Assembly (NCBI RefSeq): GCF_029027965.1
Contig: NZ_CP119082.1
Location: 1,902,001-1,966,000 of the forward strand
DNA from: Paracoccus sp. S3-43
GTDB lineage: Bacteria > Pseudomonadota > Alphaproteobacteria > Rhodobacterales > Rhodobacteraceae
Length of the DNA: 64,000 bases
Reading direction: 5' to 3'
How positions within the stretch are numbered: position 1 is the stretch's first letter; every line of letters begins with the position of its first letter. A program made the translations under genes and the position numbers. The notes below the pieces were generated by a model. That model had not been told where the DNA came from, made no database searches, and saw only the letters and a program-made list of their open reading frames with translations. This document shows positions 1-64,000 of this stretch, one piece after another.

Positions 1-1703
1 ACCAGCTGGCCGTCGCCGCGGCCCCCGCGCTGGAAGCCGTCGCCAACGCGATGGCGGCGGTCGCCAGCCGCACCGGGCCGCTCGGCATCGCGATCCGCGG
101 GCTTTTCGACAACATCGGTCGCCTGACCACCTATGCCGCCACCTTCGCGGCCTTCCTCGCGGGCCGATGGGTGGCTGGCATGGCCGCTGCGGCGCTCTCC
201 GTGCGCGGCCTCGCCACGGCGCTCGTCGTGCTGCGCGGCGCGCTGATCCGCACCGGCATCGGGGCGCTGATCGTCGGCGCGGGCGAGCTCGTCTACCAGT
301 TCACACGCCTCGTCTCCGGTGCGGGCGGGTTTGGCGAAGCGATGTCGCTCCTGAAGGACCTTGCCGTCGAGGTCTGGGAGCGGATCAGGATGGGCGCGGC
401 TGCGGCGGGCGCTGCGGCCACGGCGATGTTCTTCGACCTGAAGGCCGACGCCGCTTCGGGCATGCAGAGCGCCATCGAGAGCGTCGTCGGTTTCGGCAAC
501 ACCGCCGTGAACACGTTCGAGGGGGCCTACGAGGCGATCAAGGCGATCTGGGGTCTGCTGCCCGCCGCCATCGGCGATCTGGCGTTCCAGGCGGCCAACA
601 GCCTCGTCGACGGCGTCGAGGCGATGCTGAACGGTGTGGTCTCGCGCATCAACGGCTTCATCGGCGGCATCAATCAGGGGCTCGAAGCCCTCGGGTCGGA
701 GCGCCGCATCTCGCTGGTGCCCGACCTCGACCTCGGCGAGATCGAGAACCGCTTCGAAGGAGCGGCAACGGCCGCGACGACGGCGGCGCAGGCGGCGTTC
801 GACCGGGCCTTCGAGGACAAACCGCTGACCGCGCCTGATCTCGGCCTGACCGAGGCGGCGAGCCGGGCGCTCGAGTCCGCGAACCTCTATCGCGGGGCCG
901 CGCGCGATCTGGCCGAAGGGGCACGTGCGCCCCTCGAAAGCTGGCAGGCGCTGCGCGACGCGGTGCGCGGCACCGATGAAGGCAGTGCGGATGCGCTGAC
1001 CGAGGCCACGGGTGCTGCCGAGCGGCTGGAGACGGCGCTCGGCGATGCCGGACGCGCCGCGACGGGTGCTGGTGCGGCGGCCGGAGCCGCCGCCGCTGCC
1101 GCGGAGCCCGCGACCGAGGCCGCCGTCACCGGCTGGCAGGCGGTCACGGCAGCGCTGTCGGATTACGCCAGCAAGGCCCGCGACATCGGCGGCGATATCG
1201 GCCAGAGCCTCGTCGGCGCCTTCCAGTCCGCCGAGAACGCGGTGGGCCAGTTTGTGAAGACCGGGAAGCTGAACTTCCGAGACCTCGTCACCTCGCTGCT
1301 GGCCGATCTCGCCCAACTGGCGGCGCGGCGGTTCATCCTCGGGCCGATTGCCAACGCGCTTTCCGGCGTGTTCTCCGGCGCGGGCGGCATCTTCGCCAGC
1401 GTCCTGCATGCGGGCGGGATGGTCGGATCGGCCGGGCCCTCGCGGATGGTCCCGGCCATGGCCTTCGCCGCCGCGCCCCGGATGCATGGCGGCGGCATGG
1501 CGGGGCTACGCCACGACGAAGTGCCCGCGATCCTGCAGCGCGGCGAGCGGGTTCTGTCGCGGCGGGAGGCGCAGACGTACGGCGGAGGCGGCGGGGTCAA
1601 CGTCACCATCATGGCCCGCGACGCCGAGAGCTTCCGGCAATCGCGAACGCAGGTGGCGGCCGACATCGCCCGCGCCGTGTCGCTCGGGCGGAGGGGCATG
1701 TGA
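1..1703 (+). CDS. Phage tail tape measure protein, 5' truncated by window edge
   Basis: The reading frame is open from position 3, so the N-terminus lies before the window; about 567 residues are visible. The product sets tail length and lines the tail tube. The visible part has hydrophobic helices (roughly 25-85 from the first in-window Met), a long Ala-rich helical stretch, and the C-terminus typical of lambdoid/GTA tape measures: an LxDLAQLAARRFILGPI-like helix, then Gly-rich HAGGMVG and HDEVPAILQRGERVLSR motifs. The stop overlaps the next start (TGATG), and GTA-type tail genes follow. The family call is firm; the missing N-terminus is only a window effect. Confidence 0.9.
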   Translation, partial: QLAVAAAPALEAVANAMAAVASRTGPLGIAIRGLFDNIGRLTTYAATFAAFLAGRWVAGMAAAALSVRGLATALVVLRGALIRTGIGALIVGAGELVYQFTRLVSGAGGFGEAMSLLKDLAVEVWERIRMGAAAAGAAATAMFFDLKADAASGMQSAIESVVGFGNTAVNTFEGAYEAIKAIWGLLPAAIGDLAFQAANSLVDGVEAMLNGVVSRINGFIGGINQGLEALGSERRISLVPDLDLGEIENRFEGAATAATTAAQAAFDRAFEDKPLTAPDLGLTEAASRALESANLYRGAARDLAEGARAPLESWQALRDAVRGTDEGSADALTEATGAAERLETALGDAGRAATGAGAAAGAAAAAAEPATEAAVTGWQAVTAALSDYASKARDIGGDIGQSLVGAFQSAENAVGQFVKTGKLNFRDLVTSLLADLAQLAARRFILGPIANALSGVFSGAGGIFASVLHAGGMVGSAGPSRMVPAMAFAAAPRMHGGGMAGLRHDEVPAILQRGERVLSRREAQTYGGGGGVNVTIMARDAESFRQSRTQVAADIARAVSLGRRGM

Positions 1704-2329
1704 TGGCGTTCCACGAGGTGCGGTTCCCCGACAACATCAGTCGCGGCGCGCGGGGCGGACCCGAGCGGCGGACACAGATCGTCGAACTCGCCTCGGGCGA
1801 CGAGGAGCGCAATGCCAGCTGGGCCAACTCGCGCCGCCGCTACGATGTCGCCTACGGCATCCGCCGCGCCGACGATCTGGCGGCGGTGGTTGCCTTCTTC
1901 GAGGCGCGCAACGGCCGCCTCCATGGCTTCCGGTTCAAGGACTGGGGCGACCACAAGTCCTGCCTGCCCTCGGGCACGCCATCGCCGACCGACCAGGCGA
2001 TCGGCACCGGCGACGGCGCAACCACCGCTTTCCAGCTGGTGAAGCGCTACGCCTCGGGCGCGCAATCCTGGACGCGCGCCATTGCCAAACCGGTGGCGGG
2101 CAGCGTGCGCATCGCGCTGTCGGGCGTCGAGCAGCCCTCCGGCTGGTCGGTCGACACCGCCACCGGCGTCGTCAGCTTCGGCGCCGCGCCGGGCGCTGGC
2201 GTCGCGATCACCGCGGGCTTCGAGTTCGACGTGCCGGTCCGTTTCGACACCGACATGCTCGACGTGACGCTCGACCTCGAGCGGTTCGGCTCGATCACCT
2301 CCATCCCGCTTCTGGAACTGCGCCGATGA
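1703..2329 (+). CDS. DUF2460 tail protein (GTA gp12-like)
   Basis: A 208-residue protein of the DUF2460 family, the distal-tail/hub protein following the tape measure in Rhodobacter GTA-type tails. It begins MAFHEVRFPDNIS, and the internal GFRFKDWGDHKS segment is characteristic of the family. I chose the ATG at 1703, which overlaps the tape-measure stop, over the GTG one codon upstream. It overlaps the next gene by four bases (ATGA), so translation is probably coupled. Length and order agree with RcGTA gp12. Confidence 0.9.
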   Translation: MAFHEVRFPDNISRGARGGPERRTQIVELASGDEERNASWANSRRRYDVAYGIRRADDLAAVVAFFEARNGRLHGFRFKDWGDHKSCLPSGTPSPTDQAIGTGDGATTAFQLVKRYASGAQSWTRAIAKPVAGSVRIALSGVEQPSGWSVDTATGVVSFGAAPGAGVAITAGFEFDVPVRFDTDMLDVTLDLERFGSITSIPLLELRR

Positions 2330-3246
2330 AGACCCTCGATCCCGACCTGCAGGCCCATCTCGAAGATGGCACGACGACGCTCGCCTGGTGCTGGCGGATC
2401 GCCCGCGCCGATGGCGTCACCTTCGGCTACACCGATCACGACCGGACGCTGACCTTCGACGGCGCGGACTTCGAGCCCGAGAGCGGGCTCACGGCGTCCG
2501 AGGTGCGCTCGGGCTCCGACCTGTCTGTCGATGCGCAGGACGCCGAGGGCGTGCTGACCTCGGACCGGATCACCGAGACCGACATCCTCGACGGCCGCTG
2601 GGACAATGCGGAGGTCGAGGTCTGGCGGGTGAACTGGGCCGACACGAGCCAACGCGTGCTGATGCGCCGCGGGGCCATCGGTCAGATCCGGCGCGGGCGG
2701 CTCGCTTTCGTCGCCGAGGTCCGCTCGCTCGCTCATATGCTGGGCCAGACGGTCGGGCGGACATTCCAGGCGACCTGCGATGCCGGACTCGGGGACGCGC
2801 GCTGCGGCGTCGATCTGGAGGATACGGCCTTCAAGGGCACGGGCGCGGTGATTGACATTTTGCGCGACCGAGCCTTCACCGCCTCGGGTCTCGGCGATTT
2901 CGAGGCCGGCTGGTTCACCTTCGGCACGCTGGACTGGACGAGCGGCGCGAATGCGGGGCGGCGCACCGAGGTGCTGGGCCATGACGTCACGGATGGCATC
3001 GCGGTGCTGACGCTGCTTGAGGGTCTGCCCCCGCGCGCCACCGGTTCGAGCGCGGGGGCAGACGGGCGCGCGATCGCCGAGGGCGACGGCTTCACGATCC
3101 GCGCGGGCTGCGACAAGCGCATGGAGACCTGCGGCGCGAAGTTCGCCAACACCGTCAACTTCCGCGGCTTCCCGCACATCCCCGGCCAGGACGCCGTCCT
3201 CCGCTACGCCACGAAGGACGGCGGCCACGAGGGGTCCGTGCTGTGA
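2326..3246 (+). CDS. DUF2163 tail protein (GTA gp13-like)
   Basis: A 306-residue protein of the DUF2163 / BR0599 family, a GTA and phage baseplate hub component. It starts MKTLDPDLQAHL, carries a TLAWCWRIARADG segment near the N-terminus, and has a Cys-containing C-terminal domain (RAGCDKRMETCGAKFAN, then GFPHIPG) typical of the family. The last Cys-rich part is thought to bind metal in relatives; that is family knowledge, not visible here. Start and stop both overlap neighbours by four bases. Confidence 0.9.
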   Translation: MKTLDPDLQAHLEDGTTTLAWCWRIARADGVTFGYTDHDRTLTFDGADFEPESGLTASEVRSGSDLSVDAQDAEGVLTSDRITETDILDGRWDNAEVEVWRVNWADTSQRVLMRRGAIGQIRRGRLAFVAEVRSLAHMLGQTVGRTFQATCDAGLGDARCGVDLEDTAFKGTGAVIDILRDRAFTASGLGDFEAGWFTFGTLDWTSGANAGRRTEVLGHDVTDGIAVLTLLEGLPPRATGSSAGADGRAIAEGDGFTIRAGCDKRMETCGAKFANTVNFRGFPHIPGQDAVLRYATKDGGHEGSVL

Positions 3247-3677
3247 CCTCCGCCGATGCCACCCGCGTCATCGCCATTGCGCGCTCCTGGCTCGGCACGC
3301 CGTACCACGACCAGGCCAGCCTGCGCGGCGTCGGCTGCGACTGCCTCGGCCTCGCGCGGGGCGTCTGGCGCGAGGTGGTGGGGCCAGAGCCATTCCCGAT
3401 CCCGCCCTACAGCCGCGACTGGGGCGAGACCTGTCCGCGCGAGGTTCTGGCCGAGGGCGCGCGGCGCATGATGATCGAGGTGTCGCCCGCCGAGGCAGGC
3501 CCCGGCGCGCTGGTCCTTTTCCGAATGATGCCGCGCGCCATCGCCAAGCATGTCGGGATCCTGACCGGTCCCGCCACCTTCCTCCACGCCTACGAGCGGC
3601 TCGGCGTGATCGAGGAGGCGCTCACCCTGTCCTGGCGGCGGCGCATCGCCTTCGCCTTCCTGTTCCCGCAAAGCTGA
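3243..3677 (+). CDS. NlpC/P60 tail-associated peptidase (GTA gp14-like)
   Basis: A 144-residue cell-wall peptidase of the phage NlpC/P60 family, presumably cutting peptidoglycan cross-links during DNA entry. The catalytic Cys lies in RGVGCDCLGLARG (about residues 28-40) and the catalytic His in AIAKHVGIL (about residue 103). I used a GTG start at 3243 because it overlaps the previous stop as GTGA. It sits between the hub gene and the host-specificity gene, the order in Rhodobacter GTA clusters. Confidence 0.9.
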   Translation: MTSADATRVIAIARSWLGTPYHDQASLRGVGCDCLGLARGVWREVVGPEPFPIPPYSRDWGETCPREVLAEGARRMMIEVSPAEAGPGALVLFRMMPRAIAKHVGILTGPATFLHAYERLGVIEEALTLSWRRRIAFAFLFPQS

Positions 3678-3686
3678 GACACCGAC

Positions 3687-6600
3687 ATGGCCACCCTCGT
3701 TCTCGGTGCAGCCGGCGCCGCCATTGGCGGCAGCATCGGCGGCGCGATCCTCGGCGTGAGCGCCGCGACCATTGGCGGCTTCATCGGCTCGACCATCGGC
3801 TCGGTCGTCGACAGCTGGATCATCTCGTCGCTGGCGCCGACCCAGCGCATCGAGGGCGCGCGGCTCGACACGCTGCGCATCACCTCGGCCACCGAGGGCG
3901 CGGTCATCCCGCGGCTCTACGGGCGCATGCGGATGGGCGGCAACATCATCTGGGCGACCGATTTCCGCGAGGAGACGAAGACCACGACGCAGGGCGGCGG
4001 CAAGGGCGGCGGGGGTGGCAAGGTCAAGACCACGGAGTATCTCTACTACGCCAGCTTTGCGGTCGCGCTCTGCGAGGGCCCGATCACCGGCATCGGGCGC
4101 ATCTGGGCCGACGGCAAGCCGATGGACCTCTCCGGCGTCACCTGGCGCTGGTATCCGGGCGACGAGGCGCAGACGGCGGACCCGTTCATCGCCGCGAAGA
4201 TGGGCGCGGCCAGCGCACCCGCCTATCGCGGCACGGCCTATGTGGTCTTCGAGGAACTGGCGCTCTCGACCTATGGCAACCGCCTGCCGCAGTTCTCCTT
4301 CGAGGTGTTCCGACCGCTGGCCGATCCCGACACCGCCGAGGGGCTCACCCGCGCCGTCACCATGATCCCGGCCTCGGGCGAGTTCACCTATGCCACGCAG
4401 GCCATCCGCAAGACCGATGGCGGCGCGACGGTGCCAGAGAACCTGAACGCGCTGGCCGATTCTACCGACATGGTGGAGGCGCTGGACCGGCTGCAGGCGA
4501 TGGCGCCTGCGGTCGAGAGCGTCAGCCTCGTCGTGGCGTGGTTCGGCGACGACCTGCGCGCGGGGTCCTGCAAGGTGCGGCCGGGCGTCGAGGTGTCAGC
4601 CAAATCGACCACGCCTGCCAGCTGGTCGGTGAACGGCGTGAGCCGCGCGAGCGCCTTCCTCGTCAGCCGCGACGATCAGGATCGTCCGGTCTATGGCGGC
4701 ACGCCCTCTGACTTCGCGGTGGTGCAGGCCATCCAGGAGATGAAGGCCCGCGGGCTGCGGGTGACCTTCTATCCGTTCATCCTGATGGACGTGCCGCCGG
4801 GCAACACGATGCCGAACCCGTATTCCGACAACGCCGCCGCATCGGGCCAGCCCGCGTTCCCCTGGCGCGGCCGGATCACCTGTTCTCCCGCCGCAGGCTA
4901 CGCAGGATCGGTCGACAAGTCGGCGACTGCGGACACGCAGGTGGCGGCGCTGTTCGGCGCGGCCACGCCCGCGAGCTTCAACGTTTCTGGTCAGTCGGTT
5001 TCGTGGAGCGGGCCGTCCGGCGACTGGGGTCTGCGGCGCATGGTGCTGCATTACGCCCATCTCTGCGCGGCGGCGGGCGGGGTCGATGCCTTCCTGATCG
5101 GCACCGAGATGCCGGGGCTAACCACGATCCGCTCGGGGCCGTCCAGCTATCCGGCCGTGCAGGCCTATCGGGACCTGTTGGCCGATGTCCGCTCTGTCCT
5201 CGGGGCGGGTACGAAGATCGGATACGCGGCGGACTGGAGCGAATATTTCGGGCACCAGCCGGGCGACGGCTCGGGTGACGTGTTCTTCCATCTCGACCCG
5301 CTCTGGGCCGATCCGGAGATCGATTTCGTCGGGATCGACAATTACATGCCGCTGTCGGACTGGCGCGACGGGTTCGAGCACGCGGATGCGGCCGAGGGCT
5401 GGCCCGCGATCTACGACCGCGCCTATCTGCAGGGGAACATCGCGGGCGGCGAAGGCTTCGACTGGTTCTACGCCAGCACCGCCGATCGCATCGCGCAGGT
5501 GCGGACCCCGATCACGGACGGCGCGGCCGCCAAGCCTTGGGTGTTCCGCTACAAGGATCTGCGCGCCTGGTGGTCGAACCCGCATTACAACCGCCCGGGA
5601 GGGGTGGAGAGCGGCACGCCGACGGCATGGGTGCCGGAGTCGAAGCCGATCTGGTTCACCGAGCTCGGATGTCCTGCCATCGACCGCGGGACGAATCAGC
5701 CGAATGTGTTCTTCGACCCGAAGTCGTCCGAGAGCTTCACGCCACATTTCTCGCGGGGCTGGCGGGATGACGCGATCCAGCGGGCCTATCTCGAGGCGAC
5801 CTATCTCTTCTGGGGCGAGGCCGCGAACAACCCGCTGTCCTCGGTCTACGGCGGGCCGATGGTGCACGTCCCCGAATGTGCCGCCTGGACCTGGGACGCG
5901 CGGCCCTATCCGTTCTTCCCGGCGCTGACCGACGTCTGGACCGACGGCGCGAACTGGCGGCTCGGCCACTGGCTGAGCGGACGGCTCGGCGCGGTGTCGC
6001 TCGCGGCGCTGGTCCGCCACCTTTGCCTGCGCGCCGGGCTGCCCGAGGACCGCATCGACGTCTCTGGCCTCTGGGGCGCGGTGGAGGGCTACGCCATCAC
6101 GGCGCTGGAAAGCCCGCGCGCGTCCATCACCACGCTGTCGCGGCATTTCGGCTTCGACGCCGTGGAGACCGAGGGCGTGATCCGCTTCGTCATGCGCGGG
6201 CGGGCCTCCGTCGCCACCCTCGCGCCCGACGATCTGGTCGCCGGTCGTGAGGGCGACGTGCTGGAACTGACGCGCGGCCAGGAAACCGAACTGCCGCAGG
6301 CGCTGAAGTGGCAGATCGCGCGGGCCGATGAGGATTACGACGCGGCCCTCGTCGAGGCCCGGCGCATCACGGTGGACACGACGCGCATCGCGTCCGAGTC
6401 CTTCCCGATGGCCGTGCCGCCCGAGGAGGCCGAACGCCGCTGCCGCCGCGCCCTGATGGAGGCGTGGGTGGGGCGCGAGACCGCGGCGTTTCGTCTGCTG
6501 CCCTCGCGCCTCGCGCTTGACCCGGCCGATGCGATCCGGCTGGAGCATGACGGGCGGTTGGTCGATCTGCGGCTCGTCTCCATCGCGGATGCCGACGCGC

Positions 6601-7652
6601 GCGGGGTCGAGGCCGTTCGCCAGGACCGCGCGACCTACGACCTGCCGCCCGGCGATCCCCGCGCGGCGTCGCTGACGCGGGCGGTCGTGTTCGGCGCGCC
6701 GGACGCGGTGCTGATGGACCTGCCGCAGCTCACCGAGGACCAGCCGGCGCATCGGCCGCTGATTGCGGCGCACGCGGTTCCCTGGCCGGGCGAGATGGCG
6801 GTGTTCCGCAGCCCCTCCACGAATGGCTTCGAGCTGCTGACCACGTTCGGCAGCCGCGCCCGGATCGGGACACTGGTCTCGGATTTCTATGCCGGGCCCA
6901 TTTCGCGCTTCGACCTCGGCAATGCGCTTGTGGTCGATCTGCTCACCGGCACGCTGGAGAGCGTCACCGATCTGACCCTCTTCGGCGGGGCGAACGCGCT
7001 CGCCATCGAGAGCGCGCCTGGGGTCTGGGAGATCGTGCAGGCGGGCGCGGCGGAACTGCTGGCGCCCGGCCGGTATCGCCTGACCCGGCTCCTGCGCGGC
7101 CAGCGCGGCACCGAGGATGCCATGGGCAATCCGGTGCCCGCTGGCGCGCGGGTCGTGGTGCTGGACACCGCGCTGGCGTCAATGCCGATCGCCGAGGCCG
7201 ACCTCGGCATCCCGTGGAACTGGCGCATCGGCCCGGCCAGCCGCGCGGTCAGCGACGAGACCTACGTGGCAAAAGCCTTCACACCTGAAGGCGTCGGGCT
7301 GCGGCCATTCTCGGTCGCCCATGTCGAACAGCCATGGCGCGTGCCGCGCTCGCCCGGCAATCTCACCATCCGCTGGACCCGCCGGTCCCGCGCGCTGTCC
7401 GCCGACAGTTGGGGCGGGCTGGAGGTGCCGCTGGCCGAAGAGCTCGAAGCCTACGAGGTCGAGGTCCTCGACGGCGCCACCGTGAAGCGGGTGCTGAGCA
7501 CCGCCACCACCAGCGCGACCTACACCGCCGCCCAGCAGAGCGCCGATTGGGGCGCGCCGCTCGGCCCCGGCGACAATCTCACCGTCCGCATCTTCCAGCT
7601 CTCCGCCCTCGTGGGGCGGGGCGCGGCCAAGACCGTCACGCTGATACTCTGA
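3687..7652 (+). CDS. GTA TIM-barrel / host-specificity tail protein (gp15-like)
   Basis: At 1321 residues this is the expected size of the GTA gp15 megatron/host-specificity protein at the tail tip. A Gly/Ala-rich N-terminal hydrophobic stretch (residues 1-50) precedes the phage-tail domain. A glycoside-hydrolase-like TIM barrel (about 400-730) contains DFVGIDNYMPLSDW and IWFTELGCPAIDRG, acidic motifs typical of the GTA_TIM domain. The C-terminal third resembles the phage-tail_3 region (RLTRLLRGQRGTEDAMG). The product probably binds surface polysaccharide; substrate unknown. One long uninterrupted frame. Confidence 0.92.
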   Translation: MATLVLGAAGAAIGGSIGGAILGVSAATIGGFIGSTIGSVVDSWIISSLAPTQRIEGARLDTLRITSATEGAVIPRLYGRMRMGGNIIWATDFREETKTTTQGGGKGGGGGKVKTTEYLYYASFAVALCEGPITGIGRIWADGKPMDLSGVTWRWYPGDEAQTADPFIAAKMGAASAPAYRGTAYVVFEELALSTYGNRLPQFSFEVFRPLADPDTAEGLTRAVTMIPASGEFTYATQAIRKTDGGATVPENLNALADSTDMVEALDRLQAMAPAVESVSLVVAWFGDDLRAGSCKVRPGVEVSAKSTTPASWSVNGVSRASAFLVSRDDQDRPVYGGTPSDFAVVQAIQEMKARGLRVTFYPFILMDVPPGNTMPNPYSDNAAASGQPAFPWRGRITCSPAAGYAGSVDKSATADTQVAALFGAATPASFNVSGQSVSWSGPSGDWGLRRMVLHYAHLCAAAGGVDAFLIGTEMPGLTTIRSGPSSYPAVQAYRDLLADVRSVLGAGTKIGYAADWSEYFGHQPGDGSGDVFFHLDPLWADPEIDFVGIDNYMPLSDWRDGFEHADAAEGWPAIYDRAYLQGNIAGGEGFDWFYASTADRIAQVRTPITDGAAAKPWVFRYKDLRAWWSNPHYNRPGGVESGTPTAWVPESKPIWFTELGCPAIDRGTNQPNVFFDPKSSESFTPHFSRGWRDDAIQRAYLEATYLFWGEAANNPLSSVYGGPMVHVPECAAWTWDARPYPFFPALTDVWTDGANWRLGHWLSGRLGAVSLAALVRHLCLRAGLPEDRIDVSGLWGAVEGYAITALESPRASITTLSRHFGFDAVETEGVIRFVMRGRASVATLAPDDLVAGREGDVLELTRGQETELPQALKWQIARADEDYDAALVEARRITVDTTRIASESFPMAVPPEEAERRCRRALMEAWVGRETAAFRLLPSRLALDPADAIRLEHDGRLVDLRLVSIADADARGVEAVRQDRATYDLPPGDPRAASLTRAVVFGAPDAVLMDLPQLTEDQPAHRPLIAAHAVPWPGEMAVFRSPSTNGFELLTTFGSRARIGTLVSDFYAGPISRFDLGNALVVDLLTGTLESVTDLTLFGGANALAIESAPGVWEIVQAGAAELLAPGRYRLTRLLRGQRGTEDAMGNPVPAGARVVVLDTALASMPIAEADLGIPWNWRIGPASRAVSDETYVAKAFTPEGVGLRPFSVAHVEQPWRVPRSPGNLTIRWTRRSRALSADSWGGLEVPLAEELEAYEVEVLDGATVKRVLSTATTSATYTAAQQSADWGAPLGPGDNLTVRIFQLSALVGRGAAKTVTLIL

Positions 7653-7662
7653 AGGCCATCCC

Positions 7663-8739
7663 ATGTCCGACGCCACGACCCATCTCCTGCTGCCCTACAT
7701 CCTGGCGGCGCAGGCCCAGAAGCATGTCACCCACAACGAGGCGCTGCGGATCCTCGACGGGCTCGTGCAGCTCTCCGTTCTCGACCGGGACCTGACCGCG
7801 CCGCCCGGTAGCCCCGCTGATGGTGACCGCTACATCGTCGGCTCGGGCGCGACGGGCGACTGGGCGGGCTGGGACCTGAACGTGGCGGTCTGGACCGACG
7901 GCGCCTGGCTGCGTCTGCCGCCACGCTCGGGATGGCGGGCATGGGTCGAGGACGAGAGCCTGCTGCTGGTCTACGACGGCGCGGGCTGGGTCGGGACCAC
8001 GCCGGACGCGCTGCAGAACCTCGCACTGCTGGGGCTCGGGACCACCGCGGATGCGTCGAACCCGTTCTCTGCCAAGCTGAACGCCGCACTCTGGACGGCG
8101 AAGACCGTGGCTGAGGGCGGGACCGGCGACCTGTTCTACACCATGAACAAGGAGGCTGCGGGCGACGACCTCGGCCTCACGCTTCAGACCGGCTTCGTGA
8201 CCAAGGCGCTGGTCGGCCTCTTCGGCTCCGACCGCTTCCGCCTCGCGGTCTCGGCCGACGGCAGCACCTTCTTCGACGGGCTCAGCGTCGACAACGCCAC
8301 CGGCATTGTGGACCAGCCCCGGTTGCCCCGCTTCAAGGCCTGGACGAACTACGACAACTATGTCGGCGTCGGGACCTGGACCAAGATCGGCCTGAACAAC
8401 ACCGACTACAACGACCAGGGGGTCTTCGACGCCGCAAACAATCACTTTGTCGCCCCCGTGGACGGAACCTATCTCTTCGGCGCGACGCTGCTCTACAAGA
8501 TCAACGCCAGCGCCACGGCCCGCATGCGCGGGCGGCTCGTGCTGAATGGCACGACGGAAATCCGCGGCTCCCTCGGCGAAATCTCCGCCACCCATGTCTC
8601 GCTCGCCACCGCCATCTGGCTGCAGACCATGGTGCCGCTGACCGCCGGCGATACCGTCGAGCTGCAGGGGTATTTCCGGGTCGCGGACGGCTACTTCGCC
8701 GCCGATCACACGTCCTTCTGGGGCTGCAAGATCGGCTGA
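7663..8739 (+). CDS. DUF2793 tail-fibre-type protein with C1q/TNF-like C-terminus
   Basis: A 358-residue protein. Residues 1-100 form the DUF2793 domain (LLLPYILAAQAQKHVTHNEALRILDGLVQ), common directly downstream of GTA-like host-specificity genes. The C-terminal 130 residues (from about YVGVGTWTKIGLNN to WGCKIG) look like a jelly-roll C1q/TNF-type head: YNDQGVFDAANNHF, then VDGTYLFGA and a closing beta pattern. That suggests a trimeric receptor-binding fibre. The C1q assignment rests on pattern only; DUF2793 is firm. Confidence 0.8.
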   Translation: MSDATTHLLLPYILAAQAQKHVTHNEALRILDGLVQLSVLDRDLTAPPGSPADGDRYIVGSGATGDWAGWDLNVAVWTDGAWLRLPPRSGWRAWVEDESLLLVYDGAGWVGTTPDALQNLALLGLGTTADASNPFSAKLNAALWTAKTVAEGGTGDLFYTMNKEAAGDDLGLTLQTGFVTKALVGLFGSDRFRLAVSADGSTFFDGLSVDNATGIVDQPRLPRFKAWTNYDNYVGVGTWTKIGLNNTDYNDQGVFDAANNHFVAPVDGTYLFGATLLYKINASATARMRGRLVLNGTTEIRGSLGEISATHVSLATAIWLQTMVPLTAGDTVELQGYFRVADGYFAADHTSFWGCKIG

Positions 8740-8758
8740 GCGGCGCAAGGAGGATCCG

Positions 8759-9046
8759 ATGAACCCACCCCGATCCGAGGGCTTCGTGCGCATGCCTGAC
8801 GCCGAGTTCGAGGCGATCCTGACCCGGGCCGCCGAGGAAGGCGCGAAGCGCGCGCTCGCCGATGTCGGTCTCGACGGCGACGAGGCCGCGCTCGACATCC
8901 GCGATCTGCGCTCCTTGGTCGACTGCATCCGGCTGGTGCGCCGCACCGCCATGCAGACCGCCGTCCGCATGATCACCACCGGCGTCATGCTGGCGCTGCT
9001 CGCGGGCATCGCCATCAAGCTCAAGATCTTCGGCGGCAGCCCGTAG
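8759..9046 (+). CDS. Small phage membrane protein (DUF6127-like)
   Basis: A 95-residue protein with an acidic amphipathic N-terminal half (ILTRAAEEGAKRALADVGL) and one C-terminal transmembrane helix (about residues 67-88, ITTGVMLALLAGIAIKL). This resembles DUF6127 proteins between tail-fibre and lysis genes of alphaproteobacterial prophages. An AGGAGG site precedes the ATG by about five bases. It may be holin- or spanin-like from its position, but only one membrane helix is visible, so a lysis role is inference. Confidence 0.6.
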   Translation: MNPPRSEGFVRMPDAEFEAILTRAAEEGAKRALADVGLDGDEAALDIRDLRSLVDCIRLVRRTAMQTAVRMITTGVMLALLAGIAIKLKIFGGSP

Positions 9047-9079
9047 CCGCGCCCCATCCTCATTCATCAGCCCACCATG

Positions 9080-9104
9080 ACCCGCCCTTGAGGCGGGTTT
9101 TTTG
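9080..9104 (+). terminator. Intrinsic terminator after the tail/fibre block
   Basis: A seven-base GC stem (ACCCGCC at 9080-9086 pairing with GGCGGGT at 9092-9098) with a five-base loop is followed by a T-rich run. This is a classic Rho-independent terminator. It lies between the small membrane protein gene and the endolysin gene, whose own GGAGG site begins just behind the T run, so readthrough could feed the lysis gene. Confidence 0.75.
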
Positions 9105-9119
9105 TTTTCGGAGGATCTC

Positions 9120-9794
9120 ATGACCACGACGTTCCACCGCCATTGGCGCGACGTGCCCGAGAGCACCTGGCGCTGGCCGAACTTTAGCCCGGCCGAGATC
9201 GCCTGCCGGGGCACCGGCAAGTTGTTGATCAACGAGCCTGCGCTCGACAGGCTGCAGGCGCTGCGCGACCGGCTGGGCAAGCCGCTGATCGTCCGCTCGG
9301 CCTATCGCAGCCCTGAGCACAACCGTGCTGTCGGCGGCGCGACCCGGTCGAAACACCTCGACGGCGCCGCCTTCGATATCGCCATGGCGAACCACGACCC
9401 CGTGGCCTTCGAGGCGGCGGCACGGGAGGTTGGGTTCCTCGGCTTCGGCTTCTATCCCCGCTCGGGGTTCATGCATGTCGATCTCGGACCCGCGCGTCAG
9501 TGGGGCGAGCGGTTCCCGGCCCGGGCGACTGCCTTCGCGGCGGAGACGCCGCCCGCGCGCGAGGTGCTCGCCGACAGCCGCACCATGAAGGGGGGTGGCG
9601 CGGCCGGAGTGGCGACGCTGGGCGCGGCCGGGGTAGAGGTGGCCCAGCAGGTGCTGGCGGATACGCAAAGCGCGATCCTGCCGCTGGTCCCGTATCTCGA
9701 TACGCTCCGCTGGGTGTTCATCGCCGTGGCGCTCGGCGGGATCGCGGTCACGATCTACGCCCGCCTCGATGACTGGAAACGAGGACAGCGATGA
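9120..9794 (+). CDS. Peptidase M15A family endolysin with C-terminal membrane segment
   Basis: A 224-residue predicted D,D- or L,D-carboxypeptidase-like endolysin. Zinc-site signatures are visible: SAYRSPEHNRAVGG (about 59-72), SKHLDGAAFDIA (H and D, about 76-87) and FMHVDLG (about 117). A hydrophobic helix near the C-terminus (LRWVFIAVALGGIAVTIYA) suggests membrane anchoring, unusual for a soluble endolysin but seen in GTA/prophage relatives. The ATG at 9120 is preferred because GGAGG lies ten bases upstream; six extra upstream codons are possible. Confidence 0.85.
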   Translation: MTTTFHRHWRDVPESTWRWPNFSPAEIACRGTGKLLINEPALDRLQALRDRLGKPLIVRSAYRSPEHNRAVGGATRSKHLDGAAFDIAMANHDPVAFEAAAREVGFLGFGFYPRSGFMHVDLGPARQWGERFPARATAFAAETPPAREVLADSRTMKGGGAAGVATLGAAGVEVAQQVLADTQSAILPLVPYLDTLRWVFIAVALGGIAVTIYARLDDWKRGQR

Positions 9795-9889
9795 TCGCCG
9801 CGCTCCTGACCGGTTTCGCCGCCAGCCCGTGCATGCGGGTGGCGCTACGCTACTGCGCCGTCGTGCTCGCCGTGATCCTGTTCCTGCTA
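9791..9889 (+). pseudogene. Truncated small lysis-module membrane protein
   Basis: The ATG at 9791 overlaps the endolysin stop. About 33 codons encode a Met plus transmembrane helix (ALRYCAVVLAVILFLL) typical of the small last gene of GTA-like lysis modules. Coding sense is lost at 9889/9890, where sequence resembling an IS5-type terminus begins (CTA followed by GGCAATGTTGACAAATGG). Phage-like sequence does not resume afterwards, so the 3' end of the gene and of the prophage is missing here. Confidence 0.65.
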
Positions 9890-10060
9890 GGCAATGTTGA
9901 CAAATGGCAACGTCTGAAGCTGAAGCAGGCGATGTCGATTAAGCCGAAGAAATTATTACGGTTCTGTCGCATCCGGATCATAGGCAGCGCATGACAGCTC
10001 TCGATGTCTTCTTGGGCTTTATCAGTGGCATAGCCGATGTTGCGACCAAAACGGGATGTA
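9890..10060 (-). mobile_element. Degenerate IS5-family (IS427-like) end fragment
   Basis: The terminus GGCAATGTTGACAAATGG matches the ends of the two IS5-type elements at 12382 and 29331 (GG..ATGTTGACAAATGG). Minus-strand translation gives a decayed version of the transposase C-terminus: FFGLIDIA followed by RRCHLST, compared with FLGFIDITSIRLWLRHLST in the intact copies. Stops and indels lie just upstream and no second terminus was found nearby. The right boundary is approximate. It is the scar that truncates the prophage lysis module. Confidence 0.6.
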
Positions 10061-10307
10061 TCGTCAGGTTATCGGTGCGGGCCTGCTGCATGTCTTTAGC
10101 CGTTGCAGGCCGAATGATCGCCTCTGGCATCTCTCATACGCGACATGCGTTTGCCCACGAACGCAGGCTACCATCCTTGTCAGTGTCGACAAGGATGGTA
10201 GCTGAGTTACTGGCGTGGGGCACCATCAGCTCACAGGCCTAAATGCGACAGCAACCAGAAAGACATGTCAGACCTTGTCCAATTGGGTGGCTGAGCGTCA
10301 CCGCAGT
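10061..10307. other. Non-coding stretch with weak acetyltransferase-like relic
   Basis: No intact gene. On the minus strand, an ATG at 10130 begins with a segment resembling the N-terminus of GNAT acetyltransferases (IIRPATAKDMQQ), but similarity disappears after about 15 residues. At most this is a relic. The stretch also contains the perfect inverted repeat at 10167-10202, listed separately. It separates the IS scar from the convergent 3' end of the oxidoreductase gene. Confidence 0.3.
10167..10202. repeat. Perfect 15-bp inverted repeat with 6-nt loop
   Basis: GCTACCATCCTTGTC (10167-10181) is exactly repeated in reverse complement at 10188-10202. No T run follows on either strand, so it is not a standard terminator. 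It could be an IS/transposon end remnant, an operator or a recombination site. It lies 106 bases beyond the oxidoreductase stop. Confidence 0.7.
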
Positions 10308-11285
10308 TCACGGCCTCAGCAGCACTTTGCCCTTCTTGCCCGGCGCAAGGGAGGCCTTGACGGCATCGGTGATTTGCTCAAACGCAAACACCGCCTCGAC
10401 CGGCAGGTCCAGTTCGCCTGTGGCGACAAGGCGTAGCAGCTCGCCGATCAGACGGATTTTCGTGTCGGTCGGCATGGCCTCGCTGACCTTGGAGCCCCAA
10501 AATCCCTTCACCACAGCCTGCTTGAAGATCAGGTCGCCCGAGGCGATCTGCATCGGTTCCCCGTTCATCGTGCCGAAGGACACCAGCAGCCCGTTTTCAC
10601 CAAGAAGCGACAGCAGGTCTTTGCTGGCCGTGCCGCCGATGGAATCCACCGCCGCGCGAATGGATGCACCGCCGGTGATCGCCCGCACGCGGTCCTGCCA
10701 GCCCTCGGTCGCTGTTGAGACAGCATTGCCGATTCCAACTGCGGAAAGTTCGTCGACCCCGGCATCGCGGCGCACAAGGTTGACGACATGCACACCGCGC
10801 GCCGTGGCCAACCTTGCCAGAATCTTGCCAACCGCGCCATTTGCGGTGTTCTGGATCACCCAGTCCCCGCTTTTGACGTCAAGAAATTCCAGCAACGAGA
10901 TTGCGCTGAACGGCATGGCGATAAGCTGCGCAGCCGCTTCGTCTGAAATGGCGTCCGGGACAGGAACCAGTGCGGTGGCAGGTGCCACAAAATACTCCGC
11001 CCAAGCGCCATGAACGCCCGCGACCGCGACCCGCTGCCCAACTGTCACGCCCGTCACATCCGCGCCCAGGGCGTCGATGGTGCCGACCGCTTCCGAGCCG
11101 CCGATGGCAGGCAGCTCGGGCTTGTAGCCATAGCTGCCACGCACCGTCCAGAGGTCGTGATTGTGGATCGGCGACAGGATGGTCCTGATGCGTACCTGAC
11201 CGGGACCGGGCTGCGGGATGGCGCTGTCCGACACGATCAGGACGTCGGCCGGTTCGCCAAACGTGGTGTGAATGTTGCCGCGCAT
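10308..11285 (-). CDS. Zinc-independent MDR-family NAD(P)H:quinone oxidoreductase
   Basis: A 325-residue medium-chain dehydrogenase/reductase. The N-terminal GroES-like domain (GEPADVLIVSDSAIPQPGPG, PAIGGSEAVGTI) lacks the zinc-ligand cysteines of alcohol dehydrogenases. The Rossmann domain shows VIQNTANGAVGKILARLA around residues 145-162, the nucleotide-binding AxxGxVG pattern of quinone/enoyl reductases. Substrate is unknown; family members reduce quinones or enals. It is last in a tetR-ohr-reductase operon, nine bases after ohr, suggesting a detoxification role for electrophiles and peroxides. Confidence 0.85.
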   Translation of the reverse strand: MRGNIHTTFGEPADVLIVSDSAIPQPGPGQVRIRTILSPIHNHDLWTVRGSYGYKPELPAIGGSEAVGTIDALGADVTGVTVGQRVAVAGVHGAWAEYFVAPATALVPVPDAISDEAAAQLIAMPFSAISLLEFLDVKSGDWVIQNTANGAVGKILARLATARGVHVVNLVRRDAGVDELSAVGIGNAVSTATEGWQDRVRAITGGASIRAAVDSIGGTASKDLLSLLGENGLLVSFGTMNGEPMQIASGDLIFKQAVVKGFWGSKVSEAMPTDTKIRLIGELLRLVATGELDLPVEAVFAFEQITDAVKASLAPGKKGKVLLRP

Positions 11286-11294
11286 GATGTTTCA

Positions 11295-11705
11295 TTACAC
11301 AGTGGTGACGTGCAGGCGCACATCGATGTTATTATGTGTCGCATTGGAATAGGGGCAGACCTGATGCGTCGCCTCGACCAGGTCGCGCGCCGTGGCCTCA
11401 TCCAGACCGGAGAGTTTAACATGGATGTCGATGTCCAGCTTGAACCCGCCATCCGGCAGTTGGCCGATACCGACTTCGGCTGATGTTTTGCTGCCGCTCA
11501 GTGCCAGTTTTCGAACCTGGGCGACATGGTGCAATGCGCTGTCAAAACAGGCAGCATACCCCATGGCGAAGAGCTGTTCCGGGTTCGCGCCCGGCTTGCC
11601 GGAGTTCGGCGCCGTCAGGTCGAGCGCAAGGCTGCCGTCATCCAGCGCCGTGTGGCCCGAGCGGCCACCGATGGCCGTGGCGCGTGTTTTGTAGAAAATC
11701 TTCAT
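11295..11705 (-). CDS. ohr: Organic hydroperoxide resistance protein (Ohr/OsmC)
   Basis: A 136-residue thiol peroxidase of the Ohr subfamily that reduces organic and lipid hydroperoxides. It starts MKIFYKTRATAIGGRSGHT. The two redox cysteines are visible in GYAACFDSALHHVA (about residue 59) and HQVCPYSNAT (about residue 123). Length equals that of typical Ohr. The ATG at 11705 overlaps the upstream tetR stop by one base (TAATG), so translation is coupled. Organisation under a TetR-type rather than the usual MarR-type OhrR regulator is less common. Confidence 0.93.
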   Translation of the reverse strand: MKIFYKTRATAIGGRSGHTALDDGSLALDLTAPNSGKPGANPEQLFAMGYAACFDSALHHVAQVRKLALSGSKTSAEVGIGQLPDGGFKLDIDIHVKLSGLDEATARDLVEATHQVCPYSNATHNNIDVRLHVTTV

Positions 11706-12346
11706 TATGCCGTTCCTTTCGTCTGCAAAGTAGGATCTGCCGGACAAGCCAGAAGCTGTTTCGTGGCGACCATGGCCCGCTGCATCGGCATGTGGCTACG
11801 GGTCAGCTTGGCAAGCAGCGCGGCACCAAGCCACATCTGGTAAAGAACCTGCGCCAAAGCCTCTGGTTCCGGTCCAGGTGGAAGCGAACCATCGTCCCGC
11901 GCCTCGACGATCAGAGTGGTGATGCGATGCAACACTCGTTCGATGCCATCGCTGAGGACCATCCGCATGGCTTCAGACAGGTCGGCAACCTCGGCCGACA
12001 GCTTGACGGCAAGGCAGTCTTCCGCCCATCCGCGCCCTGCGGTCTCTCCCGCATCTGGATCGAGCCACGCTTGCCAGTAGCGTAGCAGCCGCTGACGTCC
12101 ATTTTCGGCTTCAATGGCAAGCAACTGGTCAAGCCGGTCGCCGTACTCTGTAACGTAGTCGTCCAAAAGCGCGCAACCGAACGCCTCCTTGGACGCGAAG
12201 TAGTGATAGAACGAGCCTTTTGGCACACCAGACCCCTTCAGGATTTCCTGAAGACCGAGTGCGGAAAAGCCCTTGCTCAGGACAAGCCTGTAGCCGGTGT
12301 CGAGAAGATTCTGCCGTGTGGCTTCAGCTTTGGATGTCAGTGTCAT
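11705..12346 (-). CDS. TetR/AcrR-family repressor
   Basis: A 213-residue TetR regulator. The N-terminal DNA-binding domain (residues 5-55) has the helix-turn-helix LQEILKGSGVPKGSFYHYFASKE, almost canonical. The C-terminal ligand domain contains one cysteine (AEDCLAVK) that could sense electrophiles, as in NemR relatives. I used the ATG at 12346; longer versions run into the IS element upstream. It heads the ohr-oxidoreductase operon and probably represses it through the palindrome at 12367-12381. Confidence 0.88.
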   Translation of the reverse strand: MTLTSKAEATRQNLLDTGYRLVLSKGFSALGLQEILKGSGVPKGSFYHYFASKEAFGCALLDDYVTEYGDRLDQLLAIEAENGRQRLLRYWQAWLDPDAGETAGRGWAEDCLAVKLSAEVADLSEAMRMVLSDGIERVLHRITTLIVEARDDGSLPPGPEPEALAQVLYQMWLGAALLAKLTRSHMPMQRAMVATKQLLACPADPTLQTKGTA

Positions 12347-12366
12347 ACAAGGGATATAGGCGTTAA

Positions 12367-12381
12367 TAGACCAGTCGTCTA
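12367..12381. promoter_or_regulatory. Candidate TetR operator upstream of the ohr operon
   Basis: TAGAC-N5-GTCTA is a perfect palindrome with 5-bp arms, 20 bp upstream of the tetR start. It resembles NemR-type boxes (TAGACC...GGTCTA; established for the family). The IS5 element at 12382 inserted directly against its last bases, using the TA of the right arm as target. Upstream promoter elements may therefore be displaced or supplied by the IS. Confidence 0.55.
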
Positions 12382-13232
12382 GGGCGTGTTGACAAAAGGG
12401 GTTCACCGGGCGCGGTGATCGTGATTCAAGCTGGTATCTGCAATGGAGACCAGCGTGGCACGAGACCTGATGTCGGACGATGAGTGGGCGTTCTTTGAAC
12501 GCTTCATCCTGGCTGTCCGTTCTCCGAACGGCCGCAAGTCCGGGAACCATCGGACTGTTCTTGATGGGGTTTTCTGGATCGCACGAACGGGCTCGCCCTG
12601 GCGCGACCTGCCCGAGGAGTTCGGCAAGTGGTCGTCTGTCTATCGGCAGTTCCGGCGATGGACCTTGGCGGGGCTCTGGGAGCAAATCCTGGAGGCGCTG
12701 AACGAGAGCCGGATCGTGCCGGATGCGCTGCAGATGATCGACAGCACCGTGGTTCGCGCCCATCATCAGGCAGCGGGCGCAAAAGGGGGACTCCGCGCCA
12801 AGGTTTCAGCCGCTCGCGAGGTGGCTTCACGACCAAGATCCATCTGCGGGTCAATGCGGCAGGCCTGCCCATGAGAACCGAAATCACGGCGAGGCAGACA
12901 TCGGACTACCTCGGCTTCGATCTGGTCATGGCTGACAACCTGCCCGAGCCAAGCGTTCTGCTCGCAGACCGCGGCTACGACTCCGACAACATCCGCAAGA
13001 CCATGGAGGTGCGCGACGTGGTGCCGGTCATCCCCATGCGCAAAACCCGGAAGCTACGGGTCGCCGTTGACCGCAGGCTCTACCGCCTGCGCAATCTCGT
13101 TGAGCGGTGCTTCAACAAGCTCAAGAATGCCCGTCGCGTCGCCACCCGCTACGACAAGACCGCCGAAAGCTTCCTGGGCTTCATCGACATCACGTCGATC
13201 CGCTTATGGCTCCGCCATTTGTCAACATGACC
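12382..13232 (+). mobile_element. IS5-family (IS427-group) insertion sequence, copy A
   Basis: An 851-bp element with imperfect terminal repeats GGGCGTGTTGACAAAAGG and, reversed at the right end, GGTCATGTTGACAAATGG. It is flanked by TA on both sides (12380-12381 and 13233-13234), the target typical of this group. It carries a two-phase transposase gene. A diverged relative lies inverted at 29331-30181. Confidence 0.88.
12443..13230 (+). CDS. IS5-family DDE transposase, two overlapping frames
   Basis: The first phase (12443-12874, 143 aa) carries the N-terminal DUF4096 domain and the first catalytic Asp in MIDSTVVRAHHQAAGAKGG. The second phase (to 13230) carries GFTTKIHLRVNAAG, LLADRGYDSD (second Asp) and the C-terminal RRVATRYDKTAESFLGFI helix. 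Phases meet at an A4G5 run near 12780, a usual slippage site for a -1 frameshift making the full transposase. Both halves look intact, so the element may be active. Confidence 0.88.
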
Positions 13233-13234
13233 TA

Positions 13235-14039
13235 GGGGCGTGATTCACGGATCGAAAACCGAGCGGTGAACATGTCTGACCTTTTCTGGCTGACGGATGC
13301 GCAGATGGCGCGCCTTGAGCCCTTCTTCCCGAAGTCCCACGGCAAACCGCGCGTCGATGACCGGCGTGTGCTGAGCGGCATTATCTTCATCAATCGCAAT
13401 GGCTTACGATGGCGCGATGCCCCTGCAGCCTATGGGCCGCACAAGACGCTGTACAACCGTTGGAAACGGTGGAGCGACAAGGGCGTCTTCGCCCGAATAA
13501 TGGCGGGTCTGGCGGCCGCGCACGGCGAACAGAAGACCGTCATGATCGACGCGACCTATCTCAAGGCCCACCGAACAGCGACCAGCATGGGCGTGAAAAA
13601 GGGGGGCGTGGACGCCTGATCGGACGCACCAAGGGAGGGATGAACACCAAGCTGCACGCGATCTGTGACAGCGAAGGCCGGCCCCTGAACCTGTTCGTCA
13701 CAGCGGGTCAGGTCAGCGACTACATCGGCGCACGAGCATTGCTGAGCAGCCTGCCGGACGTGGACTGGCTCCTCGGGGATCGCGGCTATGACGCCGATTG
13801 GTTCAGAGAAGCACTGAAAGACAAAGGGATACGCGCCTGCATCCCCGGTCGAAAACAGCGCAAGAAGACTGTGAATTACGACAAGCACCGATACAAACGG
13901 CGCAACCGCATCGAGATCATGTTCGGCAGGCTCAAGGACTGGCGGCGTGTGGCAACCCGCTACGACCGCTGCCCGAAGGTCTTCCTCTCTGCAATCGCCC
14001 TCGCGGCAACCGTCATCTATTGGCTATGAGTCCTGACCC
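13235..14039 (+). mobile_element. IS5-family insertion sequence, second type
   Basis: An 805-bp element beginning GGGGCGTGATTCA and ending TGAGTCCTGACCC (imperfect terminal repeats), flanked by TA at 13233-13234 and 14040-14041. It abuts copy A and shares its right-hand TA, so one IS inserted exactly at the edge of the other. Confidence 0.82.
13272..14029 (+). CDS. IS5-family transposase, two frames
   Basis: Phase one (to 13619) encodes FWLTDAQMARLEPFFPKS, GLRWRDAPAAYGPHKT and the first catalytic Asp in VMIDATYLKAHRT. Phase two (to 14029) encodes GRTKGGMNTKLHAICD, LLGDRGYDADWFREAL and a basic C-terminus NRIEIMFGRLKDWRRVATRYDR. The switch is a -1 shift in an A5G6 run near 13600. The fused product would be about 252 residues, normal for the IS427 group. 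Different subtype from its neighbour (roughly a third identical by eye). Confidence 0.87.
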
Positions 14040-14040
14040 T

Positions 14041-14211
14041 AGGCAGGAAGCGGTAGACCGAAGAGCGTGCAATCCCCAACCGCCGAGCGATGGCGGTGGG
14101 GCTGAGCCGTTCCTCTTCATGCAGCCTTGGCACCTCCACCGGATCGATCTTCGGCCTTCGGCCCTGTAGACGCTGCGGACCTTGGCGGCGGCGAGCTGTT
14201 CGGGGTCTCAA
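14041..14211 (-). pseudogene. C-terminal fragment of a resolvase/invertase
   Basis: The minus strand encodes GRRPKIDPVEVPRL, then LSPTAIARRLGIARSSVYRF, the C-terminal helix-turn-helix of Tn3-type serine resolvases. The catalytic N-terminus is missing and the 3' end abuts the IS5 element at 14039. A relic of an older transposon. Confidence 0.6.
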
Positions 14212-14715
14212 GGCCGACTGTCTACCGGACGCTTGGGCGCCAGACCGCAGCGCCTGCGGTCAAGCCGGCCTGAGCGGGCAGCAGCGACTGCCCGGCGGTA
14301 ATGGACAACGAGAGGGATATTGCAGGACTGCAGATCGTCGGTCGGCGGGCGGGCGGGGATTGACGCAAGAGGCCCTGAGCTGCCGACCGTGCCCCCGGAA
14401 CCGCAGTCTGGCTTCGTTGATGCGGCCGTTCATGCTTGCCACAACGCGATCACCCTCGTCAGGGCCTTGGCAGCAAGAAATTGACCGCGATCACCCGGCT
14501 CTCGTGGATCATGCCCGATCTCGTGTCGCCGGGCAGAGCCGCTTCGATACAGCCGGCCGTACGGAACCCTCGCCTGCCGCCCTCAAGCTCGCCCCAGGTC
14601 GGGCTCGAGATGCAATCAATCGGTTTCTGGCCCATAATCCTCTGTGCTGCTGCACTATTTCGGATTGCACGGTACGTCCCTTCGGTTTTTGGGCGAAGAC
14701 AGGCCGGAAAGCGGA
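14212..14715. other. No intact gene; mobile-element debris
   Basis: About 500 bases between the resolvase relic and the DyP stop. Short open frames exist on both strands, but none has a recognisable motif, ribosome binding site or plausible length. I see no tRNA or repeat. Probably transposon debris. Confidence 0.5.
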
Positions 14716-16095
14716 TCAGGAACCGACCCACTCTCCTTTCGCGATCCATTTCAGTGCCGAGATCGATGGCATGAACATGTATTCTCCGCCGCGCAGGCGG
14801 TTGAAAGTGGTCACGCCGTTCACGCGGCGGCGGGCGGGTTCGTCGGGGATAGTGAAGGTGCCCGGCTCTTCGTGCAGGCCCACGATCGGGTCGAGTTCTT
14901 CCCCGAGGTCGATGAAGTTGCCGCGGTTGATCCACTCCTGCTGCAGGAACTCGATCGTGTCATAGGCGCGCGCGCTGATGAAGATGAAGAAGAGCCCGCG
15001 GGCGTCCTTGCCGTCATCCGCGGCTGTGACATCGGATGTCCATTTGGGGCCGAAGGTCGAAGGGCGGCGGATGATGCGCTTGATGTTCACATCCGTCAGG
15101 ATCGTCATGCTGCTGTCGCGCGGGTTCAGTCGGCGGATATGCGAAGAATAAGGGCAGAGCAGCCCCTTCGGGTCGTCCCTGAAGGTGAAATCGTTATTGC
15201 GTTCGGGGTCGGCACCCAAGGCTTCGTCGTCGTGGTCGGGCGACAGGATCAGGGGGGCGCCGCTGCGCCAGCGGCCGACCATCTTGGCCGCGAGCAGGTG
15301 CTGAGCCTCCTCGCTCTCGGCATGTTCGCGCAGGAAGTCGTTGAAGGCGCCGACGCGGCTGTTGTACTTGCGCAGGACGACATAGGTTCCGTTGCGCCCC
15401 AGTTCCGGCGGTTGCGGCACGCCGAGAGGCTGGCCCGTCTCGCTGTTCTCGCCCAGGATGAACTCGCCCGCGGCGATGGCCGGGCCGTCGCCCGGCAGCG
15501 GGTCCACGCCGCTGCCCGCGATGTTGGGCTGGGCGATGGCATCACGGAAGCCGAAGGGATTCTCGGCATCCTCGTCCGCGCCGAACTCATGGGTGGCGAC
15601 CAGCGTGACGCCGCTGGAGCGCTCAAGTTCGGCCATGGCCTTGCCCACGGCCTTGTCGCGCGCCGCCTCGTCGGCGGCGAAGATGGTCAACGCGATGTGC
15701 AGCGTGCCGGGCTTGAACGGCTCTTCCCATGTCTCCGGTGCGTTCTCGCCGAAGTCGCGCAGCATCTCGGCCCGCGCGGCCATGCCCTGGCGGAAGGGCG
15801 GCGGAAAGCTCGACAGCGACTCCTCGGGCAGGCCGAGCGCCTTCAACCCCTCGTGGCTGATTGCCACGCCGACCCAGGATTCCATCTCGTTGGTCCAGTC
15901 CTCGGCCGAGGGGACGTGCTCGGCCAGGCGGCCCAGCAGGTCGCGCCCGCCACTGGCATCGTCCACATGCAGCATCGCATGGATGCCTACATATGGCTCC
16001 GGGCGCGACCGCAGGATCAGGCCCTGGATGTCGTCAAGCTGCAGCTTGACCCGGTCGCGGCGGAAGCGTTTGCGGAGGCTGGAGAGCAGGGCCAT
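14716..16095 (-). CDS. Dyp-type peroxidase
   Basis: A 459-residue heme peroxidase of the DyP family, oxidising dyes, lignin-like phenolics or other electron donors with H2O2. The DyP signature appears as GFRDAIAQP (about residue 182), with the distal Asp kept and Gly replaced by Ala. The proximal heme His lies in LCPYSSHIRRLNPR (about 322), and a conserved Arg in YVVLRKYNSR. There is no Tat or Sec signal, so a cytoplasmic or encapsulated location is likely. It overlaps the upstream gene by four bases (ATGA) and is third in a catalase-like/unknown/DyP operon. Confidence 0.9.
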   Translation of the reverse strand: MALLSSLRKRFRRDRVKLQLDDIQGLILRSRPEPYVGIHAMLHVDDASGGRDLLGRLAEHVPSAEDWTNEMESWVGVAISHEGLKALGLPEESLSSFPPPFRQGMAARAEMLRDFGENAPETWEEPFKPGTLHIALTIFAADEAARDKAVGKAMAELERSSGVTLVATHEFGADEDAENPFGFRDAIAQPNIAGSGVDPLPGDGPAIAAGEFILGENSETGQPLGVPQPPELGRNGTYVVLRKYNSRVGAFNDFLREHAESEEAQHLLAAKMVGRWRSGAPLILSPDHDDEALGADPERNNDFTFRDDPKGLLCPYSSHIRRLNPRDSSMTILTDVNIKRIIRRPSTFGPKWTSDVTAADDGKDARGLFFIFISARAYDTIEFLQQEWINRGNFIDLGEELDPIVGLHEEPGTFTIPDEPARRRVNGVTTFNRLRGGEYMFMPSISALKWIAKGEWVGS

Positions 16096-16841
16096 CAGTA
16101 ATCCACCCCCTCCGGCTGGGACATCTTGTCGAGGAAGGCTTTCAGCGCCTTCGGGCCGCTGTTGTCGAGGTCGGTTCCGGCCACCTCGTCCATCATCTCG
16201 TTCACGGCCTTTTCCATGCGCTGCAGGCGGCGCACGTCCACGACCGTCACCTGCGGGTTGGCGACGAACCAGCCGGCGGCGTCGATCTGGTGCCTAGCGA
16301 TGAAGTCCTTGACCGACGGATCGGCAATGCCCGGCCAGCCCTCGACCGACTGGAACAGCAGGTCCATCAGTTCGGGGATCTTGGTCGCGAAATCGTTGAT
16401 ATAGGCGTCCCAGTCGCCGTCATAGGTGGTGGCGAACAGGATCTTTGTGTCATTGTCGAAGAAGACGAAGCGCATGTCGTGCAGCGTCGAGACGCGCTGC
16501 GCGCCATCGAAGTTGCCGTTCGTCAGGTTGAAGATGCGGCGCAGCCGCTCGGCCCCGCCGGGCTTCAGCGTGGCGAAGGCGGTCAGTTCCGACACGTTGC
16601 CCGACTGTCGCCCGGCCCGCCCGGCGGTCTGCGACGTGCCCTTCAGTTCCGGATTGTGGCGGCGGACCATGGCTTCGAGCGCGATCTTGGCCAGTTGCGG
16701 TGCATCGCTCGCGACCTCCTCGATCTTGCGCCGGATTTCGGCCAACCTGCTTTCATCCTCAAGCCGCGGGTCGGGGCCGGTCTGGACTGGGCCGGCGTTC
16801 GCGCCTTCGAGCTTGTCTTTCGTCTCGTGCTTCTGGGCCAT
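16095..16841 (-). CDS. Uncharacterised protein between catalase-like and DyP genes
   Basis: A 248-residue soluble protein that I do not recognise with certainty. A charged N-terminal helix (RLAEIRRKIEEVASDA) is followed by an alpha/beta domain containing MRFVFFDNDTKILFATTYDGDWDAYINDF, split here into two blocks, and a helical C-terminus. The FATTYDGDWDAYI block is reminiscent of ferredoxin-like heme proteins near DyP, but no heme ligand can be named. A GGAG site precedes the ATG. Position and coupling argue for a partner in peroxide or lipid-peroxide metabolism; this is inference. Confidence 0.75.
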   Translation of the reverse strand: MAQKHETKDKLEGANAGPVQTGPDPRLEDESRLAEIRRKIEEVASDAPQLAKIALEAMVRRHNPELKGTSQTAGRAGRQSGNVSELTAFATLKPGGAERLRRIFNLTNGNFDGAQRVSTLHDMRFVFFDNDTKILFATTYDGDWDAYINDFATKIPELMDLLFQSVEGWPGIADPSVKDFIARHQIDAAGWFVANPQVTVVDVRRLQRMEKAVNEMMDEVAGTDLDNSGPKALKAFLDKMSQPEGVDY

Positions 16842-16880
16842 TGCACGTCTCCTTCTTGCTTGCTGGACCTGGCGCGGTCC

Positions 16881-17972
16881 TCAGTCGGGGATCTCGTCGA
16901 GCGTTGCCGGCTCATGCCGCTCGACAGCGTTGAGTTCGTGGCGACGCAGCATTGATGCCGCGTAGGCGGCCCGCCGGATGCGGTTGATCGAACCCAGCGG
17001 CTGGTGCGCCTCGACGCAATGCCACGGGTTGAAGTGCAGCACGTCGTCGCCATAGACGCGCCGCGCGGGCGAAAAGGCGTCCTGCGCCTCGAAGGTCAGG
17101 CTCGCCAGCGACTGCTGGGGCGAGGACTCCTCGTCCCACTGCACGGCCGCATTCTCGATGGGCATCCTGTCGAGGTCAGTCGCAAGCTGGACGCGCAGCG
17201 TGTATTCGGCGCCCTGGTCGCGGAAGAAGTCCACCACCATGTCGCGCATGGCCGAGAAGTCCACGTCCTTGATGATCCTGCCCGTCAGCGCGCGGACATT
17301 CTTGGACGCGGGCGCGAGCGAAATCTTGCCGATGTAGTCGCCGAAACGCAGCGCGCCCTGGGTGTGATAGGTTTCGCCCAGCAGATTGGCGTTGTCGCGC
17401 GCCAGCCCCTGCAGGGTTGCGCCGGGTTCGCGGCCGAAGACTTCGACAACATCCTCGGCTCCCCGAGCGGCGGCCGCGACCATGCGCTGGAAGAAGTCTG
17501 GGGCGTTTGCATTCTTTTCCAACAAGCCCAGCATCTTCTTGTATTTCTGCACCGTCCCGAAAGCGAGAACGGGAAAGTTGACCATCAGGAAGTCCTGGTT
17601 CCGGCCCGGCTCGTCTCCGGCAAGGCGCGCGCCCGGGACGTCCAGGATCTTGATCGCAAAGCCACGGGGGGCGGGAACCTCGTCGCTGTGGATGTCTCCG
17701 GGCGCCGATGATAGGCGGGCAATTACGTCATAGGTGGCGGGCTCGGCAAAGATGCCCTGACGCAGATGCGCGGGCAGGTCGTCATGGACCCTCAGCCTGC
17801 CCTTCAGGAAGCCGTGGCTTTTTGCATGGGCGTCGCGGATCGCGTGGCGGTGGCGGTCGAATGCCGCCAGATTGGCCGCGCGCATCTGCGACACGATCTC
17901 GTCGGTCAGCCGCGCCTCGTCGGGTTGCAGGACCTCCAGATCCGGGGACCACCTGACATAATCAATTTCCAT
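16881..17972 (-). CDS. Catalase-family heme protein (y4iL-like)
   Basis: A 363-residue member of the small catalase-related group. It shows the catalase-like block SHGFLKGRLRVHDDLP, then IARLSSAPGDIHSDEVPAPRG, here in two parts, and the proximal heme-ligand pattern RRAAY near the C-terminus (R four before Tyr). FNPWHCVEAHQPLGSINR resembles the end of catalase. It is shorter than true catalases, and relatives act as peroxidases or fatty-acid hydroperoxide enzymes. I used the ATG at 17972 with GGAG seven bases upstream; a longer start at 18071 is possible. First gene of the operon. Confidence 0.82.
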   Translation of the reverse strand: MEIDYVRWSPDLEVLQPDEARLTDEIVSQMRAANLAAFDRHRHAIRDAHAKSHGFLKGRLRVHDDLPAHLRQGIFAEPATYDVIARLSSAPGDIHSDEVPAPRGFAIKILDVPGARLAGDEPGRNQDFLMVNFPVLAFGTVQKYKKMLGLLEKNANAPDFFQRMVAAAARGAEDVVEVFGREPGATLQGLARDNANLLGETYHTQGALRFGDYIGKISLAPASKNVRALTGRIIKDVDFSAMRDMVVDFFRDQGAEYTLRVQLATDLDRMPIENAAVQWDEESSPQQSLASLTFEAQDAFSPARRVYGDDVLHFNPWHCVEAHQPLGSINRIRRAAYAASMLRRHELNAVERHEPATLDEIPD

Positions 17973-18346
17973 TGCGACTCCGTTTGCGTTCCGCTGCCGA
18001 TCGGCTTGCGAGATCAAGGGCGGACCTGTCACCGTTTGGCCGCCTAACGCGACACCCATCGGAAAGTTCATATCGACGCCGCGTCACGTCCTGCCTGCTT
18101 CAAGGCCGCAGGACCTGAGTTTCCTGTTCTTGCGCTTGCCGCGAATTGCGCCCGTCCGGCCATGACCTTCCCCGGCGCGAGGCAAGGGCTGGCCGACGAC
18201 GCGACGCGCCTTCAGCAGGGGCAAGGCGCCTCTCCGGCCGCAGGGCGGCAGAGCCGGCACCTTTGCCCCGGTCCCGACGTTATGGTGGCGCGCAAGGGCG
18301 ATCTCGGCCATCCATGCGGAAGCGGCGATAAACTACAAGGATCCTC
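17973..18346. promoter_or_regulatory. Divergent intergenic region, catalase-like versus efflux operon
   Basis: A 374-base region between two divergent operons, so it must hold both promoters. I could not pick a convincing -10/-35 pair. A 75-codon minus-strand frame at 18084-18311 has no recognisable motif and is rich in Arg and Gly, as expected of GC-rich noise. The downstream HlyD gene has AAGGA eight bases before its ATG. Confidence 0.4.
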
Positions 18347-19375
18347 ATGACCTCGATCTCTTCCGACCTGCCCCCTTCGATGCCCGCCAGACGCCGGTCC
18401 CGGGTGCTGCCCTATGTTGTCCTGCTGATCCTGGCGGCCCTTGTCGCGGGGTTGGTATGGTACGCCACCCGCCCCGTCGCCATGCTGGTGCAGGGGGAGG
18501 CCGAGGCGCCACGGGTCGATGTCAGCGCCCGCGTGCCCGGGCGCGTGGTCGAACTGGGCGCCGATGTGGGCGACAGGGTCGAGCAGGGGGCGCTGCTGGT
18601 GCGGCTGGAAAACGCGCAACTGACCACAAACCTGGGCGCCGCCCAGGCCGCACTGGTGGTGGCGCAGCGCAATGAGACCGCCATCGGCGCCACCCGGCCC
18701 GAAATCATCCGCGCCCGCGAGGCCGAATTGGCCGCGGCCGAGGCCGACCTGCAACTGGCGCAGGAAGCCGCGACCCGCGATCGGGCGCTGGAACAGCGCG
18801 GCGTCCGCTCGCAGGCAGTTATCGAGCAGAGCGCCCGCAACCTTGCCGCGGCCGAACGCAAGGTCGAGGCCGCGCAGGCGCAGCTGGACCTGGCCCGTGT
18901 CGGCGCCAGCCCCGAGGAGCGCGCCGTGGCCGCGGCCCAGGTCGATCAGGCGCGCGCCGCGATTGGGCAGGCCCAGGCGAATATCGACGAACTGAACGTC
19001 ACCGCCCCGCAAGGCGGCCAGGTGACCGGCCGCATGGTTGAATTGGGCGAGAACGTGGGCGCGGGCGCGCCGCTGTTCACCATCGTCGATCTGGACCGGA
19101 CCTGGTTCACCTTCAACATCCGCGAGAACCTTCTGGGCGGTCTGAAGGTGGGCGACCGGCTGCGGGTGCAGGTGCCGGCGCTGGATGCCGAGGTTGATGC
19201 GGCCGTGACGCTGATCAACGCACAGGGCGATTTCGCCAGCTGGCGCGCGACCCGGGCGACAGGCGACTTCGACCTGCGCAGCTTCGAGGTCCGCGCCGCC
19301 CCCGCCACGCCGGTTCCGGGGCTCCGCCCCGGCATGTCCGCCCTGATCCGGCCGGCGGAGGCAGAGGGGGAATGA
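18347..19375 (+). CDS. HlyD-family membrane fusion protein
   Basis: A 342-residue periplasmic adaptor. An N-terminal membrane anchor (residues 21-43, VVLLILAALVAGLVWYA) is followed by a biotinyl-lipoyl-like beta strand (VDVSARVPGRVVELGADVGD), a long Ala/Glu/Arg coiled-coil hairpin (about 95-215), and the second lipoyl half (LNVTAPQGGQVTGRMVELG). It links an inner-membrane exporter to a TolC-type pore. The stop overlaps the first permease start by four bases (ATGA). No TolC gene is nearby. Confidence 0.9.
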   Translation: MTSISSDLPPSMPARRRSRVLPYVVLLILAALVAGLVWYATRPVAMLVQGEAEAPRVDVSARVPGRVVELGADVGDRVEQGALLVRLENAQLTTNLGAAQAALVVAQRNETAIGATRPEIIRAREAELAAAEADLQLAQEAATRDRALEQRGVRSQAVIEQSARNLAAAERKVEAAQAQLDLARVGASPEERAVAAAQVDQARAAIGQAQANIDELNVTAPQGGQVTGRMVELGENVGAGAPLFTIVDLDRTWFTFNIRENLLGGLKVGDRLRVQVPALDAEVDAAVTLINAQGDFASWRATRATGDFDLRSFEVRAAPATPVPGLRPGMSALIRPAEAEGE

Positions 19376-20559
19376 GCGGTCTCGTCACGGCGATCCGGCG
19401 CGAGTTCCGGCTGATCCGCCGCCGCCCGGCGCTGATCGGCTTGACGGTGGTGCTGCCCCTGGCGCTGTGCGTCCTGTTGGCCTTTGTCTTCCGCTCAGGG
19501 GTTGCCACCAACCTGCCAGTCGCCGTGGTCGATCTGGACCGCTCCAGCCTCTCGCGGCAGGTGGTGCGAATGCTGGACGCCACCCCTGACGTCGAGGTGT
19601 CCGCGCGGGCGGACAGCCTGCCCGAGGCGCGCTCGCTGATCCTGTCGGGCCGGGCGCGCGGCGCGCTGCTGCTGCCCGCGGGCTTCGAGCGCGACGCGCT
19701 GCGCGGCGCCCGGCCCGAGGCGGTGATCTTCTACGACAACCAGCACATGAGCGCCGGGTCCGTCGTCGCCCGCGGCGCCCGCAATGCCGTCACCGCCGCT
19801 TCGGGAGGCCTCAGCGTCAGCCTGCGCGAAGCTCAGGGGGCCGGTTCGTTGCAGGCCACGGCGGCGGCCCAGCCCATGCTGCTGCAGACGCATGCCCTGT
19901 TCAACCCCGCCCTCGACTATGTCGACTTCCTGCTGGCGGCGCTGATGCCGGCGGTGATCCAGCTGATGGCCGCCGCCGCGACCACCTATGCGGTATCGCT
20001 GGATTTCGGCCCGGGCCGCCACGCCCGCGTCCTGCCACGGCTGGCAGGCGGGTTATTGCCCGCAATGCTGGGCAAGCTGCTGCCATATACCTTCCTGTTC
20101 ATGCTGATCCTCGGCATCTCTGACGTCGGGCTTTACGGGTGGCTCGGGGTGCCGCTTCGCGGCTCGCTGCTGCTGATGGGGGTGGGGGCGGCGCTGTTCA
20201 TCATCGCCTGCCAGCTGATCGGGGCGCTTTGCTTCCTTCTGACGCGCGATTTCGCCCGCGCGATCAGCTTCGTGGGCGTGATCCTGGCGCCAGCGCTGGG
20301 TTACATGGGCATCGGCTTCCCGCGCGAGGCGATGCCGCCCCTGGCGCAGGCGTGGTCCGCGCTGATCCCCGGCACTTGGTATATCCAGTTGCGCATCGAC
20401 CAGTCGCTGCGCGCGACCCCCATGGATCTGTCCGTCTGGCCTGTCCTTTACCTTCTGGCGATTGCCGTCGCACTGGGATTGATCGTGCTGCTGCGCCTTG
20501 ACCGGATGCGATCAGCGCTTGCTCCCGCCACGGCGCGCACGGCGAGGAGGACGGCATGA
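19372..20559 (+). CDS. ABC-2 type transporter permease
   Basis: A 395-residue permease of the YhhJ/ABC2_membrane_3 group. One N-terminal transmembrane helix (LTVVLPLALCVLLAFVF), a large periplasmic domain starting LPVAVVDLDRSSLSRQVVR, then about five C-terminal helices from residue 180 (VDFLLAALMPAVIQLMAAAA). It overlaps both neighbours by four bases. The HlyD plus two YhhJ-like permeases layout is a drug or metabolite exporter of the YhiI-RbbA-YhhJ kind, but no ATPase gene is present. Confidence 0.88.
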   Translation: MSGLVTAIRREFRLIRRRPALIGLTVVLPLALCVLLAFVFRSGVATNLPVAVVDLDRSSLSRQVVRMLDATPDVEVSARADSLPEARSLILSGRARGALLLPAGFERDALRGARPEAVIFYDNQHMSAGSVVARGARNAVTAASGGLSVSLREAQGAGSLQATAAAQPMLLQTHALFNPALDYVDFLLAALMPAVIQLMAAAATTYAVSLDFGPGRHARVLPRLAGGLLPAMLGKLLPYTFLFMLILGISDVGLYGWLGVPLRGSLLLMGVGAALFIIACQLIGALCFLLTRDFARAISFVGVILAPALGYMGIGFPREAMPPLAQAWSALIPGTWYIQLRIDQSLRATPMDLSVWPVLYLLAIAVALGLIVLLRLDRMRSALAPATARTARRTA

Positions 20560-21728
20560 AGGCGATCCTGCGCGCGCTGCGGGCCGAGCTTGCGGCGATT
20601 TTCGGCGATCCGCAGATCCTGTCGGTGATGGTGGTGTCGCTGGCGATCTATGCGCTGATCTATCCCTATCCCTACCGGCCAGAACTGCTGCGCGAGGTGC
20701 CTGTGGCGGTGGTCGATCTGGATAACTCGGCCGGTTCGCGCCAGCTTGCGCGCGACATCGACGCCAGCGAAGCGGTGGCCGTCGTCGCCCGCCCGCCGAC
20801 CATGGCAGAGGCCGAGCGGCTGGTCCACGAACGCCGCGCCTATGGCATCCTGCTGGTGCCGCAAGGCTTCGAGCGCGAGTTGCTGCGCGGCCGGCAAAGC
20901 CCCATCGCCATCTATGCCGACGCGAGCTACTTCCTGATGTATCAGAAAACGCTGACCGGCATCGCCGGACCTGCCCGCACCACCGGCGTGCAGGTGCAGG
21001 TCGCGCGCCAACTGGCCACCGGCACCAGCCGCACCGAGGCCCTGTCGGGCGCCAGCCCCATCGCACTGGTTGAAGTGCCGCTGTTCAACCCGGCCGGCGG
21101 CTATGCCACCTACATCCTGCCCGCGGCCTTCGTGCTGATCCTGCAGCAGACAATGATGATGGGCCTTGGCCTTGTCGCCACGCGCCGTGCGCCCTCGGCC
21201 GATCCGCTGCCGTGGCGGATGCTGGGCCGGGCCGGGGCGTGGCTGGGCCTCTATGCGCTGCTGCTGCCGGTGTATCTGGTCGTGCTGCCTTGGGCCTATG
21301 GCCTGCCCTGGCTGGGCCATCTGCCGGCGCTGGCGATGCTGGGGGTGCCTTTCGTGCTGGCGGTCGGGTTCCTCGCGCAGGCCGTGGCGGCCGTGCTGCG
21401 CCGTGCCGAGATGGTGCAGATGGTGCTTCTGTCCTTGGGGATGCCGCTGTTCTTCCTGTCAGGCTTCTCCTGGCCCATCGAGTCGCTGCCGCCCCTGTTG
21501 CGAGCCGCCGCCCAAGCCATTCCCAGCACCGCGATGATCGAGGGCTATGTCCGCAGCGCCCAGATGGGGGCCGGACTGGCCGAACTGGCGCCCCTCATCC
21601 GCCAGCTCTGGCTTCTCGCGTTTGCCTATGCCGGAATCACCCTTCTGTTGCGCTTGGGCGCAAGCGGCTCGCGGCTTTCCGCAGCCCGGCCGGAAGTTCG
21701 GTCGCGGGAGGCGGGCGACGCCTTGTGA
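20556..21728 (+). CDS. ABC-2 type transporter permease, second subunit
   Basis: A 390-residue paralogue of the preceding permease. N-terminal helix (ILSVMVVSLAIYALIYPYPY), periplasmic part with VAVVDLDNSAGSRQLARDI, and C-terminal membrane helices (ILPAAFVLILQQTMMMGLG, then LSLGMPLFFLSGFSWPIESL). The shared VAVVDLDxS motif shows common ancestry. Together the two permeases would form a heterodimeric channel. The operon ends here and the next 110 bases carry no gene; no Walker-motif ATPase follows. Confidence 0.88.
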   Translation: MKAILRALRAELAAIFGDPQILSVMVVSLAIYALIYPYPYRPELLREVPVAVVDLDNSAGSRQLARDIDASEAVAVVARPPTMAEAERLVHERRAYGILLVPQGFERELLRGRQSPIAIYADASYFLMYQKTLTGIAGPARTTGVQVQVARQLATGTSRTEALSGASPIALVEVPLFNPAGGYATYILPAAFVLILQQTMMMGLGLVATRRAPSADPLPWRMLGRAGAWLGLYALLLPVYLVVLPWAYGLPWLGHLPALAMLGVPFVLAVGFLAQAVAAVLRRAEMVQMVLLSLGMPLFFLSGFSWPIESLPPLLRAAAQAIPSTAMIEGYVRSAQMGAGLAELAPLIRQLWLLAFAYAGITLLLRLGASGSRLSAARPEVRSREAGDAL

Positions 21729-21842
21729 GGGCGTGCATGGAGGCAGGCGTCAAGGGTTGGGGCACGGCCGATCCGGGCGCGGCCATGATCTCGGGACCAG
21801 CCGACGCCCAGGCCATCAGGCCTGAATGAACGCGCAGTCGCA

Positions 21843-21992
21843 CTACTTCTTCAGCATCGCGTAGCGGCGCGCGACCTGAGCAACGGACGCGCCCGGAGCC
21901 GTCCTCTGAAAACAGATCGACCGCTTCTCCTCGTCCGTCCAGAGCCGCTTCGTCCGACGCGCCACCGCCGCCCCATAGTGTCCACCATCCAT
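21843..21992 (-). pseudogene. IS66-family TnpA N-terminal fragment
   Basis: A 49-codon minus-strand frame reads RRTKRLWTDEEKRSICFQ, then SVAQVARRYAML, the N-terminal helix-turn-helix of IS66 accessory protein TnpA/OrfA. Only the start is present; the rest of the IS66 is missing. A perfect 11-bp inverted repeat overlaps its start region. Confidence 0.6.
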
Positions 21993-22004
21993 AGTGGACA
22001 CTAT
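21975..22004. repeat. Perfect 11-bp inverted repeat
   Basis: ATAGTGTCCAC (21975-21985) is mirrored by GTGGACACTAT (21994-22004) with an 8-base loop. It lies across the start codon of the IS66 fragment, so it may be the translational or transcriptional control element of that IS. About 340 bases follow to the IS110 start (22005-22341) with no recognisable gene; the last part is probably the IS110 left end. Confidence 0.6.
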
Positions 22005-22341
22005 CGATCACTCTCTTACCGTGGCAGAGCAGTCACGCCGGACGGATACCACCCAGCGCCACTGTTCAAGAGCTCTCGGGCTGACCTCAAGGCCGGCTGG
22101 GAGTTTGGTCTGATTGAGCTAGGCGCCTCGCATCGTGGTCGCGTTTTGCGCGGCCGCTCGGTCGGTTCGAATCGAAGGCGTCCCGGAAAATTGTTGCTTT
22201 GATGCAGTGCGTTATGCGCTTCCGGCGAAGGCTCAGGCTTTAGCGAAAGAATGGAGATGGGGTGGATGCCGCTCTCCCCAGACGGCATCGCAATGTGCCA
22301 AGCTTGCGGTGTTGTATCACAAGCTGAAGGAGAGGGCATCC

Positions 22342-23373
22342 ATGGGAGAGGTTACCATCATCGGCATCGATCTCGCAAAGAACGTGTTCCAGGTGCACGG
22401 TGCCGCGGCGGACGGGTCCGTCGTGTTCCGCAAGAAGCTGACGCGACCACAGTTTGCCCGGTTCATGGCGGAGCAGCCGCCGTGCCTCGTGGTGATGGAG
22501 GCCTGCGCCAGTGCGCATCATTGGGCGCGGGAAATGTCCCGCCACGGGCATAAGGTCCGGCTGATTGCGCCGCACTACGTCAAGCCGTTCATCAAGCGCC
22601 AGAAGAATGACGCCGCCGATGCGGAAGCGATCGTCGAGGCGGCGCTGCGACCAACCATGCGGTTTGTGGAACCCAAGACCCAAGAACAGCAAGCCCGAGC
22701 GGTTGCGTTCCGGACGCGCGAACAGCTCGTGAAGCAACGCACCGAAGCCGTGAATGCGCTGAGATCGCACCTCTACGAGTTCGGTCATGTCGCCCCCGTG
22801 GGGATCGGCTATTTGCCGCGCCTGGAACGGGTCATCGCAGATCCTGACGCCGACATTCCCGATCTGGCGCGCGAGATCTGCCAGATGCTCCTCGACCAGA
22901 TCAACCAGCTGACCGGCCGGATCGATGCGCTGAAAGCCAGGATCGCGGCCTTGTCGAACGAAGCGGAAATGCCGCGCCAGCTGCAGACGATGCCGGGTGT
23001 AGGCCCGATCACTGCACTGGCCGTCGAAACATTTGCCCCTCCCATGGAGCAGTTCAAACGAGGGCGCGACTTTGCGGCTTGGCTGGGGCTAGTCCCGCGA
23101 CAGGCGTCGACCGGCGGCAAGCAGCGGCTCGGGAAAACCTCGAAGATGGGCCAGCGCGACATCCGGCGACTGCTCGTCACCGGTGCGATGGCCGTGATCC
23201 GCTGGGCCCTGCGCAGGGGCGCGCCCTACAATTCCTGGCTGGCACGCCTGCTCGAACGCAAGCCGCCGATGGTCGCTGCCTTTGCGCTGGCCAACAAGAT
23301 GGCGCGCGGCATCTGGGCGATGCTCACGCGCGGTGAGGGCTATCGCGATCCGGTGATCGCCAGCGCTGCTTGA
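22342..23373 (+). CDS. IS110-family transposase
   Basis: A 343-residue DEDD-type transposase. The N-terminal RuvC-like domain begins IIGIDLAKNVFQVHG (first Asp) and includes VVMEACASAHHWARE and KNDAADAEAIVEAA (Glu and Asp residues). The C-terminal Transposase_20 domain shows LQTMPGVGPITALAVE and the essential Ser region FAAWLGLVPRQASTGGKQR. It appears intact. I used the ATG at 22342, after AAGGAGAGG. IS110 elements lack long terminal repeats, so exact ends were not set. Confidence 0.9.
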   Translation: MGEVTIIGIDLAKNVFQVHGAAADGSVVFRKKLTRPQFARFMAEQPPCLVVMEACASAHHWAREMSRHGHKVRLIAPHYVKPFIKRQKNDAADAEAIVEAALRPTMRFVEPKTQEQQARAVAFRTREQLVKQRTEAVNALRSHLYEFGHVAPVGIGYLPRLERVIADPDADIPDLAREICQMLLDQINQLTGRIDALKARIAALSNEAEMPRQLQTMPGVGPITALAVETFAPPMEQFKRGRDFAAWLGLVPRQASTGGKQRLGKTSKMGQRDIRRLLVTGAMAVIRWALRRGAPYNSWLARLLERKPPMVAAFALANKMARGIWAMLTRGEGYRDPVIASAA

Positions 23374-23972
23374 TCCGGCAGCAAACCGCGAAACCGGACC
23401 GCAGAGTTGTGAGGAAGGCATGAACTGCATGGGCAAATGATCGACATGATCCGGGTTGGGCAAACCAGAAACCTTCTCAGAGCTTCGAGCTCGCTGTTGG
23501 AGATTTGGCCCCAGTCCGCGCATCACCATCTCGGCCAGCGGCATCTATCGGGCCGCGTGAACAGGCCTGACAAGAGTCCGCACTCGATCACATGTCTAAG
23601 GTTCAGAAATTCCTTGCAAATGAGGGCGGCATCCACAAGAGAAGGTTCGACGGCAGACCCATCCCCTCCGCCACTTGCCCTCGCAAAAGCGTTCTCCCGA
23701 TCCGGCTGCGGCCGGATTTTTCCGTTGTTTTCGAGGGTTATGCGAGAGGGGCTGAGCACTGGCCCCGGCGCCAGACGGGCTGGAAGCGTTCTCTCCGGGC
23801 CGATATTCTCCGGACCTGTTGCCTGCGCGGTTCTGGTGAATTTCTGCAAGGCACTGAGAAGATTGCGTTTTTCGTATGCCCGCTGAACACTTCGATTTCA
23901 GGGGCATGCTTCCGACATGGAACAGAAATCGGACTACGGGTACCTACCGCCGTCTGAGCGAAAGCCCACAAA
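23374..23972. other. No recognisable gene
   Basis: About 600 bases between the IS110 transposase and vsr. Frames of 80-150 codons exist on both strands, but none shows family motifs, clear ribosome binding sites or consistent codon bias. The first part is probably the right end of the IS110 element. The remainder looks like decayed DNA downstream of vsr. Confidence 0.45.
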
Positions 23973-24386
23973 TCACGGAGCTTCACTAACGAACGCCTTT
24001 AGCCTGTCGAGCAGATCCAAGTCCTTTGTCTCGCATTCCCAAATGACCAGTATCTCCCATCCCGCCGCCGTTAGCTGGCGATGATGAAGCGAGTCTCTTG
24101 CCTGGTTTGCCGAAATCTTCGGCAGCCAGTACTCTTGACGCGAAAGAGGGCGCCTGCTTCCCTCCCGGCAATCATGTCCATGCCAGAAACACCCGTGCAC
24201 GAAGATGGCCTTTTTCCGGCCCACGAACGCAATGTCGGGCCGACCGGGCAGATCTCGTCTATGTAGGCGGTAGCCTGTCAGACCGGCCGCACGCAGGGTC
24301 TTGCGAACGGTCAACTCGGGCTTTGTGTGCTTCGATCGGATGGCACGCATGTTTGCGCTGCGACGTGTCGACGTAATTCTATCCAT
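23973..24386 (-). CDS. vsr: Very short patch repair endonuclease Vsr
   Basis: A 137-residue Vsr endonuclease, nicking 5' of the mismatched T in T:G mismatches made by deamination of 5-methylcytosine. It begins with the typical RRSANMRAIRSKHTKPELTVR, split here after RSKHTKPEL; then comes PGRPDIAFVGRKKAIFVHGC with the catalytic Asp and the Zn-site residues of FVHGCFWHGHDC, and finally EILVIWECETKD. Normally vsr partners a C5 cytosine methyltransferase. Here only a 48-codon fragment lies upstream before an IS3 element, so the partner seems lost. Confidence 0.93.
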   Translation of the reverse strand: MDRITSTRRSANMRAIRSKHTKPELTVRKTLRAAGLTGYRLHRRDLPGRPDIAFVGRKKAIFVHGCFWHGHDCREGSRRPLSRQEYWLPKISANQARDSLHHRQLTAAGWEILVIWECETKDLDLLDRLKAFVSEAP

Positions 24387-24404
24387 CGACAGCCAGCCGT
24401 TCGC

Positions 24405-24550
24405 CTATTGCCCTGAGAGATTGCGAAGCCACTGGTCCAAGCCGATGAGGCGCCCACTTTCCATGTTCTTGATCACCCGTCGTTGAGTGCCTGTCATGCG
24501 CCTGCTGTTCGCTTGTCCTTCCCCGTAGGCAGCGCGAACTGCTTCAGGGC
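24405..24550 (-). pseudogene. 3' fragment of a gene cut by the IS3 element
   Basis: An open frame enters from the IS boundary at 24550 and ends at 24405, 18 bases before vsr. It reads EAVRAAYGEGQANSRR, then MTGTQRRVIKNMESGRLIGL and DQWLRNLSGQ. I do not recognise the family. From its place before vsr it could be the end of a restriction-modification gene, but no C5-methyltransferase motif X is visible. Its 5' part is not found on the other side of the IS. Confidence 0.5.
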
Positions 24551-24589
24551 TGAGCTACTCCCCGATCCTTGGACAGCTTTCCGGCTGAT

Positions 24590-25444
24590 TTAAGCTACTG
24601 CCTGTGCCTGCTGATCGGTTTCGCTGCTGTTGAAGTAGACCACGGCGGGCGGCTGCCCGCCATGGGCAGTGTGGGGTCGTCGATGGTTGTAGAAGTTGAT
24701 CCAGTGCCCAATACCAACCTTGGCCTGCGATCCCGTTTCCCAGGCGTGCAGGTAGACGCATTCATACTTCAGGGATCGCCACAGACGCTCGATGAAGACG
24801 TTGTCGATGCAGCGCCCCTTGCCGTCCATCGAGATCCGAGTGCCAATGCGCTTCAGCCGATCAGTCCAGGCGAAGGACGTGAACTGTGAGCCCTGATCCG
24901 TGTTCATGATCCCGGGCGCGCCGAAGCGATGGATGGCCTCGTTCAGCGCCTCGACGCAGAAGTCGGCCTCCAGCGTGTTCGATATCCGCCAGGCCAGCAC
25001 CTTGCGGGTGAACCAGTCCATGATCGCCACCAGATACAGAAAGCCCCGCCGCATCGGCAAATAGGTGATATCTGCGCACCAGACCTGACCGGGCCGATCC
25101 ACCCGCAGCCCGCCCAACAGATAGGGATAGGTCTTGTGGCCTTTTCTCGGCTTGCTGGTGTTGGGCCTCTGGTAGATCGGCATCAGGCGCATGAGCCGCA
25201 TCAGCCGCCGGATGCGTTTCTGGTTCACACCATGCCCCTCGTTCTGCAGGTGCCACGTCATCTGCCGCACGCCGTAGAAGGGTGTATCCAGGAACTGCTT
25301 GTCGATCAACAGCATGAGGTCGAGGTTCATCGCCGTCTCGCCCTGCGGCGCGTAATAGAACGACGACCGCGAGATCGATAGCAGGCGGCACTGCGCCCCG
25401 ACCGACAGGCTTGGGTGGTTCTTCTCAACCATTCCGCGCCTCAC
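24590..25444 (-). CDS. IS3-family transposase OrfB (integrase core)
   Basis: A 284-residue rve-type DDE transposase subunit. The HTH_21 region (LMLLIDKQFLDTPFYGVRQM) precedes the catalytic core with Asp in VWCADITYLPM, Asp in IMNTDQGSQFTSF and Glu in FIERLWRSLKYE. Overlaps OrfA by four bases, and a -1 frameshift normally yields OrfAB. Intact. The same protein is encoded at 50916-51770. Confidence 0.93.
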   Translation of the reverse strand: MRRGMVEKNHPSLSVGAQCRLLSISRSSFYYAPQGETAMNLDLMLLIDKQFLDTPFYGVRQMTWHLQNEGHGVNQKRIRRLMRLMRLMPIYQRPNTSKPRKGHKTYPYLLGGLRVDRPGQVWCADITYLPMRRGFLYLVAIMDWFTRKVLAWRISNTLEADFCVEALNEAIHRFGAPGIMNTDQGSQFTSFAWTDRLKRIGTRISMDGKGRCIDNVFIERLWRSLKYECVYLHAWETGSQAKVGIGHWINFYNHRRPHTAHGGQPPAVVYFNSSETDQQAQAVA

Positions 25445-25740
25445 TTGCCGATCCAGGGCTTGAGCTTTCGTGACAAAAAATCGTTGGCGACGGCCAGCTC
25501 TCCGATCTTGGCGTGCAGGTCACGGACAGTTTCTTCGGCAACCTCGGCCGCTGCCGCAGCCTTGCCGCCCCGCTCGAAGATCCCTGCGGCACCCTCCAGA
25601 AGCGACCGTTTCCATTGATGGATCATCGTCGGATGCACGCCATATTCGGCGGCCAGCTCTGACACTGTGCGCTCCCCCTTCACGGCTTCCAGCGCCACAC
25701 GCGCCTTGAACGCCGCATCGTGGTTCCTGCGTCTCGACAT
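25441..25740 (-). CDS. IS3-family transposase OrfA
   Basis: A 99-residue helix-turn-helix subunit (Transposase_8). It shows HDAAFKARVALEAVKGERTV, the HTH LAAEYGVHPTMIHQWKRSL, then a leucine-zipper-like tail (AEVAEETVRDLHAKIGELAV). It begins 80 bases inside the element's end with GGAGAA before the ATG. The same protein is encoded at 50620-50919. Confidence 0.93.
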   Translation of the reverse strand: MSRRRNHDAAFKARVALEAVKGERTVSELAAEYGVHPTMIHQWKRSLLEGAAGIFERGGKAAAAAEVAEETVRDLHAKIGELAVANDFLSRKLKPWIGK

Positions 25741-25834
25741 CTCTGTTCTCCTCGTTCTTGGAGACCAGCAGACTTCAGATCGTAGCTTCCGTCACTGTCC
25801 GATTTTCGGGGGGTAGCTCACTATTGGTCTGTCT

Positions 25835-27601
25835 TCAATCTTCGATCAGATCGTACTCTTCGAGCAATTTCGCGATCTCGGTGCCTTCGAGCTTCTTCAT
25901 CAGCAGCTTGCGCAGGAAGGCGGGCCCGGGAACGTCGATGCCCTTGCCATCCCTGAGCGGCGTGATGGCGGCGAGCAGGGTGCGGATGTCGTAGGTCGAG
26001 TTGAACACCTCCGGCACGCCGCGCTCGACATCCATCAGCGTGTAGACGGCCTCCATCGGCGTGCGCACCGAATATTCGGTAGTGAAGATGCAATCGCGCT
26101 GCTTGGATTCGGCGAACTGGCCGATGAAGGCGAAGTTGACGGCACCGTCCGGCACCACGTCCGGCCGGTCGCCGGCCTGCCGCGGCATGAAGAAGGCGGT
26201 GATGTATGGCATCATGGTAGGAACGGTGCTGGCGCCCTTGGCGGCCAGTTCCGGGATCTCCTCGACCGGCACGCCAAGGTGATAGAGCCACTCCTGCGTG
26301 ATTTCCTCGCCGGTGCACTCCTGCATCGGCTTCTTCACATAGTCACCAGGCTTGTCCACGAAGAGGGCGTAGAACCAGGCGATCATCTGGTCCTTGGGCT
26401 GTTTCTTGAAATGGGGCTGGCGATGCACCGTCCAACTCAACAACCATGCGGAATCCTTCACCGTGACAATGCCGGCGGAGACGATCTTGCCAGTGAACGG
26501 GTTACGCTTGGTGATCTTTTCGACATACTCCGCAATGCGGGGATCGGTGGCCGTGATCGACGCCGACGCCCATTTGGTCTCCGGGATATGCGCGCCGAAC
26601 ACGTCGGGACGCCCGAAGGCCGGGTCCTTGGCTGCGATGCGCCGCCACAGATCCCAGGCGGGCGCCGGCCCGTCCTTCAGCTTTGCCGGCGTGTGATGGT
26701 CGCCATTGTCGGAATTCTCGGTGAGCGAGCCGATGGTGATGAAGACGAGATCGTCCGCGCCGAGATCGACGCCGCCTTCCGCGCCCTTCTCGATCCAATG
26801 GATGCGGGTCGCCTGCTTGCGGCCCTCCTGGATATCGAAATCGACATCCGTCACCTCGACGCCGTAGCGGAACTTGACGCCGTGATCGGTCAGCCACTTC
26901 ACCAGCGGCAGAACCATCGATTCATACTGGTTGTAGCGGTTGAACTTGAGCGAGGAGAAATCCGCCAGATGGGCAATGTGATGGATGAAGCGGTGGATGT
27001 AGAGCTTCATCTCCAGCGCCGAATGCCATTCCTCGAAGGCGAACATGGTGCGCCAGTAGAGCCAGAAATTGCTCTTCAGGAAATCGTCGCTGAAGACCTC
27101 GTTGATCCGCTTGTTCTCCATCTCCTCGCGGGACGCCAGGAAGACCGAGATCAGGTCCTTCTGCGCCCGGTCATTCAGCGTCAGAAGATGCTTGTCCGGC
27201 ACATCCTGGCCTTGGTTCTGGGTCGTGCGCTGAAGTGAGAAATTCGGATCGTCCTTGTTGAGCCGATAAAACTCGTCGAGGACACTGGCATCCTCGATTT
27301 CCAACGACGGGATCGAGCGGTATAGATCCCACAGGCACTCGAAATGCTCTTCCATCTCGCGGCCGCCGCGAATGACAAAGCCCTTGTCAGGCACGTCGAG
27401 GCCGTCGAGCGCGCCGCCCGGAATGTCCAGTTCTTCGAGGATTGTGATGCGATCGCCTGCCACGCCGCCGTCGCGGATCAAGAACGCCGCACCGGCCAGC
27501 CCGGCCAGTCCCGAGCCGACGAACCAGGCGGTTTTCCTGTCGGCACTCTCGGGCTTGCGGGGGCGGACGAAGGCTTCATAGTTTCCGCTGCTATAGTGCA
27601 T
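25835..27601 (-). CDS. ohyA: Oleate hydratase (10-hydroxystearate forming)
   Basis: A 588-residue FAD-dependent fatty acid hydratase of the MCRA (myosin-cross-reactive antigen) family, adding water to the cis-9 double bond of oleate and related unsaturated fatty acids. The FAD-binding site is WFVGSGLAGLAGAAFLIRDG near residue 20, followed by GGREMEEHFECLWDLYRSIP, a strongly conserved block. I used the ATG at 27601 with GAGGAG upstream. It is third in a tetR/hydroxyacyl-CoA dehydrogenase/ohyA operon, implying fatty-acid-responsive control. Full length, with no inactivating change seen. Confidence 0.93.
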   Translation of the reverse strand: MHYSSGNYEAFVRPRKPESADRKTAWFVGSGLAGLAGAAFLIRDGGVAGDRITILEELDIPGGALDGLDVPDKGFVIRGGREMEEHFECLWDLYRSIPSLEIEDASVLDEFYRLNKDDPNFSLQRTTQNQGQDVPDKHLLTLNDRAQKDLISVFLASREEMENKRINEVFSDDFLKSNFWLYWRTMFAFEEWHSALEMKLYIHRFIHHIAHLADFSSLKFNRYNQYESMVLPLVKWLTDHGVKFRYGVEVTDVDFDIQEGRKQATRIHWIEKGAEGGVDLGADDLVFITIGSLTENSDNGDHHTPAKLKDGPAPAWDLWRRIAAKDPAFGRPDVFGAHIPETKWASASITATDPRIAEYVEKITKRNPFTGKIVSAGIVTVKDSAWLLSWTVHRQPHFKKQPKDQMIAWFYALFVDKPGDYVKKPMQECTGEEITQEWLYHLGVPVEEIPELAAKGASTVPTMMPYITAFFMPRQAGDRPDVVPDGAVNFAFIGQFAESKQRDCIFTTEYSVRTPMEAVYTLMDVERGVPEVFNSTYDIRTLLAAITPLRDGKGIDVPGPAFLRKLLMKKLEGTEIAKLLEEYDLIED

Positions 27602-27630
27602 GGCGAACTCCTCTTGTTCTTGTGGTCGGA

Positions 27631-28493
27631 TCAATTAGCGGGCTTGTAGCTGTAGAAACCCTCGCCTGAGGCGATGCCCAGCTTGCCCTTGTCGATGTAG
27701 TTTTCCTTAAGCCAGGCGGCGAGCGCCTGCGCGTGTTCATCGCCATGGGAGAGGATGTTGTAGGGCGTGGCGAGCCCGATGATGTCGTAGATCTGAAATG
27801 GTCCCATCGGCGCACCCGTCGCGATCCGCCACACCTTGTCGACGTCATGCGGATCGGCGTAGCCGCCGCGGCAAGATCTGCGGCAGCGATCAGCAACGGC
27901 ACCAGCAGGGAGTTGAGGACATAGCCCGCCTTCTCCTTCCGGACCGGGATCGGAACCATGCCGATGGCGGAGGCGAACACCATCACGGTATCGAACACGG
28001 CCGGATCAGTGTCGCCCGTCCCCATCACCTCTGCGGTATTGAGCTTCCAGATGCTGTTGGCGAAATGCAACGCCAGGAACCGGTCCGGTCGGCCGGTAAA
28101 GGCTTTCAGATCGCTCGGGAGCAGGGTCGAGCTATTGGTGGCGAAGATCGTCTTCTCTGGCGCAAGCTCGGCCAATTTCTCGTAAAGCGCTTGCTTGATC
28201 GACAAAACCTCCGGCACCGCCTCGATCACCAGATCGGCATCCGCGACGGCGGCGCAGAGATCGGAGGACCGGGTGATGCGCTTCAGGACACCGCTCGCCT
28301 TGCCGCCGGCCGCGCCCGGTACCTCCTTGCCATAGGTCTCCACGAGAGAGGTGAAGCGCAAACCGGCCTGGGCGAGTGCTTCCTCGCTGATGTCGTAGGC
28401 GACGACATCGAAGCCGCTATAGGCTGTCTGGAACACGATCTGGCTGCCTAGCACGCCGGTTCCAAGCACAACTACTTTCTTTATATCGGTCAC
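27631..28493 (-). pseudogene. 3-hydroxyacyl-CoA dehydrogenase, frameshifted
   Basis: The N-terminal Rossmann domain is intact (VVVLGTGVLGSQIVFQTAYS, then IEAVPEVLSIKQAL and TIFATNSSTLLPSDLKAFTG). The C-terminal dimerisation domain continues in another frame from about 27860 (VWRIATGAPMGPFQIYDIIG, then LGIASGEGFYSYKPAN). A single-base loss in the run encoding DLAAA explains the shift. The GTG start at 28493 overlaps the tetR stop and has AGGAG upstream. The product would catalyse NAD-dependent 3-hydroxyacyl-CoA oxidation. It is either a real pseudogene or a sequencing error. Confidence 0.82.
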
Positions 28494-29221
28494 TCGTTCT
28501 CCTTCCGCTCGGCATCGTGACAAAGAAACGGGGCTGCCAATTCATGCGGCGCGCGGGCCGGCTTGGCCGACACATCGGCGCCCTGACGCACTCCCACTGG
28601 TGAAGACGCTCGGTCTTTATGGGGGGCATCGAGCCCTGCCATCGCGCGGAAAAAGCCGACCAGCATCGCGTCGCGAGAGATAGCGCCCCTGATATCGCCC
28701 TGGACGGCCAGGCCCATCCAGAGGGCATAGAGGCCGATGCCGGTTTGCTCCGCAGGCAGAGCGGGCCGCAGTGCAAAGCGTTGCGTCAAATCGGTCACGA
28801 GTTGGCCGAACATCTGATAGCAGGCCGCCTTGCCAACGCGATGTCGTTCCGCGAAAGCCGGATCGCGCCGTGCGTGAAGTTGCAACTCAATCGAGAGCAG
28901 CGACCAATGTGATTCGCCGGCAAGCTTTGCGAGCCGGGTGGCGAGTAACTGGAGCGTGGCTTCACAGTCATCGCGATCGCATTGCGCGACGAGACCCCGA
29001 AGCAGCGTTACCTCATCCTGGATATGGCTCTGTAGAATCTCAACCAGTAGATCATCCTTGCTGGCGAAATTCGAGTAAAAAGCCCCCTGCGAGTGGCCTG
29101 CGGCGGCGCAGATGTTGCGGATCGACATCGCGGCAACGCCCTCTTCGACAATCGACGTATGCGCTGCGGCGATCAGCCGATCACGCGTCTGGCGCTGCGT
29201 ATCCTTTCGCCTTTGTGACAT
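28490..29221 (-). CDS. TetR-family regulator of the fatty-acid operon
   Basis: A 243-residue TetR repressor. The DNA-binding helix-turn-helix is IRNICAAAGHSQGAFYSNFA (about residues 38-57). The C-terminal domain is of the BetI/AcrR C type, ligand unknown but plausibly an acyl-CoA or fatty acid given the downstream genes. It is first in the operon, and its stop overlaps the dehydrogenase start (GTGA). An 8-bp palindrome CCTATAGG at 29244-29251, 23 bases upstream of the start, could be part of its operator. I used the ATG at 29221. Confidence 0.87.
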   Translation of the reverse strand: MSQRRKDTQRQTRDRLIAAAHTSIVEEGVAAMSIRNICAAAGHSQGAFYSNFASKDDLLVEILQSHIQDEVTLLRGLVAQCDRDDCEATLQLLATRLAKLAGESHWSLLSIELQLHARRDPAFAERHRVGKAACYQMFGQLVTDLTQRFALRPALPAEQTGIGLYALWMGLAVQGDIRGAISRDAMLVGFFRAMAGLDAPHKDRASSPVGVRQGADVSAKPARAPHELAAPFLCHDAERKENE

Positions 29222-29330
29222 AGTCCGATCCTCGGGATAGCCACCTATAGGGGGCAATGCACAAATCAGAGATCACATGATATCCGAAATCCAGCAACAA
29301 ATCGAACGGAAAGATGTATTCAGCCCTTTA

Positions 29331-30181
29331 GGTCATGTTGACAAATGGCGGAGCCAGATGCGGATCGAGGTGATGTCGATGAAGCCCAGGAAGCTCTCTG
29401 CGGTTTTGTCGTAGCGGGTGGCGACGCGGCGGGCATTCTTGAGCTTGTTGAAGCAGCGCTCGACGAGGTTGCGCAGCCGGTAAAGGGTTCGGTCCACGGC
29501 CACGCGCAGCTTGCGGGACTTTCGCATCGGGATCACCGGCACGACGTTGCGCGCCTCCATGGTTTCTCGAACCCTGTCAGAGTCATAGCCGCGATCCGCC
29601 AGCAGGACGGAGGGCTCTGGCAGGTTGTCGTCCATGATGAGGTCAAAGCCCAGATAGTCCGATGTCTGGCCCGGCGTGATGTCCGACCTCATGGGCAGGC
29701 CTGCGCCATTGACGCGGAGGTGGATCTTTGTCGTGAAGCCACCTCGCGAACGGCCAAAACCCTGTCGCGGAGTCCCCCTTTAGCGCCCGCTGCCTGATGA
29801 TGGGCGCGGACCACGGTGCTGTCGATCATCTGCAAGGCCGCTGGAACCACCCCGCTCTCGTTCAGGGCCTCCAGTATCCCTTCCCACAGCCCGGCCAGGG
29901 TCCAGCGCCGGAACTGGCGGTAGACCGACGACCACTTGCCGAACTCTTCCGGCAGGTCACGCCACGGCGAACCTGTGCGGGCTATCCAGAAAATCCCATC
30001 CAGAACAAGACGATGGTTCATGGGTTTGCGCCCGTTCGGTGCGCGGACGGCCAGAATGAAGCGTTCGTGAAACGCCCATTCCTCGTCAGACATCAGGTCT
30101 CGTGCCAAGCTGGTCTCCATCGCAGATACCAGCTTGAATCACGTTCAGCACGTCCTGTGAATCCCTTTTGTCAACACGGCC
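29331..30181 (-). mobile_element. IS5-family (IS427-group) element, copy B
   Basis: An 851-bp element with ends GGTCATGTTGACAAATGG and (reversed) GGCCGTGTTGACAAAAGG, flanked by TA dinucleotides in TTA...TAA. It has the same length as copy A at 12382 but clearly diverged protein sequence (for example ITPGQTSDYLGFDLIMDD versus ITARQTSDYLGFDLVMAD), so it arrived independently. It lies inverted relative to copy A and immediately beyond the 3' end of the recombinase operon. Confidence 0.88.
29333..30120 (-). CDS. IS5-family transposase, two overlapping frames
   Basis: Phase one (30120 down to 29689, 143 aa) starts METSLARDLMSDEEWAF and carries MIDSTVVRAHHQAAGAKGG. Phase two (to 29333) carries LLADRGYDSDRVRETMEARN and RRVATRYDKTAESFLGFI. 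A -1 frameshift in an A/G run near 29785 would join them. Both halves are open and motif-complete. Confidence 0.87.
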
Positions 30182-30192
30182 TAAGCCGCTAG

Positions 30193-30576
30193 CTAGCCGA
30201 AATTATCATGCTGGTCGGACCAGATCACCGGAACTCCCTGCATAAGCCGTGCCAGCGTCACCTCCGGCCCTTGGGTCCCGTCCAGGATCGCCTCGACGAT
30301 GTCGGGCGCGAGCAGGGTCAGGCGCAGGACGCGGGTCATGTATGAGGGCGCGATGCCCTCCCGTTCTGCCACCTCCGAGATCGTGGCGAACTCGCCCGAC
30401 TCCAGTATGCCCTTCCAGCGGAATGCGCGGGCCAGCGCCTTGACCAGCGCGTTGTCCGTCCGGCGCGGCTGCGTGGCACCCTCGGGCATCTGCATCTCCT
30501 TTCGCCCGCCGCGCTTGACGACGCGGAATGGGACATGCAGCGTCACCGTGTCGGGGATCGTCGCTCCGCGGTTCAT
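30193..30576 (-). CDS. Recombinase-associated helix-turn-helix protein
   Basis: A 127-residue basic protein that is a regular companion of large serine recombinases in alphaproteobacterial prophages. The C-terminal half has a helix-turn-helix (FATISEVAEREGIAPSYMTR) followed by VLRLTLLAPDIVEAILDG. The N-terminal half has TVTLHVPFRVVKRGGRKEM. It overlaps the recombinase stop by four bases. It may be a recombination directionality factor or a regulator; neither is proven. Its stop lies 11 bases from IS copy B. Confidence 0.75.
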   Translation of the reverse strand: MNRGATIPDTVTLHVPFRVVKRGGRKEMQMPEGATQPRRTDNALVKALARAFRWKGILESGEFATISEVAEREGIAPSYMTRVLRLTLLAPDIVEAILDGTQGPEVTLARLMQGVPVIWSDQHDNFG

Positions 30577-31895
30577 GCGGCCGCCTCGATGCCGCCAGCC
30601 AGCATCTCGCGCGCGAGGCCGCTGAGGCCGTCCATCCGGAGCCGGAAGTTGAGCCCGTTCGTGCCGATATCGACGCGCTCGACCAGCAGCGCCACGATGC
30701 GCGCCTGCTCGGCGGGGAACAGTTCGTCCCACAGAGGATCGAGCTGGGTCAGCGCCTCGCGGGCGTCGGCCTCGGTGATGTTGGCGTCGGCGCGTGCTGC
30801 CTTCCACGTGCCCGCGATGATCTCGGGCTGCCGGAACACGGCGCGGAGCTGGTCGATTGCGGCCGCCTCGATCTCGCCCGCAGGTACGCGGCCGATGGGA
30901 CACGACCCCGCCCCGTGCTTCAGCACGGTCTGGCTGACATAATAGCGGTAAAGCCGCCCGCCCTTCCGCGTGTGGGTCGGCGAGAAGGCGGCGCCGTCGG
31001 GCCCGAACAGCAGCCCTTTGAGCAGCGCGGGCGTGTCGGCGCGGGTGCGCGCGGCGCGCTTACGGGGGCTCTCCTGCAGGATGGCGTGCACGCGGACCCA
31101 GGTCTCACGGTCGATGATGGCGTCATGCTCGCCGGGGTAGCTTTCGCCCTTGTGGACCGCCTCGCCGAGATAGGCGCGGTTCGAAAGCATCCGGTAGAGG
31201 TACTTCTTGCCGATCCGGTTGCCGCGCGAGGTACGGATGCCGCGCGCGCCGACCTCCCGCGCCAGTTCCGTGCAGGACCCGATCTCGAGGAAGCGGGCGA
31301 AGATCCAGCGCACGTGCTCGGCGGCTTCGTCATCAACCACCAGCTTCCGGTTTTCCACCCGGTAGCCAAAGGGCGGCACCCCACCCATCCACATGCCCTT
31401 CCTCCGACTGGCGGCGACCTTGTCGCGGATGCGCTCGGCCGTCACCTCGCGCTCGAACTGGGCGAAGGAAAGCAGGATGTTCAGCGTCAGCCGCCCCATG
31501 GACGTGGTCGTGTTGAACGACTGCGTGACGGAGACGAAGGTCACACCGTTTCGGTCGAACACCTCGACCAGCTTGGCGAAGTCGGCCAGCGAGCGGCTGA
31601 GGCGGTCGATCTTGTAGACCACCACCACGTCGACCAGCCCGTCCTCGATGTCTTCGACCAGCCGCTGAAGACCGGGCCGTTCCAGCGTGCCGCCGGAGAT
31701 GCCGCCGTCGTCATATTGATCGCGGACCAGCACCCAGCCTTCCGACCGCTGGCTGGCGATGTAGGCCTCGCAGGCCTCGCGCTGAGCGTGGAGGCTGTTG
31801 AACTCCTGCTCCAGCCCTTCCTCGGAGGATTTCCGGGTGTAGACCGCGCAGCGCAGCTTGCGGACGAGATTCGTTTTTTCGGGCGGCTTCATCAT
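30573..31895 (-). CDS. Large serine recombinase (phage integrase)
   Basis: A 440-residue site-specific recombinase. The resolvase domain shows RCAVYTRKSSEEGLEQEFNS with the nucleophilic Ser, then VVVYKIDRLSRSLADFAKLV. The Recombinase domain (about 190-290) has PPFGYRVENRKLVVDDEAA and RMLSNRAYLGEAVHKGE. The zinc-ribbon region is only partly recognisable (LKGLLFGPDGAAFSPTHTRK lacks the usual Cys pair, one Cys remains at GAGSCPIG). Start at the ATGATG overlapping the DUF2924 stop. It presumably integrates the prophage. Confidence 0.9.
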   Translation of the reverse strand: MMKPPEKTNLVRKLRCAVYTRKSSEEGLEQEFNSLHAQREACEAYIASQRSEGWVLVRDQYDDGGISGGTLERPGLQRLVEDIEDGLVDVVVVYKIDRLSRSLADFAKLVEVFDRNGVTFVSVTQSFNTTTSMGRLTLNILLSFAQFEREVTAERIRDKVAASRRKGMWMGGVPPFGYRVENRKLVVDDEAAEHVRWIFARFLEIGSCTELAREVGARGIRTSRGNRIGKKYLYRMLSNRAYLGEAVHKGESYPGEHDAIIDRETWVRVHAILQESPRKRAARTRADTPALLKGLLFGPDGAAFSPTHTRKGGRLYRYYVSQTVLKHGAGSCPIGRVPAGEIEAAAIDQLRAVFRQPEIIAGTWKAARADANITEADAREALTQLDPLWDELFPAEQARIVALLVERVDIGTNGLNFRLRMDGLSGLAREMLAGGIEAAA

Positions 31896-32347
31896 CTCCG
31901 CCCGCTGTGGTTCTTGAGCCCGAAGAACACCCAGCCGTTCCAGCGCGTGCCGGTGATGGCCCGCGCGATGGCGGACAACGACTTGTACGGCCGACCCTGC
32001 CACTCGAAGCCATCGGCGGTGACGGTGACGATGTATTCGACGCCCTGCCATTCGCGCAGCAGCCGCGTGCCGGTGATGGGGCGATCGCGGTCAAGGCGAA
32101 TTCCGCGCTTCTTCTTGTCACCGCCGTCCAGTTCTTCGCCCAGCCGTTCCAGCCGCCGGATGGTCTCCGGTTTCAGCCCGCCATAGGCGAGTTCCTGGAT
32201 GCGGTAAGCCAGGCGGGATTCGAGGTAGCGCCGGTTGAAGGGCGGCGGTTCGCTGTCGAACAACTCGCGCCACTGCTTTTTCAGGTCGGGCGTCGTCGTG
32301 GTCTTCAGCGCCGCCAAGCGCGCGGGGATGGGGTCATGAGTCGTCAT
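31892..32347 (-). CDS. DUF2924 protein
   Basis: A 151-residue protein of the DUF2924 family, nearly always encoded directly before large serine recombinases in alphaproteobacterial phages. It has LKKQWRELFDSEPPPFNRRY and LESRLAYRIQELAYGGL, then a C-terminal TRLLREWQGVEYIVTVTADG and YKSLSAIARAITGTRWNGWV. The last block resembles the DUF2924 C-terminal domain thought to bind DNA. Function unproven; probably an accessory in integration or excision. Overlaps both neighbours by four bases. Confidence 0.88.
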   Translation of the reverse strand: MTTHDPIPARLAALKTTTTPDLKKQWRELFDSEPPPFNRRYLESRLAYRIQELAYGGLKPETIRRLERLGEELDGGDKKKRGIRLDRDRPITGTRLLREWQGVEYIVTVTADGFEWQGRPYKSLSAIARAITGTRWNGWVFFGLKNHSGRR

Positions 32348-32547
32348 GCGGTCTCCGTAGGGTTCTGGGTTGCATGACGGCATCGGTCAGCCGGATAGTG
32401 TAGGCAAATTTCTCCAGCATCGTCAGAAGGTTCGCTCCGCGCTCGCTGCATCAGCCGCACCAGCCCGAGGGCGAGCAGACCGCACAACTCGGTGCGACGC
32501 TCGGCGGCGGTCATCTGGTCGGGCGGCAGTGGATTGGGGCGTTTCAT
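32344..32547 (-). CDS. Small first gene of the recombinase operon
   Basis: A 67-residue protein starting MKRPNPLPPDQMTAAERRTE, then LCGLLALGLVRLMQRARSE. The block TAAERRxELCxLLALGLxRL is a recurrent pattern in small proteins preceding DUF2924 and recombinase genes. It overlaps DUF2924 by four bases (ATGA), so it belongs to the operon. No function is known to me. Confidence 0.75.
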   Translation of the reverse strand: MKRPNPLPPDQMTAAERRTELCGLLALGLVRLMQRARSEPSDDAGEICLHYPADRCRHATQNPTETA

Positions 32548-32707
32548 GCGAGCAAGTCCGTGTTGGCTTGCCCTGCCTCTACTCAGCCGATCCGAAAAAC
32601 GTCCCGCAGGGAAAAATGGCGGTAACACAAAAGGCCGGACTCGACTCATGGTTGATCCGTCAGGTAGAACATAATCAGAACAGGCCGGCCGTTTGCGAGG
32701 TATTCCC

Positions 32708-33946
32708 GTGGGTTCCGATCTCAAGAAATTTGTTAATCCGAAGTTTCTCAAAACCATTGATCCGGCCCTGATGCGGACTTTGTTCGTTCGGCACTTCGGC
32801 GAGGATGAACTGCCTGTGTCATTCGAGGGAGAGGCCTCAACCATTCGGGCGGCTCTGGCGGCGCATTTCGAAGGAACCGTTGCAGGCTGGAACGCCGGAA
32901 TGGTCGCCGATTTGCATCGCGTTGCCGAGCTTGGAACCAGCGAGGACATGCAGCTTATTCTGAACGAAGCCCGTCGTCGTGGCGTGGTTCTCTATCCCGA
33001 GCCCGACCCTGACGACGCCGAGGCAGCGCCCATGCGCCATGATCCCAAACACGTCGCGCTTCACACCTACCTGCTGCATCACCGCGTTTTCGAGGCTGCA
33101 GCCGACTTTCATGCGCTGCGTGCGCCGACATCGCCTGCAGAGTTCCGCGGGCCAGAGCGGGACGTGGGTGCGGACCTGACCGAAGAAATGACCGAGGCTT
33201 TCAAGGCAGCGGTAATCAATCTGTTTTCGCAGGACCTGCAGGGTCAATATTGCCGCCTTGGGCCCTATGAGGAAGACGGGGAAATCAACCTGGTGATCAG
33301 CCACGGCGCGCAAGTCACCACAACGCCGGTGGTCACCGGGGATCGCGAAGAGATCATCACCCTTCGTGCGGTCAAATATGCGGTGCTGCGGTACTCCCCG
33401 GTGGAAGGGCGCCTGTTCGTGGGCGGCGTCGTCAAGGCGCAGCAAGGCGAGATCGCCGAGCTTTTCGCCCGGCATATCCTGAGGCGGCCGGGGTTCTTCT
33501 CGGGGCGGGACGCCCGCGATCTTTATACGCTCGATCCGATCAGCGATGCCGGGCCCGATTTTGCGTTCCAGCATCGCTATGACGAGACCATCAAGGAGGT
33601 TCGGATCGTTGCCGCCGCCGCTGACCTCTTCGAGCGGGATGAAGAGGATCAGCGCTGGCGTCATGTGCGCAGCTGGGAATCGAAGGACGCGTCCGGCGGC
33701 GCGCTGACCCATTTCCGGGGCAGCGAGGTGCGGTTCGGCCGGGGCTGGCGGTTGGGCGAGATCACCTTCCGGGTCGCCTTCGAAACCGGCGCAAAGCGGC
33801 CGGCACAGGTCACGGTGCGGCTGAAGCCGCCGGGGACACTCGCCTTCCGCCGGACGCGGTTCGAAAAGGCGATCCACACGCTGGTTCAGCGCAATGGGCT
33901 CGAGAAGGACCGCGATGCTGACATGGTTGTGGAAGCGGCTGAGTGA
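32708..33946 (+). CDS. Uncharacterised protein, first gene of a two-gene unit
   Basis: A 412-residue soluble protein without a family I can name. I chose GTG at 32708 (GAGG seven bases upstream). The N-terminal helical part includes KFLKTIDPALMRTLFVRHFG and an acidic linker (YPEPDPDDAEAAPMRHDP). The middle and C-terminal parts are beta-rich (VEGRLFVGGVVKAQQGEIAE, then WRLGEITFRVAFETGAKRP). No transmembrane helix or catalytic motif is evident. It overlaps the downstream gene by 32 bases, so the two probably act together. Divergent from the recombinase operon. Confidence 0.7.
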   Translation: MGSDLKKFVNPKFLKTIDPALMRTLFVRHFGEDELPVSFEGEASTIRAALAAHFEGTVAGWNAGMVADLHRVAELGTSEDMQLILNEARRRGVVLYPEPDPDDAEAAPMRHDPKHVALHTYLLHHRVFEAAADFHALRAPTSPAEFRGPERDVGADLTEEMTEAFKAAVINLFSQDLQGQYCRLGPYEEDGEINLVISHGAQVTTTPVVTGDREEIITLRAVKYAVLRYSPVEGRLFVGGVVKAQQGEIAELFARHILRRPGFFSGRDARDLYTLDPISDAGPDFAFQHRYDETIKEVRIVAAAADLFERDEEDQRWRHVRSWESKDASGGALTHFRGSEVRFGRGWRLGEITFRVAFETGAKRPAQVTVRLKPPGTLAFRRTRFEKAIHTLVQRNGLEKDRDADMVVEAAE

Positions 33947-34844
33947 AGGGGGCGCCCGGGTCTCAATCTCGGGCCGGGGGCTGAGCCGCTTTCCCGCAAG
34001 CGATATAGAGCGCCTCTTGCGGGCGCAGGTGCTGATCGAGGAACGGAAGGCCGATACCTGGTCGGTCTGCGCGGAGTGCGATTGCGGGCTTGATGCGCGC
34101 CCCGTCGAACAGTCGGGTGATGCGTTCCGGGCCTACTGCCCGCACGATCAGGCCGAAGACGTGATCCTGCAGAAAGACGATCTGCGCCGCTTTTCGGTCG
34201 ACGTCGACCGGCTCGTGGCCCGGATTGCGGCCAGCGGGAATCTTGGCGGCGCGGTCGCCCGCGTTGCGGACGGCCTCTGGCTATTGGGGGACACCCCGTC
34301 CGGCCATACCGTGGTCCTGTCATTCGATGCCGACAATCTGGTTGCGCCGGGCGCGGTGATGGAAATCAAGGCGGCCGTGGGGCCGAAGCCGATCATGGCA
34401 ATCGTCCACGACCTTTCCGCGACAATCGCCGTCAGGCTGCGGGAGGTTGGGATCGAGCCCCGCGAAATTGCGACGGTTTTCAAGGCAGGGTCGGATGGCA
34501 CGGAACGCCTCGTCCTCGATCCGCCATCTTCAGTGCCGCGCCTTGTCATGACGCTTTCGGCGCAATCGGTCACTCTCGACGGCCGTCGGCTCGACCTGCC
34601 GACTCAGATGTTCGCGCTGTTTCGGCTGCTGATCGAGCAATCCGTCAAGCGTGATCCAGTCCTGAAAAATCAGGAGATCGAGACGCAGACCGGCCGGCCG
34701 CCCAACCAGATCATCCGAGACCTTCGTAAGGCGCTGGTCGGTTGTGGGCTGACCAGCGACCAAGCAAAGGCGTTGGTCGCGACGGTACATGCTCGCGGCT
34801 ATCGGCTCGGTCTCGACCCTGCCGAAGTGGTCATCGAACCCTGA
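33915..34844 (+). CDS. Unknown protein with Cys/His cluster and OmpR-like winged helix
   Basis: A 309-residue protein, second gene of the unit. Residues 48-80 hold a probable metal site, CAECDCGLDARPV then YCPHD (four Cys, one His). The middle (about 95-195) is alpha/beta. The C-terminal 95 residues look like a Trans_reg_C winged helix: SVTLDGRRLDLPTQMFALF, then NQIIRDLRKALVGCGL and the closing VATVHARGYRLGL. There is no receiver domain. It may bind DNA and sense something through the middle domain. The start lies inside the upstream gene, indicating coupled translation. Confidence 0.7.
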   Translation: MLTWLWKRLSEGGARVSISGRGLSRFPASDIERLLRAQVLIEERKADTWSVCAECDCGLDARPVEQSGDAFRAYCPHDQAEDVILQKDDLRRFSVDVDRLVARIAASGNLGGAVARVADGLWLLGDTPSGHTVVLSFDADNLVAPGAVMEIKAAVGPKPIMAIVHDLSATIAVRLREVGIEPREIATVFKAGSDGTERLVLDPPSSVPRLVMTLSAQSVTLDGRRLDLPTQMFALFRLLIEQSVKRDPVLKNQEIETQTGRPPNQIIRDLRKALVGCGLTSDQAKALVATVHARGYRLGLDPAEVVIEP

Positions 34845-34916
34845 GGCCGCCACACACAATCCGCACATAACAAACACACGGCAATCACACCGGCGGCAGC
34901 GCGCTGAACGGCACAT

Positions 34917-34941
34917 TCGGAACAACAGCAACATGTTCCGA
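34917..34941. promoter_or_regulatory. Palindromic operator candidate before the sigma-like gene
   Basis: TCGGAACA (34917-34924) is mirrored by TGTTCCGA (34934-34941) around a 9-base spacer, ending 11 bases before the ATG of the sigma-like gene. Placement over the promoter/leader of the early operon suggests a repressor or activator site. No regulator of the CI type is visible in the window; the winged-helix protein upstream is one candidate. Confidence 0.55.
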
Positions 34942-34952
34942 GGTGCTCCCGA

Positions 34953-35546
34953 ATGTTTCCGCCGATTTCCCCCGACGACCTTGCCACACTGATCGACGAG
35001 GCAGCCATTGCCGCGCGCCGCCTGCATCGCAAGCTGATGCTGCCTGCCGCCGATCTCGACGATCTCCGTCAGGACCTTCTGGTCGACCTGATCTGCCGGC
35101 TGCCCGGCTTCGATGCGCGCCGTGGCAGCATCGGCGCTTTCGCCAACATCGTCCTGCGCAACCAGTCCTCGCGCATCGCCATCCGCCATCATCGCCAGCG
35201 CAGGATGCAGGGCGGCACGGTGCTTTCGCTCGACGCCCCCGTTTCCGGCGCGACCGAGCCCTTGGGTTGCCTGCTGGCGGAAGCCGATGGTCTGGCCGCC
35301 TGGCATGGGCAGGACCGCGCTGCCACGGACGACGCCGAGACCCACCACGATCTCGCCCGGGTGCTGGGCGGCCTGCCCGAGGAGACCCGCGGGCTTTGTG
35401 CGACGCTTGGCACCTGCGCTGTCGCGGAGATCGTCGAACGCACCGGCACCTCCCGCTCCGCCCTCTACCGCCACATCGCCCGCCTGCGGCTCGACCTCGC
35501 CATGCGCGGGTTCGGGACCGAGTGGGACGGTTCGAAAGCGGCGTGA
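34953..35546 (+). CDS. Sigma-70/ECF-like regulator
   Basis: A 197-residue protein with the two-domain layout of ECF sigma factors. Region 2 resembles DLDDLRQDLLVDLICRLPGF then GSIGAFANIVLRN; region 4 is AEIVERTGTSRSALYRHIAR, a clear helix-turn-helix. A linker of about 60 residues separates them. It is the first gene of the phage early operon and could redirect host RNA polymerase to phage promoters. Ordinary sigma features are weaker than in host ECF proteins, so a DNA-binding regulator without sigma activity is possible. Confidence 0.7.
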   Translation: MFPPISPDDLATLIDEAAIAARRLHRKLMLPAADLDDLRQDLLVDLICRLPGFDARRGSIGAFANIVLRNQSSRIAIRHHRQRRMQGGTVLSLDAPVSGATEPLGCLLAEADGLAAWHGQDRAATDDAETHHDLARVLGGLPEETRGLCATLGTCAVAEIVERTGTSRSALYRHIARLRLDLAMRGFGTEWDGSKAA

Positions 35547-35559
35547 GTAGAGGACCGAC

Positions 35560-35916
35560 ATGGAGATGATCGTCATGCCGCTTACCGAATTTACGCCCGC
35601 AAAGGCCCGGCCGCTCACCGACATCGAGTTCTGCGCCTGGATCGGCCAGGCCATGCCGGGCGACCGGCTTGAGTATCATCGCGGGTTTCTCGGGATCGAT
35701 ACCACGGCGGTGATTTCCACCTTGCCGGAACCGGAACGCCGCAGGCTCGGGGCGCTGGCCAGTGCTGCCCACCGCGCCTTCGAGGCCGCGCTGGTGCATC
35801 TGGTGCAGGTCCGGGTCGGCCCCGACCGCTTCGCCTATCTGGCCATCGCGCGGACCAAGCCGCGCCATGCGCCGATCCCGTTTTCCCAACTCATCGCGAC
35901 AGAGGAGGCCGCCTGA
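35560..35916 (+). CDS. Conserved-type phage early protein, unknown
   Basis: A 118-residue protein with no recognised domain. It includes DIEFCAWIGQAMPGDRLEYH, then RRLGALASAAHRAFEAALVH. The WIGxAxPGDxLEYHRGFL segment recurs in small early proteins of Rhodobacterales prophages in my recollection, without known function. It lies 13 bases after the sigma-like gene and overlaps the next frame at ATGA-type spacing, so it is part of the early operon. Confidence 0.65.
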   Translation: MEMIVMPLTEFTPAKARPLTDIEFCAWIGQAMPGDRLEYHRGFLGIDTTAVISTLPEPERRRLGALASAAHRAFEAALVHLVQVRVGPDRFAYLAIARTKPRHAPIPFSQLIATEEAA

Positions 35917-36014
35917 TGCGCGCCACGCTTGCCTGGATCGGGGATCGGCTGCCGCCGTCCCTTTACTTTCTTCTGGCCGGAAGCTCGGCCGCATCCCTCA
36001 TCGGAGACCACGAC

Positions 36015-36308
36015 ATGACCGAGACCAACGGCCTGCTTGCGCGCCTGCGCAAGGCCTTCCGCAGCCTTGAGGATCTGCCGGAGGTGATCCCCGCCGCCTG
36101 GCGTCCCGGCGATGCCACCGATCCGCTGCCCGTCGAGACCGCGAGTGTCGACGATATCGCCATCGCGATCGTCGCCGCGAATGCCGAACTGTCCGCGGCC
36201 ATCCAGCGATCCTCGGCGCTGGAAAAGCTCCACCGTCTGGCGCGTGAAGCCGGGGCTGTCGGCACGGACCGCGCCGTGGATACGGCCCTGAAGCGGGAGG
36301 GGCGCTGA
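36015..36308 (+). CDS. Small early-operon protein, unknown
   Basis: A 97-residue protein from the ATG at 36015, preceded by GGAGA. A longer version from 35916 adds 33 residues (RLPPSLYFLLAGSSAASL) that could be a hydrophobic leader but has a weaker ribosome site. Visible blocks are ETNGLLARLRKAFRSLEDLP and DIAIAIVAANAELSAAIQRS. The region is helical and acidic. No family recognised. Overlaps the following gene start. Confidence 0.6.
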   Translation: MTETNGLLARLRKAFRSLEDLPEVIPAAWRPGDATDPLPVETASVDDIAIAIVAANAELSAAIQRSSALEKLHRLAREAGAVGTDRAVDTALKREGR

Positions 36309-36826
36309 TGGCCATGCCGTTCCCCAGCACCGACGCGCCGACAGAGGCCCGCCTCGACAACGTGCCAACGTTCGACGACCTCGATCGGCTGTCCATTGGC
36401 GAGATCGCCGACATGCCCGCTGCGCTGCTTCTTGCGCTGCAGGACGAAGCAGCGGCCGAGAGCGCCCGGGTCAAGCGCCTGAAGGACCGTTTCGAGGCTG
36501 CACTGGCGCAGCGATATGGCGCCGCGACCGAGGCCGAGCGGTCTGCGCAGGGCAAGACCTCGGGCACGGTCCGGATCGAGGATGCGGGCGTCGTGGTCAT
36601 CGCGGACCTACCGAAGAAGGTCACCTGGGATCAGGACCGGCTGGCCACCATGGCAACCCGGATCCGAGAGGCCGGCGACGATCCGACCCAGTATCTCGAG
36701 ATCGCCTATCGCGTGCCCGAACGCCGCTTCGGGGCCTGGCCCGACGCCATGCGCGAAGGCTTCGCAGCCGCCCGGTCCGAGACCACCGGCAAACCCGTGT
36801 TCCGGCTCGAGACCCGAGACCGGTGA
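36308..36826 (+). CDS. Early-operon protein, probably recombination-associated
   Basis: A 172-residue protein. A helical N-terminus (LDRLSIGEIADMPAALLLAL, then ARVKRLKDRFEAALAQRYG) is followed by a beta section TSGTVRIEDAGVVVIADLPK and KVTWDQDRLATMATRIREAG, ending in VPERRFGAWPDAMREGFAAA. Similar proteins sit before AAA ATPase/nuclease genes in phages. I know no activity for it. The gene ends 101 bases before the ATPase start. Confidence 0.6.
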   Translation: MAMPFPSTDAPTEARLDNVPTFDDLDRLSIGEIADMPAALLLALQDEAAAESARVKRLKDRFEAALAQRYGAATEAERSAQGKTSGTVRIEDAGVVVIADLPKKVTWDQDRLATMATRIREAGDDPTQYLEIAYRVPERRFGAWPDAMREGFAAARSETTGKPVFRLETRDR

Positions 36827-36927
36827 CGCGCGGCGGCGGGACGCCCGAGCGGCAACGCCGGGCAGGTTCCCCTTCGGCACCCGGTCACCCCCGCCGCCGC
36901 GCCCCTTTCAATCCTTCGGAGAACCCC

Positions 36928-37785
36928 ATGGCCTTCCGCATCATCACCGCCGACGAACGCCTCTCGGCAGCCGAGAACAAGACCTCGCTCGCCATCTTCG
37001 GCCCGCCCGGCGTGGGCAAGACCACGCTGCTGAAATCCCTCCCTGCCGAGGAAACCGTCTGCCTCGACCTCGAGGCTGGCATGAAATCGGTGCAGGACTG
37101 GCGCGGCGCCTCGATCCCGGTGCGCAGCTTCACCGACTTCCGCGATCTGGCGGTGCTGATCGGCGGGCCAGACCCCGCGCAGCATCCTCAGTCCTGGTAT
37201 GGGACCGAACGGCATGCCTGGCTGCAGGCCCAGCACCGCGACAGCGACATCGAAGCCTTCCTCGCAGCGCGCCGCATCGTCTTTGTCGACTCGATCACCG
37301 ATCTGACCCGGCAGGCGATGGCCTATGCCCGCCAGCAGCCCGAGGCCTTCTCGGACCGGACCGGCAAGCCGGATGTCCGCGGTGCCTACGGGCTTCTTGG
37401 GCGTGAGGTGATCCAGGCGCTGAAGCACCTCCAGCATGCACGCGGCAAGACCGTGATCTTCGTCGGCGTGCTGGAAAAGGTGACCGACGATTTCGGCACC
37501 GTCACCTGGCAGCCGCAGATGGAAGGCAGCAAGGCCGGGCGGGAATTGCCCGGCATCGTGGACCAAGTGGTTTCGATGCAGCTTTTCGCCCGCGATGCCG
37601 AAGGCGGCTGGGTGCTGGACGAGACCGCCACCGACCGCCGCCTTGTCTGCAAGTCCGGCAATCCCTGGGGCCTTCCTGCCAAGGACCGCTCCGGCCGTCT
37701 CGACCTGACCGAACCGCCCGACCTCGGCGCGCTGCTCGCCCGGATCGACGGTCGCGCCTCGCATGAACCCGCTTTTGCCTCCTGA
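36928..37785 (+). CDS. Phage AAA-family ATPase (AAA_24)
   Basis: A 285-residue P-loop ATPase. The Walker A site is AIFGPPGVGKTTLLKS (about residues 23-38). A Walker B-like strand is RIVFVDSITDLTRQAM. The C-terminal half includes KTVIFVGVLEKVTDDFGTV and GRELPGIVDQVVSM, typical of the phage nucleotide-binding (Sak4/RecA-like) family acting in single-strand annealing or recombination. I used the ATG at 36928 (GGAG upstream). The neighbours, a DUF669-like protein and an exonuclease, fit a recombination cassette. Confidence 0.85.
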   Translation: MAFRIITADERLSAAENKTSLAIFGPPGVGKTTLLKSLPAEETVCLDLEAGMKSVQDWRGASIPVRSFTDFRDLAVLIGGPDPAQHPQSWYGTERHAWLQAQHRDSDIEAFLAARRIVFVDSITDLTRQAMAYARQQPEAFSDRTGKPDVRGAYGLLGREVIQALKHLQHARGKTVIFVGVLEKVTDDFGTVTWQPQMEGSKAGRELPGIVDQVVSMQLFARDAEGGWVLDETATDRRLVCKSGNPWGLPAKDRSGRLDLTEPPDLGALLARIDGRASHEPAFAS

Positions 37786-37803
37786 TCCCTGAAAGGACCT
37801 GTC

Positions 37804-38553
37804 ATGAGCTACGATCTGAACGACGCCCAGCCGCAGATGGCCCCCATCGGCGAACTGATCCCCGACGGCACCTTCGCCAAGGTCCGCCTGATCATCCGCC
37901 CCGGCGGCGTGAATGGCGCGACCCCGATGGATGCGGGGCTGCTGAAGGCCTCGCAGTCCAGCGATGCGCGCATGCTCGACTGCGAATTCACGGTTGTCGA
38001 GGGCCCGCATGCCCGCCGCAAGTTCTGGCAGAGCTTCACCGTGGCGGGCGGCAAGCTGGACGAGAAAGGCCAGTCCATCGGCTGGAAGATCTCGAAATCC
38101 ACGTTTCGCGCCATGGTCGACAGCGCCCTCGGTCTCGATCCCCGCGACGAAACCCCGGCGACCAAGGCAAAGCGGGTGCTGCCCGGCCTCAAGCATCTCG
38201 ACGGCATCGTCTTTGCCGCCCGCATCATGGTGGAGCCCGCCTCGAACCCGCAGTATCGCGACCAGAACCGCATCGCCAACGTCGTTCTGCCCGACGAGCC
38301 GCAGCATGCCGCCGTCATGCGTGGTGAAACCGTCCCGCCGGAACCTGTCAACGCCCCGCCGCGCAAGGCCGCGAGCGTCGCGGCGCCGGGCTGGCAGGCG
38401 CCGACTCCGGCATGGGGCGCGGCAGCGCAGCCCACTGCGACGGCCGCTCCGACCTGGGGCGCACAGACCGCACCCGCAGCGGCTGCCACGCCCCAAACAC
38501 CGGCACCCGCAGCACCAGGCACCCGGGCGATGCCCGCGTGGCTCAATGGCTGA
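37804..38553 (+). CDS. DUF669-like / ssDNA-binding-like phage protein
   Basis: A 249-residue protein following the ATPase by 18 bases. The N-terminal 175 residues are beta-rich, with LIPDGTFAKVRLIIRPGG and HARRKFWQSFTVAGGKLD. The last 75 residues are a low-complexity Ala/Pro/Gly/Gln tail ending MPAWLNG. The folded core plus disordered tail with a short conserved tip is the layout of single-strand DNA-binding proteins. The DUF669 link is by pattern and context. Probably coats DNA for the ATPase and nuclease. Confidence 0.7.
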   Translation: MSYDLNDAQPQMAPIGELIPDGTFAKVRLIIRPGGVNGATPMDAGLLKASQSSDARMLDCEFTVVEGPHARRKFWQSFTVAGGKLDEKGQSIGWKISKSTFRAMVDSALGLDPRDETPATKAKRVLPGLKHLDGIVFAARIMVEPASNPQYRDQNRIANVVLPDEPQHAAVMRGETVPPEPVNAPPRKAASVAAPGWQAPTPAWGAAAQPTATAAPTWGAQTAPAAAATPQTPAPAAPGTRAMPAWLNG

Positions 38554-38866
38554 GGTGCGGCGGAAGCGGCGGCCGGGTGGTTCCGTTGGGTCGCCTGCCG
38601 CCGAGCCCGAAGGGGATGGGCCGGCAGACCGGCCCATGACCCCCGACGAATGGCAGGCGCATGTGACGCGCGCCGCCGCGCTGGAGATCGGAACATGGCT
38701 CGAGGCCCGAGGAAGACTGCACCATCCCATCGCAAGCCTCACCCTCAGCGACCTCGAGGCCATGGCAAGCAACGCGATCTCGCGCTGGATCGTGATGCAG
38801 TCCGAGAAGCTCCAGCGGGCTGGATGGCCGCCCGAGGATCCGATCGCGAATTTCCTGCTGGGGTAG
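38546..38866 (+). CDS. Small early-operon protein with helical C-terminus
   Basis: A 106-residue protein starting inside the previous gene (8-base overlap). The basic N-terminus (AEVRRKRRPGGSVG) leads to the conserved-looking block MTPDEWQAHVTRAAALEIG, then LEAMASNAISRWIVMQSEKL and a terminal PPEDPIANFLLG. No known domain. It overlaps the following zinc-protein gene by 43 bases in another frame. Confidence 0.6.
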   Translation: MAEVRRKRRPGGSVGSPAAEPEGDGPADRPMTPDEWQAHVTRAAALEIGTWLEARGRLHHPIASLTLSDLEAMASNAISRWIVMQSEKLQRAGWPPEDPIANFLLG

Positions 38867-39234
38867 CGCTCTGCGCCGTCTGCGCGCGGGAGGCCCGCGG
38901 CTTCGGCTACGTCCACCGCCTCCAGCGCGACCGCTATCCCTATCACCGCTTCTGCTCGCTCCGCTGTCAGGACGTGGGCAGCGCAATCGCCCAAAGGATG
39001 AATGGTATGATCGACAAGACCGCCCGCGAGGCACAGGCGATCCGCGACGCGCGGGCGCTCTTTGCCGAAGCGCTGACCGACCTCGGGCTCATGGAGCCTT
39101 TCTTCCATCGCACGGCCGCGGATATCGACCGGCTGATCGAGGCGGCCGTCACCGGCTATGTCGACAGCATGTTGGCGCAAGGCGCGCGCAAGGAGCGCAC
39201 CGGCACGGCCCTTGACGATCCGATTCCGTTCTGA
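38824..39234 (+). CDS. DUF6511-like zinc-ribbon protein
   Basis: A 136-residue protein with a putative zinc knuckle: CAVCAREARGFGYVH then YPYHRFCSLRCQDVG (CxxC...CxxxC). The rest is helical (KTAREAQAIRDARALFAEAL, FHRTAADIDRLIEAAVTGY). Such proteins (DUF6511) sit between recombination genes and Cas4-like nucleases in Rhodobacterales prophages. The only in-frame ATG before the Cys motif is at 38824, inside the preceding gene, so I used it. Confidence 0.65.
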   Translation: MAARGSDREFPAGVALCAVCAREARGFGYVHRLQRDRYPYHRFCSLRCQDVGSAIAQRMNGMIDKTAREAQAIRDARALFAEALTDLGLMEPFFHRTAADIDRLIEAAVTGYVDSMLAQGARKERTGTALDDPIPF

Positions 39235-39244
39235 GGAGGCCGCC

Positions 39245-39454
39245 ATGATCGATCTGAACAATGAGGCCGCCCCCTGGACCGACCTTCTCGCCGCCGCGAC
39301 GGCAAATGCCATCACCCACTTCGAGGTCGAGTTCTGCGAGAGCCTGCGCCAGAAGCTTGAAACATTCGGCGCGCGCGCCCGGCTGACCGAGGCCCAGCAT
39401 CACAAGCTGACCTGCATCGCGCAGGCTGGCGGGTTCTGGGAGCGCGACCAATGA
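39245..39454 (+). CDS. Small DUF-type phage protein
   Basis: A 69-residue protein, MIDLNNEAAPWTDLLAAATA, then FEVEFCESLRQKLETFGARA. It shares the opening MIDLN with the next gene (39451) and the primase (42416), probably a reused translation-initiation module. Overlaps the nuclease start by four bases (ATGA). Function unknown. Confidence 0.65.
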   Translation: MIDLNNEAAPWTDLLAAATANAITHFEVEFCESLRQKLETFGARARLTEAQHHKLTCIAQAGGFWERDQ

Positions 39455-40344
39455 TCGACCTGAACCATGGCTCTGGTTGCCTCTATGGCCAGGATGCGCC
39501 GCGTCCACCGATCGCCACCGCCGTATCGGCCGCCATTGATGCCGCGCTGACGGCGCGCAATCGCGCCGAGCGCCCCCGCACCTATGTCAGTTCCTCTGGG
39601 CTCGGGCGCGACTGCCTGCGCCAGATCCAGTTCGACTATCTCGCTGTCCCCAAGGACGAGGGCCAGGAGTTCGAGCCGCGCATCCTGCGGATCTTCGAGG
39701 CTGGACACCGGGCCGAGGACATTGTCGCGGGCTGGTTCCGGATTGCCGGGTTCGATCTGCGCACCGAACGCCCCGATGGTCGCCAGTTCGGCTTCGAGGC
39801 CATGGCGGGCCGGTTCAAGGGCCATATCGACGGCTGCTTCGTCTCCGGCCCCGTGGCCATGGATTATCCCGCGCTCTGGGAGAACAAGGCGCTCGGGGCC
39901 TCCAGCTGCAAGGATGTGGTCAAGCGCGGCGTCAGCATCGCGCGCCCCGTCTATGCCGCCCAGATCGCGCTCTATCAGGCCTACATGGACCTGCCCAACC
40001 CGGCGCTGTTCACCGCGCTGAACCGCGACACGATGGAATTGCACACGGAACTGGTGCCGTTCGATGCCCGCTTGGCGCAGGAGATGTCGGACCGCGCGGT
40101 CACGGTCGTGCAGGCGTCCGAGGCGGGCGAATGGTTGCCCCGGGCGGCGACCGACCCTACGGCCGTCGTCTGCCGGGGTGGCATGGCCGGAGGCAAATGG
40201 CACGCGCCCTGCGCATGGGCGGAGCGGTGCTGGGGTGAGCGGCGTCCCGGAAACGGTGAGGCGGAGAAGGAAAGGCGCCAGTGGCGCGTTTCCCCGCCGA
40301 ACGGGGAGCGTTTCAGCCGCGAACGGGCGGAGCCCAAGCGATGA
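39451..40344 (+). CDS. PD-(D/E)XK (Cas4/RecB-like) nuclease
   Basis: A 297-residue probable exonuclease. YVSSSGLGRDCLRQIQFDYL carries the first Cys; the core has FKGHIDGCFVSGP (catalytic Asp), YPALWENKALGASSCKDV (ExK) and VYAAQIALYQAYMDL (QxxxY). C-terminal cysteines in CRGGMAGGKWHAPCAWAERC could complete a Cas4-like iron-sulfur cluster with the N-terminal Cys. Next to the ATPase and DUF669-like protein it would process DNA ends in phage recombination. The C-terminal 30 residues are basic and possibly disordered. Confidence 0.85.
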   Translation: MIDLNHGSGCLYGQDAPRPPIATAVSAAIDAALTARNRAERPRTYVSSSGLGRDCLRQIQFDYLAVPKDEGQEFEPRILRIFEAGHRAEDIVAGWFRIAGFDLRTERPDGRQFGFEAMAGRFKGHIDGCFVSGPVAMDYPALWENKALGASSCKDVVKRGVSIARPVYAAQIALYQAYMDLPNPALFTALNRDTMELHTELVPFDARLAQEMSDRAVTVVQASEAGEWLPRAATDPTAVVCRGGMAGGKWHAPCAWAERCWGERRPGNGEAEKERRQWRVSPPNGERFSRERAEPKR

Positions 40345-41090
40345 TCCCCGACGCCTATGATCTCAAGCGCATCATCCGCGCCCATCGCGCGCGCTTCTGG
40401 CTGCCGGACCTGCTCGAAGGGTTCGAGTTTGCACCGGTCTGGCGCTTCGCCGATCAGGCGCAGTTCGATTCCGACGACGTCGATGCATTGGCCCGCCGCT
40501 TGGTGGCCGGTCCGCAACGGTTGCCACACCCCGAGACGATTTTTGAGTTGGCCGACCGCAGTCGGACCATCCGCAGCCAGATCGTCTATGCCTGGCAGCG
40601 CGACGACGGCATTGAGGCGGTCTGGCTCGCCCGGTGGCGCAGCCCCAGACGCTGGACCGATATCCATGCCCATGTCCGGATCGCCGATGGCGGCATCGCG
40701 GAATTCGCCACCAATCCGGCGCTTAGAGATGCAGGGCTGGCGGAACAAAGCGGTCAGGCGGCGGCCGCCATCGTCTGGCGTGGGCTCGCGATCCTCGCAT
40801 CCGCCGCAAGTGTTCGCGAACGTCAGATCGCTCCGATCAGGCGCACACCCTTCGCGCGGGATGGCGTGCGCGGCTGGACCTGGCATCAGGTCGCCATCGA
40901 TCCGGCCCGGCTTCGCGCCGCATCCGAACCGCTCGGCGGCAGTCATGCCAGCCCGCGCTGGCATCTGCGTCGAGGGCATTGGCGCCAGTTGCCGGACGGT
41001 CGGCGCATCTTCGTGCGCCAATGCGAAGTGGGAGATCCCGCGCGCGGCGGGGTGGTGAAGGACTATGCGGTGGAGGCGCGACAGGCATGA
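40341..41090 (+). CDS. Uncharacterised phage early protein
   Basis: A 249-residue protein with no family I can name. Notable segments are YDLKRIIRAHRARFWLPDLL near the start, a middle VWLARWRSPRRWTDIHAHVR, and a C-terminal HLRRGHWRQLPDGRRIFVRQ. The RGHWRxLxxGRxxxVRxxxVG ending is a motif seen in several phage proteins of unknown role. Overlaps the nuclease and the helicase genes by four bases each. Confidence 0.6.
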   Translation: MIPDAYDLKRIIRAHRARFWLPDLLEGFEFAPVWRFADQAQFDSDDVDALARRLVAGPQRLPHPETIFELADRSRTIRSQIVYAWQRDDGIEAVWLARWRSPRRWTDIHAHVRIADGGIAEFATNPALRDAGLAEQSGQAAAAIVWRGLAILASAASVRERQIAPIRRTPFARDGVRGWTWHQVAIDPARLRAASEPLGGSHASPRWHLRRGHWRQLPDGRRIFVRQCEVGDPARGGVVKDYAVEARQA

Positions 41091-42406
41091 CGGAATTCAC
41101 CCCATCGGCAGCGCAAGCCGCCGCCATCGCCGAGGTCCGCGACTGGTTCGAGAACCGCACGGACACGCAACAGGTGTTCCGGCTCTTTGGCTATGCCGGA
41201 TCGGGCAAGAGCACGGTGCTGAAGTTCGCGCTCGATGAGCTTGGCCTGTCGCCCCACCGCGGCGCGAAGGACGGCACCTGCGTGCCGGGTGTGGTTACCG
41301 CCACCTTCACCGGAAAGGCGGCGCTGGTGCTGACCCGCAAAGGCACGCCTGCGCGCACCATCCACAGCCTGATCTATTCTGTGATCGAGGCCACGGAAGC
41401 GGAAATCGAAGCCGCAGCGCAGAAGGTCCGCGAGGCCGAGACTGCCGCGCGGCGGCTGACCGGCTTTGACCGCACCACGGCCGAGGCCGCGATCGAGGCC
41501 ATGCGGCAGGCGCTTTCGGCGATGAAGCATCCCCGTTTCGCCCTGAACCCGCAGAGCGATGCCGCGGATGCGCGGCTGATCGTTCTGGACGAGGTGTCGA
41601 TGGTGGGCGAGGAGATGGCCCGCGACCTGATGAGTTTCGGTAAACCAATCCTCGTGCTGGGTGATCCGGGTCAGTTGCCGCCGATCAAGGGCGAAGGGGC
41701 CTTCACCCGGGACGCCCCCGACGTGATGCTGACCGAGATCCACCGCCAGGCGGCCGAGAGCGCCATCATCCGTCTCGCCACCATGGCGCGGATGGGCGAG
41801 CCCATCGGTTTTGGCGCCTACGACACCCATGTCGCCAAGATGCGCAAGGGCGACATTTCGCCGGAACAGGCGCTGCGTGGCGGGCAGTTGATCTGCGGGC
41901 TGAATGCGACACGGTTGCAGATCAACAATGCGATGCGCGCGGCGGCTGGCCTTGGCGGGACGTATTTGCCCACTGGCGCGGCGGAAAAGATCATCTGCCT
42001 CAAGAACGACAATTCGCTCGGGCTTATCAACGGCATGTTCCTGACCCTCGAGGATATTGTTGACGAGGGCAGCCTCTATTTCTCGGCCGTGGTGCATGAC
42101 GAGGACGGGCGCCGCGTCTCCCCCTTCGATAGCGACGGCCGCCCCGGGCGGCTGCGCATCTACAAGGGGCATTTCGAGGATCACGTCTCCTACGACGCCA
42201 AGCGCCATGACCGCGATTGGCGGGAAAAACGCAAGCTGACCGAGGCGACTTTCGGCTGGGCGATCACCGCCCACAAGGCGCAAGGGTCGCAGTGGGAGAA
42301 CGTGATCGTCTGGGAGGACGGGCTTGGCCGCAGCGAGATCGACCGCCGCCGCTGGCTCTATACCGCCATCACCCGCGCTGAGCGCGGGCTCGTCCTTCTG
42401 GCCTGA
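41087..42406 (+). CDS. RecD/Dda-like superfamily 1 DNA helicase
   Basis: A 439-residue helicase. Walker A is FRLFGYAGSGKSTVLKFAL (about residues 27-45); motif II is LIVLDEVSMVGEEMARDL (about 164); motif III is LVLGDPGQLPPIKGEGAF. The C-terminal UvrD_C_2 block is GWAITAHKAQGSQWENVIVW, then RRRWLYTAITRAERGL. This is the small 5'-3' helicase type used in phage replication or recombination. The coiled segment at about 105-150 replaces the usual 1B insertion. It precedes the primase. Confidence 0.9.
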   Translation: MTEFTPSAAQAAAIAEVRDWFENRTDTQQVFRLFGYAGSGKSTVLKFALDELGLSPHRGAKDGTCVPGVVTATFTGKAALVLTRKGTPARTIHSLIYSVIEATEAEIEAAAQKVREAETAARRLTGFDRTTAEAAIEAMRQALSAMKHPRFALNPQSDAADARLIVLDEVSMVGEEMARDLMSFGKPILVLGDPGQLPPIKGEGAFTRDAPDVMLTEIHRQAAESAIIRLATMARMGEPIGFGAYDTHVAKMRKGDISPEQALRGGQLICGLNATRLQINNAMRAAAGLGGTYLPTGAAEKIICLKNDNSLGLINGMFLTLEDIVDEGSLYFSAVVHDEDGRRVSPFDSDGRPGRLRIYKGHFEDHVSYDAKRHDRDWREKRKLTEATFGWAITAHKAQGSQWENVIVWEDGLGRSEIDRRRWLYTAITRAERGLVLLA

Positions 42407-42415
42407 GGGGGCGCG

Positions 42416-44971
42416 ATGATCGATCTTAACGATGTCGGCACGCCGAAAGCACGCCACGATCTGGCGGCCGTAAAGGACCGGCTGGCGGCGACAGCTGGCG
42501 ACTGGCTCCCCGGCATCTTTCCGGAGGCGCGGCTTGCGCGCGACCGTCGTTCCTTGCGCTGTGCCGACCTGTCCGGCCGCCCGCCGCGCAAGGAGGGGTC
42601 GTGTACCATCCACCTTGACGGGCCCTATGCGGGCTGGGGCTTCGACTATGCCACCGGCGAAAGTGCCGGACCGATCGACCTCATCGCGCAGGCGACGGGG
42701 CTCTGCGATGGCGCGCTCTTCGACGAGGCGGCGCGGATTGCCGGGATGGATCATCCCGCGCCCCGAAACGCGCCACGCGCGAAGCCCGATCATACCGGCG
42801 AGATTGCCCGGCTGGTCGATGGCGCGCAGCCGATCGCTGGCACCCCCGGCGAAACCTACCTCCGCACCCGCGGCCTTGCCGATCCGGGATGCCCGGATCT
42901 GCTGTTCCACCCCGACCTGCCGGATTTCGACACGCGACGCGGTTGGCCGGGGCTGATCACATTGCCACGCCTGGTGGATGGCACTCGCGCGCAGGGTATT
43001 CACCGGACCTTCCTGCTCGACGACGGCTGCGCCAAGGGCCCGGCCGGGAAGAAGATGCTGGGATCGGTAGCGGATGCGGCCGTGCGCCTGTTCGCCATGC
43101 CTGCGGACGGCCACCTTGGCATCGCTGAAGGCATCGAGACGGCATTGGCAGCACATGCCCTGTTCGGCACCGCCGTCTGGGCGGCGCTCTCTGCCGATGG
43201 TCTCGCGCGGTTTCAGTGGCCGGCGGGCACGACACGGGTCACGATCTACGCCGATGCTGGCGATGCCGGACGTCAGGCTGCCGCGTCCCTTTCGGATCGG
43301 CTGAACCGGGCCGACATTCCGAACCAGATCGTGCTCCCGCTGCATGGCGATGATTTCAACGACGATCTGATGCGCGGGGCGCGTGCGGCCGACTATCGCC
43401 CGGAGATTTCGGCCGACGAGCCGGTCGGTATTGAGGCATCGACGACAGTAGCAGATCCGACGCCTGGCGATCCGGACGTTCTGATTGCCGCCGCCGAGGC
43501 GCTGACCAACCCGCCCGAACTCGCCGCGCTCTCCAGCCTTCTCGGCCGCCTTGCGCTTGCCCGGCTCGATCCGCTGCCCGAACGCCAGATCCTTGCCCGG
43601 ATCAAGACTGCGACCGGCATCTCCATGTCCATCCTCGACAAGCAATTGACGGAACTGCGCCGCCGCGTGCATGCGACGGGCGATCCGCAGGGCAGGATTG
43701 CGCGTCCCGCCTGGTTTGGGCGGCTGTGTCAGGATCTGTCCGGCACGCCCGAGCGCAACGAGGCCAATGTGATCATCGCCCTGTCCTCGGATCCGGTCTT
43801 TGCCGGTCTCCTGGCCTTCGACGAGTTCGCCCAATCCATCGTGGTACGCCAGCCGCTGCCCTGGGATGACCCGGCCATTCGCTTTCCGCGCCCCTGGGAC
43901 GATGCAGACGATGTGCGCACCGCCGAATGGCTGCAGTTGCGCGGGCTCAACGTCGCCCCGATGGTCGTCAGCCGGGGTGTCGGCGCGGTGGCCCGCGACC
44001 TGCGCATCCATCCGGTTCGCGACTGGCTCGACACCCTGAAATGGGACGGCACGCCCCGTATCGAGACCTGGACCAGCACCTACCTCGGTGCAGCGCCGAC
44101 ATCCTTCCATCACACCATCGGCGCGCTCTGGCTGATCTCGGCCGTGGCCCGGATCTACCGGCCCGGGGTGAAGGCCGACCACATGCTGATCCTCGAAGGG
44201 CCGCAGGGCGCGCGCAAATCCACTGCGATCAAGGTGCTCGCGGGCGAGGATTGGTTCACCGACGAGTTGCCCGAGCTTGGGTCCAAGGACGCGGCCATTC
44301 ACATGCAGGGCGTATGGATTGTGGAAATCGCCGAACTCGACGCCATTGGCCGCGCCGAGGTCTCGCGCATCAAGGCGTTCCTGACCCGCACCACCGACCG
44401 CTTCCGGCCGCCCTATGGCCGCTACACCGTCGAGGTTCCCCGCCAGTGCGTGTTCGCAGGCACTGTGAACCCCGACACCTATCTACGCGATGAAACCGGC
44501 AACCGCCGCTTCTGGCCGCTACGCTGTGGAAGCATCGACATCGCAGCGCTGGCCCGCCACCGGGACCAGATCTGGGCCGAAGCCGTCCACCGTTTCCGCG
44601 AAGGCGCGATTTGGTGGATCGACGATCCGGCGCTGCTTGCCGAAGCCGCCGCCGCGCAGGAGGCGCGCTATCAGGCCGATGCCTGGGACGCCCGTATCGA
44701 CCGCTGGCTGACCCACGACACCCGCAGCGTCAATCGCGGTCACGCGGGCTGGGATGATTGGCAGGATGAAGAGTTCGAACGTCCCGAGCCGATCCGCGAT
44801 GTGTCGGTGGGCGAAATCCTCGAAGGCGCGCTCGGCATCGAGCCCGCGAAATGGACCAAGGGCGACCAGATGCGTGTGGGGGCCTGGCTGAAGTCGCGGG
44901 ATTGGGAGCGATACCGCAGCGGCGCGGCCCCGACCCGCGAATGGCGTTACCGCCGGTTGCAGCACGGCTGA
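42416..44971 (+). CDS. Toprim primase fused to VapE-family helicase
   Basis: An 851-residue bifunctional replication protein. The N-terminal part has a Toprim fold: GIAEGIETALAAHALFG (catalytic Glu, about 237) and TIYADAGDAGRQAAA (DxD, about 275). No CHC2 zinc motif is evident, though CADLSGR...GSCTIH may replace it. The C-terminal VapE P-loop domain shows LILEGPQGARKSTAIKVLAG (about 592-611), IWIVEIAELD-type Walker B, and CVFAGTVNPDTYLRDETGNR. Such fusions initiate phage or satellite replication at an iteron origin. The GTCCCAC array lies 66 bases after the stop. Confidence 0.9.
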   Translation: MIDLNDVGTPKARHDLAAVKDRLAATAGDWLPGIFPEARLARDRRSLRCADLSGRPPRKEGSCTIHLDGPYAGWGFDYATGESAGPIDLIAQATGLCDGALFDEAARIAGMDHPAPRNAPRAKPDHTGEIARLVDGAQPIAGTPGETYLRTRGLADPGCPDLLFHPDLPDFDTRRGWPGLITLPRLVDGTRAQGIHRTFLLDDGCAKGPAGKKMLGSVADAAVRLFAMPADGHLGIAEGIETALAAHALFGTAVWAALSADGLARFQWPAGTTRVTIYADAGDAGRQAAASLSDRLNRADIPNQIVLPLHGDDFNDDLMRGARAADYRPEISADEPVGIEASTTVADPTPGDPDVLIAAAEALTNPPELAALSSLLGRLALARLDPLPERQILARIKTATGISMSILDKQLTELRRRVHATGDPQGRIARPAWFGRLCQDLSGTPERNEANVIIALSSDPVFAGLLAFDEFAQSIVVRQPLPWDDPAIRFPRPWDDADDVRTAEWLQLRGLNVAPMVVSRGVGAVARDLRIHPVRDWLDTLKWDGTPRIETWTSTYLGAAPTSFHHTIGALWLISAVARIYRPGVKADHMLILEGPQGARKSTAIKVLAGEDWFTDELPELGSKDAAIHMQGVWIVEIAELDAIGRAEVSRIKAFLTRTTDRFRPPYGRYTVEVPRQCVFAGTVNPDTYLRDETGNRRFWPLRCGSIDIAALARHRDQIWAEAVHRFREGAIWWIDDPALLAEAAAAQEARYQADAWDARIDRWLTHDTRSVNRGHAGWDDWQDEEFERPEPIRDVSVGEILEGALGIEPAKWTKGDQMRVGAWLKSRDWERYRSGAAPTREWRYRRLQHG

Positions 44972-45036
44972 CATCGCAATGGCCCTGTCAGGCATCGAAG
45001 GGGCATCCATCCGGGTGCCCCTTTTCGTTTGTCGCT

Positions 45037-45306
45037 GTCCCACTTAGCGGCGTGTCCCACTTCAAGCCCAAGGTGGGACAGAAAAAACCATTTGAAATCA
45101 ATCCTGTCCCACATGTCCCACTTGGACCGCCAACTTCTCTCTTTCCCATATGGAGCGCATGTGTCCCCCCCCGACCTCATTCTTCCTCATGCGACGTAGG
45201 GAAAGAGGTGGGTCAAGTGGGACAGGTGGGACACGCCTTGTTTTGAAAGGAAAATCTGGCGTCCCACTTTGATCGGCAAGTGGGACAACCCGAGACCAGG
45301 TGGGAC
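45037..45306. repeat. Array of ten GTCCCAC/GTGGGAC heptamers
   Basis: Exact heptamers start at 45037, 45054, 45073 (inverted), 45106, 45115, 45217 (inv), 45226 (inv), 45261, 45280 (inv) and 45300 (inv). Degenerate copies lie at 45163 and 45208. Most extend to TGTCCCACTT or its complement. Several form close direct pairs spaced 9 bases apart (45106/45115 and 45217/45226), about one helical turn. The 435-base gap between primase and resolvase genes (44972-45406) holds nothing else. An origin with iterons, or a regulator array, is likely. Confidence 0.8.
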
Positions 45307-45406
45307 AGAAGCATCGTCTGGCGCATTTTTCTTGAATGGGTGCGCGTGTCATGATTCTCTGCCCATGACCAAAGCCGAAGGCCCACGTTTCAGGTGAGCC
45401 TTCAAC

Positions 45407-45928
45407 ATGACGCCGACCACCCAGACTGCGGATCTGCACCTCGAACAGGGGCGCCTTTCCACGTCCTGCATCCTTGCCCTCGACCTCGGGACAACGACAG
45501 GTTGGGCCTTGCGTGGCCATGACGGCCTGATCACCTCTGGCACGATGTCCTTTCGCCTCGGGCGGTTCGACGGCGGCGGTATGCGGTATCTTCGCTTCAC
45601 CAACTGGCTGACCGAGGTCGACCGGCTATCAGGCCCCATCGCTGCGATCTGGTTCGAGGAAGTCCGCCACCATGTCGGAACGGACGCTGCCCATGTCTAT
45701 GGCGGGCTCATGGCCACGCTCACGGCATGGGCTGAACTCCGCGGAATCCCCTATGAGGGCGTCCCGGTCGGCACGATCAAGCGTCACGCCGCTGGCAAGG
45801 GCAACGCCGACAAGGCCGCGATGATCGCCGCCATCCGCGCCCGCGGCTTCAGCCCGGCCGACGACAACGAAGCCGACGCCATCGCCATCCTGCTCTGGGC
45901 GATCGAGACGAAGGGAGGTGTCGCATGA
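45407..45928 (+). CDS. RuvC-like Holliday junction resolvase
   Basis: A 173-residue RNase H-fold nuclease of the phage RuvC type. ILALDLGTTTGWALRGHDG carries the first Asp (about 26), IAAIWFEEVRHHVGTDAAHV the Glu (about 84), YEGVPVGTIKRHAAGKGNAD is a basic loop, and DDNEADAIAILLWAIET holds the final acidic pair. It would resolve recombination or replication intermediates before packaging. It begins 100 bases after the heptamer array. Overlaps the next gene by four bases. Confidence 0.87.
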   Translation: MTPTTQTADLHLEQGRLSTSCILALDLGTTTGWALRGHDGLITSGTMSFRLGRFDGGGMRYLRFTNWLTEVDRLSGPIAAIWFEEVRHHVGTDAAHVYGGLMATLTAWAELRGIPYEGVPVGTIKRHAAGKGNADKAAMIAAIRARGFSPADDNEADAIAILLWAIETKGGVA

Positions 45929-46125
45929 GATGGCACCCCCATGGCTACGGCGGTCGGCGCCGCGATCCCGAGCAGGTCAAGCGCGAGGGCTGGCGGGAAC
46001 AGGGCGTCCTCGCGGTCTCCGCCGATGACGACCGCCTCACCTGGCCCGAGCGTGAACTGGTCCGCCAGCTCGGCGAGAAGCTCTACGGCCCGCGTCCCTC
46101 CGACAGGGAGGCGCGCCATGGCTGA
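45925..46125 (+). CDS. Small late-early phage protein
   Basis: A 66-residue basic protein, MRWHPHGYGGRRRDPEQVKR, then LTWPERELVRQLGEKLYGPR. The EGWREQGVLAVSADDDRLTW segment is typical of short proteins found between RuvC-like and DUF6362 genes in Rhodobacterales prophages. Function unknown. Overlaps both neighbours. Confidence 0.65.
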   Translation: MRWHPHGYGGRRRDPEQVKREGWREQGVLAVSADDDRLTWPERELVRQLGEKLYGPRPSDREARHG

Positions 46126-46498
46126 TCGCGAATGGACCGCCGACTGCGTCGCCGATCATTTCGAGGAGGCGTTTCGCACGCTGCGCAAGCTACCGCCCGT
46201 GAAGGCGAAGGGCTACTTCAACACCTGGCCCGACATCGTGCGGACCAGCCGCGAGATCGCGGCGATGGAGCCGCAGCCGATGCGCGTGTGGCCTTCGGCT
46301 GCCGCGATCACCCGGCTCGAGCAGACCTTCGACTGGGTGCTCTGGATCGAGGAGGCGGAGCGCAAGCTGGTCTGGTCGCGCGCGGCCCGCGTGCCGTGGA
46401 AGCAAATCAGCGGTGAGCTGGGTTGCGATCGCACGACGGCCTGGCGGCGCTGGCAGCTGGCGCTGACCAAGATCGCTGCGCGCTTGAATGCGCAGTGA
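46118..46498 (+). CDS. DUF6362-like protein with C-terminal HTH
   Basis: A 126-residue protein. The N-terminus has WTADCVADHFEEAFRTLRKL, then ARVPWKQISGELGCDRTTAW and RRWQLALTKIAARL, a helix-turn-helix. DUF6362 proteins occupy the position of late-transcription regulators (ArpU/Q-like) in many phages, before the late genes. This one ends the early operon just before a stem-loop. A role in late-gene activation is inference. Confidence 0.72.
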   Translation: MADREWTADCVADHFEEAFRTLRKLPPVKAKGYFNTWPDIVRTSREIAAMEPQPMRVWPSAAAITRLEQTFDWVLWIEEAERKLVWSRAARVPWKQISGELGCDRTTAWRRWQLALTKIAARLNAQ

Positions 46499-46566
46499 GT
46501 CCAACGTGTTGCAACACTTTTTCCTTCGACATCTGCAACATGATCGTGCTATCCAAAGGACAGGAT

Positions 46567-46598
46567 GGGGAGAGTGCGCTGGAAAGCCCGCTCTCCCC
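46567..46598. terminator. Stem-loop after the early operon
   Basis: GGGGAGAG (46567-46574) pairs with CTCTCCCC (46591-46598) across a 16-base loop, with only three T following. It lies 70 bases past the DUF6362 gene and is a plausible but weak terminator or antitermination target. The rest of the 417-base gap (46499-46915) has no gene; it contains several short GTCCGG/GGATCC-type near-repeats. Confidence 0.5.
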
Positions 46599-46915
46599 TT
46601 TGCGTTGACGGGGGCCGTCTGGACCCCGGTATCCAGCGAGAGTCCGGCCGGGGTCCACCCCACGGCAGTTTCCGGTTCCTTCCTGGCGATATTCGTATGC
46701 TGGCGGGCGAAGCGCGTGACTTCGCCAGCGTCAGGGTCGGATTTTTGGGAAGCCAGCCAGAATCCGGATCCACCCGCCTCCCGCACCAACCCCAATGAAC
46801 GCTGGCCTTCGGGCCGGACACCCCGGATGCCGCTGGACCCCGCGTGGAGTCCAGCGCGGCATCCAGTGTCCGGAGTCCGGTCAGCATCCACCTGAACACC
46901 GGAAACCGCCCGCCC

Positions 46916-48292
46916 ATGACGCTGAGCTTCGCCCCCGAGCGGATCGAGATGTGGCCGCTGTCGCGCCTGCAGCCCTACGCGAAGAACGCGAAGGCGCACG
47001 GGCCGGACCAGGTCGCCAAGATCGCCGCCAGCATGGCCGAGTTCGGCTGGACCGTGCCGTGCCTCGTGGCAGAGGACGGCGAGTTGATCGCGGGCCATGG
47101 CCGGGTGCTGGCCGCCACGCAGCTTGGACTGACAGAGGCGCCGGTCATCGTGCTCGGGCATCTGACCGAGGCGCAGCGGCGGGCCTATCGCATCGCGGAC
47201 AACAAGCTGACCGAACTCGGCACCTGGGACGAGGCGCTGCTGTCGTCGGAACTGAACGAACTGCTGGCCGAGGATTTCGACCTGTCGCTGGTCGGCTTTT
47301 CCGACGGCGAGTTGGACAAGCTGCTGGCCTACGTCGCGGAAGACGACGGTGAAGAAGGTGGCGCCGGGGGCTCCGTGCCGCCGGTGACCATCCCCGAGCC
47401 GCCGCGCAACCCGGCGTCGCGGACGGGCGACCTGTGGATCCTCGGCGACAATCGCCTCCTGTGCGGCGACAGCACCAGCGCTGCCGACGTGCGCCGCCTG
47501 ATGAACGGCGAGCGCGCGATCCTGTTCGCCACCGACCCGCCGTATCTCGTCGATTACGACGGGTCCAACCATCCGACCCGCAACAAGGACTGGTCGGCGT
47601 CCTACGGCACGACCTGGGACGACAGTTCGCAGGGTGCGGAGCTCTACGACGGCTTCATCGCCGCCGCTGTGGCGGAAGCCATCGCCGAGGACGCCGCCTG
47701 GTACTGCTGGCACGCCTCGCGTCGCCAGGCGATGCTCGAAGCCTGCTGGGAGAAGGCCGGGGCGTTCGTCCACCAGCAGATCATCTGGGTGAAGGACCGC
47801 GGTGTCCTGACCCGGTCGCACTACCTCTGGAAACACGAACCCTGCTTCATGGGCTGGCGCCGTCCGAACCGGCCGCCGAAGGTCGCCGAGGAAACCCTGC
47901 CATCGACATGGGCGCTGCACAGCTTCGCCAAGGACGAGCGCCCCGACCATCCGACGCCAAAACCGCTTGATGCGTTCGGGATCCCGATGCGCCAGCATGT
48001 TGCGCGTGGTGGGCTTTGCTATGAACCCTTCTGCGGCTCGGGCTCGCAGATCATGGCGGGCGAAGCCAACGGCCGCCGCGTCTTCGCAATGGAGATCAGC
48101 TCGGCCTATGTCGATGTCGCGGTGGAACGCTGGCAGGCCGAGACCGGCCACGACGCGATCCTCGACGGCGACGGTCGGACCTTCGCGCAGGTGAGGACGG
48201 AGCGGCTGGGCGACGATGCCGAGGCCCGGGCCGATGCGCCGGTCACGGACGCCGCCCCCGAACCCGCGCGAAAGCGCAGGACCGCCGCGTGA
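46916..48292 (+). CDS. ParB-domain/adenine (N6/N4) DNA methyltransferase fusion
   Basis: A 458-residue protein. Residues 1-110 form a ParB/Sulfiredoxin-like N domain (LQPYAKNAKAHGPDQVAKIA, then ELIAGHGRVLAATQLGL). The rest is a beta-class methyltransferase with ILFATDPPYLVDYDGSNHP (motif IV DPPY, about 204) ahead of LCYEPFCGSGSQIMAGEANG (motif I FxGxG, about 372). Recurrent in prophages as an orphan enzyme protecting phage DNA or regulating it. No restriction endonuclease is adjacent. The start overlaps no gene; the stop lies next to the C5 methyltransferase start. Confidence 0.9.
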   Translation: MTLSFAPERIEMWPLSRLQPYAKNAKAHGPDQVAKIAASMAEFGWTVPCLVAEDGELIAGHGRVLAATQLGLTEAPVIVLGHLTEAQRRAYRIADNKLTELGTWDEALLSSELNELLAEDFDLSLVGFSDGELDKLLAYVAEDDGEEGGAGGSVPPVTIPEPPRNPASRTGDLWILGDNRLLCGDSTSAADVRRLMNGERAILFATDPPYLVDYDGSNHPTRNKDWSASYGTTWDDSSQGAELYDGFIAAAVAEAIAEDAAWYCWHASRRQAMLEACWEKAGAFVHQQIIWVKDRGVLTRSHYLWKHEPCFMGWRRPNRPPKVAEETLPSTWALHSFAKDERPDHPTPKPLDAFGIPMRQHVARGGLCYEPFCGSGSQIMAGEANGRRVFAMEISSAYVDVAVERWQAETGHDAILDGDGRTFAQVRTERLGDDAEARADAPVTDAAPEPARKRRTAA

Positions 48293-48293
48293 C

Positions 48294-49475
48294 ATGCATG
48301 ACCTGGCTTTACCTTCCTCCGGACGCGCTTCCGGGGCCGGAGACGCATGCCTCTTCGGCCTCTCCCTCTGCTCCGGCGCGGGCGGGCTCGACCTCGGGCT
48401 CGCCATCGCCATCCCCGGATATCGTGCTGTGGGCCATGTCGAACGGGAAACCTACGCCGCAGCCACCCTCGTGGCGCGGATGGAAGACGCGTCCCTGGAT
48501 CGCGCACCTCTCTGGGACGACGTTGCCACCTTCGACGGCCGCCCTTGGCGCGGCGCGGTGGACATCGTCACTGCGGGCTATCCGTGCCAGCCGTTCTCCG
48601 TCGCGGGCAAGCGCCGGGGCGCGGACGACCCGCGGCACCTCTGGCCGCATGTCGCCCGGATCATCGGCGAGGTCGAGCCGCCCTTCGTGTTCCTCGAGAA
48701 TGTCGCCCATCATCTCCGCCTCGGCTTCCCCGAAGTCGCCAGCGGACTGGTCGGCATGGGCTACAAGCTTGCGGCAGGCCTCTTCACGGCGGCGGAAGTC
48801 GGTGCGCCCCACAAGCGTGAGCGGCTGTTCATCCTCGCCATCCGCGAGGGGGACGAGCTGGCCGACCCCGCGCGCCTGCTCTGGCACTCGGTCGAGTGGC
48901 GGGAACCGGACGGAACTGCTGCGGCTCTGGCCGACGCCTCGGGCCAGCGCCAACGAGAACCGGCAGACGAAGCCGACGCCATCGCAGGAAGCAGGCCAAC
49001 ACGGGATGAACCTGGCGACGACAGCCGCGATGTGGCCGACGCCGCAGACGGACAGTTTCCGCAGCCGGGGCGGCGAACGGCGCGACGAGAAGGGTCTGGA
49101 CCGCATGGCACGGGACTGGCCGACGCCGATGGCGAACGACGGGTGCAAGCCGAGCGCGGGCAACCGGCGGACAGCGGACCTGACCCATGCGGCGGGAATG
49201 TGGATGACGCCGACGGCCCGCGATCACAAGGATGGCGCGACGAGCCTTGCCAACACGCCGGTGAACGGCCTGCTTGGCCGCCAGGTCCTGGTGACACCGA
49301 TGGCTGGGAGCGATACCTGCGATGCGCGCCGGACCTTGAACCCGCTGTTCGTCGAGGCGTTGATGGGCTGGCCCACCGGGTGGACCGGCTTCGCCTCTGT
49401 GGCAACGGAGTGGTCCCCTTGGTTGCGGCGCATGCGCTGCGAACTCTGGCGGCTGAATTGCTGGCCGATGGATGA
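48294..49475 (+). CDS. C5 cytosine DNA methyltransferase
   Basis: A 393-residue methyltransferase. Motif I is LSLCSGAGGLDLGLAIAIPG, motif IV AGYPCQPFSVAGKRRG (catalytic Cys), motif VI FVFLENVAHHL, motif VIII HKRERLFIL, and motif X near the end LRLCGNGVVPLVAAHALRTL. The target-recognition region (about 205-340) is low in recognisable structure. In the +1-related frame the same DNA encodes repeated WPTP motifs and LNPLFVEALMGWPTGW, which form the conserved variable region of other phage C5 methyltransferases. The start codon overlaps the preceding stop region. Confidence 0.85.
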   Translation: MHDLALPSSGRASGAGDACLFGLSLCSGAGGLDLGLAIAIPGYRAVGHVERETYAAATLVARMEDASLDRAPLWDDVATFDGRPWRGAVDIVTAGYPCQPFSVAGKRRGADDPRHLWPHVARIIGEVEPPFVFLENVAHHLRLGFPEVASGLVGMGYKLAAGLFTAAEVGAPHKRERLFILAIREGDELADPARLLWHSVEWREPDGTAAALADASGQRQREPADEADAIAGSRPTRDEPGDDSRDVADAADGQFPQPGRRTARREGSGPHGTGLADADGERRVQAERGQPADSGPDPCGGNVDDADGPRSQGWRDEPCQHAGERPAWPPGPGDTDGWERYLRCAPDLEPAVRRGVDGLAHRVDRLRLCGNGVVPLVAAHALRTLAAELLADG

Positions 49476-49484
49476 GGTAGCGGC

Positions 49485-49709
49485 ATGAAGCAGTCCCGCC
49501 TCATGTCGCTGGTCGAGTCCGTCGCCAACGTGATCGTCGGCTACGGCGTTGCCGTGGTCACCCAGATCCTGATCTTCCCGATCTTCGGGCTGCACACGTC
49601 GCTGGCGCAGAACCTGAAGATGGGCGCGGTGTTCACAGTGATGAGCATCGCGCGCTCGTTCGCCCTGCGGCGGCTGTTCGAGGCGATCCGGGTGCGCCGA
49701 AAGAAGTGA
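49485..49709 (+). CDS. Small phage membrane protein (DUF7220-like)
   Basis: A 74-residue protein with two hydrophobic helices (NVIVGYGVAVVTQILIFPIF and LKMGAVFTVMSIARSFALRR region) and a basic tail RVRRKK. This is a widespread small phage inner-membrane protein of unknown role, commonly next to methyltransferase genes. Ten bases follow the methyltransferase stop, so it is probably co-transcribed. Confidence 0.72.
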   Translation: MKQSRLMSLVESVANVIVGYGVAVVTQILIFPIFGLHTSLAQNLKMGAVFTVMSIARSFALRRLFEAIRVRRKK

Positions 49710-49796
49710 GCCAACGGTCCGCCTTTCCCTCGTCGGATGGCTATTGTCCGAGCCCCGATAAGGTGTAGGTTGTCCAAAAGGGCTGGGACCGGAATC

Positions 49797-50261
49797 ATGG
49801 CTATTATTCAGAGGTCTACCAAACTCTCCTTGCAGCAAGAAGAGTATCGGATCTGCTCCGAGCCCTACGTTTTCTACAGAATGATTTCTGACGCCAACGG
49901 TGTCCGGCTTATGACGGCAACCGCCTCGGAGGACACAGGGGAGTACCGTGCCTATGAGGACCAAGGGGCATTGATCAGTGCAACCGCACAGGTGCTTGCA
50001 GATCGTGAACTGGAGTTCGTGACGAAGCGCGATCACGCCAAACGACTCTATATTGAGACTTCTGTCTATCCAGACTCAGAAGATCTGCTTCACCTCGCCT
50101 CGACCATTCTTGATCGAATGGGTTTCGAAGACATTTCGGTCCTGGCTCTTCGGGAGATGAAGGCGATCTACGACGATTTCGCCATCGATGACTCAGGCGA
50201 AGATACCTATCTCAGTGACGGAATGTGGATGACTTCCGATGGTCGGCTGATCGAGAAGTAA
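49797..50261 (+). CDS. Unknown acidic protein (accessory gene)
   Basis: A 154-residue acidic soluble protein with no recognised family. It starts MAIIQRSTKLSLQQEEYRIC and includes LHLASTILDRMGFEDISVLA and SDGMWMTSDGRLIEK. Base composition is lower in GC than the flanking phage genes. It lies with the split gene behind it in a small accessory block between the methyltransferases and the packaging genes, the usual place for moron cargo. Function unknown; antiphage or superinfection roles are only a guess. Confidence 0.6.
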   Translation: MAIIQRSTKLSLQQEEYRICSEPYVFYRMISDANGVRLMTATASEDTGEYRAYEDQGALISATAQVLADRELEFVTKRDHAKRLYIETSVYPDSEDLLHLASTILDRMGFEDISVLALREMKAIYDDFAIDDSGEDTYLSDGMWMTSDGRLIEK

Positions 50262-50619
50262 TGAATGTCGCGTAAGTCCCAGATTGGCTTTAGTTTCTAT
50301 AGGTGTTGCTATGGGTGACTTCGAAGATGTCTTTGGGGCCGGCGCCGACGCTGCTGAAATCATTGATGGCTTTGCTGAGTCATACAACAGATCAAGCTGG
50401 AAAGATAAGGTAAGCTGGTGGGGTAAGCCCGGCGACGAGGAATACGAGGCAGCATCGCAGTGGGACGAAAACGACGCTTGGATGGCGTCGATGAAGGCGA
50501 AAGGATATGTTCGGGGGCCACATTTCGACTCTTATCAAGTGAGCTACCCCCCGAAAATCGGACAGTGACGGAAGCTACGATCTGAAGTCTGCTGGTCTCC
50601 AAGAACGAGGAGAACAGAG

Positions 50620-50919
50620 ATGTCGAGACGCAGGAACCACGATGCGGCGTTCAAGGCGCGTGTGGCGCTGGAAGCCGTGAAGGGGGAGCGCACAGTGTCA
50701 GAGCTGGCCGCCGAATATGGCGTGCATCCGACGATGATCCATCAATGGAAACGGTCGCTTCTGGAGGGTGCCGCAGGGATCTTCGAGCGGGGCGGCAAGG
50801 CTGCGGCAGCGGCCGAGGTTGCCGAAGAAACTGTCCGTGACCTGCACGCCAAGATCGGAGAGCTGGCCGTCGCCAACGATTTTTTGTCACGAAAGCTCAA
50901 GCCCTGGATCGGCAAGTGA
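50620..50919 (+). CDS. IS3-family transposase OrfA (copy 2)
   Basis: A 99-residue protein with the same sequence as the copy at 25441-25740: HTH LAAEYGVHPTMIHQWKRSL and a zipper-like tail. Start 80 bases inside the IS end with GGAGAA before the ATG. It overlaps OrfB by four bases; frameshifting normally produces the fused transposase. Confidence 0.93.
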   Translation: MSRRRNHDAAFKARVALEAVKGERTVSELAAEYGVHPTMIHQWKRSLLEGAAGIFERGGKAAAAAEVAEETVRDLHAKIGELAVANDFLSRKLKPWIGK

Positions 50920-51770
50920 GGCGCGGAATGGTTGAGAAGAACCACCCAAGCCTGTCGGTCGGGGCGCAGTGCCGCCTGCTATCGATCTCGCGGTCGTCGT
51001 TCTATTACGCGCCGCAGGGCGAGACGGCGATGAACCTCGACCTCATGCTGTTGATCGACAAGCAGTTCCTGGATACACCCTTCTACGGCGTGCGGCAGAT
51101 GACGTGGCACCTGCAGAACGAGGGGCATGGTGTGAACCAGAAACGCATCCGGCGGCTGATGCGGCTCATGCGCCTGATGCCGATCTACCAGAGGCCCAAC
51201 ACCAGCAAGCCGAGAAAAGGCCACAAGACCTATCCCTATCTGTTGGGCGGGCTGCGGGTGGATCGGCCCGGTCAGGTCTGGTGCGCAGATATCACCTATT
51301 TGCCGATGCGGCGGGGCTTTCTGTATCTGGTGGCGATCATGGACTGGTTCACCCGCAAGGTGCTGGCCTGGCGGATATCGAACACGCTGGAGGCCGACTT
51401 CTGCGTCGAGGCGCTGAACGAGGCCATCCATCGCTTCGGCGCGCCCGGGATCATGAACACGGATCAGGGCTCACAGTTCACGTCCTTCGCCTGGACTGAT
51501 CGGCTGAAGCGCATTGGCACTCGGATCTCGATGGACGGCAAGGGGCGCTGCATCGACAACGTCTTCATCGAGCGTCTGTGGCGATCCCTGAAGTATGAAT
51601 GCGTCTACCTGCACGCCTGGGAAACGGGATCGCAGGCCAAGGTTGGTATTGGGCACTGGATCAACTTCTACAACCATCGACGACCCCACACTGCCCATGG
51701 CGGGCAGCCGCCCGCCGTGGTCTACTTCAACAGCAGCGAAACCGATCAGCAGGCACAGGCAGTAGCTTAA
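50916..51770 (+). CDS. IS3-family transposase OrfB (copy 2)
   Basis: A 284-residue integrase-core protein with the same sequence as copy 1. Catalytic residues are Asp in VWCADITYLPM, Asp in IMNTDQGSQFTSF and Glu in FIERLWRSLKYE. Intact, so mobility is likely. Confidence 0.93.
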   Translation: MRRGMVEKNHPSLSVGAQCRLLSISRSSFYYAPQGETAMNLDLMLLIDKQFLDTPFYGVRQMTWHLQNEGHGVNQKRIRRLMRLMRLMPIYQRPNTSKPRKGHKTYPYLLGGLRVDRPGQVWCADITYLPMRRGFLYLVAIMDWFTRKVLAWRISNTLEADFCVEALNEAIHRFGAPGIMNTDQGSQFTSFAWTDRLKRIGTRISMDGKGRCIDNVFIERLWRSLKYECVYLHAWETGSQAKVGIGHWINFYNHRRPHTAHGGQPPAVVYFNSSETDQQAQAVA

Positions 51771-51997
51771 ATCAGCCGGAAAGCTGTCCAAGGATCGGGG
51801 AGTAGCTCACAAGAGCTGGAAGAATGGGATCGTCAAAACACGCGCCCGCATATTCGTCGGCGCATGTATCATGGACACGTCGTGTTTTTTACCGACGGCC
51901 GACCGTACAACGAGCCGAGTGAAAATATAGGTACCGTTCTGAATTCGGCACAGTCAGACAACGACGATGAGATCCCTTTCTGAGCTGATTTAGTGTC

Positions 51998-52025
51998 TTC
52001 CGCCGCCCCAGTCGGTACGGCGGAA
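51998..52025. terminator. Stem-loop between convergent genes
   Basis: TTCCGCCG (51998-52005) pairs with CGGCGGAA (52018-52025) across a 12-base loop. It lies between the end of the split gene (+) and the end of the DUF3489 gene (-), where a bidirectional terminator is expected. No T run, so efficiency is uncertain. Confidence 0.45.
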
Positions 52026-52048
52026 CCGAAACCGGCTTAACGCCTGCG

Positions 52049-52621
52049 TCAGTCGCCCGGCAGACTGTAGACCCTGCCGCGCCCTTCGACCTTCTCCGAG
52101 GTCACTTCGAGCCCGAGCTTCTTCTTCAGGGCCCCGGCCATCGCGCCGCGCACCGTGTGCGACTGCCAGCCCGTCGCAGCCATGATCTCCTCGATGGTCG
52201 CGCCGTCCGGTGCGCGCAGCATGGCGATCAGCGTGGCCTGCTTGGTGCCCTCGCGCGGCGTGCGTGTCTTGGGCGCGGCCTCCGTTTCGGTGGGGGTGTT
52301 CGGGGCGGGCTCCTCGGTCGGCGCGTCCGTCGCGCCCGCAGGCCCGGGGTTCGCGTCCTCGGGCTCGATCCCGATGGCGGCGAGGCCTGCGTCGGTGGCG
52401 ACCAGCGTGACGCCGTGGCCGTCGCCGGTCTCGCGCCAGACGGGCTCGCCGTTGCGCATGTCGGCGTCGACCTCTTCGAGGAAGCCCTTGGCGAGCATCG
52501 CGCCGACCACCTTTGCGGCGGCGCCACCCCGCAGGCTCTCGGGCAGCGGCAGGGCGATGTGCTCGGGCCGCTGAGCGGCGGCGCTCAGGATCAGGGCTTG
52601 GGTGTCGGAAAGCTGGGTCAT
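52049..52621 (-). CDS. DUF3489 protein
   Basis: A 190-residue protein with an N-terminal winged-helix-like block (LSDTQALILSAAAQRPEHIA, then KVVGAMLAKGFLEEVDADMR). A Pro/Glu/Thr-rich linker (about 100-125) leads to the C-terminal DUF3489 domain (GTKQATLIAMLRAPDGATIE, then ATGWQSHTVRGAMAGALKKK). DUF3489 is a wHTH common in alphaproteobacterial genomes and prophages; regulatory role inferred. Opposite strand to the packaging genes. Confidence 0.87.
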   Translation of the reverse strand: MTQLSDTQALILSAAAQRPEHIALPLPESLRGGAAAKVVGAMLAKGFLEEVDADMRNGEPVWRETGDGHGVTLVATDAGLAAIGIEPEDANPGPAGATDAPTEEPAPNTPTETEAAPKTRTPREGTKQATLIAMLRAPDGATIEEIMAATGWQSHTVRGAMAGALKKKLGLEVTSEKVEGRGRVYSLPGD

Positions 52622-52711
52622 CGTCGTCTCCCGTATCGGAGCGCGCGGGATGCGGGCCCTTCTACGAGGCCGAGCCCGCCAGTCGGCGGGCGGGACCGGG
52701 AGCGGGTTGTC

Positions 52712-52936
52712 TCACTTGGCGTGTTCGCCCTCCTTGAATGCAACGTCGGTGATCTCGCGCAGCTTGGCGCGGTAGTGGTTCAGGGTGCCGACATGGCCCC
52801 AGTTGATCTCGTCGGGGCTGGTCTCGAAATGGTCCGCGTTGAGGGCGGCGAGCCGCTCCAGCATCGCGTCGATCTCGGACTTCGCGGCGATGAAGGCGTC
52901 GAGGGCTTTCGTGTTGTCGGTCGCGCGTCGGGTCAT
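52712..52936 (-). CDS. Small protein encoded before the DUF3489 gene
   Basis: A 74-residue helical protein: NTKALDAFIAAKSEIDAMLE, then LAALNADHFETSPDEINWGH and YRAKLREITDVAFKEGEHAK. Often found with DUF3489 genes next to phage terminases, function unknown. Its own promoter should lie in the divergent 111-base gap to the small terminase gene (52937-53047). Confidence 0.72.
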   Translation of the reverse strand: MTRRATDNTKALDAFIAAKSEIDAMLERLAALNADHFETSPDEINWGHVGTLNHYRAKLREITDVAFKEGEHAK

Positions 52937-53047
52937 TCTGGTGGCTCCGTAGTGAGTTGCATCGCCTCGTTGGAGTGACGTTCGCTCCGCTGGCGAGGCT
53001 TATCAACTCGATAAGCGCATGAATCTAAATGATAATCGGAGCCGTCG

Positions 53048-53644
53048 ATGCAGGGCATGAGCGAGCGCCAGTACGCCGCGCATGTCGGCCTGTCGCGCGG
53101 CGCGATCCAGAAGGCGAAGACGGCCGAGCGGCTGGTCCTCTATCCCGACGGCAGCATCAACGCGGCCGCCAGCGACGCCCGGCGGGCGGAAACGACGGAC
53201 CCGTCGAAGACGAGGAAACCGCCCGCGCCGAGGCTGAAGCCCGTCCCCGAGGCGGCCGTGGCCGCCGTCGGCGACACGCTGCGCGAACAGGGGCTGGCGG
53301 TCCCGGCGGTGGGCGGCGGCACGACCTTCCTGCAGGCCAAGACGGCGAACGAGGTGCTGAAGGCGCAGGAACGGCGCATCCGGCTCCAGAAGCTGAAGGG
53401 GGAGTTGATCGAGCGGGCCCGCGCGCTGGCGCTGGTGTTCCGGCTGGCGCGGGAGGAACGGGACGCGTGGGTGAACTGGCCCGCGCGCGCGGCGGCGCTG
53501 ATGGCGGCCGAGCTCTCGGCCTCGTGCCGCGACGCGACGGGCCAGCAGATCACCGTGGAGCCAGCCGCGATGCAGAAGGTGCTGGAGAGACATGTACGCG
53601 CCCACCTCGACGAACTCGCCGAGGTCCGGCCCGACTTCAGGTGA
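53048..53644 (+). CDS. Terminase small subunit (DNA-packaging protein)
   Basis: A 198-residue protein. The N-terminal winged-helix DNA-binding part is ERQYAAHVGLSRGAIQKAKT, of the gpNu1/terminase small type. The C-terminal helical domain (LKGELIERARALALVFRLAR, then DAWVNWPARAAALMAAELSA) is the oligomerisation region. It binds the packaging site and recruits the large subunit, whose gene overlaps by 53 bases. An alternative ATG lies nine bases downstream. Confidence 0.85.
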   Translation: MQGMSERQYAAHVGLSRGAIQKAKTAERLVLYPDGSINAAASDARRAETTDPSKTRKPPAPRLKPVPEAAVAAVGDTLREQGLAVPAVGGGTTFLQAKTANEVLKAQERRIRLQKLKGELIERARALALVFRLAREERDAWVNWPARAAALMAAELSASCRDATGQQITVEPAAMQKVLERHVRAHLDELAEVRPDFR

Positions 53645-55595
53645 TGATGATGCACTGACGGACTTCGACGGCGCGGGCGAGATCCTGCGCGCCTGGGGCA
53701 ACGGGTTGCGGCCCGACCCGGACCTGACCGTCTCGGAATGGGCGGACCGGCACCGCATGCTCTCGGGCCGCGCCTCGGCCGAGCCCGGGCGATACCGCAC
53801 GGTGCGCACGCCCTACATGCGCGAGATCATGGACCGGCTGTCGCCCGGCGATCCCACGCAGCGGATCGTGTTCATGAAGGCGGCGCAGGTCGGTGCGACC
53901 GAGGCGGGCAACAACTGGATCGGGTTCGCCATCCACCAGGCGCCGGGTCCGATGCTGGCCGTCCAGCCGACGGTGGAACTGGCCAAGCGCAACTCGCGCC
54001 AGCGGATCGACCCGCTCATCGACGAGAGCCCCGAGCTGCGGGAGCGGGTGAAGCCCGCCCGGTCGCGCGACGCGGGCAACACGATGCTGTCCAAGGAATT
54101 CGCGGGCGGTATCCTGATCATGACCGGGGCGAACTCGGCGGTCGGGCTGCGGTCCACCCCGGCGCGGTACATCTTCCTCGACGAGGTCGACGCCTATCCG
54201 GCGTCCGCCGACGAGGAAGGCGATCCGGTGACGCTGGCCGAGACGCGGTCGCTGACCTTCGCCCATCGCCGCAAGGTGCTCCTGGTCTCGACACCGACGA
54301 TCCGGGGGCTGAGCCGCATCGAGCGGGAATACGAGGCGAGCGATCAGCGGCGGTACTTCGTGCCGTGCCCGCATTGTGGAGCGATGCAGTGGCTGAAGTT
54401 CGACCGGCTGCGCTGGCAGAAGGGCCGCCCGGAGACGGCGGAGTATCACTGCGAGGGCTGCGACGCGGCAATCGCGGAGCACCACAAGACGGCCATGCTG
54501 GAGGGCGGCGAATGGCGGGCGACAGCCGCCGCCGCCGATCCGACCACGGTCGGGTATCACCTCTCGGCGCTCTACTCGCCGATCGGCTGGCTGAGCTGGG
54601 AGCGGATCGTGCGGGCATGGGACGCGGCGCAGGGGTCGGACGAGGCGATCAAGGCGTTTCGGAACACCATCCTCGGTGAGACATGGGTCGAAACCGGCGA
54701 AGCCCCAGACTGGCAGCGGCTCTACGACCGGCGCGAGCGTTGGACGTCCGGCACGGTGCCAGCGGGCGGGTTGTTCCTGACCGCCGGGGCCGACGTGCAG
54801 AAGGACCGGATCGAGGTCGATGTCTGGGCCTGGGGCCGTGGCTTGGAAAGCTGGCTCGTCGACCATGTCGTGATCGAGGGCGGGCCGGATCGGCACGATG
54901 CGTGGTCGGAGCTGACCGCGCTTCTGGACAAAAGCTGGCCGCACGAACGGGGCGCGCATCTCAGGATCGCGCGGCTCGCCATCGACACCGGCTACGAGGC
55001 CCCGGCGGTCTATTCCTGGTCGCGAGCGCAGGGGTTTGCACAGGTGTCGCCGGTCAAGGGCGTCGAGGGCTTCAACCGCTCGAGCCCGGTGTCGGGGCCG
55101 ACCTTCGTCGACGCGACCGAGGGCGGCAAACGCCTGCGGCGCGGGGCGCGGCTCTGGACCGTGGCGGTGTCGACCTTCAAGGCCGAGACCTACCGCTTCC
55201 TGCGGTTGGCGCGGCCGACCGACGAGGAGATGGCCGACGGGGCGGCGTTCCCGCCCGGGTCGGTGCATCTGCCGCACTGGGTCGAGAACGAATGGCTGAA
55301 GCAGTTCGTCGCCGAGCAACTGGTGACGGTGCGCACCAAGCGCGGCTTCGCCCGGCTGGAATGGCAGAAGCTGCGCGAGCGCAACGAGGCCTTGGATTGC
55401 CGGGTCTATGCCCGCGCCGCCGCCTGGATCGCGGGCGCGGACCGCTGGTCTGAGGCGAAATGGCGCGATCTCGAGGATCAGCTCGGGGCGGCCCCCACCG
55501 ACACCGATCCGGCCGGGCAGATCAACCGACCGGGACAGGCCCCGCAAAGCAAGCGCCGCTCCGACTGGCTCGGACGGCGCGGAGGATGGTTCTGA
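53592..55595 (+). CDS. Terminase large subunit (GpA family)
   Basis: A 667-residue packaging ATPase/nuclease of the lambda gpA type. N-terminal ATPase: LTVSEWADRHRMLSGRASAE, then VFMKAAQVGATEAGNNWIGF (Walker A-like) and RYIFLDEVDAYPASADEEGD (Walker B). A zinc-ribbon-like segment CPHCGAMQWLKF...CEGCDAA follows. The nuclease half has LFLTAGADVQKDRIEVDVWA, then RLAIDTGYEAPAVYSWSRAQ. Length is normal. The start lies inside the small subunit gene; a second ATG cluster (about 53645) is an alternative. Confidence 0.92.
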   Translation: MYAPTSTNSPRSGPTSGDDDALTDFDGAGEILRAWGNGLRPDPDLTVSEWADRHRMLSGRASAEPGRYRTVRTPYMREIMDRLSPGDPTQRIVFMKAAQVGATEAGNNWIGFAIHQAPGPMLAVQPTVELAKRNSRQRIDPLIDESPELRERVKPARSRDAGNTMLSKEFAGGILIMTGANSAVGLRSTPARYIFLDEVDAYPASADEEGDPVTLAETRSLTFAHRRKVLLVSTPTIRGLSRIEREYEASDQRRYFVPCPHCGAMQWLKFDRLRWQKGRPETAEYHCEGCDAAIAEHHKTAMLEGGEWRATAAAADPTTVGYHLSALYSPIGWLSWERIVRAWDAAQGSDEAIKAFRNTILGETWVETGEAPDWQRLYDRRERWTSGTVPAGGLFLTAGADVQKDRIEVDVWAWGRGLESWLVDHVVIEGGPDRHDAWSELTALLDKSWPHERGAHLRIARLAIDTGYEAPAVYSWSRAQGFAQVSPVKGVEGFNRSSPVSGPTFVDATEGGKRLRRGARLWTVAVSTFKAETYRFLRLARPTDEEMADGAAFPPGSVHLPHWVENEWLKQFVAEQLVTVRTKRGFARLEWQKLRERNEALDCRVYARAAAWIAGADRWSEAKWRDLEDQLGAAPTDTDPAGQINRPGQAPQSKRRSDWLGRRGGWF

Positions 55596-55681
55596 CATGG
55601 TGAGGACTGGTCCGCGCAGCGGACGCGAGGCTCCAGTGGAGCGTCGCGAGGGAACGAACGCACTGAGCGGGAGCGAAGGGC

Positions 55682-55888
55682 ATGGACTGGACGGAAACCG
55701 AGCTCTCCGCGCTGCGCCGGGCCTATGCCAGCGGCACGACGCGGGTCAGCTATGACGGCAAATCCGTCGACTATGGCTCAGCCGAGGATCTGCTGGGTCG
55801 TATCCGCACCATCGAACGCGCCATCGCCGGGACGACGCGGCCCCTGCCGGTGGCCGGGGTGGCGGGCTTCTCCCGTGGGGATCGCTGA
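55682..55888 (+). CDS. gpW-like head-tail connector
   Basis: A 68-residue protein with MDWTETELSALRRAYASGTT, then VDYGSAEDLLGRIRTIERAI, the small helical gpW fold. It joins head to tail in lambda-like phages and sits between terminase and portal as expected. Its stop overlaps the portal start (TGATG). Confidence 0.8.
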   Translation: MDWTETELSALRRAYASGTTRVSYDGKSVDYGSAEDLLGRIRTIERAIAGTTRPLPVAGVAGFSRGDR

Positions 55889-57432
55889 TGTCGGCGTCCT
55901 GGTTCGATCATGCCATCGCCACCGTGGCACCGCGTATGGCCGCCCGCCGCGTGATGGCGCGTCAGGCCTTCGAAACCCTGACGCGGAGCTATGACGGGGC
56001 CGCACGCGGGCGTCGCACCGAGGGCTGGCGCGCGACGGGAACCTCCGCCGACACCGAAATCGGCGTCGCTGGGGCGCTGCTACGCGACCGGATGCGGGAT
56101 CTGGTGCGCAACAACCCGCACGCGGCCAAGGCCGTGGCGGTTCTGGTGAACAACATCATCGGCGCGGGCATCATGCCGCGCGCCGCGAGCGGCGACGACA
56201 CGCTGGACCGCAAGGTGGATGCGCTCTTCGAACGCTGGACGGCGGAGTGCGACGCCGATCGCCAGCTCGACTTCTATGGCCTGCAAACCCTGATCTGCCG
56301 CGAGATGGTCGAAGCTGGCGAGGTGCTGGTGCGCCGCCGCTTGCGCCGCGCAAGCGACGGCCTGCCTGTGCCGCTTCAATTGCAGGTGCTGGAGGCCGAC
56401 TTCCTCGACGCCACAAAATCCGGCGCCATCGGCGCAGGGCGGCTGGTCCAGGGGATCGAGTTCGACCCGGTCGGCAAGCGCCGCGCCTATTGGCTGCATG
56501 CCGAACATCCCGGCGACGCCTATGGCGCCTTGCAGAACGGGTTGCAGAGCCGCCCGGTCCCAGCGACCGAGATCGCCCATGTCTACGAGAAGCAGCGCAC
56601 GCAGGCGCGCGGCGTTCCCTGGGGCGCGCCGGTGATCCGCAGCTTGCGCGATCTCGACGATTACGAGGTGGCGGAACTCGTTCGCAAGAAGACCGAGGCC
56701 TGCGTCACCGCCATCGTGTTCGGCGATGACGAGGCGCAGCAGGGCATCGCGCCCTCCGTGGTCGACGCCGACGGCAACCGGGTCGAGCAGTTCGAACCGG
56801 GGCTGATCGCCTATGCGCGGGGCGGCAAGGACATCCGCTTCAACCAGCCCTCGGCCACCGGTGGCTATGGCGAATACAAGCGGGCCAGCCTGCACACCAT
56901 CTCGGCCGGGTTCCGCGTGCCCTATGAATTGCTGACCGGGGACCTCAGCCAGGTCAACTATTCCTCGATCCGGGCGGGCCTCGTGGAGTTCCGCCGCCAG
57001 ATCGACGCCGTGCAGTGGCAGTTGTTCATCCCGATGTTCTGCGCGCCGGTGTGGCGATGGTTCACGGAGGCCGCTTGGGCCGCGGGCCAGATCCCGTCGC
57101 CGATTGTACCGGTCGAATGGTCGCCGCCGAAGTTCGAGGCGGTCGATCCGCAGAAGGACGCGATGGCGAACCTGCTGTCGATCCGCTCGGGCACCATGAC
57201 GCTGGCCGAGGTGATCGCCCGGCAGGGCCGCAATCCCGACGCGGTGCTGGCCGAGATCGCTGCGACCAACGCAAAACTCGACGCGCTCGGGCTGGTGCTC
57301 GACAGCGATCCGCGGCGGGTGACCAAGACCGGCAGCGCGCAGAGCAGCGATCCGGCGACCGATCCCGCCGACGACGACCCCTCCGCCGAAACGGATGACA
57401 CCGACACGGCGCAGGCCGACCAACAGGACTGA
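55888..57432 (+). CDS. Phage portal protein (lambda gpB family)
   Basis: A 514-residue portal forming the dodecameric DNA gate. Family blocks are RARMRDLVRNNPHAAKAVAV-like (RDRMRDLVRNNPHAAKAVAV here), LICREMVEAGEVLVRRRLRR, then KEQFEPG-like VDADGNRVEQFEPGLIAYAR and LLTGDLSQVNYSSIRAGLVE. The C-terminal tail is acidic and repetitive (D/T/A). Starts on the gpW stop. Confidence 0.92.
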   Translation: MSASWFDHAIATVAPRMAARRVMARQAFETLTRSYDGAARGRRTEGWRATGTSADTEIGVAGALLRDRMRDLVRNNPHAAKAVAVLVNNIIGAGIMPRAASGDDTLDRKVDALFERWTAECDADRQLDFYGLQTLICREMVEAGEVLVRRRLRRASDGLPVPLQLQVLEADFLDATKSGAIGAGRLVQGIEFDPVGKRRAYWLHAEHPGDAYGALQNGLQSRPVPATEIAHVYEKQRTQARGVPWGAPVIRSLRDLDDYEVAELVRKKTEACVTAIVFGDDEAQQGIAPSVVDADGNRVEQFEPGLIAYARGGKDIRFNQPSATGGYGEYKRASLHTISAGFRVPYELLTGDLSQVNYSSIRAGLVEFRRQIDAVQWQLFIPMFCAPVWRWFTEAAWAAGQIPSPIVPVEWSPPKFEAVDPQKDAMANLLSIRSGTMTLAEVIARQGRNPDAVLAEIAATNAKLDALGLVLDSDPRRVTKTGSAQSSDPATDPADDDPSAETDDTDTAQADQQD

Positions 57433-57437
57433 CCTTC

Positions 57438-59495
57438 ATGGACACGATGATCGAACTGCCGGCCATGCGCCGGTCGGCGGAGCTTGCGCCGAACACCGCC
57501 GATGCCGACAGGCGCACCGTCGAGGTGGTCTGGTCGGCCGGGGCCCGTGTCCGCCGCGCGACCTTCTTCGGCGAGCCCTATGACGAGGAACTGAGCCTCG
57601 ATCCGGCCCATGTCCGCCTCGACCGGCTGAACGCGGGCGCGCCGTTCCTGAAGGTGCATGAGCTCGACACGCTCGACGCGGTGATCGGTTCGGTCGTGCC
57701 GGGCTCGGCGCGGATCGAGAACGGCCGCGGGATCGCGCTGGTACGGATCAGCGAGCGTGCCGATGTCGAGCCGATCTGGCGCGACATCCAGGCCGGGCAC
57801 ATCCGCGCGGTCTCCATCGGCTACCAGGTCCACCGCTTCGAGGTCTCGAAGCCCGAGGCCGCGCGCGAACTCTGGCGGGCGGTGGACTGGACACCCTTCG
57901 AGGTCTCCGCCGTCGCCGTCGGCGCCGACCCCGCCGCCGGCTTCCGCGCCCAGCATCCCCTTCACGACTGCGTCCTTCACCGCCGGGACGCCCCTTCAAG
58001 CACGAAAGGACCGATCCAGATGACCGACAAGACCGAGACCCCGGCGCGCGACGCCGCAACCCCCGCCACCACCCAGCCGACCGCGCCGGTCGAAACCGAG
58101 GATACCGCCATGACCGAGCCGAATGCGGCTGCGCCCGACCCGAAGGTCGCCGCCAGCGAGACCCGCAGCCAGCCGAAGACGCAGGCCGCTCCCGCGCCCG
58201 ACACCGAAGCCGTCGCGACCCGCGCACGCGAGGCCGAGCGTGACCGCGTCTCCACCATCTACGATCTGGCCGGGCGGCTGAACCTCGAGCGCGGCTTTGC
58301 CGAGGATCTGGTCAAGCGCGGCGTCAGCGTCGACGAATCCCGCCGCCTGATCCTCGATCAGGTCGCGGCTAAGTCCGACGAGACCCGGACCTTCCCGCAT
58401 GTCTCCGTCCCGCTCGGCGGTAGGGACGAGCGCATCACCCGCCGTGACGCGGTGGCGAATGCGCTGCTGCACCGCTACAGCCCGACGCTGTTCCAGCTGG
58501 AGGACGCCGCCCGGCAGTATCGTGGCATGACGCTGCTGGAACTGGCCCGCGAAAGCCTCGGCAATGCCGGAGTCAACACGCGGGGCCTGTCGCGCGACGA
58601 GGTGGCGACGCGGGCGCTGCACTCGACCTCTGACTTCCCCGAGATCCTGTCGGCGGTCACCAACAAGACCCTGCGTCAGGCCTACGAGGCCTATCCGCGC
58701 ACCTTCATGCTGTTCTGCCGCCAGGTGCTCGCCACCGACTTCAAGGCGATGCACCGGGTCCAGCTCGGCGAGGCGCCGCAACTGCTGGAAGTGGGCGAGA
58801 GCGGCGAGTTCAAGCGCGGGACGCTCGGCGAGAGCAAGGAGAGCTACAAGGTCAAGACCTATGGCCGGGTGGTCGCGATCACCCGTCAGACGCTGATCAA
58901 CGACGATCTCGACGCCTTCACCCGGATCCCGGCGATGTATGGCAACTCCATCGCGCAGCTGGAGTCGGATGTGGTCTGGGGGATCATCACTTCGAACCCG
59001 GCGATGGCCGACGGCAACGCGCTGTTCCACACCACCCACAAGAACCTCGCCGGCACCGGCGCGGCGCTCGATGTCGGCAGCGTCGGTGCGGCGCGCGCTG
59101 CGATGGCCAAGCAGACGGGGCTCGACAAGAAGACGGTGCTGAACGTCCGTCCGGCCTTCCTGATCGTCCCCGCCTCGCTGGAACTGAAGGCCGAGCAGCT
59201 GGTCGCCCAGAACCTCGTGCCCGCCGCAACGTCCAGCGTGGTGCCGCAGTCGATCCGCACGCTGGCGCCGATCAGCGAGCCGCGCCTCGACGCCGTCAGT
59301 GAGACCGCCTGGTACCTGGCGGCCAGCCCGAACCAGATCGACACCATCGAGTACGCCTATCTCGAGGGTCAGCAGGGCGCCTACATCGAGACGCGCAACG
59401 GCTTCGACGTCGACGGCGTCGAGATCAAGTGCCGCCTCGACTTCGGCGCCAAGGCCATCGACTGGCGCGGCCTCTACAAGAACCCGGGCGCATAA
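57438..59495 (+). CDS. Prohead protease / major capsid protein fusion
   Basis: A 685-residue fusion. Residues 1-190 are an HK97-type prohead protease (FLKVHELDTLDAVIGSVVPG, then HIRAVSIGYQVHRFEVSKPE with the catalytic Ser). A scaffold-like Ala/Pro/Thr/Glu-rich stretch (about 195-270) follows. The C-terminal 400 residues are a Mu gpT-like capsid protein (FMLFCRQVLATDFKAMHRVQ, LLEVGESGEFKRGTLGESKE). Such protease-scaffold-capsid fusions are known in phage databases. Self-cleavage would release the capsid subunit. Confidence 0.9.
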   Translation: MDTMIELPAMRRSAELAPNTADADRRTVEVVWSAGARVRRATFFGEPYDEELSLDPAHVRLDRLNAGAPFLKVHELDTLDAVIGSVVPGSARIENGRGIALVRISERADVEPIWRDIQAGHIRAVSIGYQVHRFEVSKPEAARELWRAVDWTPFEVSAVAVGADPAAGFRAQHPLHDCVLHRRDAPSSTKGPIQMTDKTETPARDAATPATTQPTAPVETEDTAMTEPNAAAPDPKVAASETRSQPKTQAAPAPDTEAVATRAREAERDRVSTIYDLAGRLNLERGFAEDLVKRGVSVDESRRLILDQVAAKSDETRTFPHVSVPLGGRDERITRRDAVANALLHRYSPTLFQLEDAARQYRGMTLLELARESLGNAGVNTRGLSRDEVATRALHSTSDFPEILSAVTNKTLRQAYEAYPRTFMLFCRQVLATDFKAMHRVQLGEAPQLLEVGESGEFKRGTLGESKESYKVKTYGRVVAITRQTLINDDLDAFTRIPAMYGNSIAQLESDVVWGIITSNPAMADGNALFHTTHKNLAGTGAALDVGSVGAARAAMAKQTGLDKKTVLNVRPAFLIVPASLELKAEQLVAQNLVPAATSSVVPQSIRTLAPISEPRLDAVSETAWYLAASPNQIDTIEYAYLEGQQGAYIETRNGFDVDGVEIKCRLDFGAKAIDWRGLYKNPGA

Positions 59496-59527
59496 CCAGC
59501 ACCCCAACGTGCTGAACCCTGACATGT

Positions 59528-59549
59528 GGGCGGTCCTGACGGGCCGCCC
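59528..59549 (+). terminator. Stem-loop between capsid and decoration genes
   Basis: GGGCGGTCC (59528-59536) can pair with GGGCCGCCC (59541-59549) around a TGAC tetraloop, with one G-T wobble, followed by TTCGTCTTT. It is terminator-like. Placed between the capsid and cement genes, it may attenuate the late operon or adjust subunit stoichiometry. Confidence 0.5.
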
Positions 59550-59575
59550 TTCGTCTTTCCACGAGGATCCTCCCC

Positions 59576-59911
59576 ATGAAAAACTACGTCCAGCCCGGCA
59601 ACACCATCACCCTGACCGCGCCCTATGCCGTCGCCTCCGGCGATGGCCTGCTCGTCGGCTCCATCTTCGGCATCGCGGCTGGCGCCGCCGCCCTCGGCGA
59701 TCCCGTCGAGACCGCGCTCACCGGCGTCTTCGACATCACCAAGGTCGGCTCGCAGGCCTGGACCGTGGGTGCCAAGGTCTATTGGGACGACACCAACAAG
59801 CGCTGCACGACGGTCGCCACCGACAACACCCTCATCGGCGTGGCCGTCGAGGCGGTGGCGAGCGGCGCGGGCGACACCATCGGCCGGGTGCGCCTGAACG
59901 CGACGTTCTGA
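59576..59911 (+). CDS. DUF2190 capsid decoration (cement) protein
   Basis: A 111-residue beta-rich protein: YVQPGNTITLTAPYAVASGD, then GVFDITKVGSQAWTVGAKVY and TLIGVAVEAVASGAGDTIGR. This is the DUF2190 family, capsid cement protein. The order capsid, DUF2190, attachment protein matches related phages. Stop overlaps the next start. Confidence 0.9.
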   Translation: MKNYVQPGNTITLTAPYAVASGDGLLVGSIFGIAAGAAALGDPVETALTGVFDITKVGSQAWTVGAKVYWDDTNKRCTTVATDNTLIGVAVEAVASGAGDTIGRVRLNATF

Positions 59912-60222
59912 TGAGCGCCTTCGCCGCTGCGCTTGGCGCGCTCTTCGCCGATCCGAACATCGGCCGGGATGCGGTCTACCTCGCCGACGGCGGCGCGCCC
60001 CAGCTGGTGCGCGTCGTCGCCCGGCGCGCCGATGCCGTGACCGACTTCGGCGACGCGCGGCTCTGGTCCGAGACCACTCGGATCGACCTGCGCGTCGCCG
60101 AGGTGGCGAACCCGCGTCCCGGCGACCGCATCGAGATCGACGGCGACGCCTTCCTCATTCAGGGCGAGCCGGTCCGCGACCGCGAGCGGTTGGTCTGGAC
60201 CATCGAACTGCGCCCGGCCTGA
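59911..60222 (+). CDS. Head-tail attachment protein (gpFII-like)
   Basis: A 103-residue beta-structured protein: LGALFADPNIGRDAVYLADG, then IDLRVAEVANPRPGDRIEID and FLIQGEPVRDRERLVWTIEL. It resembles the lambda gpFII-type attachment or head-tail stopper proteins. Call rests on size, beta pattern and position. Confidence 0.78.
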   Translation: MSAFAAALGALFADPNIGRDAVYLADGGAPQLVRVVARRADAVTDFGDARLWSETTRIDLRVAEVANPRPGDRIEIDGDAFLIQGEPVRDRERLVWTIELRPA

Positions 60223-60227
60223 CCGCG

Positions 60228-60863
60228 ATGAAGCTGAAGCTCGACATCGATCCCGACATCGTCGCGATGATGGCGGCCGAGGTCGCGGCGGGCGAACGCG
60301 CCGTGACGGCTGCCATGCGCGAGGCCGGGACCGGGCTGAAGACGGCGTGGCGGCTGCAGATCACCGGCGCGGGGCTCGGCACACGGCTGGCCAACTCGAT
60401 CCGGAGCCAGAACTTCCCGAGGTCGGGCGAAAGCCTGGACGCGGCAGCATTGGTCTGGTCCAAGGCTCCGGTCATCGTCGGGGCGCATGACACCGGCCCG
60501 CTGATCCGCTCGAAGAACGGGTTCTGGCTGGCGATCCCGCTGCCCGCCGCAGGCAAGTCCCTGCGTGGCGGCCGGATCACCCCGGGTGAATGGGAACGGC
60601 GACGCGGGCTGCGGCTGCGCTTCGTCTACCGCCGCACCGGACCGAGCCTGCTGGTGGCCGAGGGACGGCTGAACACGAAGGGTCAGGCGGTCGTGTCGCG
60701 CTCGAAGACCGGGCGCGGCAAGGTCACCGCGCCGATCTTCCTGCTCGTGCCGCAGGTGAAACTGCCGAAGCGGCTGGACCTCGCGCGGGATGCAGACCGG
60801 GCGTTGGATAGCGTGCCGGGGCTGATCGTAAGGAACTGGGTGGAGGGGAGGTTTGGCTCATGA
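60228..60863 (+). CDS. DUF6441/gp10-like head-tail joining protein
   Basis: A 211-residue basic protein. It shows MMAAEVAAGERAVTAAMREA, then LKTAWRLQITGAGLGTRLAN and APVIVGAHDTGPLIRSKNGF. The first part resembles HK97 gp10/minor tail proteins, the whole resembles DUF6441. Expected just before the tail terminator; here that order is interrupted by a 790-base insert with two small genes. Confidence 0.75.
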   Translation: MKLKLDIDPDIVAMMAAEVAAGERAVTAAMREAGTGLKTAWRLQITGAGLGTRLANSIRSQNFPRSGESLDAAALVWSKAPVIVGAHDTGPLIRSKNGFWLAIPLPAAGKSLRGGRITPGEWERRRGLRLRFVYRRTGPSLLVAEGRLNTKGQAVVSRSKTGRGKVTAPIFLLVPQVKLPKRLDLARDADRALDSVPGLIVRNWVEGRFGS

Positions 60864-60965
60864 CTACTTCCTAACCCAAGGACAAGACTTCGTTTTCCCT
60901 CGTTCTTGATTGCGTCGCGCGCATGTTATATTTGATGCGGGGATATTGATGGAGAAAGCCGACCA

Positions 60966-61178
60966 ATGGAATTCTACGTACGAATCACTCTGCCAGAGGC
61001 ACCTGGCGTCAATCTTGCTGAAAAGATTGCGATTACAGGTTTTGCTTCGAACGTTCGCGCGCCAATTCCTCCTGAAACAGAGATGGATGTTCTCAAGAAC
61101 GACCTGGCCGATCATCTTGTGTCAGAAGGAATCGTATCTGCAGAGAGACGAGACGATCTTTTGTTTGACTTCGGATAA
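60966..61178 (+). CDS. Small accessory protein in the head-tail operon
   Basis: A 70-residue protein, MEFYVRITLPEAPGVNLAEK, then IAITGFASNVRAPIPPETEM and a short acidic end LLFDFG. Unlike the phage genes around it, it uses AT-rich codons (for example ATT, AAT, GAA). No family recognised. It lies on the same strand as the operon with GGAGA about 12 bases upstream. Another frame over the same DNA is less protein-like. Probably a moron gene. Confidence 0.5.
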   Translation: MEFYVRITLPEAPGVNLAEKIAITGFASNVRAPIPPETEMDVLKNDLADHLVSEGIVSAERRDDLLFDFG

Positions 61179-61235
61179 TATCAGCTACACCTGCCACAAA
61201 AATGGCAGGCGATAATACGCTGGCGCTCGCGAAAT

Positions 61236-61562
61236 TCAGCGTTCTCCTCGACTACAATATGCTGAGGTTCCCCGCACGCATCCTTCGGTGCAGTACACAG
61301 TACCGATGCTGTTTACGTCTGCGCCTCCTCCGGGTACGGAGGAGCAATAGACGGTACCAATGCTGTTTCGGGCGCACTGACCGGGGCCGCATTCCACTGT
61401 ACCGATGCTATTCTGCAGTGCACCACCAAGAGCTGGTGCGCAATACACTGTGCCAATACTGTTCGCCGCACACGCTCCAAGGCTTCTGTAGTATGTTTCA
61501 TTCGAAAGTGCTGCGCTGGAAAAACTCAGCATGAATGTTGTGAAGACGACGAAGGTTCTCAT
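61236..61562 (-). CDS. Secreted Cys-rich protein with four NSIGTVYC repeats
   Basis: A 108-residue protein on the strand opposite to the late operon. Residues 1-20 (MRTFVVFTTFMLSFSSAALS) look like a Sec signal peptide. The mature part has repeats NSIGTVYC at 34-41, NSIGTVEC at 51-58, NSIGTVYC at 66-73 and 84-91, spaced 15-18 residues apart by Gly/Ser/Ala linkers. It has eight cysteines in all, an even number suited to disulfides in the periplasm. Codon use is AT-richer than the neighbours. No known family is recalled. Likely a lysogeny-expressed accessory (moron) product. Confidence 0.65.
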   Translation of the reverse strand: MRTFVVFTTFMLSFSSAALSNETYYRSLGACAANSIGTVYCAPALGGALQNSIGTVECGPGQCARNSIGTVYCSSVPGGGADVNSIGTVYCTEGCVRGTSAYCSRGER

Positions 61563-61651
61563 TCTGGTGTCTCTGCATCAGGCATATCAGGCAGTTCTCC
61601 CCGATGTCTTTAGTGAATGCAACTACAGTTCTGACAGCTAGAGTATTTGCC

Positions 61652-62071
61652 ATGCCCACACCGCGCGAAACCATCCTCGCCGCACTGCATGCGCGGCTTT
61701 TGGCGTTGCCCGCCACCGCGCTCCGCGGCGAGGTGCTGCCCGAGCGCGTGCCGGCCGAGGGGCTGCTGATCCTGCGCGATGGCGAGCCGGGCGAGCCGGA
61801 GGTGACGCTGTCGCCCCTGCGCTACCACTACCAGCACCGCGCCGAGATCGAGGCCGTCGTTCAGGGCGCGGCGCGTGACGCCGCCTTCGACACGCTGACG
61901 GCCAGCATCGGCGCGGCGCTCGCGGCCGACCGCACGCTGGGCGGGCTCTGCAACTGGGTCGAGGCGGAAGCGCCGAGGCCGGTCGATCTGCCCGTCGAGG
62001 GCGCGGCCAGCCTGAAGGCCGCCGTGATCCCGGTGGTCCTGCACTATTCCACGGCCGATCCGCTGGCCTGA
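61652..62071 (+). CDS. Tail terminator-like protein
   Basis: A 139-residue protein: TPRETILAALHARLLALPAT, then LSPLRYHYQHRAEIEAVVQG and LKAAVIPVVLHYSTADPLA. Size and position between head-tail joining and tail tube genes fit the lambda gpU-like tail terminator that caps the tail and joins the head. I used the ATG at 61652, 16 codons inside a longer open frame. Confidence 0.72.
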   Translation: MPTPRETILAALHARLLALPATALRGEVLPERVPAEGLLILRDGEPGEPEVTLSPLRYHYQHRAEIEAVVQGAARDAAFDTLTASIGAALAADRTLGGLCNWVEAEAPRPVDLPVEGAASLKAAVIPVVLHYSTADPLA

Positions 62072-62095
62072 CCCAACCGACCACAGGAGACGAAC

Positions 62096-63037
62096 ATGGC
62101 ACGAGCCCAGGGGGCGCGGGCGCTGATGGCGCTTGCATTCGAGACGACCTATGGGACGCCGCCCGCCAGCGGCTTCACCCGCATGCCCTTCGCCAGCACG
62201 TCGCTCGGCGCGGAACAGCCTCTGCTGAACTCGGAGCTCTTGGGCTACGGCCGTGATCCGCTGGCGCCGATCAAGGACGCGGTCACGGCGGACGGCGATG
62301 TCGTGGTGCCGCTCGACGCCGAGGCCTTCGGCTTCTGGCTGAAGGCCGCCTTCGGCGCACCGACGACCACGGGCGCGGAGGCCCCGTACAGCCACGAGTT
62401 CCAGTCAGGGTCCTGGACGCTGCCCTCGATGTCGATCGAGACTGGCATGCCCGAGGTGCCGCGCTACGCGATGTATTCCGGCTGCGTGCTCGATCAGATC
62501 ACCTGGCAGATGCAGCGCTCGGGCCTGTTGACTGCCACCGCGCGGCTGGTGGCGCAGGGCGAGAGTGTGGGCACGAACACCAGCGCCGGAACGCCCGCCG
62601 CGCTGGAGCTGAAACGCTTCGGTCATTTCAACGGCGCGATCACGCGGAATGGCACCGCGCTTGGGAACGTGGTCTCGGCCGAGATCACCTATGCCAACAA
62701 TCTCGACCGGATCGAGACCATCCGCTCGGACGGTCGCATCGACGGTGCGGACCCGTCCATCGCCGCGCTGACCGGCCGGATCGAGGTGCGCTTCGCCGAC
62801 CAGACGCTGGTGACGCAGGCGATCAATGGCGAGGCCTGCGAGATGGAATTCGCCTACGTCCTGCCGTCCGGCGAGAGCTTCACCTTCACCGTGCACGCCG
62901 TCTACCTGCCGCGCCCGCGCATCGAGATCTCCGGGCCGCAAGGCGTGCAGGCGACCTTCGACTGGCAGGCGGCGCGCGACAGCGTGGTCGGCCGGATGTG
63001 CACAGCCACCCTCGTGAATGATGTGGAGACCTACTGA
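62096..63037 (+). CDS. Phage tail tube protein
   Basis: A 313-residue major tail protein of the Phage_tube_2 type. It shows MALAFETTYGTPPASGFTRM, then VLDQITWQMQRSGLLTATAR and EITYANNLDRIETIRSDGRI. The C-terminal beta-rich part (ESFTFTVHAVYLPRPRIEIS) may be an Ig-like or hinge strand set. Its stop overlaps the chaperone start (ATGC/TGATG). Confidence 0.88.
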   Translation: MARAQGARALMALAFETTYGTPPASGFTRMPFASTSLGAEQPLLNSELLGYGRDPLAPIKDAVTADGDVVVPLDAEAFGFWLKAAFGAPTTTGAEAPYSHEFQSGSWTLPSMSIETGMPEVPRYAMYSGCVLDQITWQMQRSGLLTATARLVAQGESVGTNTSAGTPAALELKRFGHFNGAITRNGTALGNVVSAEITYANNLDRIETIRSDGRIDGADPSIAALTGRIEVRFADQTLVTQAINGEACEMEFAYVLPSGESFTFTVHAVYLPRPRIEISGPQGVQATFDWQAARDSVVGRMCTATLVNDVETY

Positions 63038-63474
63038 TGCTGACGCTCGATCTGACCAATGCCCCGCGCTGGCATGACCTCGCGCCCGGCGTCCGGGTTC
63101 AGCTGCGCCCGCTAACCACGGCGCTGATGGTGGCGACGCGCAGCGATCCCGCCGTCGAGGCGGTGCCCGAGGAGGCATCGGACGAGGAACGCGCCGTCGC
63201 CTTCGCCAAGGCGCTGGCGCGGCGGGCGGTGCTCGCCTGGGAGGGCATCGGCGATGCCGATGGCAACCCCATTGACCCGAGCCCCGAGGCTATCGACGCT
63301 TTGCTCGATGTCTGGCCGATCTTCGAGGCCTTCCAGCTGACCTACGTCGCGAAGGGCCTGCTGCTGGAGCAGGAAAAAAACGCCTCCGCGCTCTCGCCGA
63401 CTGGTCCTTCGGCGGGGGCGAGCGCTACTGCGAAGCCTGCGCGCAAGTCTGCCCGGACTGCCCGGCGCGGCTGA
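63037..63474 (+). CDS. Tail assembly chaperone, short form (gpG-like)
   Basis: A 145-residue chaperone that coats the tape measure during tail assembly. It shows MLTLDLTNAPRWHDLAPGVR, then LVDVWPIFEAFQLTYVAKGL-like (ALLDVWPIFEAFQLTYVAKG). After the A7C slippery run at 63374-63381 the zero frame gives a low-complexity Ala/Ser/Thr/Arg tail, as expected for a terminated short form. It is followed in the -1 frame by a coherent extension. Confidence 0.82.
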   Translation: MLTLDLTNAPRWHDLAPGVRVQLRPLTTALMVATRSDPAVEAVPEEASDEERAVAFAKALARRAVLAWEGIGDADGNPIDPSPEAIDALLDVWPIFEAFQLTYVAKGLLLEQEKNASALSPTGPSAGASATAKPARKSARTARRG

Positions 63475-63716
63475 ACCGGCCCCTGACGCATGAAGGCTGG
63501 CAGGTCTGGGACCTCGTCGGTCGTCTCGGCGGCCAGCTCCGTGTCCTGCCCGGCGCAGTGATCGGCTGGGACATGTCTGCGGCGCTCGCGCTCGGTGACG
63601 CGCTCGGCGTGCCGCCTGCCGCAGCAGCCGAACTGCTGCCCGTCATCGAAGCGGTGATGGTGCGGAAGCTGAACGAGGACCTGGCGGCCAACGGCAGCCC
63701 GGGTTTCAAGCCCTGA
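63375..63716 (+). CDS. -1 frameshift extension of the tail chaperone (gpGT-like)
   Basis: At A-AAA-AAC (63375-63381) a -1 slip continues into a frame open to 63716. It encodes KKRLRALADWSFGGGERYCE, ACAQVCPDCPARLNRPLTHE, then GWQVWDLVGRLGGQLRVLPG and EAVMVRKLNEDLAANGSPGF. This has a Cys cluster and normal protein character, unlike the zero-frame tail. The fusion would be about 226 residues. It matches the lambda G/GT expression logic. The 3' end overlaps the convergent toxin gene by 11 bases. Confidence 0.82.
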   Translation, partial: KKRLRALADWSFGGGERYCEACAQVCPDCPARLNRPLTHEGWQVWDLVGRLGGQLRVLPGAVIGWDMSAALALGDALGVPPAAAAELLPVIEAVMVRKLNEDLAANGSPGFKP

Positions 63717-64000
63717 TCTTCTCGATCAGCGTGACGCCGGGCAGTCCCTGGAAATGTGCGTCGCAGGTCAGGAGCGTCGCGCCCTGTGCGCGGGCGGTTG
63801 CGAAGATGATCGCGTCGGCAGTCGCGAGCTTGTGCTCCCGGCACGACTCCGCCGCCGCCAGCGCGATCTCGGTGTCGAGCGGCACCACATGGCAGACCTG
63901 CGTGAAGGCGATCACCTGATCCGCCTTGTCCTCGCCGACCTCGCGGGTCAGCCATTTCGCCAGCTCCAGCTGGACCACGGTCGGCACGAGCCATTCGGCC
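63706..64000 (-). CDS. VapC-like PIN-domain toxin, 5' truncated by window edge
   Basis: The frame is open to the window end, and about 98 residues are visible. PIN-domain features are VVQLELAKWLTREVGEDKAD (conserved Glu), KLATADAIIFATARAQGATL (Asp) and LLTCDAHFQGLPGVTLIEK (Asp). This is a VapC ribonuclease toxin; its antitoxin gene should lie just beyond the window. Opposite in strand to the late operon and convergent with the chaperone extension. Confidence 0.8.
   Translation of the reverse strand, partial: AEWLVPTVVQLELAKWLTREVGEDKADQVIAFTQVCHVVPLDTEIALAAAESCREHKLATADAIIFATARAQGATLLTCDAHFQGLPGVTLIEKIRA

What the first reader, a model, noticed from the sequence alone, without database searches (positions are those of the whole stretch)
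45037..45306. Ten-copy GTCCCAC heptamer array beside a Toprim-VapE primase
Seen: ten exact GTCCCAC/GTGGGAC sites, both orientations, in 270 bp of non-coding DNA, some spaced one helical turn apart. Known: P4-like and plasmid primases initiate at iteron arrays near their genes. Inference: replication origin of the prophage/element, or a dense binding site for a phage regulator.
Basis: partly seen in the sequence, partly recalled or inferred. Interest (0 to 1): 0.75.

Follow-up and report, generated by a model that had tools for sequence, protein, structure and literature searches.

The report
Phage replication origin beside its helicase
A cluster of short repeats next to a phage replication gene is very probably the place where that phage starts copying its DNA, and comparing relatives suggests which amino acids of the replication protein read which letters of the repeats.

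Summary
The ten GTCCCAC sites are real and far beyond chance: 10 in 270 bp, against at most 3 in 60 simulated windows. With one decayed copy they form an 11-site, dyad-symmetric array just after the Toprim-VapE primase-helicase gene. Relatives keep the layout while the site word changes (GTCCCAC, GTCCCAACC, GTCACCAC, GTCACCAAC and others). The change tracks two residues of the primase's C-terminal winged helix: at 834, Arg/Lys with GTCCC (84 of 84 loci) and Gln with GTCAC (21 of 21); at 815, Lys with CAC (46 of 46) and Arg with CAAC (59 of 60). These are the best of about 650 columns. In a second collection the rules held in 47 of 47 and 49 of 52.

I conclude that the primase-helicase itself binds the array, most likely the phage replication origin, perhaps loading two opposed hexamers, as in SaPI/SCCmec self-loading-helicase origins. 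Binding and replication were not tested by experiment. I saw no account of the layout or the code in the openly licensed papers that I could search. Some relatives (14 of 77 and 13 of 80 loci) gave no array.

The parts
42416..44971 (+). Toprim + VapE-like (AAA+/SF3-type) primase-helicase, 851 aa; proposed initiator
   Evidence: Pfam VapE-like_dom 4.8e-83, Toprim_3 2.2e-26, DUF7146 6.8e-21; PHROG DNA helicase/primase; sequence match to solved six-chain 7PDS, E 1e-46
44798..44968 (+). C-terminal winged helix (aa 795-851), proposed reader of the sites
   Evidence: AF2 model of aa 752-851: pLDDT about 90 over aa 792-831 and 76-77 beyond, H798-805, H815-827, strands 830-835 and 842-847; site-residue covariation
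44858..44860 (+). Codon of K815 (first residue of the presumed recognition helix): Lys with CAC, Arg with CAAC
   Evidence: 46/46 and 59/60 loci
44915..44917 (+). Codon of R834 (first wing strand): Arg/Lys with GTCCC, Gln with GTCAC
   Evidence: 84/84 and 21/21 loci, best of 650 columns
44997..45024 (+). Intrinsic-terminator-like stem closing the primase operon before the array
   Evidence: consensus scan only
45037..45043 (+). site 1 GTCCCAC
45054..45060 (+). site 2
45073..45079 (-). site 3
45082..45102 (.). left AT-rich tract; AT peaks at this place in 94 aligned arrays
   Evidence: sequence; mean AT about 0.62 at 76-90 bp from the centre against about 0.37 outside the array
45106..45112 (+). 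site 4
45115..45121 (+). site 5, 9 bp from site 4
45208..45214 (-). site 6, decayed copy GTGGGTC in register (9 bp before site 7)
   Evidence: sequence; intact in many relatives
45217..45223 (-). site 7
45226..45232 (-). site 8
45238..45256 (.). right AT-rich tract, mirror of the left one
45261..45267 (+). site 9
45280..45286 (-). site 10
45300..45306 (-). site 11

Best explanation
The array is the replication origin of the prophage, and the neighbouring Toprim-VapE primase-helicase is its initiator. SHOWN by comparison: the site word and two residues of the protein's C-terminal winged helix change together, so this protein very probably reads the sites; the 10-12 sites keep a two-fold symmetric layout, about five or six per half, while the word changes; AT-rich tracts sit between the inner and outer sites of each half and in the centre. 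INFERRED: each half-array gathers one hexamer through the winged helices of its subunits; the two opposed hexamers melt the AT-rich tracts, load themselves and leave in opposite directions, with the Toprim domain of the same protein making primers. My confidence in the steps: the primase reads the sites, about 0.93; the array is the origin, about 0.85; two opposed hexamers, about 0.6.
For: Site-residue covariation over 115 distinct loci: residue 834 sorts 105 of 105 scored loci by GTC[C/A]C, and residue 815 sorts 105 of 106 by CAC/CAAC. The site letters change at least 11 and 17 times on a tree of residues 1-740. Second collection: 47/47 and 49/52. Five linked proteins reach at most 0.30 and 0.37 on the score where the primase reaches 0.69 and 0.87 (one caveat under evidence against). 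Layout: mean dyad symmetry 0.65 in 104 arrays, against 0.38 with orientations shuffled and 0.35 with positions randomised. Position: downstream of the primase in 115 of 115 distinct loci. Structure: winged-helix model; nearest solved chain by VIA-align is 7PDS, a VapE-type hexamer with dsDNA, tied with general winged helices. [quoted passage not shown]
Against: No binding or replication data. In the window the two halves have 5 and 6 sites, one decayed, not 6+6; only 5 of 104 arrays scored exactly 6+6. A third rule that I wrote down beforehand (Lys832 with CCCTAC) failed: 4 of the 9 loci with Lys832 have it, and two loci with CCTAC have Arg. L319 breaks the 815 rule; L338 and L347 break it too if their clusters are the real arrays. 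On a second measure, the share of site entropy explained, one residue of the RuvC-like protein reaches 0.80 for CAC/CAAC in the 66 loci scored, against 0.93 for residue 815, so that control is less clean than the other. Site words cluster on the tree (11 and 17 changes against 19 and 34 for shuffled labels), so loci are not independent. No array was found in 14 of 77 loci and 13 of 80, some cut short by contig ends and others with several kb of flank. Foldseek gave no solved structure with E at or below 0.001 for the winged-helix model. Among nine cultured phages with distant VapE proteins three gave no clear array, and only the Marinobacter and the two Pseudomonas arrays resemble this layout.
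Confidence: 0.85

Rival explanations
1. The array is an operator: the primase, or another phage protein, binds it to control its own operon or the RuvC-like gene that starts at 45407. It is not the origin.
For: It lies between a terminator-like stem and the next gene. Covariation shows who binds, not what for.
Against: Ten to twelve sites in a conserved 240-300 bp dyad with AT-rich tracts is far more than an operator needs. The array keeps its layout when cargo of 1-6.5 kb separates it from the primase. No forward sigma-70-like promoter was found in 44900-45450, though that scan is weak.
Confidence: 0.08
2. The repeats act as structure: a nested RNA hairpin or a DNA cruciform.
For: The + strand folds as RNA far better than shuffles (-133.5 against -90.1 kcal/mol, z -8.0), as any inverted array must. 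Mirror spacers are somewhat more complementary than expected (33% against 25%; 39% against 28% before other sites were masked).
Against: 33% is far from the near-complete pairing of a stem (100 arrays). No Rfam family reached its threshold. Structure would not explain covariation with protein residues.
Confidence: 0.03
3. Partition, recombination or packaging site read by another phage protein.
For: It sits next to a RuvC-like resolvase gene, and one residue of that protein tracks CAC/CAAC fairly well (0.80 of site entropy in 66 loci).
Against: None of the five neighbours tested approaches the primase on the joint score (at most 0.30 and 0.37 against 0.69 and 0.87), and for GTC[C/A]C none comes near.
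Confidence: 0.03

Closest known systems
SaPI Rep-ori and SCCmec Cch/Cch2 systems (self-loading helicases; PMC7581432, passages)
   Same: Hexameric helicase; iterons directly downstream of its gene; C-terminal domain recognises them; two hexamers proposed. DUF927 helicases (Cch, SaPIbov1 Rep) and D5-like ones are named there; DUF927 and DUF5906 helicases here also adjoin GTCCCAC arrays.
   Different: Here a Toprim-VapE fusion in tailed prophages; 10-12 sites in a conserved dyad with mixed orientations (Cch2 is reported with three short iterons); a residue-base code across hosts.
PriRep1 (PDB 7PDS, 'Similar to D. nodosus vapE', six chains, with dsDNA)
   Different: About 8-12% identity in the C-terminal domain. 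The paper (Qiao 2022) is not held; that PriRep1 comes from SaPI5 is recalled.
Phage P4 alpha protein and its iterons (recalled, not tested)
   Same: Primase-helicase fusion that binds repeats through a C-terminal domain.
   Different: P4 is recalled to use a second element, crr, away from ori; one array is seen here.
SV40 large T antigen / papilloma E1 origins (named in PMC7581432; details recalled)
   Same: Two hexamers on a symmetric set of short sites.
   Different: They bind through an N-terminal domain (PMC7581432); here it is C-terminal.

Membership tests
SaPI/SCCmec-type self-loading helicase origin | AAA+/SF3-type helicase of VapE, D5 or DUF927 kind | tested here: met
   VapE-like_dom 4.8e-83; 7PDS match
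SaPI/SCCmec-type self-loading helicase origin | Iterons directly downstream of the helicase gene | tested here: met
   66 bp after the stop codon in the window; in 115 distinct loci 52 within 150 bp, 5 at 150-1000 bp, 58 at 1 kb or more behind inserted genes, none upstream
SaPI/SCCmec-type self-loading helicase origin | C-terminal domain of the helicase recognises the iterons | tested here: inconclusive
   Strong indirect evidence by covariation; no binding assay possible
SaPI/SCCmec-type self-loading helicase origin | Helicase and array suffice for autonomous replication | not testable with these tools
   needs an experiment
Iteron plasmid origin of the RepA/Rep_3 kind | Iterons mainly as direct repeats in one orientation (definition recalled) | tested here: not met
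   Mixed orientation in a dyad
Phage P4 origin | Second repeat element (crr) away from the origin (recalled) | tested here: inconclusive
   No second GTCCCAC cluster in the window; genome-wide only one other close direct pair of GTCCCAC, at 88153

The most novel reading that the evidence does not exclude
One general class of phage origin: a dyad of about 12 sites, six per helicase hexamer, used by VapE, DUF5906 and DUF927 helicases in phages of several bacterial phyla. The geometry is largely fixed while the site word drifts in step with a few residues of the winged helix, so the origin, and which helicases can share it, could be predicted from sequence.
Probability: 0.5. Interest if true: 0.85.

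Novelty: new variant of a known kind. Interest (0 to 1): 0.74.

Why it matters
VapE proteins are common in phages (1,024 phage records match this one) and carry the uninformative name 'virulence-associated protein E'. Here they get a likely DNA target and a place of action. The array gives a way to find origins in phages: in six of nine cultured phages with distant VapE proteins a repeat array follows the gene (the two Pseudomonas phages among them look alike), and none of the nine annotated stretches lists an origin. Repeated joint changes of residue and base in one protein-DNA pair are valuable natural data on how a winged helix reads DNA and how an initiator and ten of its sites evolve together. 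The near six-per-half layout makes the two-hexamer loading model directly testable.

Tried and rejected
Rejected: chance; host-genome repeat (the tight pair TGTCCCACNTGTCCCAC is in only 4 of 125 genomes of the genus); RNA structure; another phage protein as reader (with the RuvC-like caveat given under evidence against). Nucleotide search of the array against phages found only a short, chance-like match, in two records of Gordonia phage Gsput1 (E 0.4).

What was fixed beforehand. Rule 1 (Arg with C, Gln with A at 834): in the second collection 28 Arg loci with C, 12 Gln loci with A, no exception; the 7 further Lys loci, all with C, I counted with Arg afterwards to reach 47. Rule 2 was written as helix words (GAWLKSR with CAC, SAYLKANG or SGYLKKxG with CAAC), which turns on residue 822; scored on 822 it gives Gly 17 with CAC and 4 with CAAC, and Ser/Ala/Thr 29 with CAAC and 2 with CAC in the second collection. 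The better residue, 815, was picked from the pooled scan, so its 49 of 52 is not blind. Rule 3 (Lys832 with CCCTAC) failed.

Dropped rows: for GTC[C/A]C 10 of 115 (L332, L334, L335, L336, L338, L339, L340, L345, L347, L358: no clear letter, or no C-terminus); for CAC/CAAC 9 of 115 (L254, L274, L320, L321, L332, L334, L338, L345, L347). Duplicates were removed by the last 300 residues. Some viral and genome contigs are the same DNA; the second-collection test left out proteins identical to the first set over the last 400 residues, so close but non-identical copies remain. The symmetry, AT and spacer counts used only arrays of 8-13 sites (9-13 for AT and spacers) and about 240-300 bp (104, 94 and 100 arrays), which favours regular ones. 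The count of 130 arrays includes duplicates and a few irregular clusters; one search repeats it on 115 distinct loci.

Full-length AF2 model was poor (mean pLDDT 52) and was used only to choose the C-terminal part. The pattern scan for GTCACCAC pairs was not analysed. Literature: I searched for the site words and for SaPI, VapE, iteron, self-loading helicase and superfamily 3 helicase and saw no account of this array in the listings; the listings are partial (one search shows 20 of 2,010 papers; one search was swamped by vaping papers). Most subscription papers are not held.

Full report
OBSERVATION. Ten exact GTCCCAC/GTGGGAC copies stand at 45037-45306 between the stop of an 851-aa gene (44971) and the next gene, RuvC-like, at 45407. 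The wider word is TGTCCCACYT in most copies. Simulated windows never held more than 3 in 270 bp (60 simulations). In the 3.22-Mb genome 9 of 20 TGTCCCACNT words lie here. The orientations read ++-++ --+--, which is its own mirror image; a decayed copy at 45208-45214 makes eleven sites. A terminator-like stem closes the upstream gene at 44997-45024.

THE NEIGHBOUR. 42416-44971 has Toprim_3, DUF7146 and VapE-like domains and matches PHROG helicases/primases. The surrounding genes (Sak4-like annealing protein, Cas4-like exonuclease, Dda-like helicase, terminase) are those of a tailed prophage. By sequence its helicase core matches one solved protein, the six-chain 7PDS. The closest named relatives of the primase are in Rhodobacteraceae genomes, Paracoccus among them (family membership recalled).

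THE LAYOUT IS CONSERVED, THE WORD IS NOT. Of 80 related viral loci 75 have enough sequence after the primase; 21 of these have six or more GTCCCAC there, and over all 75 the density is 5.2 per kb against 0.05 per kb elsewhere in the same loci. 49 of the 75 have none, although their primases are 66-96% identical to the window's in the best segment. A search blind to the word found an array in 63 of 77 loci, most with longer flanks (for L225 the array ranked second), and some cluster in 67 of 80 loci from named genomes, several of these without the usual layout. Words include GTCCCAC, GGTCCCAC, GGCCCCAC, NCCCTAC, GTCACCAC, GTCACCAAC and GTCCCAACC. For most words the spacing map stays close to +0 +17 -37 +70 +79 | -171 -180 -189 +224 -243 -263; the GTCCCAACC group has a related map, +0 +18 +29 -50 +84 +103 | -148 -204 +250 -270 -291. 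Over 104 arrays of regular size the mean dyad symmetry is 0.65, against 0.38 and 0.35 in two controls; halves of 5 and 6 sites, in either order, are commonest (57 of 104), and 6+6 occurs in 5. AT content peaks between inner and outer sites on both sides and is raised in the centre (94 arrays). In 115 distinct loci the array is within 150 bp of the primase in 52, at 150-1000 bp in 5 and at 1 kb or more in 58, and never upstream; in ten displaced cases looked at, inserted genes lie between.

WHO READS IT. I wrote a prediction down before opening the genome collection. Among 115 distinct loci, residue 834 is Arg or Lys in all 84 loci with GTCCC-type words and Gln in all 21 with GTCAC (10 loci not scored). 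Residue 815 is Lys in all 46 loci with CAC and Arg in 59 of 60 with CAAC (9 not scored). Each is the best of about 650 primase columns. On a tree built from residues 1-740, which leaves the C-terminus out, the two site features change at least 11 and 17 times, so this is not one inherited coincidence, though related loci do share words. In loci from the genome collection alone the scores are 47/47 and 49/52 (Tried and rejected says what was and was not fixed beforehand). Five linked proteins score at most 0.30 and 0.37, against 0.69 and 0.87 in the primase; on a laxer measure one RuvC-like residue reaches 0.80 for the second feature, against 0.93. In the AF2 model of aa 752-851, residue 815 opens the presumed recognition helix and 834 lies on the first wing strand. 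Arg to G and Gln to A are textbook contacts (recalled).

HOW IT WORKS. Shown by comparison: the primase-helicase's own winged helix very probably reads the sites. Inferred: five or six sites per half gather one hexamer; two opposed hexamers melt the AT-rich tracts and start bidirectional replication. SaPI Rep is described in similar terms: C-terminal domain, iterons directly downstream, apparently two hexamers (PMC7581432, passages read).

WIDER RANGE. Exact-word scans also found GTCCCAC arrays of about the same size next to DUF5906 helicases (L014, L016, L066, L085, L089). L089 is a near-perfect 6+6 dyad; L066 is 6+6 with inner and outer sets slightly out of register. Others adjoin DUF927 + HTH_56 helicases (Pfam for L012, L026, L081 and L111), where three of the four have all orientations flipped and L111 is irregular. 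These loci were found by that word, so they do not show how often such helicases have arrays; protein searches from two of them gave only 6 and 3 loci, with no array in L366 and L367. Of nine cultured phages with distant VapE proteins, Marinobacter PS3, Staphylococcus phiSP15-1, Corynebacterium Dina and Paenibacillus Jacinda have 7-mer arrays after the gene and two Pseudomonas phages a 6-mer array; only the Marinobacter and Pseudomonas ones resemble this layout. Variovorax VarioGold, Phocaeicola BM127P2 and Lactococcus 1358 have none that is clear. 0 of 69 control segments passed the 7-mer criterion, and the 6-mer one had no control.

KNOWN OR NEW. The kind is known: a self-loading helicase with downstream iterons. 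The conserved dyad, the residue-base code and the reach across helicase families were not seen in my literature searches, which cover only openly licensed papers.

Noticed in passing
L303:9618-13341, L236, L247, L326:11137-15009, L302:9898-14108 (between primase and array): In relatives with CCCAACC or GTGTCACC arrays, the gap between primase and array carries reverse-strand cargo: IetA/IetS pairs (PADLOC for L303 and L247; L236 by the same look), Lamassu LmuA/LmuB (L326), an SbcC/SbcD-like pair (L302). It looks like a hotspot for defence genes inside the replication module.
   Followed up: partly
L212/L136 (IMGVR_UViG_2724679705_000007): Primase 94% identical to the window's over aa 540-750 but only 49% and 64% over aa 750-800 and 800-851, with five CCCAACC words 1.8-2.1 kb downstream: looks like exchange of the C-terminal domain together with the site word. 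The stricter search found no array there.
   Followed up: partly
L338 about 2.8 kb and L347 about 2.5 kb downstream of the primase: Clusters of GGTTTCCACC with another layout, and Gln at 834; may be another element or another array type.
   Followed up: no
L049:994-1161: Fourteen GTCCCAC copies in one orientation with 9-21 bp spacing and no match to the window's primase in the locus; a different kind of repeat.
   Followed up: no
window 50620-51770: Two adjacent frames that read like an IS3-type transposase pair, between the methyltransferase genes and the terminase (judged by eye).
   Followed up: no
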